The notes beneath the pieces were generated by a model. The model was not told the origin of the DNA, searched no databases, and saw only the letters and a list, made by a program, of their open reading frames with translations. A DNA stretch of 48,968 nucleotides from Oscillospiraceae bacterium (GTDB lineage: Bacteria; Bacillota; Clostridia; Oscillospirales; Oscillospiraceae): NCBI GenBank assembly GCA_009787995.1, contig WQSH01000005.1:1-48968 (forward strand). The letters run 5' to 3'. Numbering within the stretch: position 1 is the stretch's first letter; every line of letters begins with the position of its first letter. Shown one piece after another: positions 1-48,968 of this stretch. Made by a program: the position numbers and the translations under genes.

Positions 1-745
1 TGGCGTTCCTTGTCGCCGCAATCAGCGCCTGAGCAGCTTCGTCGTCCACATAGCCCTTGGGGTTCATGCCACTGACTATGCCGGCGCCTCCGACCGCCAT
101 GTTGGCCTTTTCGTGAGCTAGCAGGATGGTGGGGCTAATCGCATGATATCCGCCACCGGCCGGGTTAGTCCCATAGATGCCGCAGATTATCGGTATTCCA
201 ATCTGCATGAGCTCCGAGTGCCGGTAAAAAGGCGTGCCGCCCGTGATGCGCCCTGCGTACACCTTCTCCTGCTCGTCCATCTTGACGCCGCTGCAGTTGA
301 GCACATACACAAGTGGCACGTTCAATTGCTTTGCCATGTCTGTGGCGCGCGTCAGCTTCAGGGCTTGGCCTGCCACCCATGCCCCGGCGAGTTTTTTGTT
401 GTCTGATGCAATAATCACCGCCCATTTGTCGCAAATCTTGCCTAGGCCAGTAATCACGCCGGTGCTGCCATCCGGATTTTCCTCGGGGTTGTAGAGGCTG
501 TTGAGCGGGCACCACGACCCGGCGTCAACAAGCATATCAAGGCGCTGCAACGCTGTCATTTGCCCAGATTCGTTGAGCGATTCGTCACTGCGCCCTGACG
601 CTAAAATCGCTTCTACCTCTGACTGAATGTCCTCTTCGATTTTCTTGAGCTCCGCCTCGTTTTCCACATTAGGATCATCAACCGGCGCCCCTATGGACTG
701 CATGTTTTGGAAATAACTTGGCATTGAGTATCCGAACGTACTCAT
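1..745 (-). CDS. gcdA: Glutaconyl-CoA decarboxylase subunit alpha (carboxyltransferase), 3' end beyond the window
   Basis: The first 248 codons of a minus-strand gene are open to the window edge. The translation starts MSTFGYSMPSYFQNMQ and carries stretches typical of the carboxyltransferase (crotonase-fold) alpha subunit of sodium-pumping glutaconyl-CoA decarboxylase, such as ASDNKKLAGAWVAGQA, LVYVLNCSGVKMDEQEKVY and YGTNPAGGGYHAISPT. In the family this subunit moves CO2 from glutaconyl-CoA to the biotin carrier in glutamate fermentation via 2-hydroxyglutarate; the full protein is about 585 residues, so roughly 40% is visible. The start is set by a GGAGG ribosome site at about 751-757. Biotin carrier and membrane subunits are not in the window. 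A related acyl-CoA carboxylase beta chain is possible, but the N-terminus fits GcdA best. Confidence 0.85.
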   Translation of the reverse strand, partial: MSTFGYSMPSYFQNMQSIGAPVDDPNVENEAELKKIEEDIQSEVEAILASGRSDESLNESGQMTALQRLDMLVDAGSWCPLNSLYNPEENPDGSTGVITGLGKICDKWAVIIASDNKKLAGAWVAGQALKLTRATDMAKQLNVPLVYVLNCSGVKMDEQEKVYAGRITGGTPFYRHSELMQIGIPIICGIYGTNPAGGGYHAISPTILLAHEKANMAVGGAGIVSGMNPKGYVDDEAAQALIAATRNA

Positions 746-802
746 CTGATCCCTCCTACATTAATAGTTCTGGTTTTAGTTCTGGCGATTATTTTTCGGT
801 CA

Positions 803-831
803 ATTATACATTAAACACAAAATAATGTATA
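803..831 (-). promoter_or_regulatory. gcdA promoter region with 9-bp inverted repeat
   Basis: Read on the minus strand there is a TATAAT -10 box (803-808) about 60 bases before the gcdA start, with no convincing -35 box. A perfect inverted repeat, TATACATTA at 805-813 and TAATGTATA at 823-831 with 9 bases between, overlaps the -10 box. This arrangement fits a repressor or activator operator; the regulator is unknown. Confidence 0.45.
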
Positions 832-934
832 TAAAACAACAACACGAAATTCATGTGCAAAACGTAAAAGTTTGTTGTGTACTATTCACAACGGCATTAT
901 GCCCGTTATCGCACCGCTTGTGTTTATTTACAAA

Positions 935-957
935 GGGAGCCCCTTGAACAGGCTCCC
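935..957 (-). terminator. Terminator after the CoA-transferase genes
   Basis: GGGAGCC (935-941) pairs with GGCTCCC (951-957). On the minus strand the hairpin is followed by TTTGTAAAT, a weak T tract. It lies just downstream of the CoA-transferase subunit B stop and separates that operon from gcdA. Confidence 0.5.
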
Positions 958-981
958 CTCGGTTTGGCTATTTTTGTACAA

Positions 982-1632
982 TCAGGCCATAACGCCCACT
1001 TTATCAGGGATGATAAGCGTGGCTTCGGTTTTTTTCTTGATTTCCTCGACTGTGACGCCCGGAGCGAGCTCCCTGAGAACTATCCCCTCCTTTGTCACGT
1101 CCATAACGCCAAGCTCGGTGACGATGTGCTTAACCACGCCAACAGCAGTCAGCGGAAGCGTGCATTTTTTCAGAATTCTCGGCTCCCCGGTCTTTGTCGT
1201 ATGCTCCATGGCGATAATGACCTTCTTTGCACCTGCGGCAAGATCCATTCCCCCGCCCATGCCAGGAACCATTTTCCCCGGAATCATCCAATTTGCCAGG
1301 TCGCCCTTTTCGTCAACCTCCAAGGCTCCCAAAACTGTTATGTCGACATGCCCGCCGCGAGCCAAAAGAAAACTGAAGGAGCTGTCAAAACAGCTGCCGC
1401 CGGGCAAAATGGTGACTTCATGGCCGCCTGCGTTCAGAACGTCTTTATCGACCTCTTCGGGCTTTGGGGTCGGCCCAAGGCCTATAAACCCATTTTCCGA
1501 GTGCAGCATGACATTCTTGTCAGGTGACAAGTGGTTTGCTACCAGCGTTGGTATGCCTATGCCGAGGTTTCCCAAGTTGCCTTCCTCAAAGAATCCGGCA
1601 ATCCTTTTTGCTATCATATCACGTTTATCCAT
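982..1632 (-). CDS. Acyl-CoA:acetate/3-oxoacid CoA-transferase, subunit B
   Basis: A 216-residue protein of the CtfB/AtoA/ScoB type. The SENG motif near residue 45 holds the glutamate that forms the covalent glutamyl-CoA intermediate in this family, and the GGG-rich GMGGGMDLAAGAKKV stretch is typical of the beta chain. With subunit A upstream (13-base gap) it would form the heteromer that swaps CoA between acids such as acetoacetate, butyrate and acetate. Length matches CtfB (about 220) rather than glutaconate CoA-transferase B (about 265), even though a gcdA-like gene follows. Substrate cannot be read from sequence. Starts at ATG 1632. Confidence 0.88.
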   Translation of the reverse strand: MDKRDMIAKRIAGFFEEGNLGNLGIGIPTLVANHLSPDKNVMLHSENGFIGLGPTPKPEEVDKDVLNAGGHEVTILPGGSCFDSSFSFLLARGGHVDITVLGALEVDEKGDLANWMIPGKMVPGMGGGMDLAAGAKKVIIAMEHTTKTGEPRILKKCTLPLTAVGVVKHIVTELGVMDVTKEGIVLRELAPGVTVEEIKKKTEATLIIPDKVGVMA

Positions 1633-1645
1633 AACCCAATACCCC

Positions 1646-2296
1646 CTATGCCTGAACTATCATGTCGACCATTATGCCCGGAGTGAATACTATCTCCGGG
1701 TCAAGCTCGCCGACTTCAACGATTTCTTCCGCTTCAACTATAACAAAGTCAGCAGCGGTCGCCATCAATGGATTGAAGTGCCTTGCCGCGCGTCTGTAGG
1801 TCAGATTGCCGCTCTTGTCAGCTTTCCAAGCCTTAATCAGGGCTACCTCAGCTCTAAGAGGGAGCTCCAGCAAGTAGTCTTTGCCATTTATATTAATCTT
1901 TTGCTTGCCCTCTTCGACAATTGTCCCGACACCCGTCGGTGTCAGAAACCCGCCCAGCCCGGCGCCAGCCGACCTAAACCTTTCGGCAAGGGTGCCCTGC
2001 GGCACGAGGGTGACTTCCAGCTCGCCGGCTGTCATTTGGCGTCCCGTCTCTTTATTTAGGCCTATGTGTGACGCAGTTAATTTTTTTATCTGCTTGTTAA
2101 CAATAAGCTTTCCGATACCAAATTCAGGCGTACATGTGTCGTTTGAGATAAGATTCAAATCCTTCACGCCTTTTTCTACCAAGCCGTCAATCAGCTTAAC
2201 TGGGGACCCTGCAAACGTAAACCCGCATATCATTATCGTTTGCCCATCATGAATCATCTCCATGGCCTCTTTAAGTGTTTTTACTTTACTCTTCAT
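1646..2296 (-). CDS. Acyl-CoA:acetate/3-oxoacid CoA-transferase, subunit A
   Basis: A 216-residue alpha chain of the CtfA/AtoD family, starting MKSKVKTLKEAMEMIHDGQT and containing the conserved ICGFTFAGSP and GGFLTPTGVGT glycine motifs. The reading frame stays open for another 55 codons upstream, but the ATG at 2296 is preceded by a strong GAGGAG site, so the extension is taken as leader. It is the promoter-proximal gene of a two-gene operon with subunit B. A leader of about 190 bases separates it from the promoter at 2495-2524. Confidence 0.88.
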   Translation of the reverse strand: MKSKVKTLKEAMEMIHDGQTIMICGFTFAGSPVKLIDGLVEKGVKDLNLISNDTCTPEFGIGKLIVNKQIKKLTASHIGLNKETGRQMTAGELEVTLVPQGTLAERFRSAGAGLGGFLTPTGVGTIVEEGKQKININGKDYLLELPLRAEVALIKAWKADKSGNLTYRRAARHFNPLMATAADFVIVEAEEIVEVGELDPEIVFTPGIMVDMIVQA

Positions 2297-2494
2297 AAGC
2301 TCCTCTTCCTTAATATGGCGATAGTACCACTGTGCTTGCGTTTCTCCCATAGTGGCCGATATGGCCATTTTTTGAACTTCGCTCGTGCGCAGCTGAGGTC
2401 GTGGCGTGCTTTGGGGCTCCCCATGAACACTTGGAATTATATAGGAGCTGCTATGGCACAAACAAACCCTAATAGCCTTGGGCTACCAGAACTC

Positions 2495-2524
2495 AGTATA
2501 ATGAAAAACGCAGTCATTTGTCAA
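2495..2524 (-). promoter_or_regulatory. Sigma-A promoter for the CoA-transferase operon
   Basis: On the minus strand TTGACA (2519-2524), an 18-base spacer and TATACT (2495-2500). The predicted transcript starts near 2488 and has a leader of about 190 bases before the subunit A start. Confidence 0.65.
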
Positions 2525-2950
2525 CAACATATTATACATGTATTCCAATTCTATTATAATTTACGTTGAATTTTGTAACTGTTTCAGCGCCCTCGCGTCA
2601 TTTAAGCGCATAGTCGCAGAAGCCAGTATCTCAGCACAGAGCGCAGGGATTGGGAAAATCTTTGTTTACTTTGTAAAAATTTTACAAATAAGCCGTAAAT
2701 AAATTTGTCCCCCGTTTCACCACTTTTGAATGACTTTCCGCAGACGCTTGCAAAAACATTCTACAGCACGCCCTTTGAGCCCTTGCCCTTAAATTAAGCG
2801 GACGATTGGCGGGCGCCTATGTAGGAAACGTTAAACCAAACTTTTTGGCGCAGCCTCCGCTACGCTCGCTTTTGAATAATCATTTTCCGCATCCTTCAAA
2901 AAAACTGGCAAAACATAATTTGCCTTGTGGCCAGTCATTTTTTTTGCGTG
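2525..2950. other. Intergenic region with a 19-bp palindrome, no gene
   Basis: No convincing gene lies between the CoA-transferase promoter and the pckG promoter. The clearest structure is a perfect palindrome at 2670-2688, TTTGTAAAA-A-TTTTACAAA. A degenerate direct repeat (CTTTTGAAT followed by a TTTCCGCA-type block) occurs near 2723-2745 and 2868-2890. The short open frame at 2806-3087 has no ribosome site and no protein-like features. Confidence 0.4.
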
Positions 2951-2978
2951 TTGCAATATTTTCCAATAGTAGTATGAT
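2951..2978 (+). promoter_or_regulatory. Probable pckG promoter
   Basis: TTGCAA (2951-2956), 16-base spacer, TATGAT (2973-2978); the predicted start near 2985 leaves a leader of about 70 bases before the pckG start codon. Confidence 0.5.
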
Positions 2979-3055
2979 GTTAGGAATTAAGATTTATAGG
3001 GAGCGGGCTAACATACATCTACCATCTCATTTTTGCATTTTTGGGGGATTACATT

Positions 3056-4846
3056 ATGGCACTGACTACAAACAAAATGGTTCTTGATTTTGTTGATGAA
3101 ATGAAAGAACTATGCAGCCCTGACAACATCGTTTGGATTGACGGCAGTAAGGAGCAGCTCGACGGACTCAGGGAGCAGGCGTGTTCGACGGGGGAGCTAA
3201 TCAAGCTCGACCAAGAGAAGCTGCCCGGCTGCTATTACCACCGCTCGGCAATAGATGACGTTGCACGCGTGGAGGACAGGACATTCATCTGCTGCAAGAA
3301 AGAAGTTGATGCCGGCCCCAACAACAACTGGATGGATCCTGCGCAAGCCTATACCATGGCTGCCGACATTTTTCGCAGTAGCATGAAGGGTCGCACTATG
3401 TACGTGATTCCGTTTTCTATGGGTCCGATTGGCTCTCCTTTTGCCAAGGCCGGCGTGGAAATCACAGACTCAATCTACGTGGTTTTAAGCATGGACATCA
3501 TGACTCGCATCGGCAGGCCTGTTTTTGACATGCTCGGCGACTCCAACGACTTCGTGAGGGGCATGCACTGCAAGTGCGATTTGGACGCAGAGAAGCGCTA
3601 CATACTGCATTTTCCGGAGGACAATGCCATTTGGAGCATGAACTCGGGCTATGGCGGCAACGTGCTGCTCGGCAAGAAGTGTTTTGCGCTGCGCATAGCA
3701 TCATACCAAGGCAAAAACGAGGGCTGGTTGGCTGAGCATATGCTCATTCTCGGCATAGAGAACCCGCAAGGCGAGGTGACCTACATAGCCGGTGCTTTCC
3801 CATCGCAATGCGGCAAAACCAATCTCGCCATGCTAATACCCCCTGAGCAGTACACAAAGAAGGGCTACAAAGTCTGGACAGTGGGAGACGACATCGCATG
3901 GCTGCGCATCGGCGACGATGGGCGGCTCTGGGCGATAAATCCAGAAAATGGCTTCTTTGGCGTTGCGCCCGGAACAAACATGAAATCTAATCCAAACGCT
4001 GTTACCGCAACTATGAGGGACACGATATTCACAAATGTCGTCCTCACGAAGGAAAACACCGTCTGGTGGGAAGGCCTAGACAAAAACCCACCGCAAGGAG
4101 CTTTGGATTGGAAGGGCAATCCATGGGACCCTTCATCCGGCGAGCCCGGCGCGCACCCCAATTCACGTTTTACTGCCCCCGCAAGAAACTGCCCTTGCAT
4201 GGCCTCAAACTGGGAAGACCCCAAGGGTGTGCCGATTTCGGCCATCATATTCGGCGGTCGCCGCGCAAAGGTTGCGCCACTGGTGTTCCAAACAAAGGAC
4301 TGGCAAAACGGCGTCTTTATAGGCTCGATAATGGCATCAGAAACAACAGCCGCCGCAACTGGCAGCACCGGCGTGCTCAGGCGCGACCCGTTTGCTATGC
4401 TCCCCTTTAGCGGCTATAATATGGGCGATTACTGGCAGCATTGGCTGGATATGGGCGAAAAAATTTCAAACCCTCCAAAAATCTTTCACGTCAACTGGTT
4501 CCGACTAGATGATGGCGGCAACTTTATCTGGCCGGGCTTTGGCGACAATTTCAGGATAATAGACTGGATTGTGAGGCGTTGCAACGGCGAGGTTGACGCC
4601 AGGGAAACCGCCATTGGCTACACTCCGAGAACCAAGGACATCGACTATGAGGACATTGACCACTACATACATGCAGGCAGAAGGTTTAACCTTGATGCGC
4701 TAAGGGCAATCCTTTCCGTAGAAAGCGTCTACTGGAAGGAAACCATCCCCCCCATCAAAGAATTTTACGCACAGTTCGGCGACAGGCTGCCAAAAATACT
4801 AGCCGACGAGTTAGCCGCACTAGAGTCGAGGATGTGGCTTGCTTGA
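3056..4846 (+). CDS. pckG: Phosphoenolpyruvate carboxykinase, GTP-dependent type
   Basis: A 596-residue protein of the GTP-type PEPCK family, which interconverts oxaloacetate and PEP. Visible signatures are the kinase-1a loop AFPSQCGKTNLAM (about residues 245-257), the metal-binding GDDIAWLR, NPENGFFGVAPGTN, FGGRR and YGGNVLLGKKC. Length is as expected (about 600). The ATG at 3056 has a GGGGGA site 7 bases upstream; a TTG further 5' is in frame but not needed. In a fermenter the enzyme commonly runs in the PEP-carboxylating direction, which is inference here. It is a single gene with its own promoter. Confidence 0.95.
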   Translation: MALTTNKMVLDFVDEMKELCSPDNIVWIDGSKEQLDGLREQACSTGELIKLDQEKLPGCYYHRSAIDDVARVEDRTFICCKKEVDAGPNNNWMDPAQAYTMAADIFRSSMKGRTMYVIPFSMGPIGSPFAKAGVEITDSIYVVLSMDIMTRIGRPVFDMLGDSNDFVRGMHCKCDLDAEKRYILHFPEDNAIWSMNSGYGGNVLLGKKCFALRIASYQGKNEGWLAEHMLILGIENPQGEVTYIAGAFPSQCGKTNLAMLIPPEQYTKKGYKVWTVGDDIAWLRIGDDGRLWAINPENGFFGVAPGTNMKSNPNAVTATMRDTIFTNVVLTKENTVWWEGLDKNPPQGALDWKGNPWDPSSGEPGAHPNSRFTAPARNCPCMASNWEDPKGVPISAIIFGGRRAKVAPLVFQTKDWQNGVFIGSIMASETTAAATGSTGVLRRDPFAMLPFSGYNMGDYWQHWLDMGEKISNPPKIFHVNWFRLDDGGNFIWPGFGDNFRIIDWIVRRCNGEVDARETAIGYTPRTKDIDYEDIDHYIHAGRRFNLDALRAILSVESVYWKETIPPIKEFYAQFGDRLPKILADELAALESRMWLA

Positions 4847-4853
4847 GGATTTT

Positions 4854-4930
4854 GGTATCAGTTTAAAAATTAAAAACTTGCGATTTTCTTTGACAACTGA
4901 TATCATACTACTCAACATATTAATCGGAGG
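4854..4930 (+). promoter_or_regulatory. Inverted repeat and -35-like box before the cNMP-domain gene
   Basis: GGTATCAGTT (4854-4863) and AACTGATATC (4895-4904) match in 9 of 10 positions as an inverted repeat, and the right arm overlaps the end of a TTGACA at 4890-4895. No good -10 sits at the right spacing (CAACAT or AACATA are the nearest). GGAGG at 4926-4930 is the ribosome site of the next gene. Confidence 0.3.
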
Positions 4931-4938
4931 TTCCTTGA

Positions 4939-7239
4939 ATGGCTCATACCGAATACAAGCAAGGCGACATTATCTGTAAAAAAGGCAGCCCGCTAACAAG
5001 CCTATCCCTTATCACAAGCGGCGATGTCGATGCATCGTTTTTCGGGCACACCATCATCCTCAGCAAGGCAGACGTTATAGGCCTGTGCGACATTGTGGCT
5101 CGTTCCCATAATCATACTTATACAGCGTTGACAGATGTCAAGGTATACGAAAACCCAATCGAAGACTTCGATGCAATAGAGGCCGTGATGCAGACCAATG
5201 CAGACATGGCTCACGTTATGGTCACGTCCATATGCACTCAGCTTGTTGAGTTCCTAGGTCATGTGCAAACGCTAAAAAACGAGGCAGGCAGCACACATGC
5301 AATTGCCCAAAAGCTCCACGCTGAGTACGTCTCCCTGTGTGAGGCTTACGCATTTACGCCTAAGCAGCTCATGGGCATATCTGAAATCGCAGCTGTTCCG
5401 AACTCCAACCAGATTGACAGCTGGGTGCATCCCTTCTATGCGGAAGTCAGGGACTTAGACCCAAAGGTGCACAGGCAGTTCTTCTTCGGGCACCCCGGCA
5501 TATCGTATGGCTTCTTCCGCAGATGCGCAGCGCTGCATGCCCAGGTATATAACGCCTGCAACGACTACTATAATTACATTATTGAAATATCAAAGTTTTT
5601 GCTCGACGAAGGTGGCCATGATTTGTTTTCCATGTTCAGCGAGCTCCATATAAACTCGCTCAATATTGCGGGTGCGGCAAAAGCTGTAGAAGCGCTAATA
5701 GAGCCGCTTATCGGGCACTTGTCAGAGATGACATGCATAAGCCATGAGCTTTTCCAGCGCCGCCTGGATTCTTATGGCGAGGGGCTTTCAGCGAAGCAGG
5801 TGGCTAAAGAGGCCGATTCGGATTCTGCTTCGGCACCGGGAGGCTCAAGTACGCCAGGCGCTTCGGGCACAAGTACAAACCTAAAGGATTCCATGAGTGA
5901 AATACTTCGCTACTCCGGCTGTCCGCCGGAGTTGTGCAGCAAGTTTGTGCAGGGCGTGCAAGCGTATACCAAGCTAACCGATAGGAGAAGCTCCGACGAC
6001 GAGGTGTATGATTTGCGCAAACTCCTGACTTCGTCATTTTATGAGATTTATTATCAGATAGTGTTGAAAACCCTAGAAGATCCTACCCCACCGACCTCTG
6101 TCAAGATGTTTCTGGCCTTCGGCTATGTTGACCCGGAGCTTGCCGGGCAGGAAAATGCGCAATACCTATATTCAATCGTGGACTCAGTGAAGGGCGACCC
6201 AAAAAATGGCATTTACACAATCCACGAATGGTTGCTTGCAGTGTACAATGGCGATGTTGAACCCAGCCTAAGTGAATTTGAGCTGGATTATCCCGGCTAT
6301 GTCAAGGAGCTGAAGCAGTCACAAAAAATCGATGCAAAGGAAGAAGCTAGGCTGCTTAAAGATCAAAGCGAGAAGCTTAAGTTTGAAATGGAAAATGTGT
6401 TTCCCGTCGTCAACAGGGTCACGTATGGCAAACCGACAACATTTGTCCCATTATTTGCAGACCATAACGTCACCCGCTATATACAAGACACCTTTGTTTC
6501 GACAGCGCAAGTCAAAAAATCTCTTGATGAAATCCGCAGCGTAGACTTTTCTGCCTTCTATCGCGAGACTGCCTATACTAACCCCAAAATTGGTATACCA
6601 AACGAAAACGTCAACGTAGAAGTCCTGCCCAACATCATACTTATGCCGAACCTCGGAATGCGCGGCTCGATGTGGCAGGAAATAGAGGGCAGGCTGCGCA
6701 CAACCCCCGCTCGTATGTTCATGCCTATGTTCTATGAAGATGATGTTAAAGGCCTTGTCATCCGATTGGTTGGCGAGTTCCGCTGGGAAATGTGCAAGCG
6801 CGTCCAAGGCTCTCGCTGGAACGATATTTCAGACCCCTCGCTCACCAGCATATTCAGCGATTACTTGCAATTTTACATGAATAACCGCAACCTCTCCATG
6901 CAGACGATGCTCGCCATAAGAAACGAGATATCGAGCGCTAGGAACAACTATAAAGCGGTGTTCGTAAATAACTACACTGACTGGCTCCTGCACGAGTCAA
7001 GGGGCGCAGCCAGGCTCAACAATGTCGCTATCGGCGTTCTGATGACATTTTGCCCTTTTACCGAGCCCATTCGCGAGAGCCTTACGACTAACCTTAGGTA
7101 TTCAGAGGCTCTCAATCGCTACAAAGCAAAGCAAAACAAGCGCGTGCAATACCTCATGCGCCTTGCGCAAAAAGTCAAGCAGTCCGGCAAAGATTTCCCG
7201 CAGGAGCTCGCCGACGAGCTTGAATATACAAAGCGATAA
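4939..7239 (+). CDS. Large protein with N-terminal cyclic-nucleotide-binding-like domain, function unknown
   Basis: A 766-residue soluble protein. Residues 1-105 resemble the Crp-type effector fold (YKQGDIICKKGSP, ITSGDVDASF, KADVIGLCDI). Then follow a mainly helical stretch, a Ser/Gly/Pro-rich linker (about 289-312), and a long C-terminal region with no family I recognise. No helix-turn-helix, transmembrane segment or catalytic motif is evident, so it is not a standard Crp regulator. It sits alone, immediately upstream of the c-di-GMP riboswitch unit. A role in nucleotide second-messenger sensing is only inferred from the N-terminal domain. The start has a GGAGG site 8 bases upstream. Confidence 0.75.
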   Translation: MAHTEYKQGDIICKKGSPLTSLSLITSGDVDASFFGHTIILSKADVIGLCDIVARSHNHTYTALTDVKVYENPIEDFDAIEAVMQTNADMAHVMVTSICTQLVEFLGHVQTLKNEAGSTHAIAQKLHAEYVSLCEAYAFTPKQLMGISEIAAVPNSNQIDSWVHPFYAEVRDLDPKVHRQFFFGHPGISYGFFRRCAALHAQVYNACNDYYNYIIEISKFLLDEGGHDLFSMFSELHINSLNIAGAAKAVEALIEPLIGHLSEMTCISHELFQRRLDSYGEGLSAKQVAKEADSDSASAPGGSSTPGASGTSTNLKDSMSEILRYSGCPPELCSKFVQGVQAYTKLTDRRSSDDEVYDLRKLLTSSFYEIYYQIVLKTLEDPTPPTSVKMFLAFGYVDPELAGQENAQYLYSIVDSVKGDPKNGIYTIHEWLLAVYNGDVEPSLSEFELDYPGYVKELKQSQKIDAKEEARLLKDQSEKLKFEMENVFPVVNRVTYGKPTTFVPLFADHNVTRYIQDTFVSTAQVKKSLDEIRSVDFSAFYRETAYTNPKIGIPNENVNVEVLPNIILMPNLGMRGSMWQEIEGRLRTTPARMFMPMFYEDDVKGLVIRLVGEFRWEMCKRVQGSRWNDISDPSLTSIFSDYLQFYMNNRNLSMQTMLAIRNEISSARNNYKAVFVNNYTDWLLHESRGAARLNNVAIGVLMTFCPFTEPIRESLTTNLRYSEALNRYKAKQNKRVQYLMRLAQKVKQSGKDFPQELADELEYTKR

Positions 7240-7290
7240 TTTTCGTGTTTTTTCCTGACGCTACAAACGATTTTTATTTGCGTTTTTATA

Positions 7291-7319
7291 TTGACACCAT
7301 TTCCAAAGTGCTGTACAAT
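7291..7319 (+). promoter_or_regulatory. Consensus promoter driving the riboswitch transcript
   Basis: TTGACA (7291-7296), exactly 17 bases, TACAAT (7314-7319). The predicted start near 7326 gives a 300-base leader that contains the riboswitch and terminator. Confidence 0.75.
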
Positions 7320-7382
7320 TAGGGCACTACTCTGTTGTGCATAACTTTAGTTAAGTGACCACAACCATAGAACCGTGTAAAA

Positions 7383-7509
7383 TCGAAAAGGCAAACTCGT
7401 CGAAAGGCGGGGACGCAAAGCTAGGGGTCTAAGGCTCTTGCGGTGAGAAATGCATTGAGCAATGTTCGCCGCAGGGATTGCTATGATAGCCCGGCCGCCG
7501 AAATTTCGA
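7383..7509 (+). ncRNA. Cyclic di-GMP-I (GEMM-I) riboswitch
   Basis: The core matches the GEMM-I aptamer: GGCAAAC (7390-7396), a GAAA-capped short helix (7401-7404), GGGGACGCAAAGC (7409-7421), then a GGTCTAAGG-type tetraloop-receptor segment, an extended P3 arm (about 7436-7474) and the closing GCCCGGCCGCC-like segment. TCGAAA (7383-7388) can pair with TTTCGA (7504-7509) as P1. The aptamer senses the second messenger c-di-GMP and here precedes an intrinsic terminator and the gene at 7627. Confidence 0.9.
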
Positions 7510-7520
7510 AGGGTCAAGCA

Positions 7521-7555
7521 CCTCTTTTTCGGCGTGTCGAAAAAGGTTTTTTTTT
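7521..7555 (+). terminator. Riboswitch-linked intrinsic terminator
   Basis: CCTCTTTTTCG (7521-7531) pairs with CGAAAAAGG (7538-7546) and is followed by nine T residues (7547-7555). The 5' strand of P1 (7383-7391, TCGAAAAGG) resembles the 3' arm of this hairpin and could pair with the 5' arm as an antiterminator. This suggests, but does not prove, that ligand binding turns the gene off. Confidence 0.8.
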
Positions 7556-7626
7556 CGGCACAGATCTGCTGCGATTGACACGTTAAAGTAGCAATCTAAT
7601 TATTAAGTTAAGATGAGGTGGAAGCA

Positions 7627-8118
7627 ATGAGAGTGTTAGTAGTTCAAAACAATCTGACTTTCAATCGCGGGGATTTGAGGGACGTACTTACCAGGTTCTG
7701 CGGCATTAACTCGACCGGTGTGTTTGCCGCAAAAGATGGCGAGGATGCTCTGCGCAAGCATGCTGAACTTAAACCAATGCTCGTTTTCTTGGACATTTCC
7801 TTACCAAGCAAGAATGCGCTTGCTACGGCTCGGGCGTTGAGAAAAGAAAACCCCTCTGTGCGCACCATCATGTGCACTGCATCAAAGCAGGATCCGGACG
7901 TCTTAAAGTGCATAAAATTTGGAACTGTGGATTTTGTATTGACGCCGCCGACACCAAAAAACGTAAGGCTGGCTGTCAAAGAGGTGGAGTCTGATTTATA
8001 CTCGGAATGGTTTTTCGAGCGAAGTGCGACGCGCATAATAGAGTCGTCAGCCCAAGAGGGGGACGCTGACTCAGCCGGTGATGAGTTTTATGCAGCAGCG
8101 CCAGCGCTCCTGTGGTAA
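7627..8118 (+). CDS. Degenerate receiver-domain protein under c-di-GMP riboswitch control
   Basis: A 163-residue single-domain protein resembling CheY-type receivers. The phospho-acceptor position is kept (LVFLDISLP, Asp56), as is the switch Thr84 (IMCTASK). However, the Mg-binding acidic pair at the end of strand 1 is Gln-Asn (VVQNN, residues 7-8) and the invariant Lys before Pro is Thr (VLTPP, residue 106). Normal phosphorylation is therefore doubtful. A tail of about 35 acidic, Ser/Ala-rich residues has no output domain. The start is ATG 7627, 5 bases after AGGTGG; a GTG at 7618 lies inside the ribosome site. No histidine kinase is nearby. Confidence 0.8.
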   Translation: MRVLVVQNNLTFNRGDLRDVLTRFCGINSTGVFAAKDGEDALRKHAELKPMLVFLDISLPSKNALATARALRKENPSVRTIMCTASKQDPDVLKCIKFGTVDFVLTPPTPKNVRLAVKEVESDLYSEWFFERSATRIIESSAQEGDADSAGDEFYAAAPALLW

Positions 8119-8161
8119 CTAATCAGTATCGGCGCCACTTTGCACCCAATTACTAGCCTCA

Positions 8162-8202
8162 CTCGCCATTGCGGACTCTGCGCCGCAATGGCGAGGTTTT
8201 AT
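8162..8202. terminator. Bidirectional terminator
   Basis: CTCGCCATTGCGG (8162-8174) and CCGCAATGGCGAG (8183-8195) form a perfect 13-bp stem followed by TTTT on the plus strand; on the other strand it follows the end of the zinc-ribbon remnant. It serves the receiver gene and the convergent remnant. Confidence 0.85.
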
Positions 8203-8494
8203 CCTGTGTGCGGGTGCTCAAGCTGTCTTTTCAGTGCCTTGCATTTTTGATTCCGCGCTTCTATCAAAAGTGACATTTCATCCACAGGCGCAATCCCAAG
8301 TTTCCATCTTTTTTGCGCCACAGCTATGAGCAAAATTTCCCGCTATTATCCGCCTGTCCGCAAGCGCATTTTGTTTTAGTGCCAAACACCCAAAAGCCTT
8401 TTTTCGCCTCAACATAATTGTCGCAGCTCGGGCATTGGATAACAATTTTACCCATAAATCTATCCTTGATTGATTCCTTATTTAGTACATCCAT
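8199..8494 (-). pseudogene. Frameshifted small zinc-ribbon protein gene
   Basis: From ATG 8494 (AAGGAGC site at 8503-8509) a 56-residue frame reads MDVLNKESIKDRF, then a CPSC knuckle (residues 21-24), VEAKKGFWVFG and a CACG knuckle, and stops at TAG 8324-8326. In another frame immediately downstream a protein-like tail, WKLGIAPVDEMSLLIEARNQ and a basic helix, runs to a stop at 8199, exactly beside the bidirectional terminator. One indel near 8310-8335 would join the two. An A6 run there could also be a sequencing slip, or the short form may be the real product. Confidence 0.5.
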
Positions 8495-8635
8495 AGCAGA
8501 TTGCTCCTTAAAAAATTAATCGTGCCTTTGATGAGCGTATTTATGTGAAATTATTCACCAACCGTCCCTCCTTTTCTACATTTTTACCACATTTCCCCTA
8601 TGAATTTTAGCGCAAAATGGTGAAGTAAATGTGTA

Positions 8636-8664
8636 ATGACAAGCCTGGTTATCCCTGATACAAT
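8636..8664 (+). promoter_or_regulatory. Promoter of the type I toxin mRNA
   Basis: ATGACA (8636-8641), 17-base spacer, TACAAT (8659-8664). The predicted start near 8671 places the 5' repeat at the first bases of the mRNA. Confidence 0.65.
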
Positions 8665-8721
8665 AGGCACCGGAACTGCCGTGCGGCGGCTCGGTCACAT
8701 CCTCATGAGAGGAGTGATGCT

Positions 8722-8826
8722 ATGGTTACATATGAAGCAATGTTTACATTCTCTATGGTAATCATCGCGGTTATCGCTCTCTGCTGGAAGATTTTCAAGG
8801 ACATCTTCAACAACAGGGATAAATAA
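8722..8826 (+). CDS. Small hydrophobic holin-like toxin of a type I toxin-antitoxin locus
   Basis: A 34-residue peptide. It begins MVTYEAMFTFSMVIIAVIAL, a short hydrophilic head followed by one membrane helix (about residues 8-24), and ends in a charged tail KDIFNNRDK. Composition and the Tyr-Glu-Ala start match the putative holin-like toxin family of Firmicutes (TxpA/Fst-like in style). An AGAGGAG site (8708-8714) lies 7 bases upstream. It has its own promoter, a terminator 3 bases after the stop, and a convergent promoter on the other strand. The expected action is membrane insertion and depolarisation when the antitoxin RNA is lost; this is inferred from the family. Confidence 0.75.
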   Translation: MVTYEAMFTFSMVIIAVIALCWKIFKDIFNNRDK

Positions 8827-8829
8827 TTC

Positions 8830-8856
8830 GAGACGCCTTAGCAACTAAGGCGTCTC
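8830..8856. terminator. Bidirectional hairpin shared by toxin and antitoxin RNAs
   Basis: GAGACGCCTTA (8830-8840) and TAAGGCGTCTC (8846-8856), a perfect 11-bp stem with a 5-base loop. It directly follows the toxin stop codon and is the overlap point of the two convergent transcripts. T tracts are weak on both sides. Confidence 0.7.
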
Positions 8857-8908
8857 TAAACCAACTTATGGACTGAGCCGCCCTACGAAAAGCGGCAGTT
8901 CCATTTCT
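8830..8908 (-). ncRNA. Predicted convergent antitoxin RNA
   Basis: A minus-strand promoter (8915-8943) would start a transcript near 8908 that runs into the shared hairpin, giving an RNA of about 80 nt. Its 5' end carries the same repeat as the toxin mRNA leader (8893-8902 and 8871-8882 versus 8672-8681 and 8685-8696). Direct complementarity to the toxin mRNA is limited to the terminator overlap. No peptide with a ribosome site is seen in it. Confidence 0.6.
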
Positions 8909-8914
8909 ACGCCT

Positions 8915-8943
8915 AATCTACCACATACGGAACCTGTCGTCAA
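8915..8943 (-). promoter_or_regulatory. Promoter of the antitoxin RNA
   Basis: On the minus strand TTGACG (8938-8943), 17-base spacer, TAGATT (8915-8920), pointing at the toxin gene. Confidence 0.65.
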
Positions 8944-8980
8944 GTGCCGCAAGAGCGAGGTATTGCAGCGGTGGCGTCGC

Positions 8981-9832
8981 TTATTCTAAAAAGCTGACGG
9001 CAACGGCAACTTCCACTATACCCTTTCCAGTATCAATGGCTACCCTTTCGTCTGACGGCAGCACAGACCTCTTTGAAACGACAGGCGGCTTAATATCACA
9101 GAAAACGCCGCTAGAGGCTGTAATCTGGCGGCATACCAATCCTCCAATGATATTTGAGACTTCAAAGGTTGCCGACATCTCCAGCTCACCAATAGTTTCC
9201 GGCATGTAGTTTAGCGTGTCGGAAATTATGCTTTTGACAAGAGATACGGGGTATGTAATATTGGTATACCCAATTGCACCGTCGGTAAACTCTATCTTGA
9301 CGGAAACGGAGTCTTCAAAATCCTCGCTATAATCGGCTACAACATTCATGGAAGATGCCTTAAGCCCCGCCATTTTTTCAAGCACATCACCTACGCTAAA
9401 AAGCACCATATCTTTGTACTTTACGTATTTTCGTCCGCGCTCTCTCGAAGTTAGCACATATCTCCGGTCTGCATCTGAAACGTGATAAAGCAGCCATGCA
9501 CCCAGCACTCCCACAAATACCATTACATCGCTCTTTGCGAAATCGGAATCCTTCATTATTTTTGTGTGTTGTGTAACTGTTTGTATAAAGCGTTCATGCA
9601 GCTTTTTGTGTGTGGCTAACTCCGGATATTTTATGGAATTCAGATATGCTTCTTCGTCTGCAAAATGCGAAATAGTGTAATCCTTTAGAAAGATAATAAC
9701 TGAAATACATTTTTGTTTATCCACAACACCGCCGGAACGTACTTCCTTTATAAGCTCTCCAATCTTTTCAAACAATTTTTTATGCTGATTGTCAATTTTT
9801 TCTACGCCTATACGTAAGGACTCTTTCCACAT
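8981..9832 (-). CDS. Bacteriohemerythrin-CheX fusion protein
   Basis: A 283-residue protein of two parts. Residues 1-130 are a bacteriohemerythrin with the di-iron ligand pattern QHKKLF, HFADEE, HKKLHERF and YHVSDADRRY, which binds O2 at a non-haem di-iron site. The second half (about 145-283) resembles CheX/CheC, including the FEVSNIIGGLVC helix region; that family dephosphorylates CheY-P. The combination suggests oxygen-modulated control of chemotaxis, which is inference. An in-frame TTG at 9838 is better spaced from the AGAGGG site, but ATG 9832 starts the usual MW...IGV motif. It has its own promoter. Confidence 0.82.
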   Translation of the reverse strand: MWKESLRIGVEKIDNQHKKLFEKIGELIKEVRSGGVVDKQKCISVIIFLKDYTISHFADEEAYLNSIKYPELATHKKLHERFIQTVTQHTKIMKDSDFAKSDVMVFVGVLGAWLLYHVSDADRRYVLTSRERGRKYVKYKDMVLFSVGDVLEKMAGLKASSMNVVADYSEDFEDSVSVKIEFTDGAIGYTNITYPVSLVKSIISDTLNYMPETIGELEMSATFEVSNIIGGLVCRQITASSGVFCDIKPPVVSKRSVLPSDERVAIDTGKGIVEVAVAVSFLE

Positions 9833-10159
9833 AACCAACCTACACCCTCTCTAAAAAAAGAACTTCCCCACCACACCCCTATATCCGGGTGCGGCTGATG
9901 GAAAACGCTTATCTGTTAATCATAACTCATATTTTTCTTTTGTCAAGTTCTGGCTGAATTGAATGGTTTAGCATGATTGACCGTATATCCCTGAGTTTCA
10001 ACCACATATTATTAGTATAGGTCAACTTGCCGTCACTGGCGAGCTGACCTGTATTTTAATGATAGGAGTTTATGTATAATGGAGCAAATGGTAATTCAGA
10101 TTAATAATCCGCCCCAATGACAAGAAGTCCTGTAACCATTGCGGTTACAGGATTTTCTT
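9833..10159. other. Intergenic region with two hairpins and a possible small RNA or peptide
   Basis: Besides the hemerythrin promoter there is an imperfect hairpin at 10019-10050 (AGGTCA arm with TGACCT arm, inner GCC/GGC stem). A strong hairpin, CCTGTAACC (10129-10137) with GGTTACAGG (10143-10151), is followed by ATTTTCTTT on the plus strand. Between them AGGAG (10062-10066) precedes two very short frames: one of 10 codons from the nearer ATG and one of 13 starting MEQMVIQINNPPQ. This looks like a small plus-strand transcription unit, but no good promoter was found. Confidence 0.35.
9919..9946 (-). promoter_or_regulatory. Promoter of the hemerythrin-CheX gene
   Basis: On the minus strand TTGACA (9941-9946), 16-base spacer, TATGAT (9919-9924). 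The leader of about 80 bases holds a G/C-rich hairpin, CCGCACCC pairing with GGGTGTGG. Confidence 0.65.

Positions 10160-10160
<1 letters not shown>
10129..10160 (+). terminator. Terminator-like hairpin of an unidentified plus-strand unit
   Basis: CCTGTAACC (10129-10137) pairs perfectly with GGTTACAGG (10143-10151), followed by ATTTTCTTT on the plus strand. It also lies just beyond the 3' end of tRNA-Trp on the minus strand, so it may stop that transcript too. Confidence 0.55.
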
Positions 10161-10235
<75 letters not shown>

Positions 10236-10286
10236 ATGCCAGACCGCTACACCGACCGACAGCCTCAAATGAGACCATCGGCTTGT

Positions 10287-10315
10287 ATAGTAACATATTT
10301 TCTCAGTGCTGACAA
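10287..10315 (-). promoter_or_regulatory. tRNA-Trp promoter
   Basis: On the minus strand TTGTCA (10310-10315), 17-base spacer, TACTAT (10287-10292). It lies between the aldo/keto reductase stop and the tRNA, so the tRNA need not depend on the aspS operon. Confidence 0.55.
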
Positions 10316-10340
10316 GAGTTAATTTGCCTCCTGTGGATCA

Positions 10341-11546
10341 TTAATCATTTTTTGGCGGCATGGGTGGCTGATTCTTTTCAATCAAAGCCTGGAACTTGCC
10401 CATAACTTCGGGGATGTCTACTTTTTGAGGACAGTGCGAGTTGCAGGCGCCACAGCGTGTGCAGGCGGCGGGCTTTTTGTCGTTAGGCATTCCTGCCAGC
10501 GCCCCGCCAACCAACCATGTGAATTCGACCGCCGCCTCGTTATACGTCTCAATGAGAGTTGGGATGTCTAATTGCATTGGGCAAGTTTCCGTACAGTAAC
10601 GACAGGCTGTGCATGGTATGAAGTCGCCCATACTTTCCACCACCTTGTCCAAGGCTGCCTTGTCCGCTTCGGTAAGCGGATCATCCTTACTAAACGTCTC
10701 TATGTTTTCCTCCAACTGCTCCATTTTGGTCATTCCGCTGAGGATGACCATGTTGTTCGGTTGGTCGATGAGGTACCTGAAAGCCCAATTTGCAGGTGTG
10801 GCGTCGGGGCGAGCAGCCTTGAGGATTTCAACCGGCTTTTCGCCGGGGTTTGCCAGCTTGCCGCCGCGCACGGGCTCCATGACAAAAACCTTGATGCCCT
10901 TTTCCGTCAACAGCTCGTATTTTTTAAGGGAATCTTGCAGGCGTGCATCTAAATAGTTATGCTGGATTAGACAAAACTCAAAGCAATCCCAATGATTTAT
11001 GATTTTCACCAGGCCTTCATAAGATGCATGAGTTGAGAATCCGAAATGTTTGATGCGGCCTTTCTTTTTCTCTTCTAGCATGTGGTCTACAATACCCCAT
11101 TTACGGTCAGAGTACAGGTCAAACGTATTTTCGGAAAGTCCATGCAAAAGATAGAAATCAAAGTAGTCCACACCGCATTTTTCAAGCTGCTTTTCGAATA
11201 TTTCACTAGCGTGGCCGTACGCTTCTGAGGGCATCATGGGACCGAAATCCATCGAAAGTTTATTGTCAGCGATTTTGATGAAATTTCCAGGGAATTTGTC
11301 GGCAAGGTAATATGACTCGCGGGGGAAACGCGCCAAGGCCTTGCCTATGATGTTTTCCGATTTGCCGCCATGGTAAAAATATGCAGTGTCGAAATAGTTT
11401 ATGCCATTGTCGTAAGCATGTTTAATGAGGTTCATGGATTCTTCGATATCGACAGGGCCGCCAAAGGCATCGCCTTCTGTTGGCAAACGCATGATTCCGT
11501 AGCCAAGCCTCGAGAGTTCTTTGTCTTGAAATTTTACGTATTTCAT
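10341..11546 (-). CDS. Aldo/keto reductase fused to a 4Fe-4S ferredoxin domain
   Basis: A 401-residue protein. Residues 1-290 form an aldo/keto reductase barrel with the tetrad candidates Asp53 and Tyr58 (FDTAYFYHGG), Lys84 (ADKFPG) and a His in YLLHGL. The C-terminal 100 residues carry two cysteine clusters, CTACRYCTETCP and CTRCGACNSHCP, each able to bind a 4Fe-4S cluster. This architecture is common in anaerobes, where the clusters are thought to connect the reductase to ferredoxin-like carriers; the substrate is unknown. It is 41 bases downstream of aspS, probably co-transcribed. GGAGG precedes the ATG. Confidence 0.9.
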   Translation of the reverse strand: MKYVKFQDKELSRLGYGIMRLPTEGDAFGGPVDIEESMNLIKHAYDNGINYFDTAYFYHGGKSENIIGKALARFPRESYYLADKFPGNFIKIADNKLSMDFGPMMPSEAYGHASEIFEKQLEKCGVDYFDFYLLHGLSENTFDLYSDRKWGIVDHMLEEKKKGRIKHFGFSTHASYEGLVKIINHWDCFEFCLIQHNYLDARLQDSLKKYELLTEKGIKVFVMEPVRGGKLANPGEKPVEILKAARPDATPANWAFRYLIDQPNNMVILSGMTKMEQLEENIETFSKDDPLTEADKAALDKVVESMGDFIPCTACRYCTETCPMQLDIPTLIETYNEAAVEFTWLVGGALAGMPNDKKPAACTRCGACNSHCPQKVDIPEVMGKFQALIEKNQPPMPPKND

Positions 11547-11587
11547 TATAGAGTGCCTCCGGTTTAATTATTTTTGTTCTGTGATTT

Positions 11588-13396
11588 TTATGTTTTGTGA
11601 TCTGCAATTTGAATTCCCAAGTCCGTCAGTTGAACATCCTCAACCACATCGGGAGAACCCATCATTAATTCTGATGCGTTTTGCACTTTCGGGAATGCTA
11701 TGACCTCCCGAATACTGTCAACACCTGCCAGGTGCATGATTACCCTGTCTAAACCATACGCCACCCCTCCATGCGGGGGTGCGCCGTATTTAAATGCGTT
11801 TATCAGATGCCCGAACCGCTCCTGGGCGTCCTCGTCTGTGAACCCCAGTGCGCGGAACATCTTTTCTTGCAGCTCCGGAGTGCTTATGCGAATCGAGCCG
11901 CCGCAGAGCTCCGTGCCATTGAGTACCAAATCATACGCCTTCGCACGGCAATGCGCCTTGTCGGTTTCGAGCATGTCAGCATCTTCGTCCATGGGCGATG
12001 TGAATGGGTGGTGCTTCGCTACATAGCGCCCCTCCTCCTCGGAATATTCAAACAGCGGCATCTCTGTCACCCAAAGAAATTTGTAGTCACCCTTCGTGGT
12101 CAACTCAAGCCGCTTGGCGCATTCGCAGCGCAGGGCGCCGAGAGACGCAAAAACAACATCGTCCTTTGCATCAGCGACTACTAGGATAAGCCCACCTCCC
12201 GCCTCCGCTCCGGCACGCTCAAATATCGCACTGTTTTCCTCATCTGTCAAAAACTTAGAGTAGGACGACGACACTCCGCCGTCTTCCGCAATTTTTGCCC
12301 AAGCCAGCCCCTTTGCGCCATAGGTTTTTACAAAATCCACGAACGAGTCTATCTGCTTCCTCGGCATTGCCCCGCCGCCTGGGACACATATCATCCTGAC
12401 GCTTCCGCCATTTGCGACAGGCTCTGAAAACACCTTAAAGCCGCAGCCCTTGACTATGTCGCTGATGTCGCACAGCTCCAGGCCAAAACGCACATCAGGC
12501 TTGTCAGAGCCGAACCTATCCATTGCCTCGCGCCAAGTCATCCTTGGAAGAGGCGTTTTTATTTCTTGGCCAAGCACCTCTTTCCACAGGCGCTTTATAA
12601 AGCCTTCGTTTATCGCAAGGACATCCTCTATATCCACAAACGACATCTCAAGGTCAATCTGCGTAAACTCCGGTTGCCTGTCTGCGCGCAAATCTTCATC
12701 TCGGAAACATCGGACTATTTGCATATAGCGGTCAAAGCCCGCAAGCATCAAGAGCTGCTTGTACTGCTGCGGGGACTGAGGAAGCGCATAGAACTTCCCC
12801 GGATGGACGCGGCTTGGGACCAAATAGTCGCGGGCGCCCTCCGGAGTCGACTTTGTCAGGACGGGGGTTTCTATCTCCAAAAAACCATTTTCGTCAAAGT
12901 AATCGCGCGCCACTTTCACTGCCCTATGCCGCAGGGCCATGATTTTTTGCATATCAGGGCGGCGCAGGTCTAGGTAGCGGTATTTTAGCCTCAAGGCGTC
13001 GTTGACCTCGGAATTTTCGATGATTTCAAATGGCGGGGTCTCTGACTTCGCCAGTATTTGAAGCTTCGTAGCTTCAAGCTCAACATCCCCGGTCGGGAGT
13101 TCCGGGTTTTTGGCGGCACGTTCACGCAAAACCCCGCTTGCGGAGAGGACAAATTCACCGCGCACGGTGGATGCCACCTCGAACAAGTCCCTGGCTGTGT
13201 GGTCGTCAAAAGCAAGCTGTAATAGTCCCGTCCGATCCCGGAGGTCTATGAATATAAGCTGGCCAAGGTCTCTCCGACGCGCCGCCCACCCACAAACGGT
13301 CACTTCCTTGCCTATGTCCGTCGCACGCAGCTCGCCACAGTACGCTGTTCTGCCAAATTTTGTCGCATTTTCCAAATTGCTTCGACCCCTTTGCAT
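11588..13396 (-). CDS. aspS: Aspartyl-tRNA synthetase
   Basis: A 602-residue class II synthetase of the bacterial AspRS type. It has an N-terminal OB anticodon-binding domain (VCGWAARRRDLGQLIFIDLRD, residues about 33-55), motif 2 (IVRCFRDEDLRADRQPEFTQ), an inserted GAD-like domain in the middle and motif 3 (GGVAYGLDRVIMHLAG). It charges tRNA-Asp. The annotated ATG has only a weak ribosome site; a TTG seven codons in, preceded by AAAGGGG, is an alternative start. It lies 45 bases after the DtxR-family gene and 41 before the reductase, suggesting a three-gene operon. Confidence 0.95.
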   Translation of the reverse strand: MQRGRSNLENATKFGRTAYCGELRATDIGKEVTVCGWAARRRDLGQLIFIDLRDRTGLLQLAFDDHTARDLFEVASTVRGEFVLSASGVLRERAAKNPELPTGDVELEATKLQILAKSETPPFEIIENSEVNDALRLKYRYLDLRRPDMQKIMALRHRAVKVARDYFDENGFLEIETPVLTKSTPEGARDYLVPSRVHPGKFYALPQSPQQYKQLLMLAGFDRYMQIVRCFRDEDLRADRQPEFTQIDLEMSFVDIEDVLAINEGFIKRLWKEVLGQEIKTPLPRMTWREAMDRFGSDKPDVRFGLELCDISDIVKGCGFKVFSEPVANGGSVRMICVPGGGAMPRKQIDSFVDFVKTYGAKGLAWAKIAEDGGVSSSYSKFLTDEENSAIFERAGAEAGGGLILVVADAKDDVVFASLGALRCECAKRLELTTKGDYKFLWVTEMPLFEYSEEEGRYVAKHHPFTSPMDEDADMLETDKAHCRAKAYDLVLNGTELCGGSIRISTPELQEKMFRALGFTDEDAQERFGHLINAFKYGAPPHGGVAYGLDRVIMHLAGVDSIREVIAFPKVQNASELMMGSPDVVEDVQLTDLGIQIADHKT

Positions 13397-13441
13397 TCGG
13401 CTTTCGCCGCAAATTTAAGAATGTGGTGAAATCCGGCAACA

Positions 13442-13804
13442 TCAATTCTCTATGTGCTTGCGGATAGCCGCAAAGCTTTGCTCGCTCATCACATGTTCCA
13501 TTTTGCAGGCGTCATTTACGGCTATAGTTCTGTCTACGCCCAGGGAAATTAGCCAATCTGTTATGAGCGTGTGCCTGTCGTACATGTCTTGTGCAATTTT
13601 CAATCCGCTTTCTGTGAGCGTTATGTGCCCATCGCTGTCTACAACGATGTGCCCATTGGTGCGCAGATTTTTCATTGCCACACTTACGCTGGGCTTCGAG
13701 TATTCCAATTCATTGGCTATATCGATTGAGCGCACAGGACTGCCTCCCCGCCCCAGCATAAATATTGTTTCGAGATAGTTTTCTGCTGATTCGTGTGTTT
13801 TCAA
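13442..13804 (-). CDS. DtxR/MntR-family metal-dependent repressor
   Basis: A 120-residue regulator with an N-terminal winged helix (SIDIANELEYSKPSVSVAMKNL, about residues 26-47) and the family's metal-binding/dimerisation helix (DACKMEHVMSE near residue 100, giving Cys, Glu and His ligand candidates). There is no C-terminal SH3-like domain, as in MntR-length members. The TTG at 13804 gives the typical start MKTHESAENYLETIF; a GTG three codons upstream lies too close to AGGA. A DtxR-like operator covers the divergent promoter at 13925-13977, so it probably represses the neighbour in response to Fe or Mn. Confidence 0.85.
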   Translation of the reverse strand: MKTHESAENYLETIFMLGRGGSPVRSIDIANELEYSKPSVSVAMKNLRTNGHIVVDSDGHITLTESGLKIAQDMYDRHTLITDWLISLGVDRTIAVNDACKMEHVMSEQSFAAIRKHIEN

Positions 13805-13857
13805 AATACTCACATCCTATGAGGCTTGTGCCTCACCCACTTTTTGTAGTGCTTACC

Positions 13858-13886
13858 AGTTTACCACGTGTAGGGCTTGTATTCAA
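13858..13886 (-). promoter_or_regulatory. Promoter of the DtxR-family gene
   Basis: On the minus strand TTGAAT (13881-13886), 17-base spacer, TAAACT (13858-13863), likely driving the regulator-aspS-reductase operon. Confidence 0.55.
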
Positions 13887-13924
13887 CAGGAATGTGGGAG
13901 ATTTGCAAAAAAGCAAAAATCCTA

Positions 13925-13977
13925 TTGACAGCGGAGTGTGTCACGTGCTAACCTACGGTAAGTTAGCCTCTGCTAAC
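13925..13977 (+). promoter_or_regulatory. Promoter with overlapping DtxR-like operator
   Basis: TTGACA at 13925-13930 and a -10-like TAACCT at 13949-13954. Three half-sites overlap and follow the -10: GCTAAC (13947-13952), GTTAGC (13962-13967) and GCTAAC (13972-13977). The last two form GTTAGC-4-GCTAAC, close to the core of the DtxR consensus (GTTAGCCTAAC). The adjacent DtxR-family gene is the natural candidate regulator. Confidence 0.6.
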
Positions 13978-14018
13978 CGCATTGTAGCGTTTGGAAAGAG
14001 CGCCGGGGGAGTGTCAAT

Positions 14019-14387
14019 TTGATAATCAAGAATGTTATACTTACCATATTGGGTTTCATTTTCCTGGGATTGGGAGCCGTGGGTGTGGCCTTGCCGATAT
14101 TGCCCACCACGCCGTTTGTCTTGCTTGCCGCCATGTGCTTTTCCGCAGGGAACAGCAAGCTGGCAAGCTGGCTGAAAAGCAATCGCATTTTTGGCCCTTT
14201 TATCGAAAATTACCGAACAAAGCAGGGCGTGAGCCTGCGCTTAAAGGTCTCAAGCATTATTTTTGTTTGGGCAGGTTTGAGCGTTTCCATGGCTATTGTG
14301 CAAAACCTATGGATGACCATAGGCCTGATAGTCGTGGGCATCGGGGTCACGATTCATTTGCTGATGATAAAGACGAAGGAGGATTGA
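14019..14387 (+). CDS. YbaN/DUF454 family inner-membrane protein
   Basis: A 122-residue protein with a hydrophobic N-terminal hairpin holding the family signature LGAVGVALPILPTTPFVLLA (residues about 18-37), a short basic loop (WLKSNRIFGPFIENYR) and two further membrane segments near the C-terminus (about 72-116). The family's function is not established. The TTG start at 14019 has GGGGGAG 7 bases upstream. The promoter is overlaid by DtxR-like half-sites, so expression probably responds to metal supply. Confidence 0.85.
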   Translation: MIIKNVILTILGFIFLGLGAVGVALPILPTTPFVLLAAMCFSAGNSKLASWLKSNRIFGPFIENYRTKQGVSLRLKVSSIIFVWAGLSVSMAIVQNLWMTIGLIVVGIGVTIHLLMIKTKED

Positions 14388-14415
14388 CAACGAGACGGTT
14401 TTTGGGTAGCTTCTC

Positions 14416-14451
14416 AAAAAATCGGCACCCCCGTCTTCGAGATGCCGATTT
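14416..14451 (-). terminator. Terminator of the SprA-like gene
   Basis: On the minus strand AAATCGGCA (rc of 14443-14451) pairs with TGCCGATTT (rc of 14419-14427), and the last arm runs into TTTTTT. Confidence 0.7.
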
Positions 14452-14488
14452 CCACATGTTTCCGACGGGGACACTCGTTTATTATGGA

Positions 14489-15190
14489 CTACTCTTCCTG
14501 AGCTTGTTCTACCGCATATGGAGCATGCTGCGCATGAACTCCTTCTAGGGGGTCTGCTCTTCCCACTGTTTTTGTGCGCGTCACGCCACCGGAGAAGTAC
14601 ATCCTGCCACATTCAGGGCAGCAGGCGGCCGTCATCGTCACAGACTGATGGACAACCACACGATCTTCGCGGCGCGCATTCTCCCGCTCATTATTAACAT
14701 GCTCGCCTTCGTGCGCCGCAACAGTTACGCCGGACTGGCTCGCATTAATAGTCGTTGGGGTCTGGAAGCTAACAGATGCGTCATCCGAGTCGTCAACATA
14801 CCTCCTTGTTGAGCAGGTTTCGCACATTCCGCTAGGCTCAAGCGCTTCAAGCAGCTCGGCGGAAACTTCTCGTGCCGGTGAATATTCGTTTGAAGTGCCA
14901 CTTGCAGCCTCGGACATAAAATTGCGCAATAAATCCATCGCCCTGACAGATATCTCTGCTCTATCCCCATCGGAACTATAAATGACTTCCGCTATTATTA
15001 AATCGGAAATTGGTGCGAAACTATCCACACTGCCGCTAGGCGGCTGCGCAACGATGCTTTCAGGCGGCTGCGTCCTAGTTTGAATTGGCTCAAAGTTGGT
15101 GGGGGTCGGATTTATGGTGGTAGAGGCGTTGCGGTTAACCATGCTGAAATCATTTAAGCTAAGCTCGTTAGTCACACGTCCTACAGTCAC
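14489..15190 (-). CDS. SprA-related family protein with HEGEH motif
   Basis: A 233-residue protein. The first 110 residues are low-complexity and Ser/Thr/Pro-rich. The rest follows the pattern of the SprA-related family of Firmicutes: CETCSTRRYVDDSDD, SVSFQTPTTI, then VAAHEGEHVNNER, QSVTM and CPECGRMYFSGG. HEGEH fits the HExxH zinc-protease signature, and the CxxC pairs could hold a second metal or form a knuckle; peptidase activity is not demonstrated. No signal peptide or membrane segment is evident. It is a single gene ending at its own terminator. The family is widespread but functionally uncharacterised to my knowledge. Confidence 0.7.
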   Translation of the reverse strand: MTVGRVTNELSLNDFSMVNRNASTTINPTPTNFEPIQTRTQPPESIVAQPPSGSVDSFAPISDLIIAEVIYSSDGDRAEISVRAMDLLRNFMSEAASGTSNEYSPAREVSAELLEALEPSGMCETCSTRRYVDDSDDASVSFQTPTTINASQSGVTVAAHEGEHVNNERENARREDRVVVHQSVTMTAACCPECGRMYFSGGVTRTKTVGRADPLEGVHAQHAPYAVEQAQEE

Positions 15191-15279
15191 AAGTTGCCCT
15201 CACTTTCTATCCTTAACAACAATTTGAGACAATTATAGCAAGTCGCAGCTCATTTTGCAACCTGAATTTCCCTATGGCG

Positions 15280-16542
15280 TCAATTACGCCCGGCGTTTGA
15301 AATCATCAGTTTTATCCGGTTTTCTTGGTTTATTTTTGTCGCGCCGGGATCGTAGTCAATGGCCACTATGTTGGAGCTTGGGTAATCATCCTTCAGCCTC
15401 CTAATCATGCCCTTTCCCACAATGTGGTTTGGCAGGCACCCAAACGGCTGGGTACACACTATGTTATTCACTCCCATGTGGATTAGCTCCAGCATCTCTG
15501 CTGTGAGCAGCCAGCCCTCGCCCATTTTATTGCCGTAACCCAAATATCCTTTGATTAACCTCTGGAGGTCGGAAAACGCCCCCATCGGGCGAAACGCAGG
15601 CTGGGTTTTGACTGCCTGAATCATAATCGCCTGGAGCCCTTCGATGTATTTTTGGAATGTGCTTGCCAGAAGCTTTTTTAGCTTGTTTCCATGGTATAGG
15701 TCGACATCTACGGCACGGTTGTTTACTTTAAATATCATGAAATCCGTCAAACCCGGCACCACGGGCTCACAACCCTCGTCGAGCAGGAACTGCTCTAGGC
15801 CATTGTTGCCGAGCGGGGCATATTTCACGTAAATCTCTCCCACTATACCGACCTTTGGCTTGTTTCGCCCGCCAGTAACCTCGATTTTTGCAAAGTCTGC
15901 GACGATTTGCTCCATGACCTCACGCATTTCATTCTTGCGCAACCCTTTCCCATGCCCAAACATGTCTACGAGCTTGTTCGTCCATTCCTCTGTCAGGCTG
16001 TCGGATGCGCCTGCGTCGACTTCATACGGCTTGCATTGGTTTGCCAGCCACAAGATGAGGTCGCCGTATATCATCCCAGCGGCTAAGCGTCGGACTATGG
16101 GCAAGGACAACTTGAACCCGGGGTTCTTGTCCAGGCCCGACATATTGACTGATACCACCGGAATGTACGGCATGCCCGCTTTTTCCAGCGCTTTTCTGAG
16201 CAGGTGGATATAATTTGACGCACGGCAACCGCCGCCGGTCTGCGATATCAGCAGCCCGACTTTGTGCTTGTCGTATTTCCCGCTGTTTACCGCCTCGAGC
16301 AACTGCCCTATTACAAGCAAGGCGGGATAGCAAGTGTCGTTGTGCACATATTTTAACCCTGTCTCGACTATGCTGCGGTGCGTGCTTGTCAGCATGTCGA
16401 TTTTATATCCGTATAGCTCAAACACTTTTTTCATCATGGAAAACGTGACGGGGAGCATCTGCGGCATAAGCAAAGTGTACTCCCCTTTCATCTCCTTTGT
16501 GAATAGGAGCCTCCCATTTTTGTCGTAGGTTAATGTCGCCAT
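15280..16542 (-). CDS. 2-hydroxyacyl-CoA dehydratase-type protein (HgdB-like domain, separate chain)
   Basis: A 420-residue protein of the COG3581 type, homologous to the dehydratase half of large activase-dehydratase proteins in Clostridia. Cysteine-bearing motifs HNDTCYPALLVIGQ (near residue 70), QTGGGCRASNY (near 105) and VCTQPFGCLPNH (near 365) are candidate ligands of an Fe-S cluster. It starts 11 bases after the activase gene stops, so the two are translationally close and surely work together. The substrate is unknown; the presence of gcdA suggests, but does not show, 2-hydroxyglutaryl-CoA. Confidence 0.85.
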   Translation of the reverse strand: MATLTYDKNGRLLFTKEMKGEYTLLMPQMLPVTFSMMKKVFELYGYKIDMLTSTHRSIVETGLKYVHNDTCYPALLVIGQLLEAVNSGKYDKHKVGLLISQTGGGCRASNYIHLLRKALEKAGMPYIPVVSVNMSGLDKNPGFKLSLPIVRRLAAGMIYGDLILWLANQCKPYEVDAGASDSLTEEWTNKLVDMFGHGKGLRKNEMREVMEQIVADFAKIEVTGGRNKPKVGIVGEIYVKYAPLGNNGLEQFLLDEGCEPVVPGLTDFMIFKVNNRAVDVDLYHGNKLKKLLASTFQKYIEGLQAIMIQAVKTQPAFRPMGAFSDLQRLIKGYLGYGNKMGEGWLLTAEMLELIHMGVNNIVCTQPFGCLPNHIVGKGMIRRLKDDYPSSNIVAIDYDPGATKINQENRIKLMISNAGRN

Positions 16543-16553
16543 TTCAACCCCCC

Positions 16554-19538
16554 CTATGCCATATCCATAGCCGCAATTAGCGAGCGAATCCGTATCCTCA
16601 CTGCCCCTAGGTTGCTGATGTCGTCGATTTTCAGCTGGGTGTAGAGCTTTCCGCCTGACTCTAGGATGTCCCGCAGCTCGTCTGCGGTGATTGCATCAGT
16701 GCCGCAACCGAACGAGATTAGCTGGACCAACTGCATGTTCGGGTGCTTTAGGGCAAAACGAGCGGCATTGTACATTCTTGCTTGATATGTCCATTGATTT
16801 AGAACCTTGCGGGGTTCTTTTCCCAACCTTCCCGATAGGGCATCCTCCGTAATCAGCACCAGCCCCATCGAAGATATCAGTTCATCTATGCCGTGGTTTA
16901 CTTCGGGGTCGGCATGGTACGGCCTGCCCGCTATTACGATAATGCGCTTGCCTTTTTGGGTGGCATATTCGATGTAACTGTCCGCTTTTGCTTCGATGTC
17001 TTTAATGAAGTTTCCGTATTCCTTGTATGCCGCTTTTGCCGCTGCCTTCGTCTCGCTTTTTGGTATTCCAAAATGCTCTTCGAAATACTCCCCTGCCTTA
17101 ATCATGAACCCGCGCTTTTTGTGTAAAGCGAAATACGGCGTCAAAAAACGTGCATCTTTTAAATTGGGCATGTTCGCCGCCAGCAGCTCCGGATAGTATG
17201 CCACTACCGGGCAGTTGTAATTGTTGTCGCTTATTCCTTCATCGAAATTATATGGCATGCATGGCAGGAATATCGTATTGACCCCCATGTCAAGCAACGA
17301 CTCGACATGACCGTGCATCAGCTTTGCGGGATAGCATACAGTGTCTGAGGGGATTGTGCGCTGGCCGAGAATGTATAGCTGCCGTGACGACTCTGCCGAT
17401 AGGACAACTTCGAAATTTAACTTAGTGAATAACGCATACCAGAATGGCAGGTTTTCAAACATGTTTAGCCCAAATGGTATGCCCACCTGCCCACGTTCGC
17501 CCGTCCCCACGCCTTTGCCTTGCATCGCGCGGAGTTTTTCGTATTTGTACTTCATTAGGTTGGGCTGTGCTGCGGCGCCTGTGCCTAGTGGCTTTGAGCA
17601 GCGGTTGCCGGACAGGAATCGGCGGCTATTGTCGAAAGTATTGAGCGTCATGCTGCAATTGTTCGTGCATGCGCCACAGGTCACGGGTTTTGACTCATGC
17701 TTGAAATTTTCCAGTGCGTCCTTGCTTAGGAGGGCGGACAAGCCGGGGGGGGCGGGTGAATCAGAGGGGCTGTCCACCCGGTCGCCTTGGCTAGCTCTGT
17801 CTTTTGCTGTCAGCGCCGCTCCGTAGGCTCCCATTAGCTCCGAGATTGCGGGGCGGGTCACTTTTGCGCCCAGCTCCCGCTCAAAGGCTCTCAGCACGGC
17901 GTCGTTTAGGAATGTGCCCCCTTGGACTACTATGTTTCTGCCAAGATCGTCTGCACTTGCCGCTCGGATAACTTTGTATATGGCGTTTTTTACTATTGAG
18001 ATTGACAGGCCTGCCGAGATGGCCTCTATCGGCGCACCGTCCTTTTGCGATTGCTTGACGCTGGAGTTCATAAACACGGTACAGCGCGATCCGAGGTCTG
18101 ACGGCGCTTCGGCAAATAGCCCCAACTTTGCGAATTCTGCTATGCCATGCCCCATGGCTGCTGCAAAGGTTTCTATAAAGCTACCGCACCCTGACGAGCA
18201 GGCTTCGTTGAGCATGATGCTGTCTACCGCTCCACCGCGTATTTTGAAGCATTTGACATCCTGCCCGCCTATGTCTATTATGAAATCGACATTCGGGTCA
18301 AAGTGTCTTGCGGCCCTCAGATGCGCCATTGTCTCGACCAGTCCAAAATCCATGTTGAATGCATTTTTTATAAGCTCCTCGCCATAGCCCGTGACAGCAG
18401 AGCCCAGGATTGTCACCCTGCCTCCGAACCGTTCGTAGACGATTTGCAATTGCTCCCGAATTATGGAAACCGGATTGCCCTTGTTGCTGTTGTAGTAGCT
18501 GTATAATATTGCACCCCCGGGGGTTATGAGCGTGAGCTTCGTCGTGGTGCTCCCCGCATCCACCCCAAGATATGCGCCCCCCTCGTACGCCTCGGCATCA
18601 ACTTTTTCCGGTGCTGCGCCTTCGTGGCGTGCGCAAAATTCCTCATAGTCCTTTTGTGAAACGAATAGCGGCTCCAATGTATCCCCTGCCCCTACGTCGC
18701 CTACGGCATTTTCCATTCGGCGAAGAATTTCGTCGTATGGGAGTGCATCTTTACCATCTGCGCAAATCGCTGCGCCGATGGCTGCGAAGCATTGCGCGTC
18801 GTCAGGGAAGATGGCATGGCTTTCGTCCAGCTCCAACGTCTCGGTAAACCTCTCTCTCAGGCCCTTCATAAATGTGAGCGGACCTCCCAAAAAGACCAGC
18901 TTGCCTGTGAGCTCCCTGCCCTGCGTCAACCCGCCTATAGTCTGGTCGACCACTGCCTGCAATATAGATGCCGCAATGTCCTCTTTCCTCCCGCCTTGGT
19001 TGAGTATCGGCTGTATGTCTGTTTTTGCGAAAACTCCGCAGCGCGAGGCTATCGGGTATATTTTTTCATGTTTTAGCGATAGTTCGTCCAGCTCCGTCAC
19101 CGAGACATCCAAAAGGGTAGCCATTTGGTCTATAAATGCGCCTGTCCCGCCTGCGCAGGTCCCGTTCATACGTTCTTCTAGGCTATTGCCGAAGAATATT
19201 ATTTTTGCGTCTTCGCCTCCCAGTTCGATTACTGCGTCGGCGTCCGGTATGCGCTCCTTTACTACGGCGGCTGTGGCATAGACCTCTTGTACAAATGGCA
19301 GCCCTGATGATTTTGCCACGCCAAGCCCAGCCGAGCCTGTTATAGCGGGCGCGGCGGTTTTTCCACCTAGGATTGCAGAAGCTTGCTTTAGTTGCTTCGC
19401 CGCCTTTTCCCGCACCTGTGAGAAGTGGCGCTCATACGAGTGAAAGAGCGTCTGGCCTGCCGCCGACAGCACAACGGTTTTAACCGTCGTGCTGCCGATG
19501 TCTATGCCTATGCGCAAATTTTCTTGTGTATTGTTCAT
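16554..19538 (-). CDS. Acyl-CoA dehydratase activase with two ASKHA ATPase domains and DUF2229 region
   Basis: A 994-residue protein (1004 from the upstream ATG). Domain 1 begins GIDIGSTTVKTVVL and holds GGEDAKI, CAGGTGAFI and SRCGVF. Domain 2 begins GVDAGSTTTKLTLI and holds IDIGGQDVKCF, CSSGCGSF and SRCTVF. These are BcrAD/HgdC-type activase ATPases, which use ATP to inject a low-potential electron into 2-hydroxyacyl-CoA dehydratases through a 4Fe-4S cluster. The C-terminal 330 residues are a DUF2229-like dehydratase relative (GIPFGLNMFENLPFWYALF). The -10 box abuts the 19568 ATG, so the ATG at 19538 is preferred unless the mRNA is leaderless. Confidence 0.88.
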   Translation of the reverse strand: MNNTQENLRIGIDIGSTTVKTVVLSAAGQTLFHSYERHFSQVREKAAKQLKQASAILGGKTAAPAITGSAGLGVAKSSGLPFVQEVYATAAVVKERIPDADAVIELGGEDAKIIFFGNSLEERMNGTCAGGTGAFIDQMATLLDVSVTELDELSLKHEKIYPIASRCGVFAKTDIQPILNQGGRKEDIAASILQAVVDQTIGGLTQGRELTGKLVFLGGPLTFMKGLRERFTETLELDESHAIFPDDAQCFAAIGAAICADGKDALPYDEILRRMENAVGDVGAGDTLEPLFVSQKDYEEFCARHEGAAPEKVDAEAYEGGAYLGVDAGSTTTKLTLITPGGAILYSYYNSNKGNPVSIIREQLQIVYERFGGRVTILGSAVTGYGEELIKNAFNMDFGLVETMAHLRAARHFDPNVDFIIDIGGQDVKCFKIRGGAVDSIMLNEACSSGCGSFIETFAAAMGHGIAEFAKLGLFAEAPSDLGSRCTVFMNSSVKQSQKDGAPIEAISAGLSISIVKNAIYKVIRAASADDLGRNIVVQGGTFLNDAVLRAFERELGAKVTRPAISELMGAYGAALTAKDRASQGDRVDSPSDSPAPPGLSALLSKDALENFKHESKPVTCGACTNNCSMTLNTFDNSRRFLSGNRCSKPLGTGAAAQPNLMKYKYEKLRAMQGKGVGTGERGQVGIPFGLNMFENLPFWYALFTKLNFEVVLSAESSRQLYILGQRTIPSDTVCYPAKLMHGHVESLLDMGVNTIFLPCMPYNFDEGISDNNYNCPVVAYYPELLAANMPNLKDARFLTPYFALHKKRGFMIKAGEYFEEHFGIPKSETKAAAKAAYKEYGNFIKDIEAKADSYIEYATQKGKRIIVIAGRPYHADPEVNHGIDELISSMGLVLITEDALSGRLGKEPRKVLNQWTYQARMYNAARFALKHPNMQLVQLISFGCGTDAITADELRDILESGGKLYTQLKIDDISNLGAVRIRIRSLIAAMDMA

Positions 19539-19573
19539 CTCAACGCTACCTTGTGTTATAATTGTCATTTGAC

Positions 19574-19602
19574 ATTATAACCGCCATCGTATATAGTTGC
19601 AA
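19574..19602 (-). promoter_or_regulatory. Promoter of the activase-dehydratase operon
   Basis: On the minus strand TTGCAA (19597-19602), 17-base spacer, consensus TATAAT (19574-19579). The predicted start falls at about 19568, on the first possible ATG. Confidence 0.65.
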
Positions 19603-19638
19603 GCATGGTAGCAAATCTGTGCGAAAAGAGGGTTTGGT

Positions 19639-21024
19639 TTGTCAGCAAGTACCGCAGATAAATATAGTCTTATTGAGGGCGGAATTGTAAAAAAGCTCTT
19701 TTTTGTTGCCGCCCCCCTAATAATGACGCAGGTTCTCCAGATGGCGTACAATCTAACGGACATGTTCTGGTTGGGGAGGCTCAGCAGCTATGCTGTCGCC
19801 GCATCCGGGACCGTCGGCTTGTTTTTGTGGCTGGCCATGGCTTTCCTTATTTTTGGGCGAATGGGTGCGGAAATCGGGGTTTCCCAGAGCCTTGGCAAGG
19901 GCGACAGGGACAAGGCGCTTGCTTATGCGCAAAATGCCCTTATAGTCGGCGCGATTATGGGCGTGGCTCTGGCGGTTGTATTTATTTCCGCTCAAGGACT
20001 TCTCATCGGCTTTTTTCAGATTCAGGAAGAAAACGTCGCCCGATACGCTCAGGATTATCTGGCTATCGTCAGCCTGAGCTTACCGATGGCGTTTGTGGCT
20101 TCTGCGATAATGGGAATTTTCAACGGCGTGGGCAACTCGCGCACCTCCTTGGTGATTGGCGGGGTTGGCTTTTTGTTAAATATGATTCTTACCCCAATCC
20201 TGATTTTTTTTGCCGACCTCGGGATCATAGGCGCCGCCGCTGCAACAGTCATAGCCCACAGCGCAGCGATGACCCTCGCTTTGGTTTTGCTGATGCGGTA
20301 CAAAAACAGGCCTTTCGAGGCGTTTAAAATAAAAATATCCCCCGACAGGGACATTCTAAGGCAGATTTTTAAATGGGTCACGCCTATTTCCGTTGAGAGC
20401 TTCCTTTTTACCTTTCTGACGATGCTGGCTTCGGTTTTGATTATTTCGTTTGGCGCAGGTGCGATGGCTGCTTCGCGCGTCAGCACGCAGATAGAGAGTC
20501 TGACTTGGCTCATTGCCGGGGGCTTCGCTTCCGCCCTGACTGCTTTTACCGGGCAAAATTTCGGCGCAGGGAAGTGGGGCAGGATTTCCAGGGGATTTAA
20601 GGTTTCTTCTTTAATAATGGCCTGCTGGGGCCTCACCGTAGGTTTTATCCTTTTCTTTGGCGGTCGGTTCCTTATAGGGCTCTTTATTCCCGATTCCCCA
20701 GAAATAGTTGAAATCGGCGTGGAGTACCTGCGGATTTTGGCTCTTGCTCAAATTCCTTCATGCCTTGAAGGCGTCGCAGCCGGGGTTTTCAGGGGGCAGG
20801 GCAAAACCGTACCTCCCTCTATTTCGAGTGCCACGTCCAATACATTGCGTGTAGTGCTGGCGTTTTTCTTTGTGCATTTTACTGATTTGGGCCTCACTGG
20901 CATATGGATTGCGCTGACTATAGGCGCAGGGGCTCGCGGTGTTTGGATTTACATTTGGTATGTCTTTTACTCACGGAAGGTGCCGAAGGCAGACGGGGCG
21001 GCTTTTTCAAACACGCCCAAATAA
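19639..21024 (+). CDS. MATE-family multidrug/sodium exporter
   Basis: A 461-residue integral membrane protein of about 12 helices, starting SLIEGGIVKKLFFVAAPLIM, the usual MATE N-terminus, with DMFWLGRLS in helix 1-2 and the duplicated second half beginning near residue 235 (LRQIFKWVTPISVESFLF). The family exports drugs or metabolites against Na+ or H+ gradients; the substrate is unknown. The start is TTG with GAGGG 6 bases upstream. It is divergent from the activase operon, with 100 bases between the starts. Confidence 0.92.
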   Translation: MSASTADKYSLIEGGIVKKLFFVAAPLIMTQVLQMAYNLTDMFWLGRLSSYAVAASGTVGLFLWLAMAFLIFGRMGAEIGVSQSLGKGDRDKALAYAQNALIVGAIMGVALAVVFISAQGLLIGFFQIQEENVARYAQDYLAIVSLSLPMAFVASAIMGIFNGVGNSRTSLVIGGVGFLLNMILTPILIFFADLGIIGAAAATVIAHSAAMTLALVLLMRYKNRPFEAFKIKISPDRDILRQIFKWVTPISVESFLFTFLTMLASVLIISFGAGAMAASRVSTQIESLTWLIAGGFASALTAFTGQNFGAGKWGRISRGFKVSSLIMACWGLTVGFILFFGGRFLIGLFIPDSPEIVEIGVEYLRILALAQIPSCLEGVAAGVFRGQGKTVPPSISSATSNTLRVVLAFFFVHFTDLGLTGIWIALTIGAGARGVWIYIWYVFYSRKVPKADGAAFSNTPK

Positions 21025-21131
21025 AAGCTAAAGTTTTCTCATAAATAACCGATAATTAGATTAGGGACAGTTCTTTGTCCCGTGTTGTGCTCGCAAGGAA
21101 GTGACTTTCAAAAATCGAAGGAGTGATACGA

Positions 21132-21653
21132 ATGACCATATCAAATGTAAATGGTGCCTCGGCAGGTTCTGGGCTCGGCAAGACAAATCAAGTTTCCAAC
21201 AACAGGCAGAGCGGCGGCAGAAAAACAGCTGATGACGTTTTGGCTTCTCTTCGTGAGATGATGCCAGGCTGGACGATTTCGACAAGTTCGGCTGATTGGG
21301 GCGAGGGCATGCGCAACATACAAATCGATCGCAATGTGCTGCAGGCAATGGCCGATGATCCCAGGGAATTCGAGAAATACAAATCTATGATACTTGACTT
21401 AGAAAATACGGTTTCTGAGCTTGAAGAGTGGAAAGAGCAAAATCCCGGGCAATCCCTCATATTTGACATTTCATTAGATCCAGATGGCAACGCAAGAGCC
21501 ACCGCCACAATCAGGACGCTACTGGGCGTAGAGCAAAGCGCATCGTTTGATTTGCCTAGCGACAGAGCCTCTTGGGGGACTTTTATACGAGAAACGCTGG
21601 ACGCCTTGAGCCAAGGCGAAGATTCTAGTGCGACAAAAAGCTGGATTGCGTAG
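21132..21653 (+). CDS. Conserved-looking protein of unknown function
   Basis: A 173-residue soluble protein: a Ser/Gly/Asn-rich N-terminus (residues 1-35), a middle with WTISTSSADWGEGMRNIQID, a helical stretch rich in Glu (DLENTVSELEEWKEQ) and a C-terminal acidic tail. It resembles the small single-copy proteins often found in Clostridia, but I cannot assign a family with confidence. The AAGGAG site at 21118-21123 fixes the ATG at 21132. It stands alone, with a terminator after it. Confidence 0.6.
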   Translation: MTISNVNGASAGSGLGKTNQVSNNRQSGGRKTADDVLASLREMMPGWTISTSSADWGEGMRNIQIDRNVLQAMADDPREFEKYKSMILDLENTVSELEEWKEQNPGQSLIFDISLDPDGNARATATIRTLLGVEQSASFDLPSDRASWGTFIRETLDALSQGEDSSATKSWIA

Positions 21654-21682
21654 CCGGTATATTTCGTCCGGCACGAGGTGCT

Positions 21683-21728
21683 AATTAAGCGAACCGCAGG
21701 TTTATGTGCCTGCGGCTCGTTAATTTTG
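21683..21728 (+). terminator. Intrinsic terminator
   Basis: A hairpin with CCGCAGG (21694-21700) and CCTGCGG (21709-21715), extended by TTAAGCG/CTCGTTAA-type pairs, ends in TTAATTTTG. It follows the unknown gene and precedes the pyrE promoter. Confidence 0.75.
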
Positions 21729-21750
21729 CTTGAAACGAGCGTGAATGTTG

Positions 21751-21804
21751 TTGACTTTAACTCCTACCAGCGGTTAGACTAGTGTAGCTTATCCGCTGCA
21801 CTAG
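21751..21804 (+). promoter_or_regulatory. pyrE promoter and leader hairpin
   Basis: TTGACT (21751-21756), 18-base spacer, TAGACT (21775-21780). A hairpin begins inside the -10: CTAGTG (21779-21784) pairs with CACTAG (21799-21804), with an inner AGC/GCT. It would sit at or near the 5' end of the mRNA. It may be an operator or a 5' stabilising hairpin. Confidence 0.45.
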
Positions 21805-21831
21805 CAGTAAAAACATATTGGAGCGTGCTTT

Positions 21832-22473
21832 ATGCGAAGTAAGAATGAGTTTATAGATTTTATGAAGAGTGCTGGCGTGCTCACGTTTGGTGATTTCACA
21901 ACCAAGAGTGGGCGAAAGACCCCTTATTTTGTCAATACGGGGAACTACAAGACTGGGATGCATGTTTCCGTGCTGGGGGATTATTACGCCGACTGCGTTG
22001 CAGAGAGCGGGGTGCAGTTTGATGCGCTTTTTGGCCCTGCTTATAAGGGCATTACGCTCGTAGCGGCCACCGCCTCCTCGCTATACCGCAACCATGGGGT
22101 CAATGTCCCGTACTTCTTTAACCGCAAGGAAGCCAAAGACCACGGCGAGGGCGGCTCTCTTGTAGGCTATGCGCCTAAGGACGGCGACAAGATTGTCATT
22201 ATCGAGGATGTTGTCTCTGCCGGAACCTCCGTGCGGGAAAGCCTGCAATTGTTTAAAGCCATTGCTGACGTGACAGTCTCCGCTTTGTTTGTGTCCGTTG
22301 ACAGGATGGAGCGCGGTGCCGGGGAGCTTACGGCTCTGGATGATCTAAGGGAAGAGTTTGGTATAGATGTCTATACGATTATTACGGTGCGCGATATAAT
22401 TGAATCGCTCCCCCTCGGCGATGGGCGCATTGCGAAGATGGAAACCTATTTGGCGCAGTATAGGGCGAAATAG
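21832..22473 (+). CDS. pyrE: Orotate phosphoribosyltransferase
   Basis: A 213-residue type I phosphoribosyltransferase with the PRPP-binding motif [12 protein letters not shown] (about residues 121-132) and the N-terminal [19 protein letters not shown] that marks OPRTases. It converts orotate and PRPP to OMP in pyrimidine synthesis. Other pyr genes are absent; it is followed after 2 bases by uvrB, an unusual partner, so the two are probably co-transcribed. Confidence 0.95.
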
Positions 22474-22475
22474 TC

Positions 22476-24434
22476 ATGCCGGAGTTTAAAGTTGTCAGTG
22501 AATTTGAGCCTGCGGGGGGACAGCCGGAGGCCATTGATGCGTTGTCAGGAGGGCTTGGGCTGGGCTTTGATGAGCAAACTCTGCTGGGAGTCACCGGGTC
22601 TGGCAAGACCTATACCATGGCAAAAATCATTGAGCAAGTCAATCGCCCTACGTTGGTTCTGGCGCATAACAAAGCTCTTGCCGCTCAGCTCTGTGGCGAG
22701 TTTAGGGAGTTTTTCCCTGACAACGCTGTTGAATTTTTTGTCTCCTATTACGACTATTATCAGCCGGAGGCATACCTCCCGCAGACAGACACGTTCATCG
22801 AAAAGGACAGTTCCATCAACGCCGAAATTGAGCGGCTGCGCCATAGCGCAACGTCGTCGCTTTTTGAGCGGCGCGACGTCATTGTAGTATCGTCAGTTAG
22901 CTGCATATACGGCCTTGGCGACCCCATCGACTATTCCAGCATGGTCATTTCACTCAGGCCCGGGCAAGAGCGCAGCCGGGACGAACTTTTGAAAAAGCTC
23001 GTTTCAATCCGTTATGAGCGCAATGATGTGGCCTTTGAGCGCAACGCATTCCGAGTTCGGGGCGACACTGTAGAAATCTATCCCGTATATTCTCGTGAAA
23101 ACGCTATTAGGGTAGAGTTTTTTGGCGATGAGATTGAGCGGATAAGCGAAATCAATGTAATTACCGGCGCACCCCTGCGGACACTAAGCCATATTGCGAT
23201 TTACCCCGCATCGCACTATGTCACGACCGAGGAAAAGACGCAAAAGGCCATTGCGGATATAAAGGCTGAAATGAAGGGGCGCATCGAGCAGTTTGAACAA
23301 AACAACAAGCTCGTCGAGGCTCAACGCATCCATCAGCGCACAATGTATGATATAGAAATGCTTACAGAACTCGGCTATTGCAGCGGAATAGAAAATTACT
23401 CACGCATCATTTCGGGACGCGACCCCGGCAGTGCGCCGATGACTTTGCTTGATTATTTCCCTAAGGATTTCCTGATGTTCATCGACGAGAGCCATGTGAC
23501 TTTGCCGCAAGTCCGCGCTATGTATGCGGGGGATAGGTCGCGCAAGGAAAGCCTTGTTGAGTATGGATTTCGCCTGCCATCTGCTTTTGACAACCGGCCA
23601 CTGAACTTCGATGAATTCAATGAGCGGCTCAACCAGGTTATCTATGTCTCGGCGACGCCGAGTGATTATGAGCGTTCGCGCTCAAGCCAGGTCGTTGAAC
23701 AGATAATCCGCCCGACCGGGCTTTTGGACCCCGAAATCTCCGTGCGCCCGGTCGATGGGCAGATTGACGACCTGGTTTCAGAGATTAATGCCAGGTCTGC
23801 CAAGGACGAGCGCGTACTGGTGACTACGTTGACCAAGAAGATGGCGGAAGATTTGACAGGATACCTCACAGGCGCAGGCGTCAGAGTCCGCTACCTGCAC
23901 CATGACATTTCGACGACTGAGCGCATGGAAATCATTCGCGACTTGCGGCTCGGCGAGTTTGACGTCTTGGTCGGCATAAACCTATTGCGTGAGGGGCTGG
24001 ATTTGCCGGAGGTTTCACTCGTGGCGATTCTGGATGCTGACAAGGAGGGCTTCTTGCGCAGTACGACTTCTCTCATCCAAACTATCGGTAGAGCCGCCCG
24101 AAACGCCTCGGGCCTTGTAATAATGTATGCCGACAGGGTGACTCAATCGATGAGTTCGGCGATTTCGGAGACAGACAACCGCCGCGAGAAGCAGAGGGCG
24201 TTTAATGAGGCGCATGGCATTGTTCCAAAGACGGTCATCAAGAGTGTGCGCAATCTGCTTGAAATTTCAAAGAGTGAGACTGTCTCCCAGGCTTCTGGAG
24301 TTAAGTTGACAAAGCGCGAGCTGGACGAGGAAATAAAGAGACTGGAGAAAGAAATGGCCGCAGCTGCAAAACTGCTTGAGTTTGAATACGCTGCAACCTT
24401 GCGCGACCGCATTATTGAGTTGCAGGGACATTGA
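22476..24434 (+). CDS. uvrB: UvrABC excision nuclease subunit B
   Basis: A 652-residue UvrB with Walker A GVTGSGKT (residues 38-45), the beta-hairpin region [20 protein letters not shown] (about 91-110) that grips DNA, the Walker B DESHV, helicase motifs in the C-terminal half (GRAARN) and a final UVR motif ([20 protein letters not shown]) that contacts UvrC. It acts in nucleotide excision repair. It begins 2 bases after pyrE and ends at a strong bidirectional terminator shared with hisS. Confidence 0.97.
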
Positions 24435-24450
24435 CAGGAGCGCTGCCCCA

Positions 24451-24488
24451 ATTACAAAACCTCTGACGTTTGTCAGAGGTTTTGTAAT
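24451..24488. terminator. Bidirectional terminator between uvrB and hisS
   Basis: ATTACAAAACCTCTGAC (24451-24467) and its exact complement (24472-24488) with a 4-base loop; A/T-rich outer arms give T tracts on both strands. Confidence 0.9.
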
Positions 24489-24507
24489 TTGCTGCTATTT
24501 TCGAGCC

Positions 24508-25863
24508 TTAGTATGGCTTGTCTGCAATTGGCGCAGCACTGCGCATTGACTTTATTTTCTCGCTTATATTCGCTATCAAGACCGCAGGCGACGCTTTGGT
24601 TTGCCCACCGGTAGCCATATCCTTAACTGTTATCTTCCCCTCTGATAGCTCATCCTCGCCAAGAAAAACTACATATGGAATGTTTAACTTGTCGGCGTAT
24701 GACACTTTAACTTTGAATTTCTTGCCCTCACCGTAGATTTGCGTGCGCAGACCCGCCTCGCGCATTTTCGTTGCCAATGCAACTGCATGCGATAAGTCGT
24801 CAGTCATTGGAATAATCAGCACATCTGATGGCGCAGTCAGAGCCGATTCATTTAGGAGGTTTTGCTCCTGTAGGATATAGAACAGGCGCGAAAGACCGAT
24901 AGCCACGCCTACACCGGGAAGGTTTTTGTCTGTGAAATATTCTGCCAGATTGTCATACCTCCCACCTCCACAAACAGAACCGACTTCGGGATAGTCCGAC
25001 ATGTACGTTTCATAGACGGTTCCGGTATAATAGTCAAGCCCTCGTGCTATGGACAGGTCAATTTTGAAATGTGTGTCCGGAACGCCTAACCCCGCTAGAT
25101 GCTCTTTAACGGCGGCAAGCTCATCTGCGCCACTGTCGAACATTTCATTCTTTCCTTTATATTTGCCGAGAACCTCAAAAGGATCCCCCTGATAAGTTAC
25201 GAAATTTATAATCTCACTAGTTTGTGCTTGCGTTAGATTAAGGTCTCCGGACAAGATTTCAGACAGTCTTTCCACACCAATCTTGCTGAGCTTGTCAACC
25301 GAGCGCATGACGTCAGTCGCTTCCTCGCCAATCCCGAGTATTTCAAAAAAGCCGCTAAGAGCCTTTCTGTTGTTTATATGGATAACAAATCGTTCGAGCC
25401 CGAGCGATGTAAAGCATTTGTAGATAACGCTAGGAATTTCCGCTTCGTTTAGTATATCAAGCCCTCCATCGCCGATTATGTCGATGTCCGCTTGATAAAA
25501 CTCGCGAAATCGCCCTCGTTGCGCACGCTCCCCGCGGTAGACTTTGCCTATTTCGTATCTCCGGAAGGGGAATGTCAGCCTGCCATAGTTAAGGGCAGTA
25601 TACTTTGCAAGAGACGTCGTAAGCTCATAACGAAGCGCAAGGTCGGTGTCGCCCTTGCTCAGCAGGTATATCTGCTTTTCCGTTTCTCCGCCACCCTTTG
25701 CGAGCAGGATTTCCGCGGCCTCCATAAGCGGCGTGTCAAGCGGAGTGAATCCATAAAGAGAAAATGATTCCCGCAGTCTTCGCGCCATCGAATCAAAGTA
25801 AACTTGCTGATTGGGCAAAAGTTCCATGAATCCCGACAACGTGCGTGGTTTTATCTTGTTCAT
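24508..25863 (-). CDS. hisS: Histidyl-tRNA synthetase
   Basis: A 451-residue class II synthetase with motif 2 (RGERAQRGRFREFYQADID), the histidine-specific RGLDYYTGTVYE and GSVCGGGRYDNL, and a C-terminal anticodon-binding domain (DVLIIPMTDD onward). It attaches His to tRNA-His. It starts 18 bases after the MgsA-like gene, probably as the last gene of the minD-mgsA-hisS group. Confidence 0.95.
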   Translation of the reverse strand: MNKIKPRTLSGFMELLPNQQVYFDSMARRLRESFSLYGFTPLDTPLMEAAEILLAKGGGETEKQIYLLSKGDTDLALRYELTTSLAKYTALNYGRLTFPFRRYEIGKVYRGERAQRGRFREFYQADIDIIGDGGLDILNEAEIPSVIYKCFTSLGLERFVIHINNRKALSGFFEILGIGEEATDVMRSVDKLSKIGVERLSEILSGDLNLTQAQTSEIINFVTYQGDPFEVLGKYKGKNEMFDSGADELAAVKEHLAGLGVPDTHFKIDLSIARGLDYYTGTVYETYMSDYPEVGSVCGGGRYDNLAEYFTDKNLPGVGVAIGLSRLFYILQEQNLLNESALTAPSDVLIIPMTDDLSHAVALATKMREAGLRTQIYGEGKKFKVKVSYADKLNIPYVVFLGEDELSEGKITVKDMATGGQTKASPAVLIANISEKIKSMRSAAPIADKPY

Positions 25864-25881
25864 TATGATGCCCCCTGCTCC

Positions 25882-26286
25882 CTACGTTTTGGGATTAACT
25901 ATGTCGCGCCAGTCGAGATCCCCGCGTTTTAGTCCGTGTATGAGCACTTCCGCCGTTGCGATATTTGATGCAAACGGCACATTTTTTTGGTCGCACAGGC
26001 GAGCGATTTCCATAACGCTGGACTGATATTCATCAACGGCGAGCGGATCACAGAAATATAGCACCATATCCAGCTCGTTGTATGCAATGCGTGAGCCTAT
26101 TTGTTGGGCGCCTCCTTGGGCGCGAGACATGTATAACGTTATTGGAAGCCCGGTCGCCTCGCTAACAAGGCGCCCGGTGGTGTTCGTCGCACAGATATCG
26201 TGCCCTGCAAGTATACCGCAGTATGCTATACAAAACTGAACCATCAATTCTTTTCTTATATCATGCGCCATTAGTGCAACGTTCAA
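25882..26286 (-). CDS. Methylglyoxal synthase homologue lacking catalytic residues
   Basis: A 134-residue MgsA-fold protein starting, from TTG 26286, MNVALMAHDIRKELMVQFC; GGAGG lies 9 bases upstream. His-Asp-x-x-Lys (H19, D20, K23 in E. coli numbering), T45, T47-T48 and D91 are present. The key residues D71 (QGGAQQ instead of GGDQQ), H98 and D101 (DEYQSSV instead of the PHDPDV type) are replaced, as are G46 and G66. Methylglyoxal formation from dihydroxyacetone phosphate therefore looks unlikely. The neighbourhood after minD is usual for clostridial mgsA, so this is an ortholog that lost activity or took another role. Confidence 0.85.
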   Translation of the reverse strand: MNVALMAHDIRKELMVQFCIAYCGILAGHDICATNTTGRLVSEATGLPITLYMSRAQGGAQQIGSRIAYNELDMVLYFCDPLAVDEYQSSVMEIARLCDQKNVPFASNIATAEVLIHGLKRGDLDWRDIVNPKT

Positions 26287-26302
26287 CAGCACTCGCCTCC
26301 TT

Positions 26303-27043
26303 TTACCATCGCCGCAGCGGCACTTCATCCCCTAAGATGCGGTGAGCAACATCAAGGTAATCGTACGCAGCGAACCTCTTTTTGTATCGTATAAGCGGGC
26401 TACCTGCGTGAAGCGCCCGAAAAACTGACTTATCTTCCGGAACAATTCCTATGAGCTTTGCACCGACGGTGTCAATTAAATCATCGACCGTGGTCTTAAT
26501 TCGCTTGAGGTTTTTTGGAATCACCCTATTCACCAAAAGCCTTACATCCTTGGCTCCCATTTCGCAGATTATGCTTGCCGCATGCTGTGCATCCCTCATA
26601 GCAGGCAGCTCTCCAGTCGTCACAATTATCGACATGTCGGCATTTGTTATTGCCTGTCTAAACCCTTTGCCCACTCCTGACGGTGCATCAATAATGCAGA
26701 AATCAAACTCTTGCCGCACTTCATCAAACATGGCCTTTAGCGCTTCGGCGTCTTCATCTTCCTGATTAAATACTGTCGGTGCTGCAATAAAAAATAAATC
26801 TGATATTTGCGGGCTCTCAGAACACGCCTCGACTAGTTCGACATCCCCTTTGAGAACGTCCATATAATCCATAACAGCAAAATCAGTCATACACAGCGCA
26901 AGGTCCAAGTTTTTTAGTCCTGCGTCAAAGTCTATGCAGAGCGTCTTTTTGCCAAGTGCTGCAAGGCACGAAGAAATGGCCGCTGCCGATGTTGTTTTTC
27001 CCGTTCCGCCTTTTCCGGAAACCACGGCTATAACTTTCCCCAT
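26303..27043 (-). CDS. minD: Septum-site determining ATPase MinD
   Basis: A 246-residue MinD/ParA ATPase with the deviant Walker A KGGTGKTT (residues 11-18), GLKNLDLALC, DAPSG and the NRVIPKN adenine-contacting segment. It positions the division site by binding the membrane through a C-terminal helix; here the C-terminus YDYLDVAHRILGDEVPLRRW is short and only mildly amphipathic. MinC and MinE are not beside it. A CpaE/FlhG-like ATPase is less likely given the partner mgsA gene. Confidence 0.85.
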   Translation of the reverse strand: MGKVIAVVSGKGGTGKTTSAAAISSCLAALGKKTLCIDFDAGLKNLDLALCMTDFAVMDYMDVLKGDVELVEACSESPQISDLFFIAAPTVFNQEDEDAEALKAMFDEVRQEFDFCIIDAPSGVGKGFRQAITNADMSIIVTTGELPAMRDAQHAASIICEMGAKDVRLLVNRVIPKNLKRIKTTVDDLIDTVGAKLIGIVPEDKSVFRALHAGSPLIRYKKRFAAYDYLDVAHRILGDEVPLRRW

Positions 27044-27158
27044 GAAAATCCTCCTGCCGCTTTACGCCTTTCACGGCCTTCACGGTATTGTATATAAAGC
27101 CGCAACGAATTGCAATCATTTTCTGGTAATTTCTAACAAATAATTGTTACTTGTCCAC

Positions 27159-28763
27159 TCACCTATCCCATTTTTTTGCCAAAGCATCAATTTGGTCGGC
27201 GAATTTTGCAAGGTCTTTGTTTGTGCCGCCGCGGTTGCGGGTAATGACTTCGATGAGCCTTGTGCCTGCCAGCAGCAACCGCTGATAAACCGCTGACTCG
27301 CGCGCTCCAGCAGGTTTAGGGTCGTCCCGATACAACAAGTCGCGCCCCTCAAAGACCGTCTCGCCAGTTAGTAACTCATGGATGGACGTGTACTTTGGAG
27401 CAATTGCATTATACCCCTCGCCGATAAGTCGCGCCGTAAATGATTTGCATATATCGCGCTCTCCGTGGACAACGAAAACTTTCTCCGGTTTGGGTTCAAA
27501 TGCGCCAATCCATTTGAGAAGCCCTTCCCTGTCGGCATGAGAGCTCATATTTCGGAAGTTATGGATACGGCATTGAATGGCAATTTCTTCTCCGAACAGA
27601 GTGACAACTGGTGTAACCCCATCAACGATAATGCGGCCTAGCGTCCCTAGCGCTTGAAAGCCTGTGAATACCACTGCACATTCATGCCGCCATAGATTAT
27701 GCTTCAGATGGTGGCGTATCCTGCCGGCATCACACATGCCGCTGGATGAAATAATCACCTTTGGCGTTCTGTTGTCATTGAGCCTTTTTGAGTCATCGCC
27801 TGTTTCTACTATGTGCAAACCTTCAAATGAGAGCGGGTCTATCCCAGATTCAACAAGCGCTATGGTCGCCTCGTCAAGATAATCCTTGAGGTCGCCGGAG
27901 TATATTTTCGTGCATGCGGTGGCGAGCGGGCTGTCGAGGTAGACTGGAAAATCAGGAACGCTACGCACCAGCCCGCGCGCTTTTATTTCTCGGATATAGT
28001 ATAGCAAATCCTGTGTCCGGCCTATTGCAAACGACGGGCAAATCACGTTCCCACCCTTTTTTAGCGTCGTGTCAATGACTTTCGCCAGCTCCGTCATGGT
28101 GTCGAACGCCGCAGGGTGACTTCTGTCGCCATAGGTTGATTCCATGACAACAAAATCCGCCTCTTGGATATACTTTGGATCGCAAATAACGGGGTGCTCC
28201 GGCATTCCTATATCTCCCGAAAACACAATTTTTTTGCTCTTTCCCCCTTCCCTGAGCCACATTTCGACATAAGCCGAGCCAAGCAAATGCCCTGCATCTA
28301 TAAATCGAATATCTGCCGCACTGGCTATATTGGTTTTATTATCGTAACGGCAGGGAACCAGCATAGGCAAAACTCGTTCCGCATCTTCAATCGTATAAAG
28401 CGGCTGCGCTGTTTCGTCGCCCGCTCTGCGCTGCTTCCTGCTCTTCCAACCTGCTTCAATCTCTTGAATATGTGCGCTGTCCCGCAGCATTATTTCTAGC
28501 AGCTTGCATGTCGGTTCAGTTGCGTATATGCTCCCTTTAAAACCCTGCTTTACCAGCAACGGAAGTCTGCCTGAGTGGTCGATATGGGCGTGTGTCAATA
28601 CAACACTGTCTATTTCGCCTGGGTGAAAGGGAAACCTTTGCCCAAAACCATTGTCTGCGCCTTGCTGTAAACCGCAATCCACCAAAATCTTTCTGCCGTC
28701 CACTTCAACGCAATGACAACTGCCCGTAACTTCTCGTGTCGCACCGTAAAACATTATTTTCAT
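27159..28763 (-). CDS. Beta-CASP metallo-beta-lactamase-fold RNase
   Basis: A 534-residue protein with the MBL metal motif HAHIDH (residues 58-63), DAGHLLGSA, FSGDIG and ESTYGDRSH, followed by the beta-CASP insertion and the closing motifs SSSGMCDAGRI, SSHADR and FVVHGE. It belongs to the CPSF-73/YsiA-like group of nucleases that cut RNA; RNase J is a more distant relative. The last 90 residues are an extra helical tail of unknown role. It lies 12 bases after cheV, so it may be read through. Confidence 0.88.
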   Translation of the reverse strand: MKIMFYGATREVTGSCHCVEVDGRKILVDCGLQQGADNGFGQRFPFHPGEIDSVVLTHAHIDHSGRLPLLVKQGFKGSIYATEPTCKLLEIMLRDSAHIQEIEAGWKSRKQRRAGDETAQPLYTIEDAERVLPMLVPCRYDNKTNIASAADIRFIDAGHLLGSAYVEMWLREGGKSKKIVFSGDIGMPEHPVICDPKYIQEADFVVMESTYGDRSHPAAFDTMTELAKVIDTTLKKGGNVICPSFAIGRTQDLLYYIREIKARGLVRSVPDFPVYLDSPLATACTKIYSGDLKDYLDEATIALVESGIDPLSFEGLHIVETGDDSKRLNDNRTPKVIISSSGMCDAGRIRHHLKHNLWRHECAVVFTGFQALGTLGRIIVDGVTPVVTLFGEEIAIQCRIHNFRNMSSHADREGLLKWIGAFEPKPEKVFVVHGERDICKSFTARLIGEGYNAIAPKYTSIHELLTGETVFEGRDLLYRDDPKPAGARESAVYQRLLLAGTRLIEVITRNRGGTNKDLAKFADQIDALAKKWDR

Positions 28764-28775
28764 TCTCGTTCTTCC

Positions 28776-29708
28776 TCACAGTATCCACTTATCTATAGTC
28801 GCCACCAAGCTCCCAATCTGTGGCTTTGACAGGTGTGCATTTACCCCGATAATCTCACCTTGGCTTATTTGAGCTCCGTCAATAAGGCTAGAAAAAACTA
28901 GAACCGGAAGCTGTTTTAACATATCGTCACTTTTGACAAGTTTTGTCAAGTGATGCCCATCCATCCTTGGCATCTCAATATCGGTAATGATTAGTGCCAC
29001 TTTTGATTCGATTGGGAACATCTTTGCTTTACACTCATCCCTGGCTCCTTGCAGGTATTCCCATGCGTCTAGGCCATTGTCGAAAGATGTAACATTGGTG
29101 AATCCCGCAAGCTCAACAGCCTGCAAGAGCACTTTCCTAAGGAACACCGAGTCTTCCACGATAACTATTGGTTTCTCGCTTTTTGCGCGCTCACCCATAA
29201 CCCTAACTTCAGAAAGCTGAATTCCGGTTTCCGGATCGATGTCGAATAGTACTTTTTCAAAATCGAGTATTGACACTATCCTGTCGCTGATTTTGGTTGT
29301 CCCTGTTATGACACTGTCGCTTCCGCCGAAAATAATGGCCGACGGCCTTTCGACAGCGCTCCACTTGATTTGATGCATAGCTTCTACCGAATGAACAAGA
29401 AAAGCTGCATCTACACTGTCGAAGTTCGTCAACATCAGCATGTCACTTTCAGGATTCCCGCTTTCAGGCAGTTGCAGGTACCTTGGTAAGTTTATCACAG
29501 TTATTATTTTACCGCGCGGTTTAAACACTCCGTCAACACAGTGGTGCGAATGAGTCATCGGCGTTATTGGGCAACACCGCATGATTTCGGTTACTTTTGC
29601 GACATTGATTCCATAGGAGTTGCCTGCAATTGTAAACTCCATAAGTCCAATTACGCTTGTTTCCTCTGTCTGTCTCGCCACACCCCTACTTTGAAGTTCA
29701 TTATCCAT
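28776..29708 (-). CDS. cheV: Chemotaxis coupling protein CheV
   Basis: A 310-residue protein with an N-terminal CheW domain (about residues 20-165, including VAKVTEIMR and DGVFKPRGKIITVINLP) and a C-terminal receiver (about 180-310) with a complete active site: VEDS, IITDIEMPRMDG, SS and SKP. CheV links receptors to CheA and tunes adaptation through phosphorylation. The ATG at 29708 follows a GGAGGAGG site. No cheA or cheY is in the window; the nearby MCP is a likely partner. Confidence 0.93.
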   Translation of the reverse strand: MDNELQSRGVARQTEETSVIGLMEFTIAGNSYGINVAKVTEIMRCCPITPMTHSHHCVDGVFKPRGKIITVINLPRYLQLPESGNPESDMLMLTNFDSVDAAFLVHSVEAMHQIKWSAVERPSAIIFGGSDSVITGTTKISDRIVSILDFEKVLFDIDPETGIQLSEVRVMGERAKSEKPIVIVEDSVFLRKVLLQAVELAGFTNVTSFDNGLDAWEYLQGARDECKAKMFPIESKVALIITDIEMPRMDGHHLTKLVKSDDMLKQLPVLVFSSLIDGAQISQGEIIGVNAHLSKPQIGSLVATIDKWIL

Positions 29709-30015
29709 AGCGCCTCCTCCTTTGCTTTTCGTAAAAGTCGTCCCCCCTTGGGCGTTTGCCTTTCTGTTTGTATCACCACAGCTTATCATGTTGGACGAGG
29801 AAATTCAATACAAAGAGTGTGCGTTTCTCGTTTATTACTATTTTTTAGTTGTGACTTACAGCATTTTTTAATTGTGCTGCTATGCCTTATCGGCTCGAGC
29901 AATGCGCTATGGATGGCGATTGCCGACGTTGTTGTCGCCGCAATTGGCTTCGGGGCATCACAGCCGTCGCTTCAGGCAATGAGCTTGCAGATGGAAACGC
30001 CGATAAGGCGGGGCG
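29709..30015. other. Intergenic region between cheV and the MCP gene
   Basis: It holds the cheV leader and ribosome site on the right of cheV and, at 29862-30014, a plus-strand remnant of a transporter gene (listed separately). No complete gene is seen. Confidence 0.5.
29862..30014 (+). pseudogene. Remnant of an MFS transporter gene
   Basis: The plus-strand frame reads LQHFLIVLLCLIGSSNALW, then MAIADVVVAAIGFGASQPS and [16 protein letters not shown]. This is the pattern of a major facilitator half-helix followed by GFG..QPSLQ and the RRG loop between helices 10 and 11. No start, ribosome site or preceding helices are present, and the frame continues only into the end of the MCP gene on the other strand. 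It is best read as a leftover internal piece of an MFS gene. Confidence 0.5.
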
Positions 30016-31740
30016 TCAGGTGCGCGGGGGAAGCCCTAAGAGTTGGCTTGTTTCTTTTAGTTTGAATTGAGATATAAGCTCACCGAGCGTCGACGACTGG
30101 CTGCTCATCTCCTCGGAGGCGGCTGCCGATTCTTCCGCCGTTGCGCTATTTTGCTGTATGACTTGCGCCACTTGATCGATGCCCACGTTTACTTGTCCTA
30201 TTCCCAAAGACTGCTCTTCGGATGATTGCGCAATCTCTAAGACAATCTCACTGCTCTCGTTTATGCCTGATACTATTTCAGATAGGCTTTCTGCTGTGTC
30301 ATCGGCAATGCGGGCGCCAAGCTTTGCCTTTTCCATTGAATTCGCGATGAGGCCTTCGGTGTCTTTTGCAGCTTCCGCACTCTTTGCAGCTAAGTTTCGC
30401 ACCTCTTCGGCGACAACGGCAAACCCCTTGCCGTGCTGGCCCGCCCTTGCTGCCTCGACAGCAGCGTTGAGCGCTAATATGTTCGTTTGGAAGGCAATAT
30501 CATCTATGACCTTGATGACTTTGCTTATGCTTTGGCTGGCCAGATTGATTTCGTTGACTGCCGTCACCATTTCCGACATCTGCTGACTGCCTTTTTTCGC
30601 ATTGCTCATGATGGCGCTTGCCAGCGTCGCTGCCCGGGCGGCTTTCTGTGCATTTTCTTTTGTCTTTTTCGATATTTCTGAAATAGATGATGACAGCTCC
30701 TCGACCGAAGCGGCCTGTTCTGTGCTGCCCTGCGCAAGGGACTGGGCGCCGTCCGCCACTTGCTTTGACCCAACGGAAACCTGCCCTGAGGCTGAGTTTA
30801 TTTCTCCGAACATTAAATTTAGGTTATCGACCATGCTTTTAAGCGATTTCCCCATCGTGTCGTTGTCTGAAAGCATGCTTACGTCGATGCTCAAGTCGCC
30901 ATCTCTGACATATTCCAGCTCGCATGCTATATTTGTTATATGCCTGACCAGTTGCGCTGAGCTGGCAATTGTCTGGCCGATTTCGTCTTTGACGCCCGAG
31001 AACTCTTCGATGTTCTGCAAATCAAGGGCTGACAGGCTAATATCTCCTGTCGTGCCGGCTCTGTGCATAAATTCTGAAAGCACGAGCAGCGGCTTGCTTA
31101 TCAGCTTTGAGACATGAAACGCAAGCAGCATGGCTACCACGGTAGATATCGCCAATATTGCAACAAGCACAATGGTAAGCCGGTTAAACAAGGTCTCTCC
31201 AGCTAAGTGCGCTGCGCCTGCCCGAGCGTTGTTAATGCGCGCGCTTTCCTCAAAGCCCGCTGTTATAGGCGCTATAATCTGTGCGCCATCCGTAATATAC
31301 ATCGCGTACGCTTCGTCGAACAGGCCTTCATTTATAAGCGCAAAGACGTTATTTTTTAGCGCAGCGTAGTCCCCAAACCATATTTGCCTTGCAGATAAAA
31401 ATGCGCCTTCCAGGGATTCGTCCACAATGGTTGTTGCGTATATCTCAAAATTAGTTAATGCAATCCTGTCAAACTCTGCAAACTGGTTTAGCGTGTTTCT
31501 CACCCTTTCCGGGTCATCTTGGTGCTGCATTATGGTGCGCACGGCATTTCGCTCATTCGCAAATAGCTCCCGAAGGTTGCCCATTGCCTCAATTGCAGTG
31601 AGGTTGTTGTCGTACAGCAGGCCTGAAGCTCCGCTGAGCTCACTCATGCCTATGATGCCGATCGTCCCTATGGCGACTGCCAGCACAATCACGATTAAAA
31701 AGCTAATTATCAGTTTTTTTGCAACTTTCATATTTTTCAT
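30016..31740 (-). CDS. Methyl-accepting chemotaxis protein
   Basis: A 574-residue receptor: TM1 at about residues 9-32, a four-helix-bundle sensor domain outside (to about 180), TM2 ([21 protein letters not shown]), a HAMP-like linker, and a long signalling helix pair with the hairpin tip [20 protein letters not shown] and [20 protein letters not shown]. It senses an unknown small molecule and controls CheA. The ATG at 31740 has GGGAGGG upstream. The C-terminal 10 residues ([11 protein letters not shown]) lie next to the MFS remnant and may have been altered by that junction. Confidence 0.93.
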
Positions 31741-31959
31741 TGTGAAACCCTCCCGATTTCTAGGCCTTTTTGACATACTTCCTACATATTTTCTTTATTA
31801 TTAAATGCTGGATAAGAGCCCGCAAAAACCTCCTTTTAGCATGCAGATACAACAAAAAAAGAGACCCATTTTATTTCCCCGACTTTCTCGCATCCGGAAT
31901 CGCCATGGAAATAATATGTAGTCCTCAGATATTGTACGTGTGTGCTATTATTTGCCGTT

Positions 31960-31989
31960 ATAGTAGCATATATTTTGCAAAAATGTCAA
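31960..31989 (-). promoter_or_regulatory. MCP promoter with long leader
   Basis: On the minus strand TTGACA (31984-31989), 18-base spacer, TACTAT (31960-31965). The leader of about 210 bases (31741-31953) contains an extra AAAAGGAGG with no well-spaced start codon and a T7 run; no known riboswitch was recognised in it. Confidence 0.6.
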
Positions 31990-32003
31990 CCATTTTGTGC
32001 CGC

Positions 32004-35000
32004 TCATTTTACCACTACGTTTGCCTCACCTAGCATTTTTCTTAGCTCGGTGACAAAGGCTGTGTGAATTATGCATTTTGCTCCCACGTTTTTTTTTGAT
32101 TCGCTGAAGTGAATCACCATCTTCTGTTTGCCAGGGAACATTGTGTGGACTAGCTTGAGGCGCTTATATTCGGGTGATTCTTCGCTCAGGAGTTTTATGT
32201 ATAGGGTGTCCGCCCCAACAAATTCTTCGGCTACGGCGCCCTCTTGCGATGCCCCGATTTCTTCCGTTATGGGCCTTAGCGTGTCTGCCACTATTTGCGG
32301 CTCTTTATCATCCCTGACGGACAGCCTGCCTTCGGCTATTACTGGCGCGCCTACCTGCATGTACCCGCCTGACTCGTCTATTACTCGTTGGAACGCCAGC
32401 AGCTCGATTCCGCCTGAGCCATCGTCTATCTCCAAGTATGCCATAAGTGAGTTGTTGCGCGTCGGTTTTGTTTTGACCGACTCTACGATGCCTGCCACAG
32501 CAATTTTTTGGTTGTCCTTAAATCTAATAGTGCCTTCCTCGCGCGCGCAATCTGCCAGAACATCCCCTATGTTTGCCACCCCTGTGTTTTTTATGAGACC
32601 TTTGTACTCATCCATCGGATGCCCCGATAGGTAGGTGCCTGTCACCTCCCGTTCCATCCTCATCAGTTCGCTTTTTGTGAATTCTGGGACATCGGGCAGT
32701 TCGACCCCTCCTGCCGATGCCCCCTCCGCCTCGCCTGACAGCCCAAACAAGTCCATCTGTCCATCAATGTTGCGCCGCCTGTGGGCTGCTAGGCTGTCAA
32801 CTACTGTTTGGCATATTGTCATGAGCTGCTGCCTGTTTGCGCCCAACCTGTCGAAGCATCCGCATTTAATAAGGCTTTCGAGCGCACGGCGATTTATATC
32901 GCCGCCATACATGCGCCTGCAAAACTCCTCGAAATTCGTAAATGAGCCGCTTTTTTCCCGCTCCGCCGTAACTTCGCCGATAAAGCCTCTTCCTATGTTT
33001 TTCACTGCAACCAAACCATACCTGATGTCACTTCCTGATACGGTAAACATTGCGCCCGACTCGTTGATGTCGGGGGGCAGCAGCCTTATTCCCATTTCAC
33101 GGCAGGCATCCTTATATTCTGCCACGCCAGACCAGTCCAGTATCGAGCTGAGCAGCGCCGCCATGTACTGCTGTGGGTAATGGCATTTCAGGTAGGCTGT
33201 CTGGTAGGATATCATCGCATACGCCACCGCATGTGATTTATTAAACGCATAGTTTGCAAAAGCGTAAATCTCATCGTAAATGCTGGAGGCAACCGTTTTT
33301 GGCACGCCATTTGCCAACGCCCCGCATATGCCGCGCTCCAAATCTCCCTCAATAAACGCTTTTTTTTCGCGCTCAATCTCTGCCAGCTTCTTTTTTGACA
33401 TCGCACGGCGTATCATGTCGGCTTGTCCGAGCGAGAACCCCCCCATTTTGCGGAATATCTCTATGACTTGTTCTTGATAGACAATGCACCCATAGGTAAC
33501 TTCAAGTATTGGCTCCAGCATGGGGTGCTTATATTTTATTTTATCGGGGTTGCGACTGCATTCGAGAAACCTCGGTATCGACTCCATCGGGCCGGGGCGG
33601 TAAAGAGCTATGATAGCCGTGATGTCCTCTATGCTTTTTGGGCCAAGCCCTGTGCAAACTCCGGTCATGCCCTGCGATTCCAGTTGAAAAACCCCCGCTG
33701 TCTTTCCGCCCGTCAGCATAGCAAATGTCGCTTTATCGTCCTCCGGGATTGCCTCAATGGAAAAGCCAGGGATGGTTTTTCGGATGTCCTTAACTGCGTC
33801 ATCTATGACCGTCAGGTTGCGAAGACCAAGAAAGTCCATCTTCAGCAAGCCCAGCTCTTCAAGTGTGTTCATCGAATATTGCGTTGCTATGGAGTCGTCC
33901 TTTTTCGATAGGGTGAGCGGCACGTATTCATGCACGGGCCGCTTCGTTATGACAATCCCCGCAGCGTGCGTTCCGGAATCCTTGGGCATGTCCTCAATCG
34001 CCAGCGCTGTGTCGATTACCCTCTTTATCCTCGTGTCCGTGTCATATAGGGTACGCAGCTTGTTTGATGTTTTTAGAGCGTCTTTAATCCTGATATTCAG
34101 GATATTTGGAATCTCGCCCGCTAGTTCGCTTTCCTCCTGAAATGTCAGTGCGAGTGCCTTTGATACGCTCCGGACGGCATTTTTTGCTTTTAGCGAATTA
34201 AACGTCACTATCTGCGCTACCCTATCTGCGCCGTATTTTTGTTTTACATAATCTATAACCTCTCCCCGTCTCCGCTCGCAAAAGTCTATGTCAATATCGG
34301 GCATGCTTATGCGCTCGGGGTTGAGGAAGCGCTCAAAGTACAGGTTATATTTTATCGGGTCTACCGTTGTTATCCCAAGACAGTAAGAAGCAACGCTGCC
34401 CGCTGCTGACCCCCTGCCAGGCCCGACCGGAATGCCTTGTTTTTTTGCATAGTTGATGAAGTCCGCAACGATTAGGAAGTACCCGGTAAAGCCCATGTCG
34501 GCTATCATAGCAAGCTCGTAGTTCAGGCGTTCTGCTACCTCAACCGCATGCTCCCCACTTGAGCCATAGAGGCGCTCAAGCCCCTCAATGCAAAGCTTCT
34601 TTAGGTATTCCTCAGCGCTGTCTTCTCCATCGGGAAGCGCAAATTCTGGTAGATGGTGCGCACCGAAGTCAAACTCGAGGTTGCACATCTCTGCAATTTT
34701 TGCCGTGTTGTCGCACGCTTCTTGTGTTTCTGAGAATAGCTTGCGCATTTCTTCATTGGATTTCAGGTAGAGCTCTTTTGATTCAAAGCGCATCCTGTCT
34801 TTATCATTGACCGTTTTGCCTGTCTGTATGCACATGAGGACATCCTGAATTTCTGAGTCGGCATGGCTTATGTAATGCACATCGTTTGTCGCCACCAGCG
34901 GTATGCCCGTTTCTTCGTGGATGCGCCTTAGCCCTTCGTTTATCTCTGGCTGGCCTTCCAATCCGTGGTTTTGCACTTCGAGGTAAAAGTTTTCTTCGCC

Positions 35001-35495
35001 ATATATCCCCTGGAGCTCTAGGGCCTTTGCCTTTGCGTCTTTGTGCCTCCCCGCTGTGATAAGCTTGGGTATCTCCCCTGAGAGGCACGCAGATAGCGCA
35101 ATCAGCCCATCGCTGTGTGCCCGCAGCAATTCCATATCTACGCGCGGCTTGATGTAGAAGCCTTCAGTAAACGATGTGCTGACCATATGGCATAGGTTTT
35201 TGTAGCCCGTCTCGTTTTTGCACAGCAATACGAGGTGGTGCCGCTCCGAGTCAATGTCGTAATCCATGTCGAGCCTCGTCCGAGCGGCGACATAGACCTC
35301 GCACCCTATGATAGGCCTTATGCCTGCGTTTTTTGCCTCTTTATAAAACGCAACTGCACCATACATGACGCCGTGGTCGGTCACTGCCACACTAGTTTGC
35401 CCCAGCTCTTTTGTGCGCGCTACTAAGTCTTTAATCCGGCATGCGCCGTCGAGCAGGCTGTATTCGCTGTGGACATGCAAATGCACAAATGACAT
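32004..35495 (-). CDS. dnaE: DNA polymerase III subunit alpha (DnaE type)
   Basis: A 1163-residue C-family replicative polymerase. The N-terminal PHP domain begins FVHLHVHSEYSLLDGA, the palm holds GPGRGSAAGS (about 360) and the catalytic PDIDIDF (about residue 400), then come the thumb, the beta-binding region and a C-terminal OB-fold (KIAVAGIVESVKTKPTR onward). It has no 3'-5' exonuclease insertion, so it is DnaE and not PolC. The gene is monocistronic with its own promoter. Confidence 0.97.
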   Translation of the reverse strand: MSFVHLHVHSEYSLLDGACRIKDLVARTKELGQTSVAVTDHGVMYGAVAFYKEAKNAGIRPIIGCEVYVAARTRLDMDYDIDSERHHLVLLCKNETGYKNLCHMVSTSFTEGFYIKPRVDMELLRAHSDGLIALSACLSGEIPKLITAGRHKDAKAKALELQGIYGEENFYLEVQNHGLEGQPEINEGLRRIHEETGIPLVATNDVHYISHADSEIQDVLMCIQTGKTVNDKDRMRFESKELYLKSNEEMRKLFSETQEACDNTAKIAEMCNLEFDFGAHHLPEFALPDGEDSAEEYLKKLCIEGLERLYGSSGEHAVEVAERLNYELAMIADMGFTGYFLIVADFINYAKKQGIPVGPGRGSAAGSVASYCLGITTVDPIKYNLYFERFLNPERISMPDIDIDFCERRRGEVIDYVKQKYGADRVAQIVTFNSLKAKNAVRSVSKALALTFQEESELAGEIPNILNIRIKDALKTSNKLRTLYDTDTRIKRVIDTALAIEDMPKDSGTHAAGIVITKRPVHEYVPLTLSKKDDSIATQYSMNTLEELGLLKMDFLGLRNLTVIDDAVKDIRKTIPGFSIEAIPEDDKATFAMLTGGKTAGVFQLESQGMTGVCTGLGPKSIEDITAIIALYRPGPMESIPRFLECSRNPDKIKYKHPMLEPILEVTYGCIVYQEQVIEIFRKMGGFSLGQADMIRRAMSKKKLAEIEREKKAFIEGDLERGICGALANGVPKTVASSIYDEIYAFANYAFNKSHAVAYAMISYQTAYLKCHYPQQYMAALLSSILDWSGVAEYKDACREMGIRLLPPDINESGAMFTVSGSDIRYGLVAVKNIGRGFIGEVTAEREKSGSFTNFEEFCRRMYGGDINRRALESLIKCGCFDRLGANRQQLMTICQTVVDSLAAHRRRNIDGQMDLFGLSGEAEGASAGGVELPDVPEFTKSELMRMEREVTGTYLSGHPMDEYKGLIKNTGVANIGDVLADCAREEGTIRFKDNQKIAVAGIVESVKTKPTRNNSLMAYLEIDDGSGGIELLAFQRVIDESGGYMQVGAPVIAEGRLSVRDDKEPQIVADTLRPITEEIGASQEGAVAEEFVGADTLYIKLLSEESPEYKRLKLVHTMFPGKQKMVIHFSESKKNVGAKCIIHTAFVTELRKMLGEANVVVK

Positions 35496-35537
35496 GTTGT
35501 GTGCTTCCTTTCTGTACTAGGGTGCTGGTGGAGTTTT

Positions 35538-35567
35538 ATTATACATTGCACCGGGTGGTTAGTGCAA
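35538..35567 (-). promoter_or_regulatory. dnaE promoter
   Basis: On the minus strand TTGCAC (35562-35567), 18-base spacer, TATAAT (35538-35543). TTGCAC in the -35 and GTGCAA inside the spacer form a 6-bp inverted repeat with 10 bases between. Confidence 0.6.
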
Positions 35568-35585
35568 CCGTGTCCGCCGGTAAAT

Positions 35586-35613
35586 TTGACAATTTCGAAA
35601 AGAATGCTATAAT
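35586..35613 (+). promoter_or_regulatory. Promoter of the nitroreductase gene
   Basis: TTGACA (35586-35591), 16-base spacer, TATAAT (35608-35613), about 50 bases before the ATG at 35662. Confidence 0.7.
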
Positions 35614-35661
35614 CTCTGTTATGCTTTGACTAGTAAATTGTGTGTATTACAGGAGGATTAT

Positions 35662-36459
35662 ATGAGCAAAGACATCCGTAATGAAGGGCTTTGGGAGCAA
35701 ATGGCTAAAAACCGTGATTTTATGAAGTGCGATGATTTTTTTGTGGTCATGCAAAATAGCGACCAGCAGAAAAAGCTGCCGCAACCTCCGCTTAGCAAAG
35801 GGGCGGAAAAGGACATTATCACTATATCTGCTGACTTTAGTGACGTTGTAGCCAATGGGGCGTATCTGGATCTATTGGACATACGCAGGAGCGAAAGGGT
35901 TTATGACGCTGCTAAGGTTATGACACAGAGCCAGCTTGCTTTTTTGCTTTGGAGCACTCAGGGCATTCAGGAAATCCGTGGCGAAAACTACGCTTCTCTT
36001 CGCCCTGTACCCAGTGGAGGGGCCAGACACCCCTTTGAGACCTACTTTGCCGTCCGCAATGTCGAGGGGCTTGCACCAGGGATTTATCACTACCTCCCCC
36101 TTGAAAACGTTGGCACGAAGCTTGTGGCTATCGAGTTTCTCGGTGAGCTGCCCAATTATGAGGAGCGCATCGTAGAGTCGGTGGCAGGGCAGAAATGGGT
36201 TGCGTCGACGCCTGTCGTGCTATACCTGTCCTGTGTTGCCTACCGGGCCGAGTGGCGCTATAGCGTTTTATCGCATAGGGTCGCCATGCTTGATGCCGGA
36301 CATGTCGGGCAAAACATGATGTTTTCTGCTGCGGCTATGGGTATGGGAAGCTGCTGCATTGCCGCATACAACCAAAAGGTTTGCGATGAAATCCTTGGCC
36401 TCGATGGGGACGAAGAATACACTGTTTATGCCTGTGCCGTAGGGTTTGTGAAGCAGTAA
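35662..36459 (+). CDS. SagB/ThcOx-type nitroreductase-family flavoprotein
   Basis: A 265-residue protein with an N-terminal extension of about 75 residues before the nitroreductase fold. Signatures are LDIRRSERVYD, LAFLLWSTQGI and RPVPSGGARHPFETYF, which are characteristic of SagB-type FMN enzymes. Such enzymes oxidise azolines in peptide natural products or reduce nitro and quinone compounds. No YcaO, precursor peptide or transporter gene is nearby, so a RiPP role is not supported. The AGGAGG at 35651-35656 sets the start. Confidence 0.85.
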   Translation: MSKDIRNEGLWEQMAKNRDFMKCDDFFVVMQNSDQQKKLPQPPLSKGAEKDIITISADFSDVVANGAYLDLLDIRRSERVYDAAKVMTQSQLAFLLWSTQGIQEIRGENYASLRPVPSGGARHPFETYFAVRNVEGLAPGIYHYLPLENVGTKLVAIEFLGELPNYEERIVESVAGQKWVASTPVVLYLSCVAYRAEWRYSVLSHRVAMLDAGHVGQNMMFSAAAMGMGSCCIAAYNQKVCDEILGLDGDEEYTVYACAVGFVKQ

Positions 36460-36483
36460 GCATACAGCATATCGTCAAAAAAA

Positions 36484-36521
36484 ATATGCCTTGGAAACTA
36501 TCTTAACCAAGGCATATTTTT
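36484..36521. terminator. Bidirectional terminator
   Basis: ATATGCCTTGG (36484-36494) and CCAAGGCATAT (36507-36517), flanked by A-run and T-run, between the convergent nitroreductase and URO-D-like genes. Confidence 0.88.
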
Positions 36522-36543
36522 GTGCTTTTAACACACGCTATAT

Positions 36544-37557
36544 TTATTTATTCTTTGCAACCCATTCCGCACCGTAACGATTACACTCATCTATAACAAC
36601 AGGCGTAACCCAGGTATTAAGGCATTCAATGCTGCCGATAGCAGGCACAAATGAACCTCCGGGAGCATATGTGTCTATAGCCCGGCGCACCTCGGCACGA
36701 ATCACGTCCTCCGTCACATCGCCCTCTTTGTGGTCGATGACACCTTGGTCGATGCCGCCCATGTACAGCAGTTTGCCGGCTGTGTTCTTCTTCATCGCAT
36801 TGATATCGTTAGACGGCAATGCGCCCTGCCACATGTCTACGCCTAACTCAACCAGGTACCCTTCAAGACCCATCATGTAGCTATCGCAGTGGTGCTGTAT
36901 CATTACACCCCTGCTCTTGACATAGTCATACAGCTTCTTATAGTGGTCGAAGAACAAATCCTTGAACTTCGACGGTGCAAAGAATAATTGCTCTTTGGAA
37001 CCCCAGTCGTCGTGCGAATGGAGTATGTCGGGCTTGAGCTCGTCAATGAGCTGTTCGACCACCTTTAGCTTCCACTTTATATACTCGCCAAAGAATTCAT
37101 AGCAGTCGTCGGGTTCTTCATACAATGCCATAAGCGTATTTTCGAATGTCATTAGGCAGTGCAGACGCTCAAATGCGCCTCTAAAGGTGGGCACCATGAC
37201 GAATTTCTCGTCCCTGTTGATTCCGGCAATTTCTGCTTTAGCCGCGCTCCAGTCCAAATTGTTGGGGATTTCGGGAAACTTAACGTAGTCGCGCCATTTT
37301 GTGATATCTTTAATTACTTGGTTCGATTCGTTTACCATGGGGATGACTCCAGGGTCTTCCCCGGGGATGTAGCGATGGTTTACGCCCCAGTTGTCGATGA
37401 TGTCCGTGCCGTTTATGAAGAGAATGTCCCAAATTGATATGGGGTCGATAACGCAGTGAAACATGATTTTTGGGAACGCCTCAAAACCATATCCCATCCA
37501 GTTTAGCGGTTTGCTTCCGTCTTTCATCATGGCCAAAAGCTCTTGTTTAAGATTCAT
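36544..37557 (-). CDS. Uroporphyrinogen decarboxylase-superfamily protein (corrinoid methyltransferase-like)
   Basis: A 337-residue TIM-barrel protein of the URO-D superfamily. Lengths and motifs (HSHDDWGSKEQLF, QHHCDSYMMGLEGYLVELG, MGGIDQGVIDH, FVPAIGSIECLN) resemble the methyltransferase branch (MtaA/MtbA and O-demethylase types) rather than true HemE. HxC and a later Cys could bind the Zn that activates a thiol acceptor. No corrinoid protein or methanol/methylamine gene is beside it. The substrate is unknown. It starts 9 bases after a GGGAGGT site. Confidence 0.75.
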   Translation of the reverse strand: MNLKQELLAMMKDGSKPLNWMGYGFEAFPKIMFHCVIDPISIWDILFINGTDIIDNWGVNHRYIPGEDPGVIPMVNESNQVIKDITKWRDYVKFPEIPNNLDWSAAKAEIAGINRDEKFVMVPTFRGAFERLHCLMTFENTLMALYEEPDDCYEFFGEYIKWKLKVVEQLIDELKPDILHSHDDWGSKEQLFFAPSKFKDLFFDHYKKLYDYVKSRGVMIQHHCDSYMMGLEGYLVELGVDMWQGALPSNDINAMKKNTAGKLLYMGGIDQGVIDHKEGDVTEDVIRAEVRRAIDTYAPGGSFVPAIGSIECLNTWVTPVVIDECNRYGAEWVAKNK

Positions 37558-37602
37558 TTAGTACCTCCCAGTTATTTTTTATACGCTTTAATCACAACAA
37601 TA

Positions 37603-37632
37603 AACATAGCACAAAATTCCTGCGATTGTCAA
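37603..37632 (-). promoter_or_regulatory. Promoter of the URO-D-like gene
   Basis: On the minus strand TTGACA (37627-37632), 18-base spacer, TATGTT (37603-37608). Confidence 0.6.
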
Positions 37633-37698
37633 CTTAATTTATAGTCATTATTGCTAAATTGTTGTGAAAATACAATACTTTTTCTGCTGTCTTGGATG

Positions 37699-40275
37699 CT
37701 ACAAGCTTTTCTTTAGCTCAAACAGCAGATTAAGCGCTTCGAGCGGCGTAAGGGTGTTTAGGTCTGTTGCACTCAGCTTTGCCGCAATCTCGCTGCCGCC
37801 CACGTCCAGCATGGAAAGCTGACTCGAATCGGGGGGCTCCGCAGCTTTGCGAGTTTGGCTCAGTGCATCTGCTCCGCCGTCCTCAAGCGTTTTGAGCACC
37901 TCCTTCGCCCGCTTTATTACGCTGCCGGGCACCCCGGCAAGGCCTGCCACCTCTATACCGTAACTATCGTCCGCTCCGCCGGGGATGATTTTACGGAGGA
38001 AAATTACATCGTCGCCGCGCTTTTTGGCCGAAATATTGTAGTTTTTTACACCATCTATATCGTCCTCAAGTGCGGTTAGCTCATGGTAGTGAGTTGCAAA
38101 CATGGTCTTTGCGCCGAGTTTGCGCTTGTCCGCGCAGTGCTCCAATATAGCTCGTGCCACCGACATTCCGTCGTAAGTCGATGTGCCTCGCCCAATCTCG
38201 TCCAAAATGAGCAGGCTTGTGCGGGTTGCACTTTTTAGTATGTCCGCCATCTCCGTCATTTCGACCATGAACGTCGACTTGCCGCCTGATAAGTCGTCTG
38301 ACGCTCCGATGCGGGTGAACACACGGTCGACTATCCCTATGCGTGCGGATTTTGCAGGTACGAAAGACCCCATTTGCGCCATAAGCACGATGAGAGCCGT
38401 CTGACGCATGTATGTCGATTTGCCCGCCATATTTGGGCCTGTAATTATCGCCGCCCGCAAAGAGCCGCTGTCGAGGTGTGTATCGTTGGGGACAAACAGC
38501 GAACCTTGTTGCATAACCTCCACGGTCGGGTGTCTGCCATCTCGGATATCGAGCACTCCGGATACATCTATTTCCGGCATGCAATAGTTGTTCGCTACCG
38601 CAATTTCAGCCAATGAACAAAGAGCATCAAGCTCTGCTACGCTTCTTGCCGTCGTCTGAATCCTGCCCACTTTTTCTGCGATTTTTAGCCGCAAATCTTC
38701 GAAAAGCCTAAATTCAAGCGTTGCGAGCTTGTCCTTGGCGGTCAGTAGCTCTGTTTCCAGTTCCTTTAGTTCTTGCGTAATAAATCGCTCGCAGTTTGCA
38801 AGCGTCTGCTTCCTCATGTAATCGCCGGGGACGTCATCCGATGCGGAGCGCGGGATTTCGATGTAATAGCCGAACACCTTGTTGTACCCAATTTTCAGTT
38901 TTTTTCCGGTGCGCTCTCGCTCCTTTGCCTCAATATCTGTCAAAGCTTTGGAGCTATTGTCAAGCAGGTTGCGCAACCTGTCGACTTCGGCGTCAGCACC
39001 ATCTTTTATGAATCCGCCTTCGCGGACGGAAAATGGCGGATCATCCTTTACTGCTGCATCTATTGCCTCGGCGATATCAGCAAGAACATCCATTGCGGCA
39101 ATTTCACTTAGGGCGGTGGATTTCATTTGTACAATCTGTGCCGAAATGATGGGCAACGCTGTTATCGAGGATGAAAGCGATTTTAAATCCCGGCATCCGG
39201 CATTTCCGTAAACAATTTTGCCTATGAGCCTTTCCAAGTCGCCTATGTTTTTGAGCGCCAGCATCAGTTCGCTCCTAGGCACGGTGGCAAAAACCAGCTC
39301 AGAAATTGCACTCTGCCGCCTCTTGATTGAAGCTGTGTTCAGCAAGGGGCGCAAAACCCACGACCTTATCAGGCGGCGGCCCATCGGGGTCTTTGTCTTA
39401 TCAAGCACCCACAACAGGCTTCCCCTTTTCTCGCCGGTGCGGAGCGAGAATGCAAGCTCAAGGCTGCGCATCGTGGTTATGTCGAGCTCCATATATGCGC
39501 CGCCTGCATTGTGTCGCAATGTCTGTAGGTGCGATAAATCAGTTTTTTGCGTTTCGATGATGTACGATAAAAGTGCGCCTGCCGCATAGATTGCCGATGG
39601 GTCTAGCTCTGCACAGACTTCGTGCCCAAAATGCTTGCGCAGCTGCTCGCAGCTTTCCTCGCCGAACCTCTCGTCATCGCACTGAACTGAACACCCCAGC
39701 CTGGACGCGAGGTGCTCCTGCAGACTTGCTACCCCGAGGGGCTCACCTCCAAGTATTGCCTCTGCCGGGGAAAATGCGCTCAGCTCGTTTTCTATGTGCC
39801 TTATGTCGCTTCCGGGAAACTCCGTGACAGTTATCTCCCCTGTGGACAAATCTGAAAAGCATGCCGCTGAAGTACCGCCGACATATACGGCACAGAGATA
39901 ATTAGGCCTGCCCTCGTCTAGCATAGACGATTCCATCAGCGTCCCCGGCGTTATGATGCGGACGATATCCCTTGCGACAAGCCCTTTTGCCGTGGCCGGG
40001 TCTTCAATTTGCTCACATATAGCAACTTTGTACCCCTTGGCTATGAGCTTGGCAATGTACGACTCTGCCGAATGGTAAGGCACCCCGCACATCGGAATGC
40101 GCTCGTCAGGGTCTTCCGTAGACTTATCGCGCGTGGTTAGAGCCAAATCTAGCTCTCTTGATGCAATTTTTGCATCGTCGCCGAACATTTCGTAAAAGTC
40201 TCCAAGCCGAAAAAAAAGGATGCTGTCCGAATTGCGTCCTTTAATATCAAGATACTGCCGCATCATTGGGGTCAT
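37699..40275 (-). CDS. mutS: DNA mismatch repair protein MutS
   Basis: An 858-residue MutS1 with the mismatch-contacting FYEMF (residues 27-31), the connector and clamp domains, the ABC-type ATPase Walker A GPNMAGKST (about residue 612), GGKSTFMVEM, LDEIGRGTSTYDG and the C-terminal dimerisation segment. It binds mispaired DNA and recruits MutL, which is not in the window. AAGGAG precedes the ATG at 40275. Confidence 0.97.
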   Translation of the reverse strand: MTPMMRQYLDIKGRNSDSILFFRLGDFYEMFGDDAKIASRELDLALTTRDKSTEDPDERIPMCGVPYHSAESYIAKLIAKGYKVAICEQIEDPATAKGLVARDIVRIITPGTLMESSMLDEGRPNYLCAVYVGGTSAACFSDLSTGEITVTEFPGSDIRHIENELSAFSPAEAILGGEPLGVASLQEHLASRLGCSVQCDDERFGEESCEQLRKHFGHEVCAELDPSAIYAAGALLSYIIETQKTDLSHLQTLRHNAGGAYMELDITTMRSLELAFSLRTGEKRGSLLWVLDKTKTPMGRRLIRSWVLRPLLNTASIKRRQSAISELVFATVPRSELMLALKNIGDLERLIGKIVYGNAGCRDLKSLSSSITALPIISAQIVQMKSTALSEIAAMDVLADIAEAIDAAVKDDPPFSVREGGFIKDGADAEVDRLRNLLDNSSKALTDIEAKERERTGKKLKIGYNKVFGYYIEIPRSASDDVPGDYMRKQTLANCERFITQELKELETELLTAKDKLATLEFRLFEDLRLKIAEKVGRIQTTARSVAELDALCSLAEIAVANNYCMPEIDVSGVLDIRDGRHPTVEVMQQGSLFVPNDTHLDSGSLRAAIITGPNMAGKSTYMRQTALIVLMAQMGSFVPAKSARIGIVDRVFTRIGASDDLSGGKSTFMVEMTEMADILKSATRTSLLILDEIGRGTSTYDGMSVARAILEHCADKRKLGAKTMFATHYHELTALEDDIDGVKNYNISAKKRGDDVIFLRKIIPGGADDSYGIEVAGLAGVPGSVIKRAKEVLKTLEDGGADALSQTRKAAEPPDSSQLSMLDVGGSEIAAKLSATDLNTLTPLEALNLLFELKKSL

Positions 40276-40300
40276 TGGGGGCTCCTTCTTTTCTAACTTG

Positions 40301-40891
40301 CTAGTTGTATTTTTCCATGGCGTGGTTTATGCCTTTTGTGATTATTAACTCAAGAGCTGTTGCGGCATCCGCCGTCACCGCCTTTATGAGATCCCCGTCT
40401 TCACCGGAGAGCTTTGCAAGCACCCAGTCTGCCATGTCGTAATCATCGTGCGGTGGGGAGCCTACGCCTATCTTGATTCTGGGAAAGTCCTCGCCACCGC
40501 ATTTTTCAATAATATCCTTAAGTCCATTGTGCCCGCCGGCCGAGCCGCGTCGACGCACTCGCAGCTTGCCCGGCGGGAGCGATACATCGTCAGCGATGAC
40601 CACTACATTTCCGAGCGGCACTTTATAAAAATGCATCGCTTGCCTGACCGCACCGCCGCTAAGATTCATGTAGGTCTGCGGCTTCATCAGAAACACCCCT
40701 TGCCCGCCTATTTTCGTTGTGGCCGTCAGTGCGCTAAACTTAATGCGATTAACTGTTGCACCTGTATTTGTTTCTACAACATCCGCTGCCATAAACCCTG
40801 CGTTATGCCGGGTGTTGTCATACCGAACCCCGGGATTGCCCAAGAACACTGCAATCCAAGAAACAGGGGATATTTTTTTTCTGAAAAACAT
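40301..40891 (-). CDS. pth: Peptidyl-tRNA hydrolase
   Basis: A 196-residue Pth with the family motifs FLGNPGVRYDNTRHNAGF (catalytic His in NTRH, about residue 29), LMKPQTYMNLSG and VVIADDVSLPPGKLR. It frees tRNA from stalled peptidyl-tRNA. The N-terminal 10 residues are an extra basic piece before the usual start. It is 25 bases upstream of mutS and 18 downstream of prs, in the common prs-pth arrangement. Confidence 0.95.
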   Translation of the reverse strand: MFFRKKISPVSWIAVFLGNPGVRYDNTRHNAGFMAADVVETNTGATVNRIKFSALTATTKIGGQGVFLMKPQTYMNLSGGAVRQAMHFYKVPLGNVVVIADDVSLPPGKLRVRRRGSAGGHNGLKDIIEKCGGEDFPRIKIGVGSPPHDDYDMADWVLAKLSGEDGDLIKAVTADAATALELIITKGINHAMEKYN

Positions 40892-40909
40892 TATCTACAG
40901 CCTCACAGT

Positions 40910-41866
40910 TTATCTAAAGAGTGTCGATAAGGGCACTTCCTCGAAAATTCGCTTTATGGCTTCTGCAAAAAGCGGCGCCGCTGTGAGGTATTTGATTTTT
41001 TCTGTACACACTTCACTGCGGTAAGGGATTGTGTCGGTGAAAACAATTTCTGTGATGGGACTTTCGTTAATGCGCTCAATTGCGCTGCCCGAAAGGACTC
41101 CATGACTGGCGCATGCGTATACGTCCGTCGCACCCCCTACTTCAACCAATGCCTTTGCCGCTTCGCAAAGGCTGCCCGCTGTATCTACCATATCGTCAAA
41201 AAGTATGATGCGCTTGCCTTCTACATTGCCGATGATATTCATTACCTCAGATTGATTTGCCTTCTCTCTCCGCTTATCGACAATAGCAAGGTTCAAACCT
41301 AGCTTCATAGCAAAAGACCTTGCGCGAGATACAGAGCCTATGTCAGGCGATACGACAACGATGTCATCCGTATCATTGCCGATTTTCTTTTGATAATAAT
41401 CAGAAAACAATGGCGCTGCAAGCAAATTGTCCACCGGAATATCAAAGAATCCTTGAATCTGAGCCGCATGCAAATCCATGGTCAGAACTCTGCCCGCACC
41501 TGCCGAGGTAATCAGATTTGCTACAAGCTTTGCAGAAATCGGGTCGCGGGATTTTGCCTTCCTATCTTGCCGCGCATATCCAAAATATGGCGTAACTACA
41601 GTTATGCGGCTCGCCGATGCGCGCTTGCACGCATCAACCATAATCAGCATTTCCATGAGGTGATCGTTAACCGGATAGGACGTCGACTGGACTATAAAAA
41701 CATCCGATCCGCGCACTGATTCGAAAAGGTTCACTGCTATCTCACCGTCAGAAAAAGTACCCACAGTTGCTTCGCCTATGCGCAAACCGATATTGCGGCA
41801 AACGCTTTCGGCAAAAGGTATATTTGAGTTCCCGCTAATTATTTTAATATCCCTTCCATGTGCCAT
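40910..41866 (-). CDS. prs: Ribose-phosphate pyrophosphokinase (PRPP synthetase)
   Basis: A 318-residue class I PRPP synthetase with FSDGE, the ATP loop YFGYARQDRKAKSRDPISAK, and the PRPP-binding motif ILFDDMVDTAGSL. It makes PRPP from ribose 5-phosphate and ATP for nucleotide, His and Trp synthesis. It heads the prs-pth-mutS run and lies 33 bases after the AAA+ gene. Confidence 0.96.
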   Translation of the reverse strand: MAHGRDIKIISGNSNIPFAESVCRNIGLRIGEATVGTFSDGEIAVNLFESVRGSDVFIVQSTSYPVNDHLMEMLIMVDACKRASASRITVVTPYFGYARQDRKAKSRDPISAKLVANLITSAGAGRVLTMDLHAAQIQGFFDIPVDNLLAAPLFSDYYQKKIGNDTDDIVVVSPDIGSVSRARSFAMKLGLNLAIVDKRREKANQSEVMNIIGNVEGKRIILFDDMVDTAGSLCEAAKALVEVGGATDVYACASHGVLSGSAIERINESPITEIVFTDTIPYRSEVCTEKIKYLTAAPLFAEAIKRIFEEVPLSTLFR

Positions 41867-41899
41867 TTTAGAGTTACCTCCATATGTTTTGATTGAAGT

Positions 41900-42946
41900 T
41901 TATGACATGGTTGCAGTTTCTAAGTCTTCTAGCGTAATTGTGGTCAAGTCTTTGCGGGTGTGCCCATCAAGGGCAGATAGCCTATCAGAGTGAATTGCGA
42001 TTACGTTTTCGAAGAAATTCCTCACATGCCTCGCATTTCCAAAATTCTCATCTCTTTGTTCATAGAGCATCTTAAAATGCCCGCAGGCAAAGCTGCTTGC
42101 ATCTTCCGTAAGGACATATTCGCTTTTTTCACACATCGATGCGAAGATTTCGTTTAACTCATCACCATTGTAATCTTCAAACTCGAAATAACGGTTGAAA
42201 CGAGACTCTAAGCCGGGATTTGAGGTTATAAATCGCTCCATCTGCTCGCTGTATCCTGCCACAATCACGATTAGGTCATTGCGGTGGTCCTCCATCATTT
42301 TTAGTAATGTCTCGATGGCTTCCCTGCCAAAGTCATTGCCATTACCAGCTTCCGGAGCTAACGAATATGCCTCATCTATAAATAGGATTCCTCCAAGCGC
42401 ATTAGTAATAGCTTCCGTGGTTTTTATTGCTGTTTGCCCCACAAATCCCGCAACTAGCCCTGAGCGGTCAACCTCAACAAACTGGCCTTTAGATAACACT
42501 CCAACTTCCCGATAGAGGCCGGAAAGTATGCGCGCAACAGTGGTTTTTCCCGTGCCCGGATTTCCGGTAAAAACCATGTGCAGCGACAAAGGCGGGTTTG
42601 GTAGGTTATTTTCCTCGCGCAGTTTGCGGATTTTCACAAGGTTAATAAGGCTTTTTACGCTCTGCTTGATGTTTCCGAGGCCCACCAATTCATCCAACCT
42701 TTCGAGCAACTTATCGAGTGTCTGTTCTTGGTTTCCCCCCTCTTCGCCGGGGAGAATTTCTTGCACATCGGGCGCTTGTTCCTTCATATCGGGACTGGTT
42801 TCATCCAGCAGTTCCTTTGCAGCAGTTTCTGCCTGCTTAATTGTTCCAAGAAGGTCCGCAAAATCTGTCATGCTATCAAGATAGGATCCGGAAGCTTTAA
42901 GCTCCCGCATTAAGGCCTCTTTTTGTTTACTGTCTACTTTATCCAT
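41900..42946 (-). CDS. AAA+ ATPase of the CbbX/SpoVK type
   Basis: A 348-residue protein with a helical N-terminus (about 95 residues) and one AAA+ module: Walker A GNPGTGKTT (near residue 137), Walker B ILFIDEAYSL, sensor region IVIVAGY, and the arginine finger in ESRFNRYF. Members act as hexameric remodelling ATPases: CbbX works on Rubisco and SpoVK in sporulation. No Rubisco or spore gene is nearby, so the client is unknown. GGAGGCAG precedes the ATG. Confidence 0.88.
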   Translation of the reverse strand: MDKVDSKQKEALMRELKASGSYLDSMTDFADLLGTIKQAETAAKELLDETSPDMKEQAPDVQEILPGEEGGNQEQTLDKLLERLDELVGLGNIKQSVKSLINLVKIRKLREENNLPNPPLSLHMVFTGNPGTGKTTVARILSGLYREVGVLSKGQFVEVDRSGLVAGFVGQTAIKTTEAITNALGGILFIDEAYSLAPEAGNGNDFGREAIETLLKMMEDHRNDLIVIVAGYSEQMERFITSNPGLESRFNRYFEFEDYNGDELNEIFASMCEKSEYVLTEDASSFACGHFKMLYEQRDENFGNARHVRNFFENVIAIHSDRLSALDGHTRKDLTTITLEDLETATMS

Positions 42947-43061
42947 CTCTGCCTCCGATACGGGATGGGTTCATAGCGGCGGCTAGCGCATGCCGACTGT
43001 GGTGCTGATTGATGTTTTAAACATAAAAAAGCACGCCGCCTAAACATGACGTGTACTCACT

Positions 43062-43475
43062 TTATCGCCCTCTGCGGCGAGCGCCTTTTTTGTCGGAGTA
43101 CTGCTTCACCCCTGACATTTTGCTGTCAGAGTCCTGCATGAACCGCTTAAGCTTGTCCTCAAAAGTGGGCGCAGATGCCGACGTTGTAGGTTTTTGCGGG
43201 TTTTTTTGCTGCGGTTGCACATGCGGTAACTCTGTGTGCACAGGTGACGCAGCTTTTATTGACAAGTTCATCCTGCCCACATTGTCCACACCTATGATTT
43301 TGACGGTCACCTCCTGCCCTTCGGAAAGATGGTGGCTTACGTCACTGACATATGTGTTAGCAATTTCAGATATATGCACAAGTCCAGATTTCCCCGGCGC
43401 AATTGTCACGAATGCGCCGAATTTTGTGATGCCGGTAACTTTTCCTGCAAGGATGGCGCCCACGTCGAAATCCAT
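43062..43475 (-). CDS. S1 RNA-binding domain protein (YabR/GSP13-like)
   Basis: A 137-residue protein with one S1 domain (residues 3-72: GAILAGKVTGITKFGAFVTI, GLVHISEI, VGRMNLSIKAA) followed by a Pro/Gln-rich linker and a basic tail (KKGARRRGR). It is the usual companion of divIC in Firmicutes, and binds RNA or ribosomes. It lies 60 bases after the DivIC-like gene, on the same strand. Confidence 0.88.
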   Translation of the reverse strand: MDFDVGAILAGKVTGITKFGAFVTIAPGKSGLVHISEIANTYVSDVSHHLSEGQEVTVKIIGVDNVGRMNLSIKAASPVHTELPHVQPQQKNPQKPTTSASAPTFEDKLKRFMQDSDSKMSGVKQYSDKKGARRRGR

Positions 43476-43534
43476 ACGAAATTATTTATCCTCTCGGCGA
43501 AAACAAGTCTGATTTTATCGAAGTTTCTTGTCGG

Positions 43535-43831
43535 TTAATCTGTTAAATCGAATCCGCTCCCGATATCAAACAGGACAATCTCACCAGGCATTACAAGCCC
43601 TAGGTTTGTTCGCGCTATATTTGCCCTAACGGCAGATGCGTCATGGTGCAATATATCATACTCGAGCTGCGCATTTATTATCTCCTGTTCGGCGACCGCC
43701 CTTCGGACGTGGTGAAGGTCATCTCTGGCTTCTTCAATGCGTCCATGAAGCGATAGCAGGCTAATTCCAGCGTACACAATCAGGGCAAATACAATCAGTT
43801 TTGTAATAAGTTTAGAGCGAGGCAGTTTCAT
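43535..43831 (-). CDS. DivIC/FtsB-family septum formation initiator
   Basis: A 98-residue bitopic protein: basic cytoplasmic start (MKLPRSKLITK), one membrane helix (residues about 11-30), then a coiled coil (about 33-62) outside. It belongs to the FtsB/DivIC group that joins FtsL and DivIB/FtsQ in the divisome. The ATG at 43831 has AGGG upstream; a longer frame from 43876 has no ribosome site. Confidence 0.82.
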   Translation of the reverse strand: MKLPRSKLITKLIVFALIVYAGISLLSLHGRIEEARDDLHHVRRAVAEQEIINAQLEYDILHHDASAVRANIARTNLGLVMPGEIVLFDIGSGFDLTD

Positions 43832-44028
43832 ACTATGTAACCCTGTCCTTTTCAAAAAACTTTCAGCATCAGTCATTGTATACTATTTATGCAAATATTG
43901 GAAGGTTTATTTTCAATATTTTTACGATTTTTCGATTATTTTTGAGCATTGCCGCACGTTAATCTGCAAAAACAGCAATCGTCGGTTTCTGCTGGTGGTC
44001 TGCTCATTGCACTTTGCCAAGTTTTTAC

Positions 44029-44057
44029 TTTACAGCGAATCCATACTTTGCTATAAT
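44029..44057 (+). promoter_or_regulatory. tRNA-Arg promoter
   Basis: TTTACA (44029-44034), 17-base spacer, TATAAT (44052-44057), 41 bases before the tRNA. Confidence 0.65.
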
Positions 44058-44098
44058 GTAGCCGCAGTGGGTGAAGATTGGCTCCTTGCCCGGAACAT

Positions 44099-44175
44099 GC
44101 GCCCGTAGCTCAGTTGGATAGAGTGTCAGACTCCGACTCTGAAGGTCGCTGGTTCGAATCCAGTCGGGCGTGCCA
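44099..44175 (+). tRNA. tRNA-Arg (anticodon CCG)
   Basis: A 77-nt cloverleaf: acceptor GCGCCCG/CGGGCGT (G-U at the first pair), D arm GCTCAGTTGGATAGAGT, anticodon stem TCAGA/TCTGA with loop CTCCGAC reading CCG, T arm CTGGTTCGAATCCAG, discriminator G and an encoded CCA. It marks the left edge of the island-like region. Confidence 0.93.
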
Positions 44176-44288
44176 TGAGCCATTGAAACTACAAGGTTTC
44201 AGCGGTTTGTGCTATGTGTCAATTTTTGAAGTTTAACACTATTTTAACACTTTGGGTAAGCGTGTGGGTAATTTTGTTGTCCGTAAGC

Positions 44289-44319
44289 AAAAAGCGGAGC
44301 GGGGAAGTTGCCCCACTCC
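44289..44319 (-). terminator. Terminator of the island minus-strand operon
   Basis: GGAGCGGGG (44296-44304) and CCCCACTCC (44311-44319) pair with one G-T; on the minus strand the hairpin is followed by GCTTTTTGC. Confidence 0.75.
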
Positions 44320-44329
44320 TTGTGTATGT

Positions 44330-44395
44330 CTATTCGTTCTTCCTCTGCCTCTCCAGAAAAGCTAAAAACTTCTCATTTGTAAAAATGCTCCACAT
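44330..44395 (-). CDS. Possible 21-residue peptide in the island operon
   Basis: MWSIFTNEKFLAFLERQRKN plus one Glu, with AGGA 6 bases before the ATG. It overlaps the end of the preceding small gene in another frame and ends just before the terminator. No family recognised; it may be a tightly packed real gene. Confidence 0.4.
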   Translation of the reverse strand: MWSIFTNEKFLAFLERQRKNE

Positions 44396-44465
44396 CGTAT
44401 ATCCTACTTATTCCAGTTATCGCTATGGCCGAAATGCAGATAACAAATATCACAAATCCGTTCAT
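44373..44465 (-). CDS. Small membrane peptide
   Basis: A 30-residue peptide with one hydrophobic helix (MNGFVIFVICISAIAITGIS) and a polar tail. Its ATG overlaps the stop of the 64-residue gene by 4 bases (ATGA), which suggests coupled translation in the same operon. The function is unknown. Confidence 0.5.
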   Translation of the reverse strand: MNGFVIFVICISAIAITGISRIYDVEHFYK

Positions 44466-44656
44466 TCACTCACCGCCTTGCGCTCCATCTGCCTATTAAT
44501 GTTTCTGTTCAGCGTTTCTAGCAGAGTGAGCGTTGACCTCATAATCACTTGCTCGTGGTGGTTTTCGTCAGATAACTTTGTGATTCCAAGAATCAGCAAG
44601 TTCATTGCCAGTGTTATGCTGTGTGATACATAGTCGCCGTTTACCGTGTTTTCCAT
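44462..44656 (-). CDS. Small island protein, unknown function
   Basis: A 64-residue protein beginning MENTVNGDYVSHSITLAMNL, mostly helical by composition. TAGGAGG directly precedes its ATG at 44656; the longer frame upstream (to 44881) is shadow. It lies between the 91-residue gene and the small membrane peptide, in an operon typical of mobile-element cargo. No family assigned. Confidence 0.6.
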   Translation of the reverse strand: MENTVNGDYVSHSITLAMNLLILGITKLSDENHHEQVIMRSTLTLLETLNRNINRQMERKAVSE

Positions 44657-44777
44657 ATAGCCTCCTAAAATAATTATTGATTTATTTAGGCGGCAATGAT
44701 ACACTCTGGTTGTGTACTGGTGCGTATCATTGCCACCACGAGCCTGTATCTGATTGCCGTCAGATATGGGCTTTTTC

Positions 44778-45053
44778 CTACGCCACTTGAAAGCGAGTTG
44801 ATGTTGTCTTGCTCGTGTACTGCGCACAAAGGTCTGCGTGGTCTGCTTTGAGTTTCTTAGAGTCAAGGCGGGAAGATTCAACTAGCGTGTACCGAATCTC
44901 GAACGCCCCTGCCTGTAGCTTCTCGGCTTGCCTTGCGTCCATTTCCTTAATCATGGTTTGCTTTAGTGCGTCTGCTTGTTCTTCCAGAGCCTTAATCTCT
45001 GCTTGCAGTGCCCTGTATTCTGTGGCTACGATTCCCAAATCTTGAATTGACAT
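44778..45053 (-). CDS. Mobile-element-type hypothetical protein with coiled coil
   Basis: A 91-residue protein. A coiled coil occupies about residues 10-40 (YRALQAEIKALEEQADALKQ), followed by LQAGAFEIRYTLVESSRLDS, KKLKADHADLCAQYTSKTTS and RFQVA. I have the impression that this pattern is common in phage and conjugative elements of Clostridia, but the function is not known. A GGAGG 8 bases before ATG 45053 decides the start over an ATG five codons upstream. Confidence 0.65.
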   Translation of the reverse strand: MSIQDLGIVATEYRALQAEIKALEEQADALKQTMIKEMDARQAEKLQAGAFEIRYTLVESSRLDSKKLKADHADLCAQYTSKTTSTRFQVA

Positions 45054-45099
45054 TGCGCGTACCTCCATTTTGTTTTATATTTGTGTATATGCCCACGGC

Positions 45100-45387
45100 T
45101 TACGCCGTTAATCCCAGCTTCTCTTCCCAACCAAAGTTCCTGTAAGTGTATTTCTTGCCACCCGCTGTGAACTGAACCGTTGCGCCTCTCCAAAACTGGT
45201 GAATCTTTAGTGTGCCTGTCGGGTACTTGGCTTTGAATGCTTCTTGGAGAGCTGTCTTTTGGTCAACCACTTTTGGAAGTTTCGCAATCGCCCATGCTTT
45301 TGTCAGGGCTTCGCTCATTGTGATGCCGCGGGTGCGGCGCATTGCGTGGGCTGTTGTCATCATCTCGCTCATGTTGTATCTGGTCAT
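45100..45387 (-). CDS. Island hypothetical protein
   Basis: A 95-residue basic protein starting MTRYNMSEMMTTAHAMRRTR, with KIHQFWRGATVQFTAGGKKY near the C-terminus. It is the first gene of the island minus-strand operon; GGGGG precedes the ATG, and a promoter with a palindromic operator in its spacer lies at 45429-45457. No known domain recognised. Confidence 0.65.
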   Translation of the reverse strand: MTRYNMSEMMTTAHAMRRTRGITMSEALTKAWAIAKLPKVVDQKTALQEAFKAKYPTGTLKIHQFWRGATVQFTAGGKKYTYRNFGWEEKLGLTA

Positions 45388-45428
45388 TGTGTTGTTCCCC
45401 CTGTGTTTTGATTGCCTTAACTGTCTTT

Positions 45429-45537
45429 ATTTTAGCATATGGTAAACCATATATCAATTGGCATAATAGCCAAAGTTTACCATATATATATTTTGTGCAT
45501 TTTGTATATGGTAAACCATATCGGGTTGTGCTATAAT
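45429..45537. promoter_or_regulatory. Divergent promoter with repeated palindromic operators
   Basis: Minus-strand promoter: TTGATA (45452-45457), 17-base spacer, TAAAAT (45429-45434). Plus-strand -10: TATAAT (45532-45537). ATATGGTAAACCATAT occurs identically at 45437-45452 (filling the minus spacer) and 45506-45521 (over the plus -35 region). An inverted half-site GTTTACCATAT lies at 45475-45485. The regulator is probably one of the neighbouring RHH or HicB proteins. Confidence 0.7.
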
Positions 45538-45600
45538 GATAGCGTGAAGAAGTATTCTCATAATTGGGGATGCCCCTTAATACTGAAAGTAGGTGAAACA

Positions 45601-45828
45601 ATGCCAGTAAGCGAAGCCCAAAAGCGAGCATCAAATAAATATATCAAGGAAAACATGGCAACACTTGCGTGCAAAGTCAGAAAAGAGGAAGCCGCAGCAT
45701 TCAAGGAATATGCCGCCTCACAAGGTAAGACCTCAAACACCGTTTTGAAGGATTATGTTATTCAGTGTATAGCTGACTGCCAACCCGGCGACATCATGGA
45801 GTATGTGCCGGAGGACGTGACAGAATGA
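45601..45828 (+). CDS. Ribbon-helix-helix-like antitoxin or repressor
   Basis: A 75-residue protein: MPVSEAQKRASNKYIKENMA, then TLACKVRKEEAAAFKEYAAS and a helix-turn-helix-like SNTVLKDYVIQCI, a pattern seen in Arc/MetJ-type RHH proteins. Its stop overlaps the HicA start by 4 bases (ATGA), so the two are co-translated. It is a good candidate for the repressor acting at the upstream palindromes. Confidence 0.65.
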   Translation: MPVSEAQKRASNKYIKENMATLACKVRKEEAAAFKEYAASQGKTSNTVLKDYVIQCIADCQPGDIMEYVPEDVTE

Positions 45829-46064
45829 AAGATAAGGTGTATAATGCTGTAATAGGCGGTCAGTCAGATAACAACATCAAGTTTGCTGACTTCCAAAGCC
45901 TTATACTTGACTTAGGTTTTGAGTTTGAACGTCAAAAAGGCTCGCATGTCATTTACTATCACGAGGGAATCGGCGAGTTCCTTAACATTCAATCAGACGG
46001 AAGCAAAGCAAAAGGATATCAAGTTAGACAGTTGCGTAGTATAGTGCTCGCACACGGATTATAG
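45825..46064 (+). CDS. hicA: HicA-family mRNA interferase toxin
   Basis: A 79-residue HicA-like protein. LGFEFERQKGSHVIYYH holds the catalytic His of the GSH motif (HicA cuts mRNA through a double-stranded-RNA-binding-like fold), followed by AKGYQVRQLRSIVLAHG. The N-terminal 18 residues are an extension. HicB follows after 10 bases. Confidence 0.82.
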   Translation: MKDKVYNAVIGGQSDNNIKFADFQSLILDLGFEFERQKGSHVIYYHEGIGEFLNIQSDGSKAKGYQVRQLRSIVLAHGL

Positions 46065-46074
46065 GAGGCTTGAA

Positions 46075-46275
46075 ATGCAATATTCCATACTTATTCAATA
46101 TGATGCTGTTGACAAAATATATGTTGCAAGTGTACCCGAATTAAACGGCTGTATGGCTCACGGAAGCACAAGAGAAGAAGCAATGCATGAAATACTTGAG
46201 GCTATAGAATTACAATTAGAAGTTATGCACGAAAAGGGCATGTTAGCGCCTGCACCGGCGCTGTATGCGGTCTAG
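46075..46275 (+). CDS. hicB: HicB-family antitoxin
   Basis: A 66-residue partial-RNase H-fold protein: YSILIQYDAVDKIYVASVPE, LNGCMAHGSTREEAMHEILE and AIELQLEVM follow the HicB pattern. There is no C-terminal DNA-binding domain, so repression may rely on the RHH protein encoded upstream. It ends at 46275, and the sequence after it carries a remnant of another RHH gene. Confidence 0.82.
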   Translation: MQYSILIQYDAVDKIYVASVPELNGCMAHGSTREEAMHEILEAIELQLEVMHEKGMLAPAPALYAV

Positions 46276-46309
46276 TGGCGAAGATGCGAACACCTAAATA
46301 CAATCCGTT

Positions 46310-46417
46310 GCTGACTCTTTAGGCGAATCCCTTAATGGTTTTGTATCCACAGCCATAGATGAGCGTATAGAGCGTTTAGGCGGCTCTGTGCCGGAAGATG
46401 GGGAGGGTAATCAGTAA
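46310..46417 (+). pseudogene. C-terminal remnant of an RHH gene
   Basis: The plus frame reads ADSLGESLNGFVSTAIDERI ERLGG and an acidic tail, then TAA. It matches the second half of the RHH domain at 47629-47949 (AAEHGESLNGFINRLIDKAM), but has no start or first half, and joins directly to the sequence after hicB. Confidence 0.55.
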
Positions 46418-46493
46418 CATAAATGTTACATAAACCACTTGCTTAATCCGTACATTTAAGTGTAGAATAGGAATCATTTTATAGACACTATAA
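46414..46493 (+). promoter_or_regulatory. PanAT operator and promoter region
   Basis: A perfect 16-bp palindrome GTAACATAAATGTTAC (46414-46429) and a second TTATAGACACTATAA (46479-46493) flank a possible promoter, TTGCTT (46439-46444), 18 bases, TAGAAT (46463-46468). AAAGGAG at 46508-46513 then serves the Panacea gene. Confidence 0.5.
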
Positions 46494-46521
46494 ATAAGCA
46501 TACCTGAAAGGAGTGGACATC

Positions 46522-47061
46522 ATGACTACCGCCAAATATGTAGCTAACTTTTTCATTGAACTTGCAAACGACGATGAATACGGTGATGGAATGACAAATA
46601 TGCGCTTGAACAAGTTGCTTTATTTTGCGCAAGGTCATTATTTCGCCAGAACAGGCACCCCGCTCTTTAATGACGATTTCGAAGCTTGGGAGTATGGTCC
46701 AGTTGTTTCTAGCATCTACCAACAGTTCAAGAATTATGGTAGAAAGCCTATAGCTGACATAGACGCTGATTATAGTAACGAAACTTTTAATTCTGACGAA
46801 CTCGAAGTGTTGTTAGATGTAGCAATGAAATATGGCAAATATTCCACTAGTGAGCTTGTTAACATGACTCACAGAAATGATTCACCGTGGGCAGAATGTA
46901 GTAAGTCCGCAAGCCAAGTAATCACAAAAAAGCAAATTAAAGATTATTTTTCGAATCAGAGCCTTCCGACATTCGATGATATGCTGTCAGCGTTAGATAT
47001 ACCCTTATGCGAAAAAAGAAGCACAGACGGCTTCATTTTGCTTCCACAAAATATGTCTTGA
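46522..47061 (+). CDS. Panacea-domain (PanA) antitoxin-like protein
   Basis: A 179-residue protein starting MTTAKYVANFFIELANDDEY, with MTNMRLNKLLYFAQGHYFA and FEAWEYGPVVSSIYQQFKNY, the conserved core of the SocA/GepA/Panacea domain. Panacea proteins act as antitoxins to a wide range of toxins. Here the following gene encodes a PemK/MazF-like toxin, 13 bases after the stop. AAAGGAG lies 8 bases before the ATG at 46522. Confidence 0.8.
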   Translation: MTTAKYVANFFIELANDDEYGDGMTNMRLNKLLYFAQGHYFARTGTPLFNDDFEAWEYGPVVSSIYQQFKNYGRKPIADIDADYSNETFNSDELEVLLDVAMKYGKYSTSELVNMTHRNDSPWAECSKSASQVITKKQIKDYFSNQSLPTFDDMLSALDIPLCEKRSTDGFILLPQNMS

Positions 47062-47074
47062 TGGGAGTCGCTAA

Positions 47075-47386
47075 ATGCAGTGTAAGAAGTGGGAACTATG
47101 GTTAGCTAAAGTTAAGTATGAGGACGACCCTAATACAGTGAAAATAAGACCGGTCCTTATCGTTGCACCGCAAGAAGTACTCGTCATTGCCTTTAAGATG
47201 ACCGGAACCGAGCGTATTCAAGACTATAAAGTAAAAGACTGGCAAGGTGCAGGATTGGATAAGGAAACATTCATAAGAGTCAGTCTTAGATTGGCATTAC
47301 AAGAGCACGATTTGTCAAGTAAAATCGGTATGCTCCAACCGAATGATATTGTAGGCTTCCAAAAGCATCTTGCACAATCGAGGTAA
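47075..47386 (+). CDS. PemK/MazF-like toxin
   Basis: A 103-residue protein with ELWLAKVKYEDDPNTVKIRP, VLIVAPQEVLVIAFKMTGTE and a C-terminal LSSKIGMLQPNDIVGFQKHL, the strand-and-loop pattern of the PemK/MazF (CcdB-fold) family of mRNA interferases. The IRPVLIV motif is typical. GGGAG precedes the ATG. The function of the pair as a toxin-antitoxin module is inferred from context and fold. Confidence 0.72.
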   Translation: MQCKKWELWLAKVKYEDDPNTVKIRPVLIVAPQEVLVIAFKMTGTERIQDYKVKDWQGAGLDKETFIRVSLRLALQEHDLSSKIGMLQPNDIVGFQKHLAQSR

Positions 47387-47424
47387 CTGTAATATAATTT
47401 TGTTGAGAGGCTAGATGAATGTCG

Positions 47425-47442
47425 GGCGAAAGGTCGCCTTTT
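47425..47442 (+). terminator. Possible weak terminator after the Panacea-toxin pair
   Basis: GGCGA (47425-47429) pairs with TCGCC (47434-47438), followed by TTTT. Only 5 bp of stem, so the call is uncertain. Confidence 0.35.
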
Positions 47443-47548
47443 GGGGCGGCTCTTTACTTTTCGTCATATTTGTCTTTAAGTAACCGCTGAAAATTGCACG
47501 GTTAATCTCATTCCCTAAAATTCGGGAGTCAGGAGTTAACCAGATACC

Positions 47549-47609
47549 TTGACAAAATCATCACCATTATATACTTCTAGAAGTAACCTCGCTTGTATTC
47601 TAGAAGTAT
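47549..47609 (+). promoter_or_regulatory. Promoter and palindromic operators of the RHH-zinc-ribbon gene
   Basis: TTGACA (47549-47554) and TATACT (47570-47575) with a short 15-base spacer. The palindrome TACTTCTAGAAGTA (47572-47585) overlaps the -10, and a near copy TATTCTAGAAGTA (47596-47608) lies downstream. They fit autoregulation by the RHH protein encoded next. Confidence 0.6.
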
Positions 47610-47628
47610 GCAAAGAAAGGGTGATTCA

Positions 47629-47949
47629 GTGCCGGGAGAGATAAGCTCGAAGAATAAATACCGCGCTAAAGCTTACGACCAGATAAACATAGTTGTGCCA
47701 AAAGGCAAGAAAGCCGATATACAAGCTTTTGCTGCTGAGCATGGCGAGAGCCTTAACGGCTTCATTAATCGGCTCATAGACAAAGCTATGAAGCCAAAGA
47801 CACTTAAAGCAACTTCACGGCCGAAAGAGCCAAGCAGTACTAATTGCCCTATATGCGGTAACGAGCTTGTCGGGAACAGGTCAAAAGTATATTGTTCTGA
47901 CAATTGCCGAACGAAAGCATATAAGGCACGAAAGCGGCAACAGCCATAA
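47629..47949 (+). CDS. RHH protein with C-terminal zinc ribbon
   Basis: A 106-residue protein. Residues about 10-50 are an Arc-type RHH domain (YDQINIVVPKGKKADIQAFA, EHGESLNGFINRLIDKAM). The C-terminal CPICGNELVGNRSKVYCSDN and the next Cys form a 4-Cys zinc ribbon. The GTG start at 47629, with AAAGGG upstream, is preferred to the ATG at 47608, which overlaps the second operator. It is likely a self-regulated DNA-binding protein, with no clear toxin partner beside it. Confidence 0.7.
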   Translation: MPGEISSKNKYRAKAYDQINIVVPKGKKADIQAFAAEHGESLNGFINRLIDKAMKPKTLKATSRPKEPSSTNCPICGNELVGNRSKVYCSDNCRTKAYKARKRQQP

Positions 47950-48011
47950 AACGCACGAGAACGCCCCTAGAATCGTTTTTGTCAGTTTTAGCAAAGGATG
48001 TTTGGTCATAA

Positions 48012-48314
48012 TTGATTAACGATGCACAGAAAGAGAAAAACGGCGAATTACTGGTAGAAAAAGCGGCATCTGCTCTTGGTGCGGTATTTTTTACAGATAG
48101 CGGCGAGGGTCGGGATATAGAGACTGACGAAGTTTATTTGATGGATATGTCAGGCCGGCTCATTCCGCTAGATAGGATTGGTGACTTTGAATCATCACCT
48201 AGCATTCATGATAAGATATGGGCTGAGTTCTTTTGTTTTGCTGAGTGGCGGTTAGATGGAGATGATATAAAGATTGATTTTAAGCAGCACCCCATATATC
48301 ATGACGAACCGTAG
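48012..48314 (+). CDS. Island hypothetical protein
   Basis: A 100-residue acidic protein starting MINDAQKEKNGELLVEKAAS from a TTG; AAAGGA is 13 bases upstream, so the start is weak. It contains WAEFFCFAEWRLDGDDIKID. No domain recognised. It may be cargo or a cryptic partner of the RHH-zinc-ribbon protein upstream. Confidence 0.5.
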   Translation: MINDAQKEKNGELLVEKAASALGAVFFTDSGEGRDIETDEVYLMDMSGRLIPLDRIGDFESSPSIHDKIWAEFFCFAEWRLDGDDIKIDFKQHPIYHDEP

Positions 48315-48367
48315 AAAGCGCATCCGACAAGTAGCGGCCAGCTAAAGAAGCATGGGGGATAATCCTG

Positions 48368-48565
48368 ATGAAGTTGTCAATGTTAAAGAAATATCAGCTA
48401 GAGCATCTTGAAATGCGCGGTGTTCATATTAGCCAAGAGCACAACTACTCAGATGACGAGCTAGATGACATTATTGATGAGTGCATATCTTCAGTCCAGC
48501 AGGAACTGGACGTAGATATTGCCGAAAACATTATCTCAGCCATAACAACACACCCCGACTGGTGA
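48368..48565 (+). CDS. Small acidic island protein
   Basis: A 65-residue protein, MKLSMLKKYQLEHLEMRGVH then an acidic helix (YSDDELDDIIDECISSVQQE). GGGGGA lies 8 bases before the ATG, and a terminator follows 20 bases after the stop. No family assigned. Confidence 0.5.
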   Translation: MKLSMLKKYQLEHLEMRGVHISQEHNYSDDELDDIIDECISSVQQELDVDIAENIISAITTHPDW

Positions 48566-48583
48566 TAGCAATAAATAACAAAT

Positions 48584-48621
48584 CCCGCTCCAGAGTTCAA
48601 ATGACAGGAGCGGGCTTGTTT
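48584..48621 (+). terminator. Intrinsic terminator
   Basis: CCCGCTCC (48584-48591) and GGAGCGGG (48607-48614) followed by CTTGTTTGG, after the last island gene. Confidence 0.65.
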
Positions 48622-48681
48622 GGTATATAGCTCTAAAACTTACGAGAAAGCGCTCTGAGGGGAGAATCCCACAGGTGTTTA

Positions 48682-48727
48682 TGTCAAGTGAAAAATCCCC
48701 CAGTCGTTATAATTGAAAAATCCCCCA
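48682..48727 (+). mobile_element. Possible IS21-like end with two repeats
   Basis: TGTCAAGTGAAAAATCCCCC at 48682-48701 starts a block in which TGAAAAATCCCCCA occurs twice (48689-48702 and 48714-48727). A 5'-TG end with internal repeated motifs is typical of IS21-family termini. No istA/istB gene is in the window, so the assignment rests on the end only. Confidence 0.45.
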
Positions 48728-48750
48728 CCGATGCAATGAAATTGGTGAAG

Positions 48751-48835
48751 AGAAGGGGCACTTTAGGCGAAGTGGATTGCCACCGTTGAAGTAGCCCAAA
48801 GTGTCAATTCGCGAGCTACCGTCCGAGCCCCTTCT
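48751..48835. repeat. 85-base nested inverted-repeat structure
   Basis: Outer stem AGAAGGGGC (48751-48759) with GCCCCTTCT (48827-48835); inside it CACTTTAGGC (48759-48768) with GCCCAAAGTG (48794-48803), one mismatch; and innermost GTGG (48772-48775) with CCAC (48780-48783). It could fold as a branched RNA. It sits between the two insertion-sequence-like ends. Confidence 0.55.
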
Positions 48836-48869
48836 CAACTTGACTTTCATAGTACCATGACGCGTCAAT

Positions 48870-48968
48870 GGCTGTGTCAAGTAGTTTGTGTAAACTCAGA
48901 AAAAGAAATCAGCAATTGCTATGGGGTACACCCTACATTATTCATAGTCTGGATGGTTTTTCTTGATA
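48870..48968 (-). mobile_element. Possible IS256-like end, element running off the window
   Basis: GGCTGTGTCAAGTAGTTTGT at 48870-48889 and the following GTAAAC resemble terminal inverted repeats of IS256-family elements. On the minus strand a frame ending ...IKKNHPDYE stops at 48938-48940, about 70 bases inside, and could be the end of a transposase. The family call is tentative. Confidence 0.4.

Follow-up and report, generated by a model that had tools for sequence, protein, structure and literature searches.

Why should the two predicted transcripts of a small toxin-antitoxin locus, read from opposite strands, begin with nearly the same sequence? The question is raised by a locus in contig WQSH01000005.1 of an Oscillospiraceae bacterium (Bacillota). 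We refer to the whole stretch of DNA that was analysed, 48,968 nucleotides, as the window. A sequence-only reading of the window had described a type I toxin-antitoxin locus with mirrored leaders, and had proposed that the mirror symmetry may reflect a different mode of antitoxin recognition. The features discussed below are collected in table 1.

Table 1. Predicted features of the locus and of its surroundings, in coordinates of the window.
Feature	Position	Strand	Remarks
c-di-GMP-I-GGC riboswitch	7381-7503	+	upstream of response-regulator ORF 7618-8118
56-aa ORF on the other side of the module	8324-8494	-	family search: none found
Predicted toxin promoter	8636-8664	+	-35 ATGACA (8636-8641), 17-nt spacer, -10 TACAAT (8659-8664); 10/12
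Predicted toxin mRNA	about 8672 to about 8905	+	predicted ends
Outer arm TL, GGAACTGCCG	8672-8681	+	predicted 5' end of toxin mRNA; pairs with 8893-8902
Inner arm TR, GGCGGCTCGGTC	8685-8696	+	pairs with 8871-8882
Stem-loop with Shine-Dalgarno GAGGAG	8697-8715	+	folding; consensus helix
Toxin ORF, 34 aa, PF16935 Hol_Tox	8722-8826	+	ATG 8722 to stop 8826; profile match
Predicted antitoxin RNA, ~80-87 nt	8908 to about 8822	-	antisense throughout to toxin 3' UTR and stop codon; predicted ends
Hairpin H1 (GAGACGCCTTAG/CTAAGGCGTCTC), predicted antitoxin terminator on the - strand	8830-8856	both	12 pairs, loop 3; terminator-like on - strand; compensatory changes
Hairpin H2 (GGACTGAGCCGCC - 9 nt - GCGGCAGTTCC)	8870-8902	both	+: 3' strands of closing helix, predicted toxin terminator; -: antitoxin 5' hairpin
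T-rich tail, predicted toxin terminator (ATTTCTAC)	8903-8910	+	weak in window, stronger in most relatives
Predicted antitoxin promoter	8943-8915	-	-35 TTGACG (8943-8938), 17-nt spacer, -10 TAGATT (8920-8915); 9/12
Hemerythrin-domain ORF	8981-9838	-	directly downstream of the module

The toxin family, the relatives and the two promoters

The hydrophobic peptide of 34 residues and its plus-strand promoter are present as described. In a Pfam profile search the peptide passes the gathering cut-off of Hol_Tox (PF16935; 29.3 bits versus 23.3) and has no match to the Fst family. Among the relatives of the locus some fall below this cut-off (e.g. 15.9 bits at L010), and L017 scores 23.6 bits. The assembly to which the window belongs has one Hol_Tox match and one copy of the locus, and a tblastn search of phage and plasmid records with the window peptide gave no match. 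The convergent promoter on the minus strand is also where it was claimed to be, with its 17-base spacer. The kilobase that holds both promoters contains eight promoter-like sites for 1.9 expected, so the two are not alone.

We searched for relatives of the locus at the DNA level in 60 genomes, including its own, and found matches in 14, some of which cover only part of it. Whole or partial, the locus occurs in 12 of the 18 other genomes of the genus and in one of 18 from other genera of the family, and in none of the 23 genomes from other families of the order; the maximum per genome is eight matches (G027). A search of named genomes with a pattern of the antitoxin hairpin returned 72 stretches, in which true loci are mixed with chance hits in unrelated GC-rich genomes. 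The true loci come mainly from metagenome-assembled genomes titled Oscillospiraceae bacterium, with isolate codes (Emb289, Th196, Lab288, Nt197) that we take to stand for termite guts, and one is borne by a viral contig (L111). Filtering gave 49 rows, four of which we judged to be chance hits (L045, L066, L072 and L092); most other stretches failed the filter or repeated earlier loci. This left 45 units, 33 of them with a toxin leader and 32 complete. L018, L134 and L136 are not separate rows among the 32 (L136 is the same locus as L061), and L029 and L031 are cut by contig ends. The patterns used to find the loci held both arms of the 3' hairpin together with the inner arm of the leader, hence part of the pairing among these follows from the selection; the outer arm, TL, had no place in the patterns.

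The second promoter is a constant feature of these relatives. A minus-strand promoter of 9/12 or better occurs in 44 of the 45 units, with p ≤ 0.05 against shuffles in 40, and in the units that have it the -10 box lies 9-16 nt before the hairpin, a near-constant distance. A scan that allowed too short a distance to the hairpin had retrieved 19 of 45 at this score; the count of 44 comes from the widened scan, for which the shuffles were widened alike. Thirty-one relatives extend far enough upstream to be scored at the position of the toxin promoter, and 25 of them have 9/12 or better. The mean promoter score is 10.7/12 for the antitoxin and 9.6 for the toxin, the latter in a scan made under other spacing rules, and the minus-strand promoter of the window is weaker than that of most relatives. 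Family membership, the two promoters and the conservation of the whole unit all argue for the type I assignment, i.e. a small hydrophobic peptide with an overlapping antisense RNA gene, as far as sequence and promoter conservation can establish it.

Some units are incomplete or clustered. Twelve of the 45 have no recognisable toxin leader (L014, L015, L019, L020, L021 (1649), L022, L036, L037, L039, L046, L067 and L099), 11 of which keep a minus-strand promoter of 9/12 or better, and in several, such as L015 and L037, the toxin is reduced to its C-terminal codons. Such units may be modules in decay, or antitoxins retained because they silence sister toxins. Several modules occur together in each of the genomes G027, G001, G012 and G010, and L027 has three within about 1.1 kb (480-1572), in both orientations. 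In such multi-module genomes, antitoxins whose 5' hairpins are nearly identical might engage in cross-talk. As for the neighbourhood, Rfam at gathering score retrieves only two tRNAs and the c-di-GMP riboswitch in the whole window; near modules of relatives there is a cobalamin riboswitch (L017, 1226-1427, minus strand) and a 6S RNA (L061, 829-1023, minus strand).

RNA ends, mirrored leaders and a probable closing helix

The hairpin that follows the stop codon, H1, had been taken for a terminator shared by both transcripts. The hairpin is there, with 12 pairs, but a shared role looks doubtful. Across the 32 complete loci, the eight positions after H1 hold on average 2.41 T on the plus side, against 4.19 on the minus side, and at least five T in two and 11 loci, respectively. 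Judged on predicted ends, the tail is thus T-rich on the minus side only, and H1 is not convincing as a shared terminator. H2 appears to be the better candidate for the toxin: its plus-strand tail in the relatives has 4.96 T in eight, compared with 2.84 in shuffles, and at least five T in 30 of the 45 units, although that of the window is weak (4 T in 8) and is not listed by the terminator scan. From the promoter positions and the T-rich tails of H1 and H2 we infer a toxin mRNA and an antitoxin RNA nested in its 3' end, with the extents given in table 1.

The mirrored leaders of the two predicted transcripts are present: GGAACTGCCG...GGCGGCTCGGTC spans 8672-8696 on the plus strand, and GGAACTGCCG...GGCGGCTCAGTC starts from 8902 on the minus strand. 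With their short and interrupted arms they escape a repeat search at default length. The toxin leader pairs with both arms of the plus-strand GGACTGAGCCGCC - loop - GCGGCAGTTCC. In the window, the best ungapped complementarity between the leader and the region after the stop codon is equalled by one of 200 dinucleotide shuffles, and a score that allows several collinear helices by none of 100. We used these shuffle-tested measures instead of whole-length duplex energies between leader and 3' region, which are too permissive. When 8672-8908 is folded, it forms a closed molecule of -102.3 kcal/mol (z -9.45), and none of 200 shuffles is as good. It is thus highly probable, from sequence and folding models, that the mirrored leaders are the two strands of a helix that joins the 5' end of the toxin mRNA with its own 3' end. 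The leader repeat would then be inverted because the toxin mRNA closes on itself, and the antitoxin would carry a leader-like sequence since the strand opposite to its 5' hairpin is the one that pairs with the leader in cis.

This structure is preserved in the relatives. The mirrored arms are kept in all 32 complete loci, where three of the four arms were contained in the finding patterns; loci lacking the inverted repeat, which would have spoken against the sequence-only reading, were not seen among them. In the alignment, 98.1% of cells are paired in the outer helix and 96.6% in the inner one. The whole structure is paired in 94.8%, compared with 91.1% in column shuffles, none of the 500 reaching it; when the structure is slid, the share is 47.4% at most. 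RNAalifold, unprompted, places 21 of its 33 consensus pairs in the closing helix. On a tree built from the ORF and H1 only, the columns TL5 and AL5 change seven and six times, six of them on the same branches for 0.68 expected. Pairs of H1 show coupled changes similar to these, with compensatory changes, whereas TL8-TR5, a pair of the local leader hairpin, has none among its eight and seven changes. The tree-coupled changes are strong at one helix pair only, those at TL8 (p 0.077) and TL3 (p 0.064) being suggestive, and the inner-helix pairs have none except at TR11. TR5/AR5 is mispaired in nine of the 32 loci. When the outer helix is taken by itself, two of the five covariation measures stay within the range of shuffles (218 and 482 of 500).

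Folding of the individual loci agrees with the alignment. All 32 minimum free energy folds have at least 15 closing-helix pairs, and the predicted energy gain over the two parts folded apart averages 17.8 kcal/mol (range 9.5-25.1). The 3' end of the same locus is better than the average foreign one in 29 of 32 loci and ranks top in only three. The first ~25 nt of the plus transcript can pair with its last ~33 nt and so close the molecule, a predicted pairing that is conserved with coupled changes. The Shine-Dalgarno (SD) sequence lies in a conserved predicted stem-loop of its own that adjoins the closing helix. The second promoter, the convergent one, is conserved as well. Over the 32 loci the SD has a mean unpaired probability of 0.04, and of 0.03 once the 3' end is removed; its accessibility stays the same, so that the folding predicts no direct gating of the SD by the closing helix. 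The start codon behaves alike (0.17 with the 3' end versus 0.18 without). The change is predicted for the first eight nucleotides of the mRNA, with a mean unpaired probability of 0.06 in the closed form compared with 0.48 without the 3' end.

Comparable complementarity extends beyond the close relatives. PF16935 matches were found in 19 of 295 genomes of the order (E 1e-3) and in 43 of 398 of the phylum (E 1e-4), the genome of the window being included in both counts, and also in the control genomes of B. subtilis and L. lactis. In 34 of 48 Hol_Tox loci the complementarity between the leader and the region after the stop is equalled by at most five of 100 shuffles (15 of 18 in the order, 16 of 27 in the phylum, and three of three others, the window and two phage loci). 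The remaining 14 fail to beat 95 of 100 shuffles; for some of them the assignment of start or stop is doubtful, and some scores may include pairing between the leader and the stop-codon region. Complementary leaders made of other sequences occur at L126, L128, L113, L147 and L160, for example; L139, L141 and L167, for which the stretches taken were misplaced or cut short, were left out of this comparison. A minus-strand promoter of 10/12 or better follows the stop codon in 19 of 21 loci of the order, 51-128 nt away, and in 14 of 27 of the phylum, where shuffles score nearly as well. In this wider scan the best match in the window (9/12) is a different site from 8943-8915. These results suggest that a 5'-3' closing helix, probed so far, to our knowledge, in bsrG and bsrE of B. 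subtilis, is widespread in Hol_Tox mRNAs of the phylum. As a separate observation, L139 has regularly spaced copies of TTTTTAGCCTACCTACGAGGAATTGAAAC at a locus with a Hol_Tox match, which look like a CRISPR array; passages of PMC6563280 report type I modules of C. difficile near CRISPR arrays.

A working model and its alternatives

We consider it very likely, on comparative sequence and folding evidence, that the locus is a chromosomal Hol_Tox (BsrE/BsrG-like) module of type I, present in one copy and compact in form, in which a helix closes the ends of the mRNA. Its function would be an ordinary one, in a layout that is well supported and slightly unusual. The toxin mRNA would be made up to H2, and the closing helix and the SD stem-loop would stabilise it and hold back its translation. 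The minus-strand promoter, the stronger of the two, would deliver an antisense RNA of ~80-87 nt, which would pair with the toxin 3' UTR, probably from the loop of H1 on, and then invade the 3' strand of the closing helix. Cleavage of the duplex by RNase III and decay would follow. If the supply of antitoxin failed, the toxin mRNA would survive and the small membrane peptide would be made. The end-to-end lock may serve stability, control of the SD, or as the target of mimicry by the antitoxin.

In the compact form of the window, one hairpin of ~33 nt seems to combine three roles, as a strand of the helix, as terminator of the toxin mRNA and as 5' hairpin of the antitoxin. A tentative extension, which we hold to be possible and not the likelier case, makes functional use of this triple role: the antitoxin, which would start with a copy of the first nucleotides of the mRNA, would mimic this 5' end and displace it from the helix, freeing it for 5' attack, as the predicted exposure of the first eight nucleotides (0.48 unpaired without the 3' end) would allow. 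If true, the antitoxin would destabilise its target by opening the end-to-end lock of the mRNA, besides plain cleavage of the duplex.

Could the closed mRNA instead be activated as in hok or aapA, the full-length molecule being inert and translated after losing its 3' end? Comparable long-distance 5'-3' pairing is described for hok and aapA/IsoA in passages of PMC6733600. Yet the predicted accessibility of both SD and start codon is alike with and without the 3' end, and the B. subtilis relatives are presented in parts of a review (PMC6562991) as sequestering the ribosome site instead of relying on processing. We regard such activation as unlikely.

The two leaders might also be independent 5' hairpins without any 5'-3' pairing, alike for another reason such as a common protein or RNase site or a start preference of the promoters. 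Both hairpins can form, the antitoxin/terminator hairpin being kept in 98.4% of cells, and there is some covariation in one register of the toxin leader hairpin, equalled on three measures by 18-31 of 500 shuffles. In the other register there is none (232 of 500 shuffles), and TL8-TR5 is broken in eight of 32 loci, while TL8 and its 3' partner are broken in one. Moreover, the arms co-vary within a single genome (e.g. L095 versus L071, L077, L085 and L109, all Lab288P1bin3), which would be needless for a shared protein, and divergent Hol_Tox loci keep the complementarity with other sequences. These observations make independent hairpins quite improbable.

Still less credit can be given to the recognition mode first proposed, in which the two RNAs meet through 5' leaders that are similar and in part self-complementary. 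A hairpin can form in each leader, with arms able to pair with those of the other, and TL8-AR5 is a standard pair in 31 of 32 loci. However, when the leaders of the window were folded against each other, the predicted gain was only 3.1 kcal/mol, compared with 24.5 for the leader and its own 3' end and 85.7 for the antitoxin and the toxin 3' UTR. Over the 32 loci the leader-leader gain averages 2.5 versus 23.7 kcal/mol for the pairing in cis, which is the stronger in every locus, and the antitoxin has full antisense complementarity elsewhere. By the predicted energies, the antitoxin would thus appear to recognise the toxin 3' UTR through antisense pairing of the ordinary kind. Finally, a small MITE-like mobile element with the leaders as terminal inverted repeats would account for the inverted ends, the multiple copies in relatives (up to eight matches, G027) and the span of most matches from about 8672 to about 8906, but it is the least credible reading, given promoters that lie outside the repeat on both sides and whose conservation is one of function and spacing, not of individual letters, a single copy in the genome of the window, and coupled changes that preserve RNA pairing.

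Comparison with known systems

Among the matches listed in searches of openly licensed PMC papers, a corpus that leaves subscription journals mostly uncovered, none describes this module in Oscillospiraceae. In the par/Fst system of pAD1 there are likewise convergent toxin and antisense RNAs, two promoters and a hairpin between them. Its direct repeats, DRa and DRb, at both 5' ends give complementary RNAs and its terminator is bidirectional (passages of PMC8167048), whereas the repeats of the window are inverted and its toxin has no Fst match in Pfam. The txpA/RatA pair resembles the window in its convergent antisense RNA at the toxin 3' end and in a txpA SD held in a 5-bp stem (sections of PMC7430163), and differs in its 59-aa toxin and 222-nt antitoxin. 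In hok/Sok and aapA/IsoA, with other toxins, the 5'-3' pairing masks the SD until 3' processing (as passages of PMC6733600 put it), whereas the SD of the window is predicted to sit in a local stem regardless of the 3' end.

The closest characterised kin are bsrG/SR4 and bsrE/SR5. By its sequence the locus is a Hol_Tox member that would work like them, outside RF01412 as this family is defined. Both systems have, as is predicted for the window, a small hydrophobic toxin, a convergent antitoxin over the toxin 3' end, an SD in a stem and an outermost 5'-3' helix; their structures are reported to have been probed, with SDs in stems of 4-5 bp, and the duplex to be cut by RNase III (sections of PMC7430163 and PMC6562991). 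SR4 is described in parts of PMC7430163 as pairing with the 3' part of helix P1 of bsrG and then with the terminator loop. SR4 and SR5 measure 180 and 163 nt, whereas the antitoxin of the window would be wholly nested and of ~80-87 nt.

The Rfam BsrG model (RF01412) scores 17 bits in the window for a cut-off of 55 (E 0.06), chance families scoring alike in the same search, and matches none of 11 related loci. An SPbeta-type phage locus, retrieved when a related toxin served as tblastn query, scores 55.4 bits for Hol_Tox and 212.6 for BsrG. The model has an outermost helix between the 5' end and the 3' region of the toxin mRNA, a second helix from the leader to the stop-codon region, and a separate terminator hairpin at the end, 3' of the outermost helix. 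The window has the first and lacks the other two: H1 folds on itself, and the 3' strand of the outer helix itself forms H2, the predicted terminator hairpin, followed by the tail and then by the minus-strand promoter. This compact layout, missed by the Rfam model at its cut-off, offers a way to find similar modules that lack annotation. Specialists will see in it a useful addition to known systems rather than a surprise, and it gives the puzzling geometry of inverted, not direct, leader repeats an explanation in a mechanism that can be tested with compensatory mutations.
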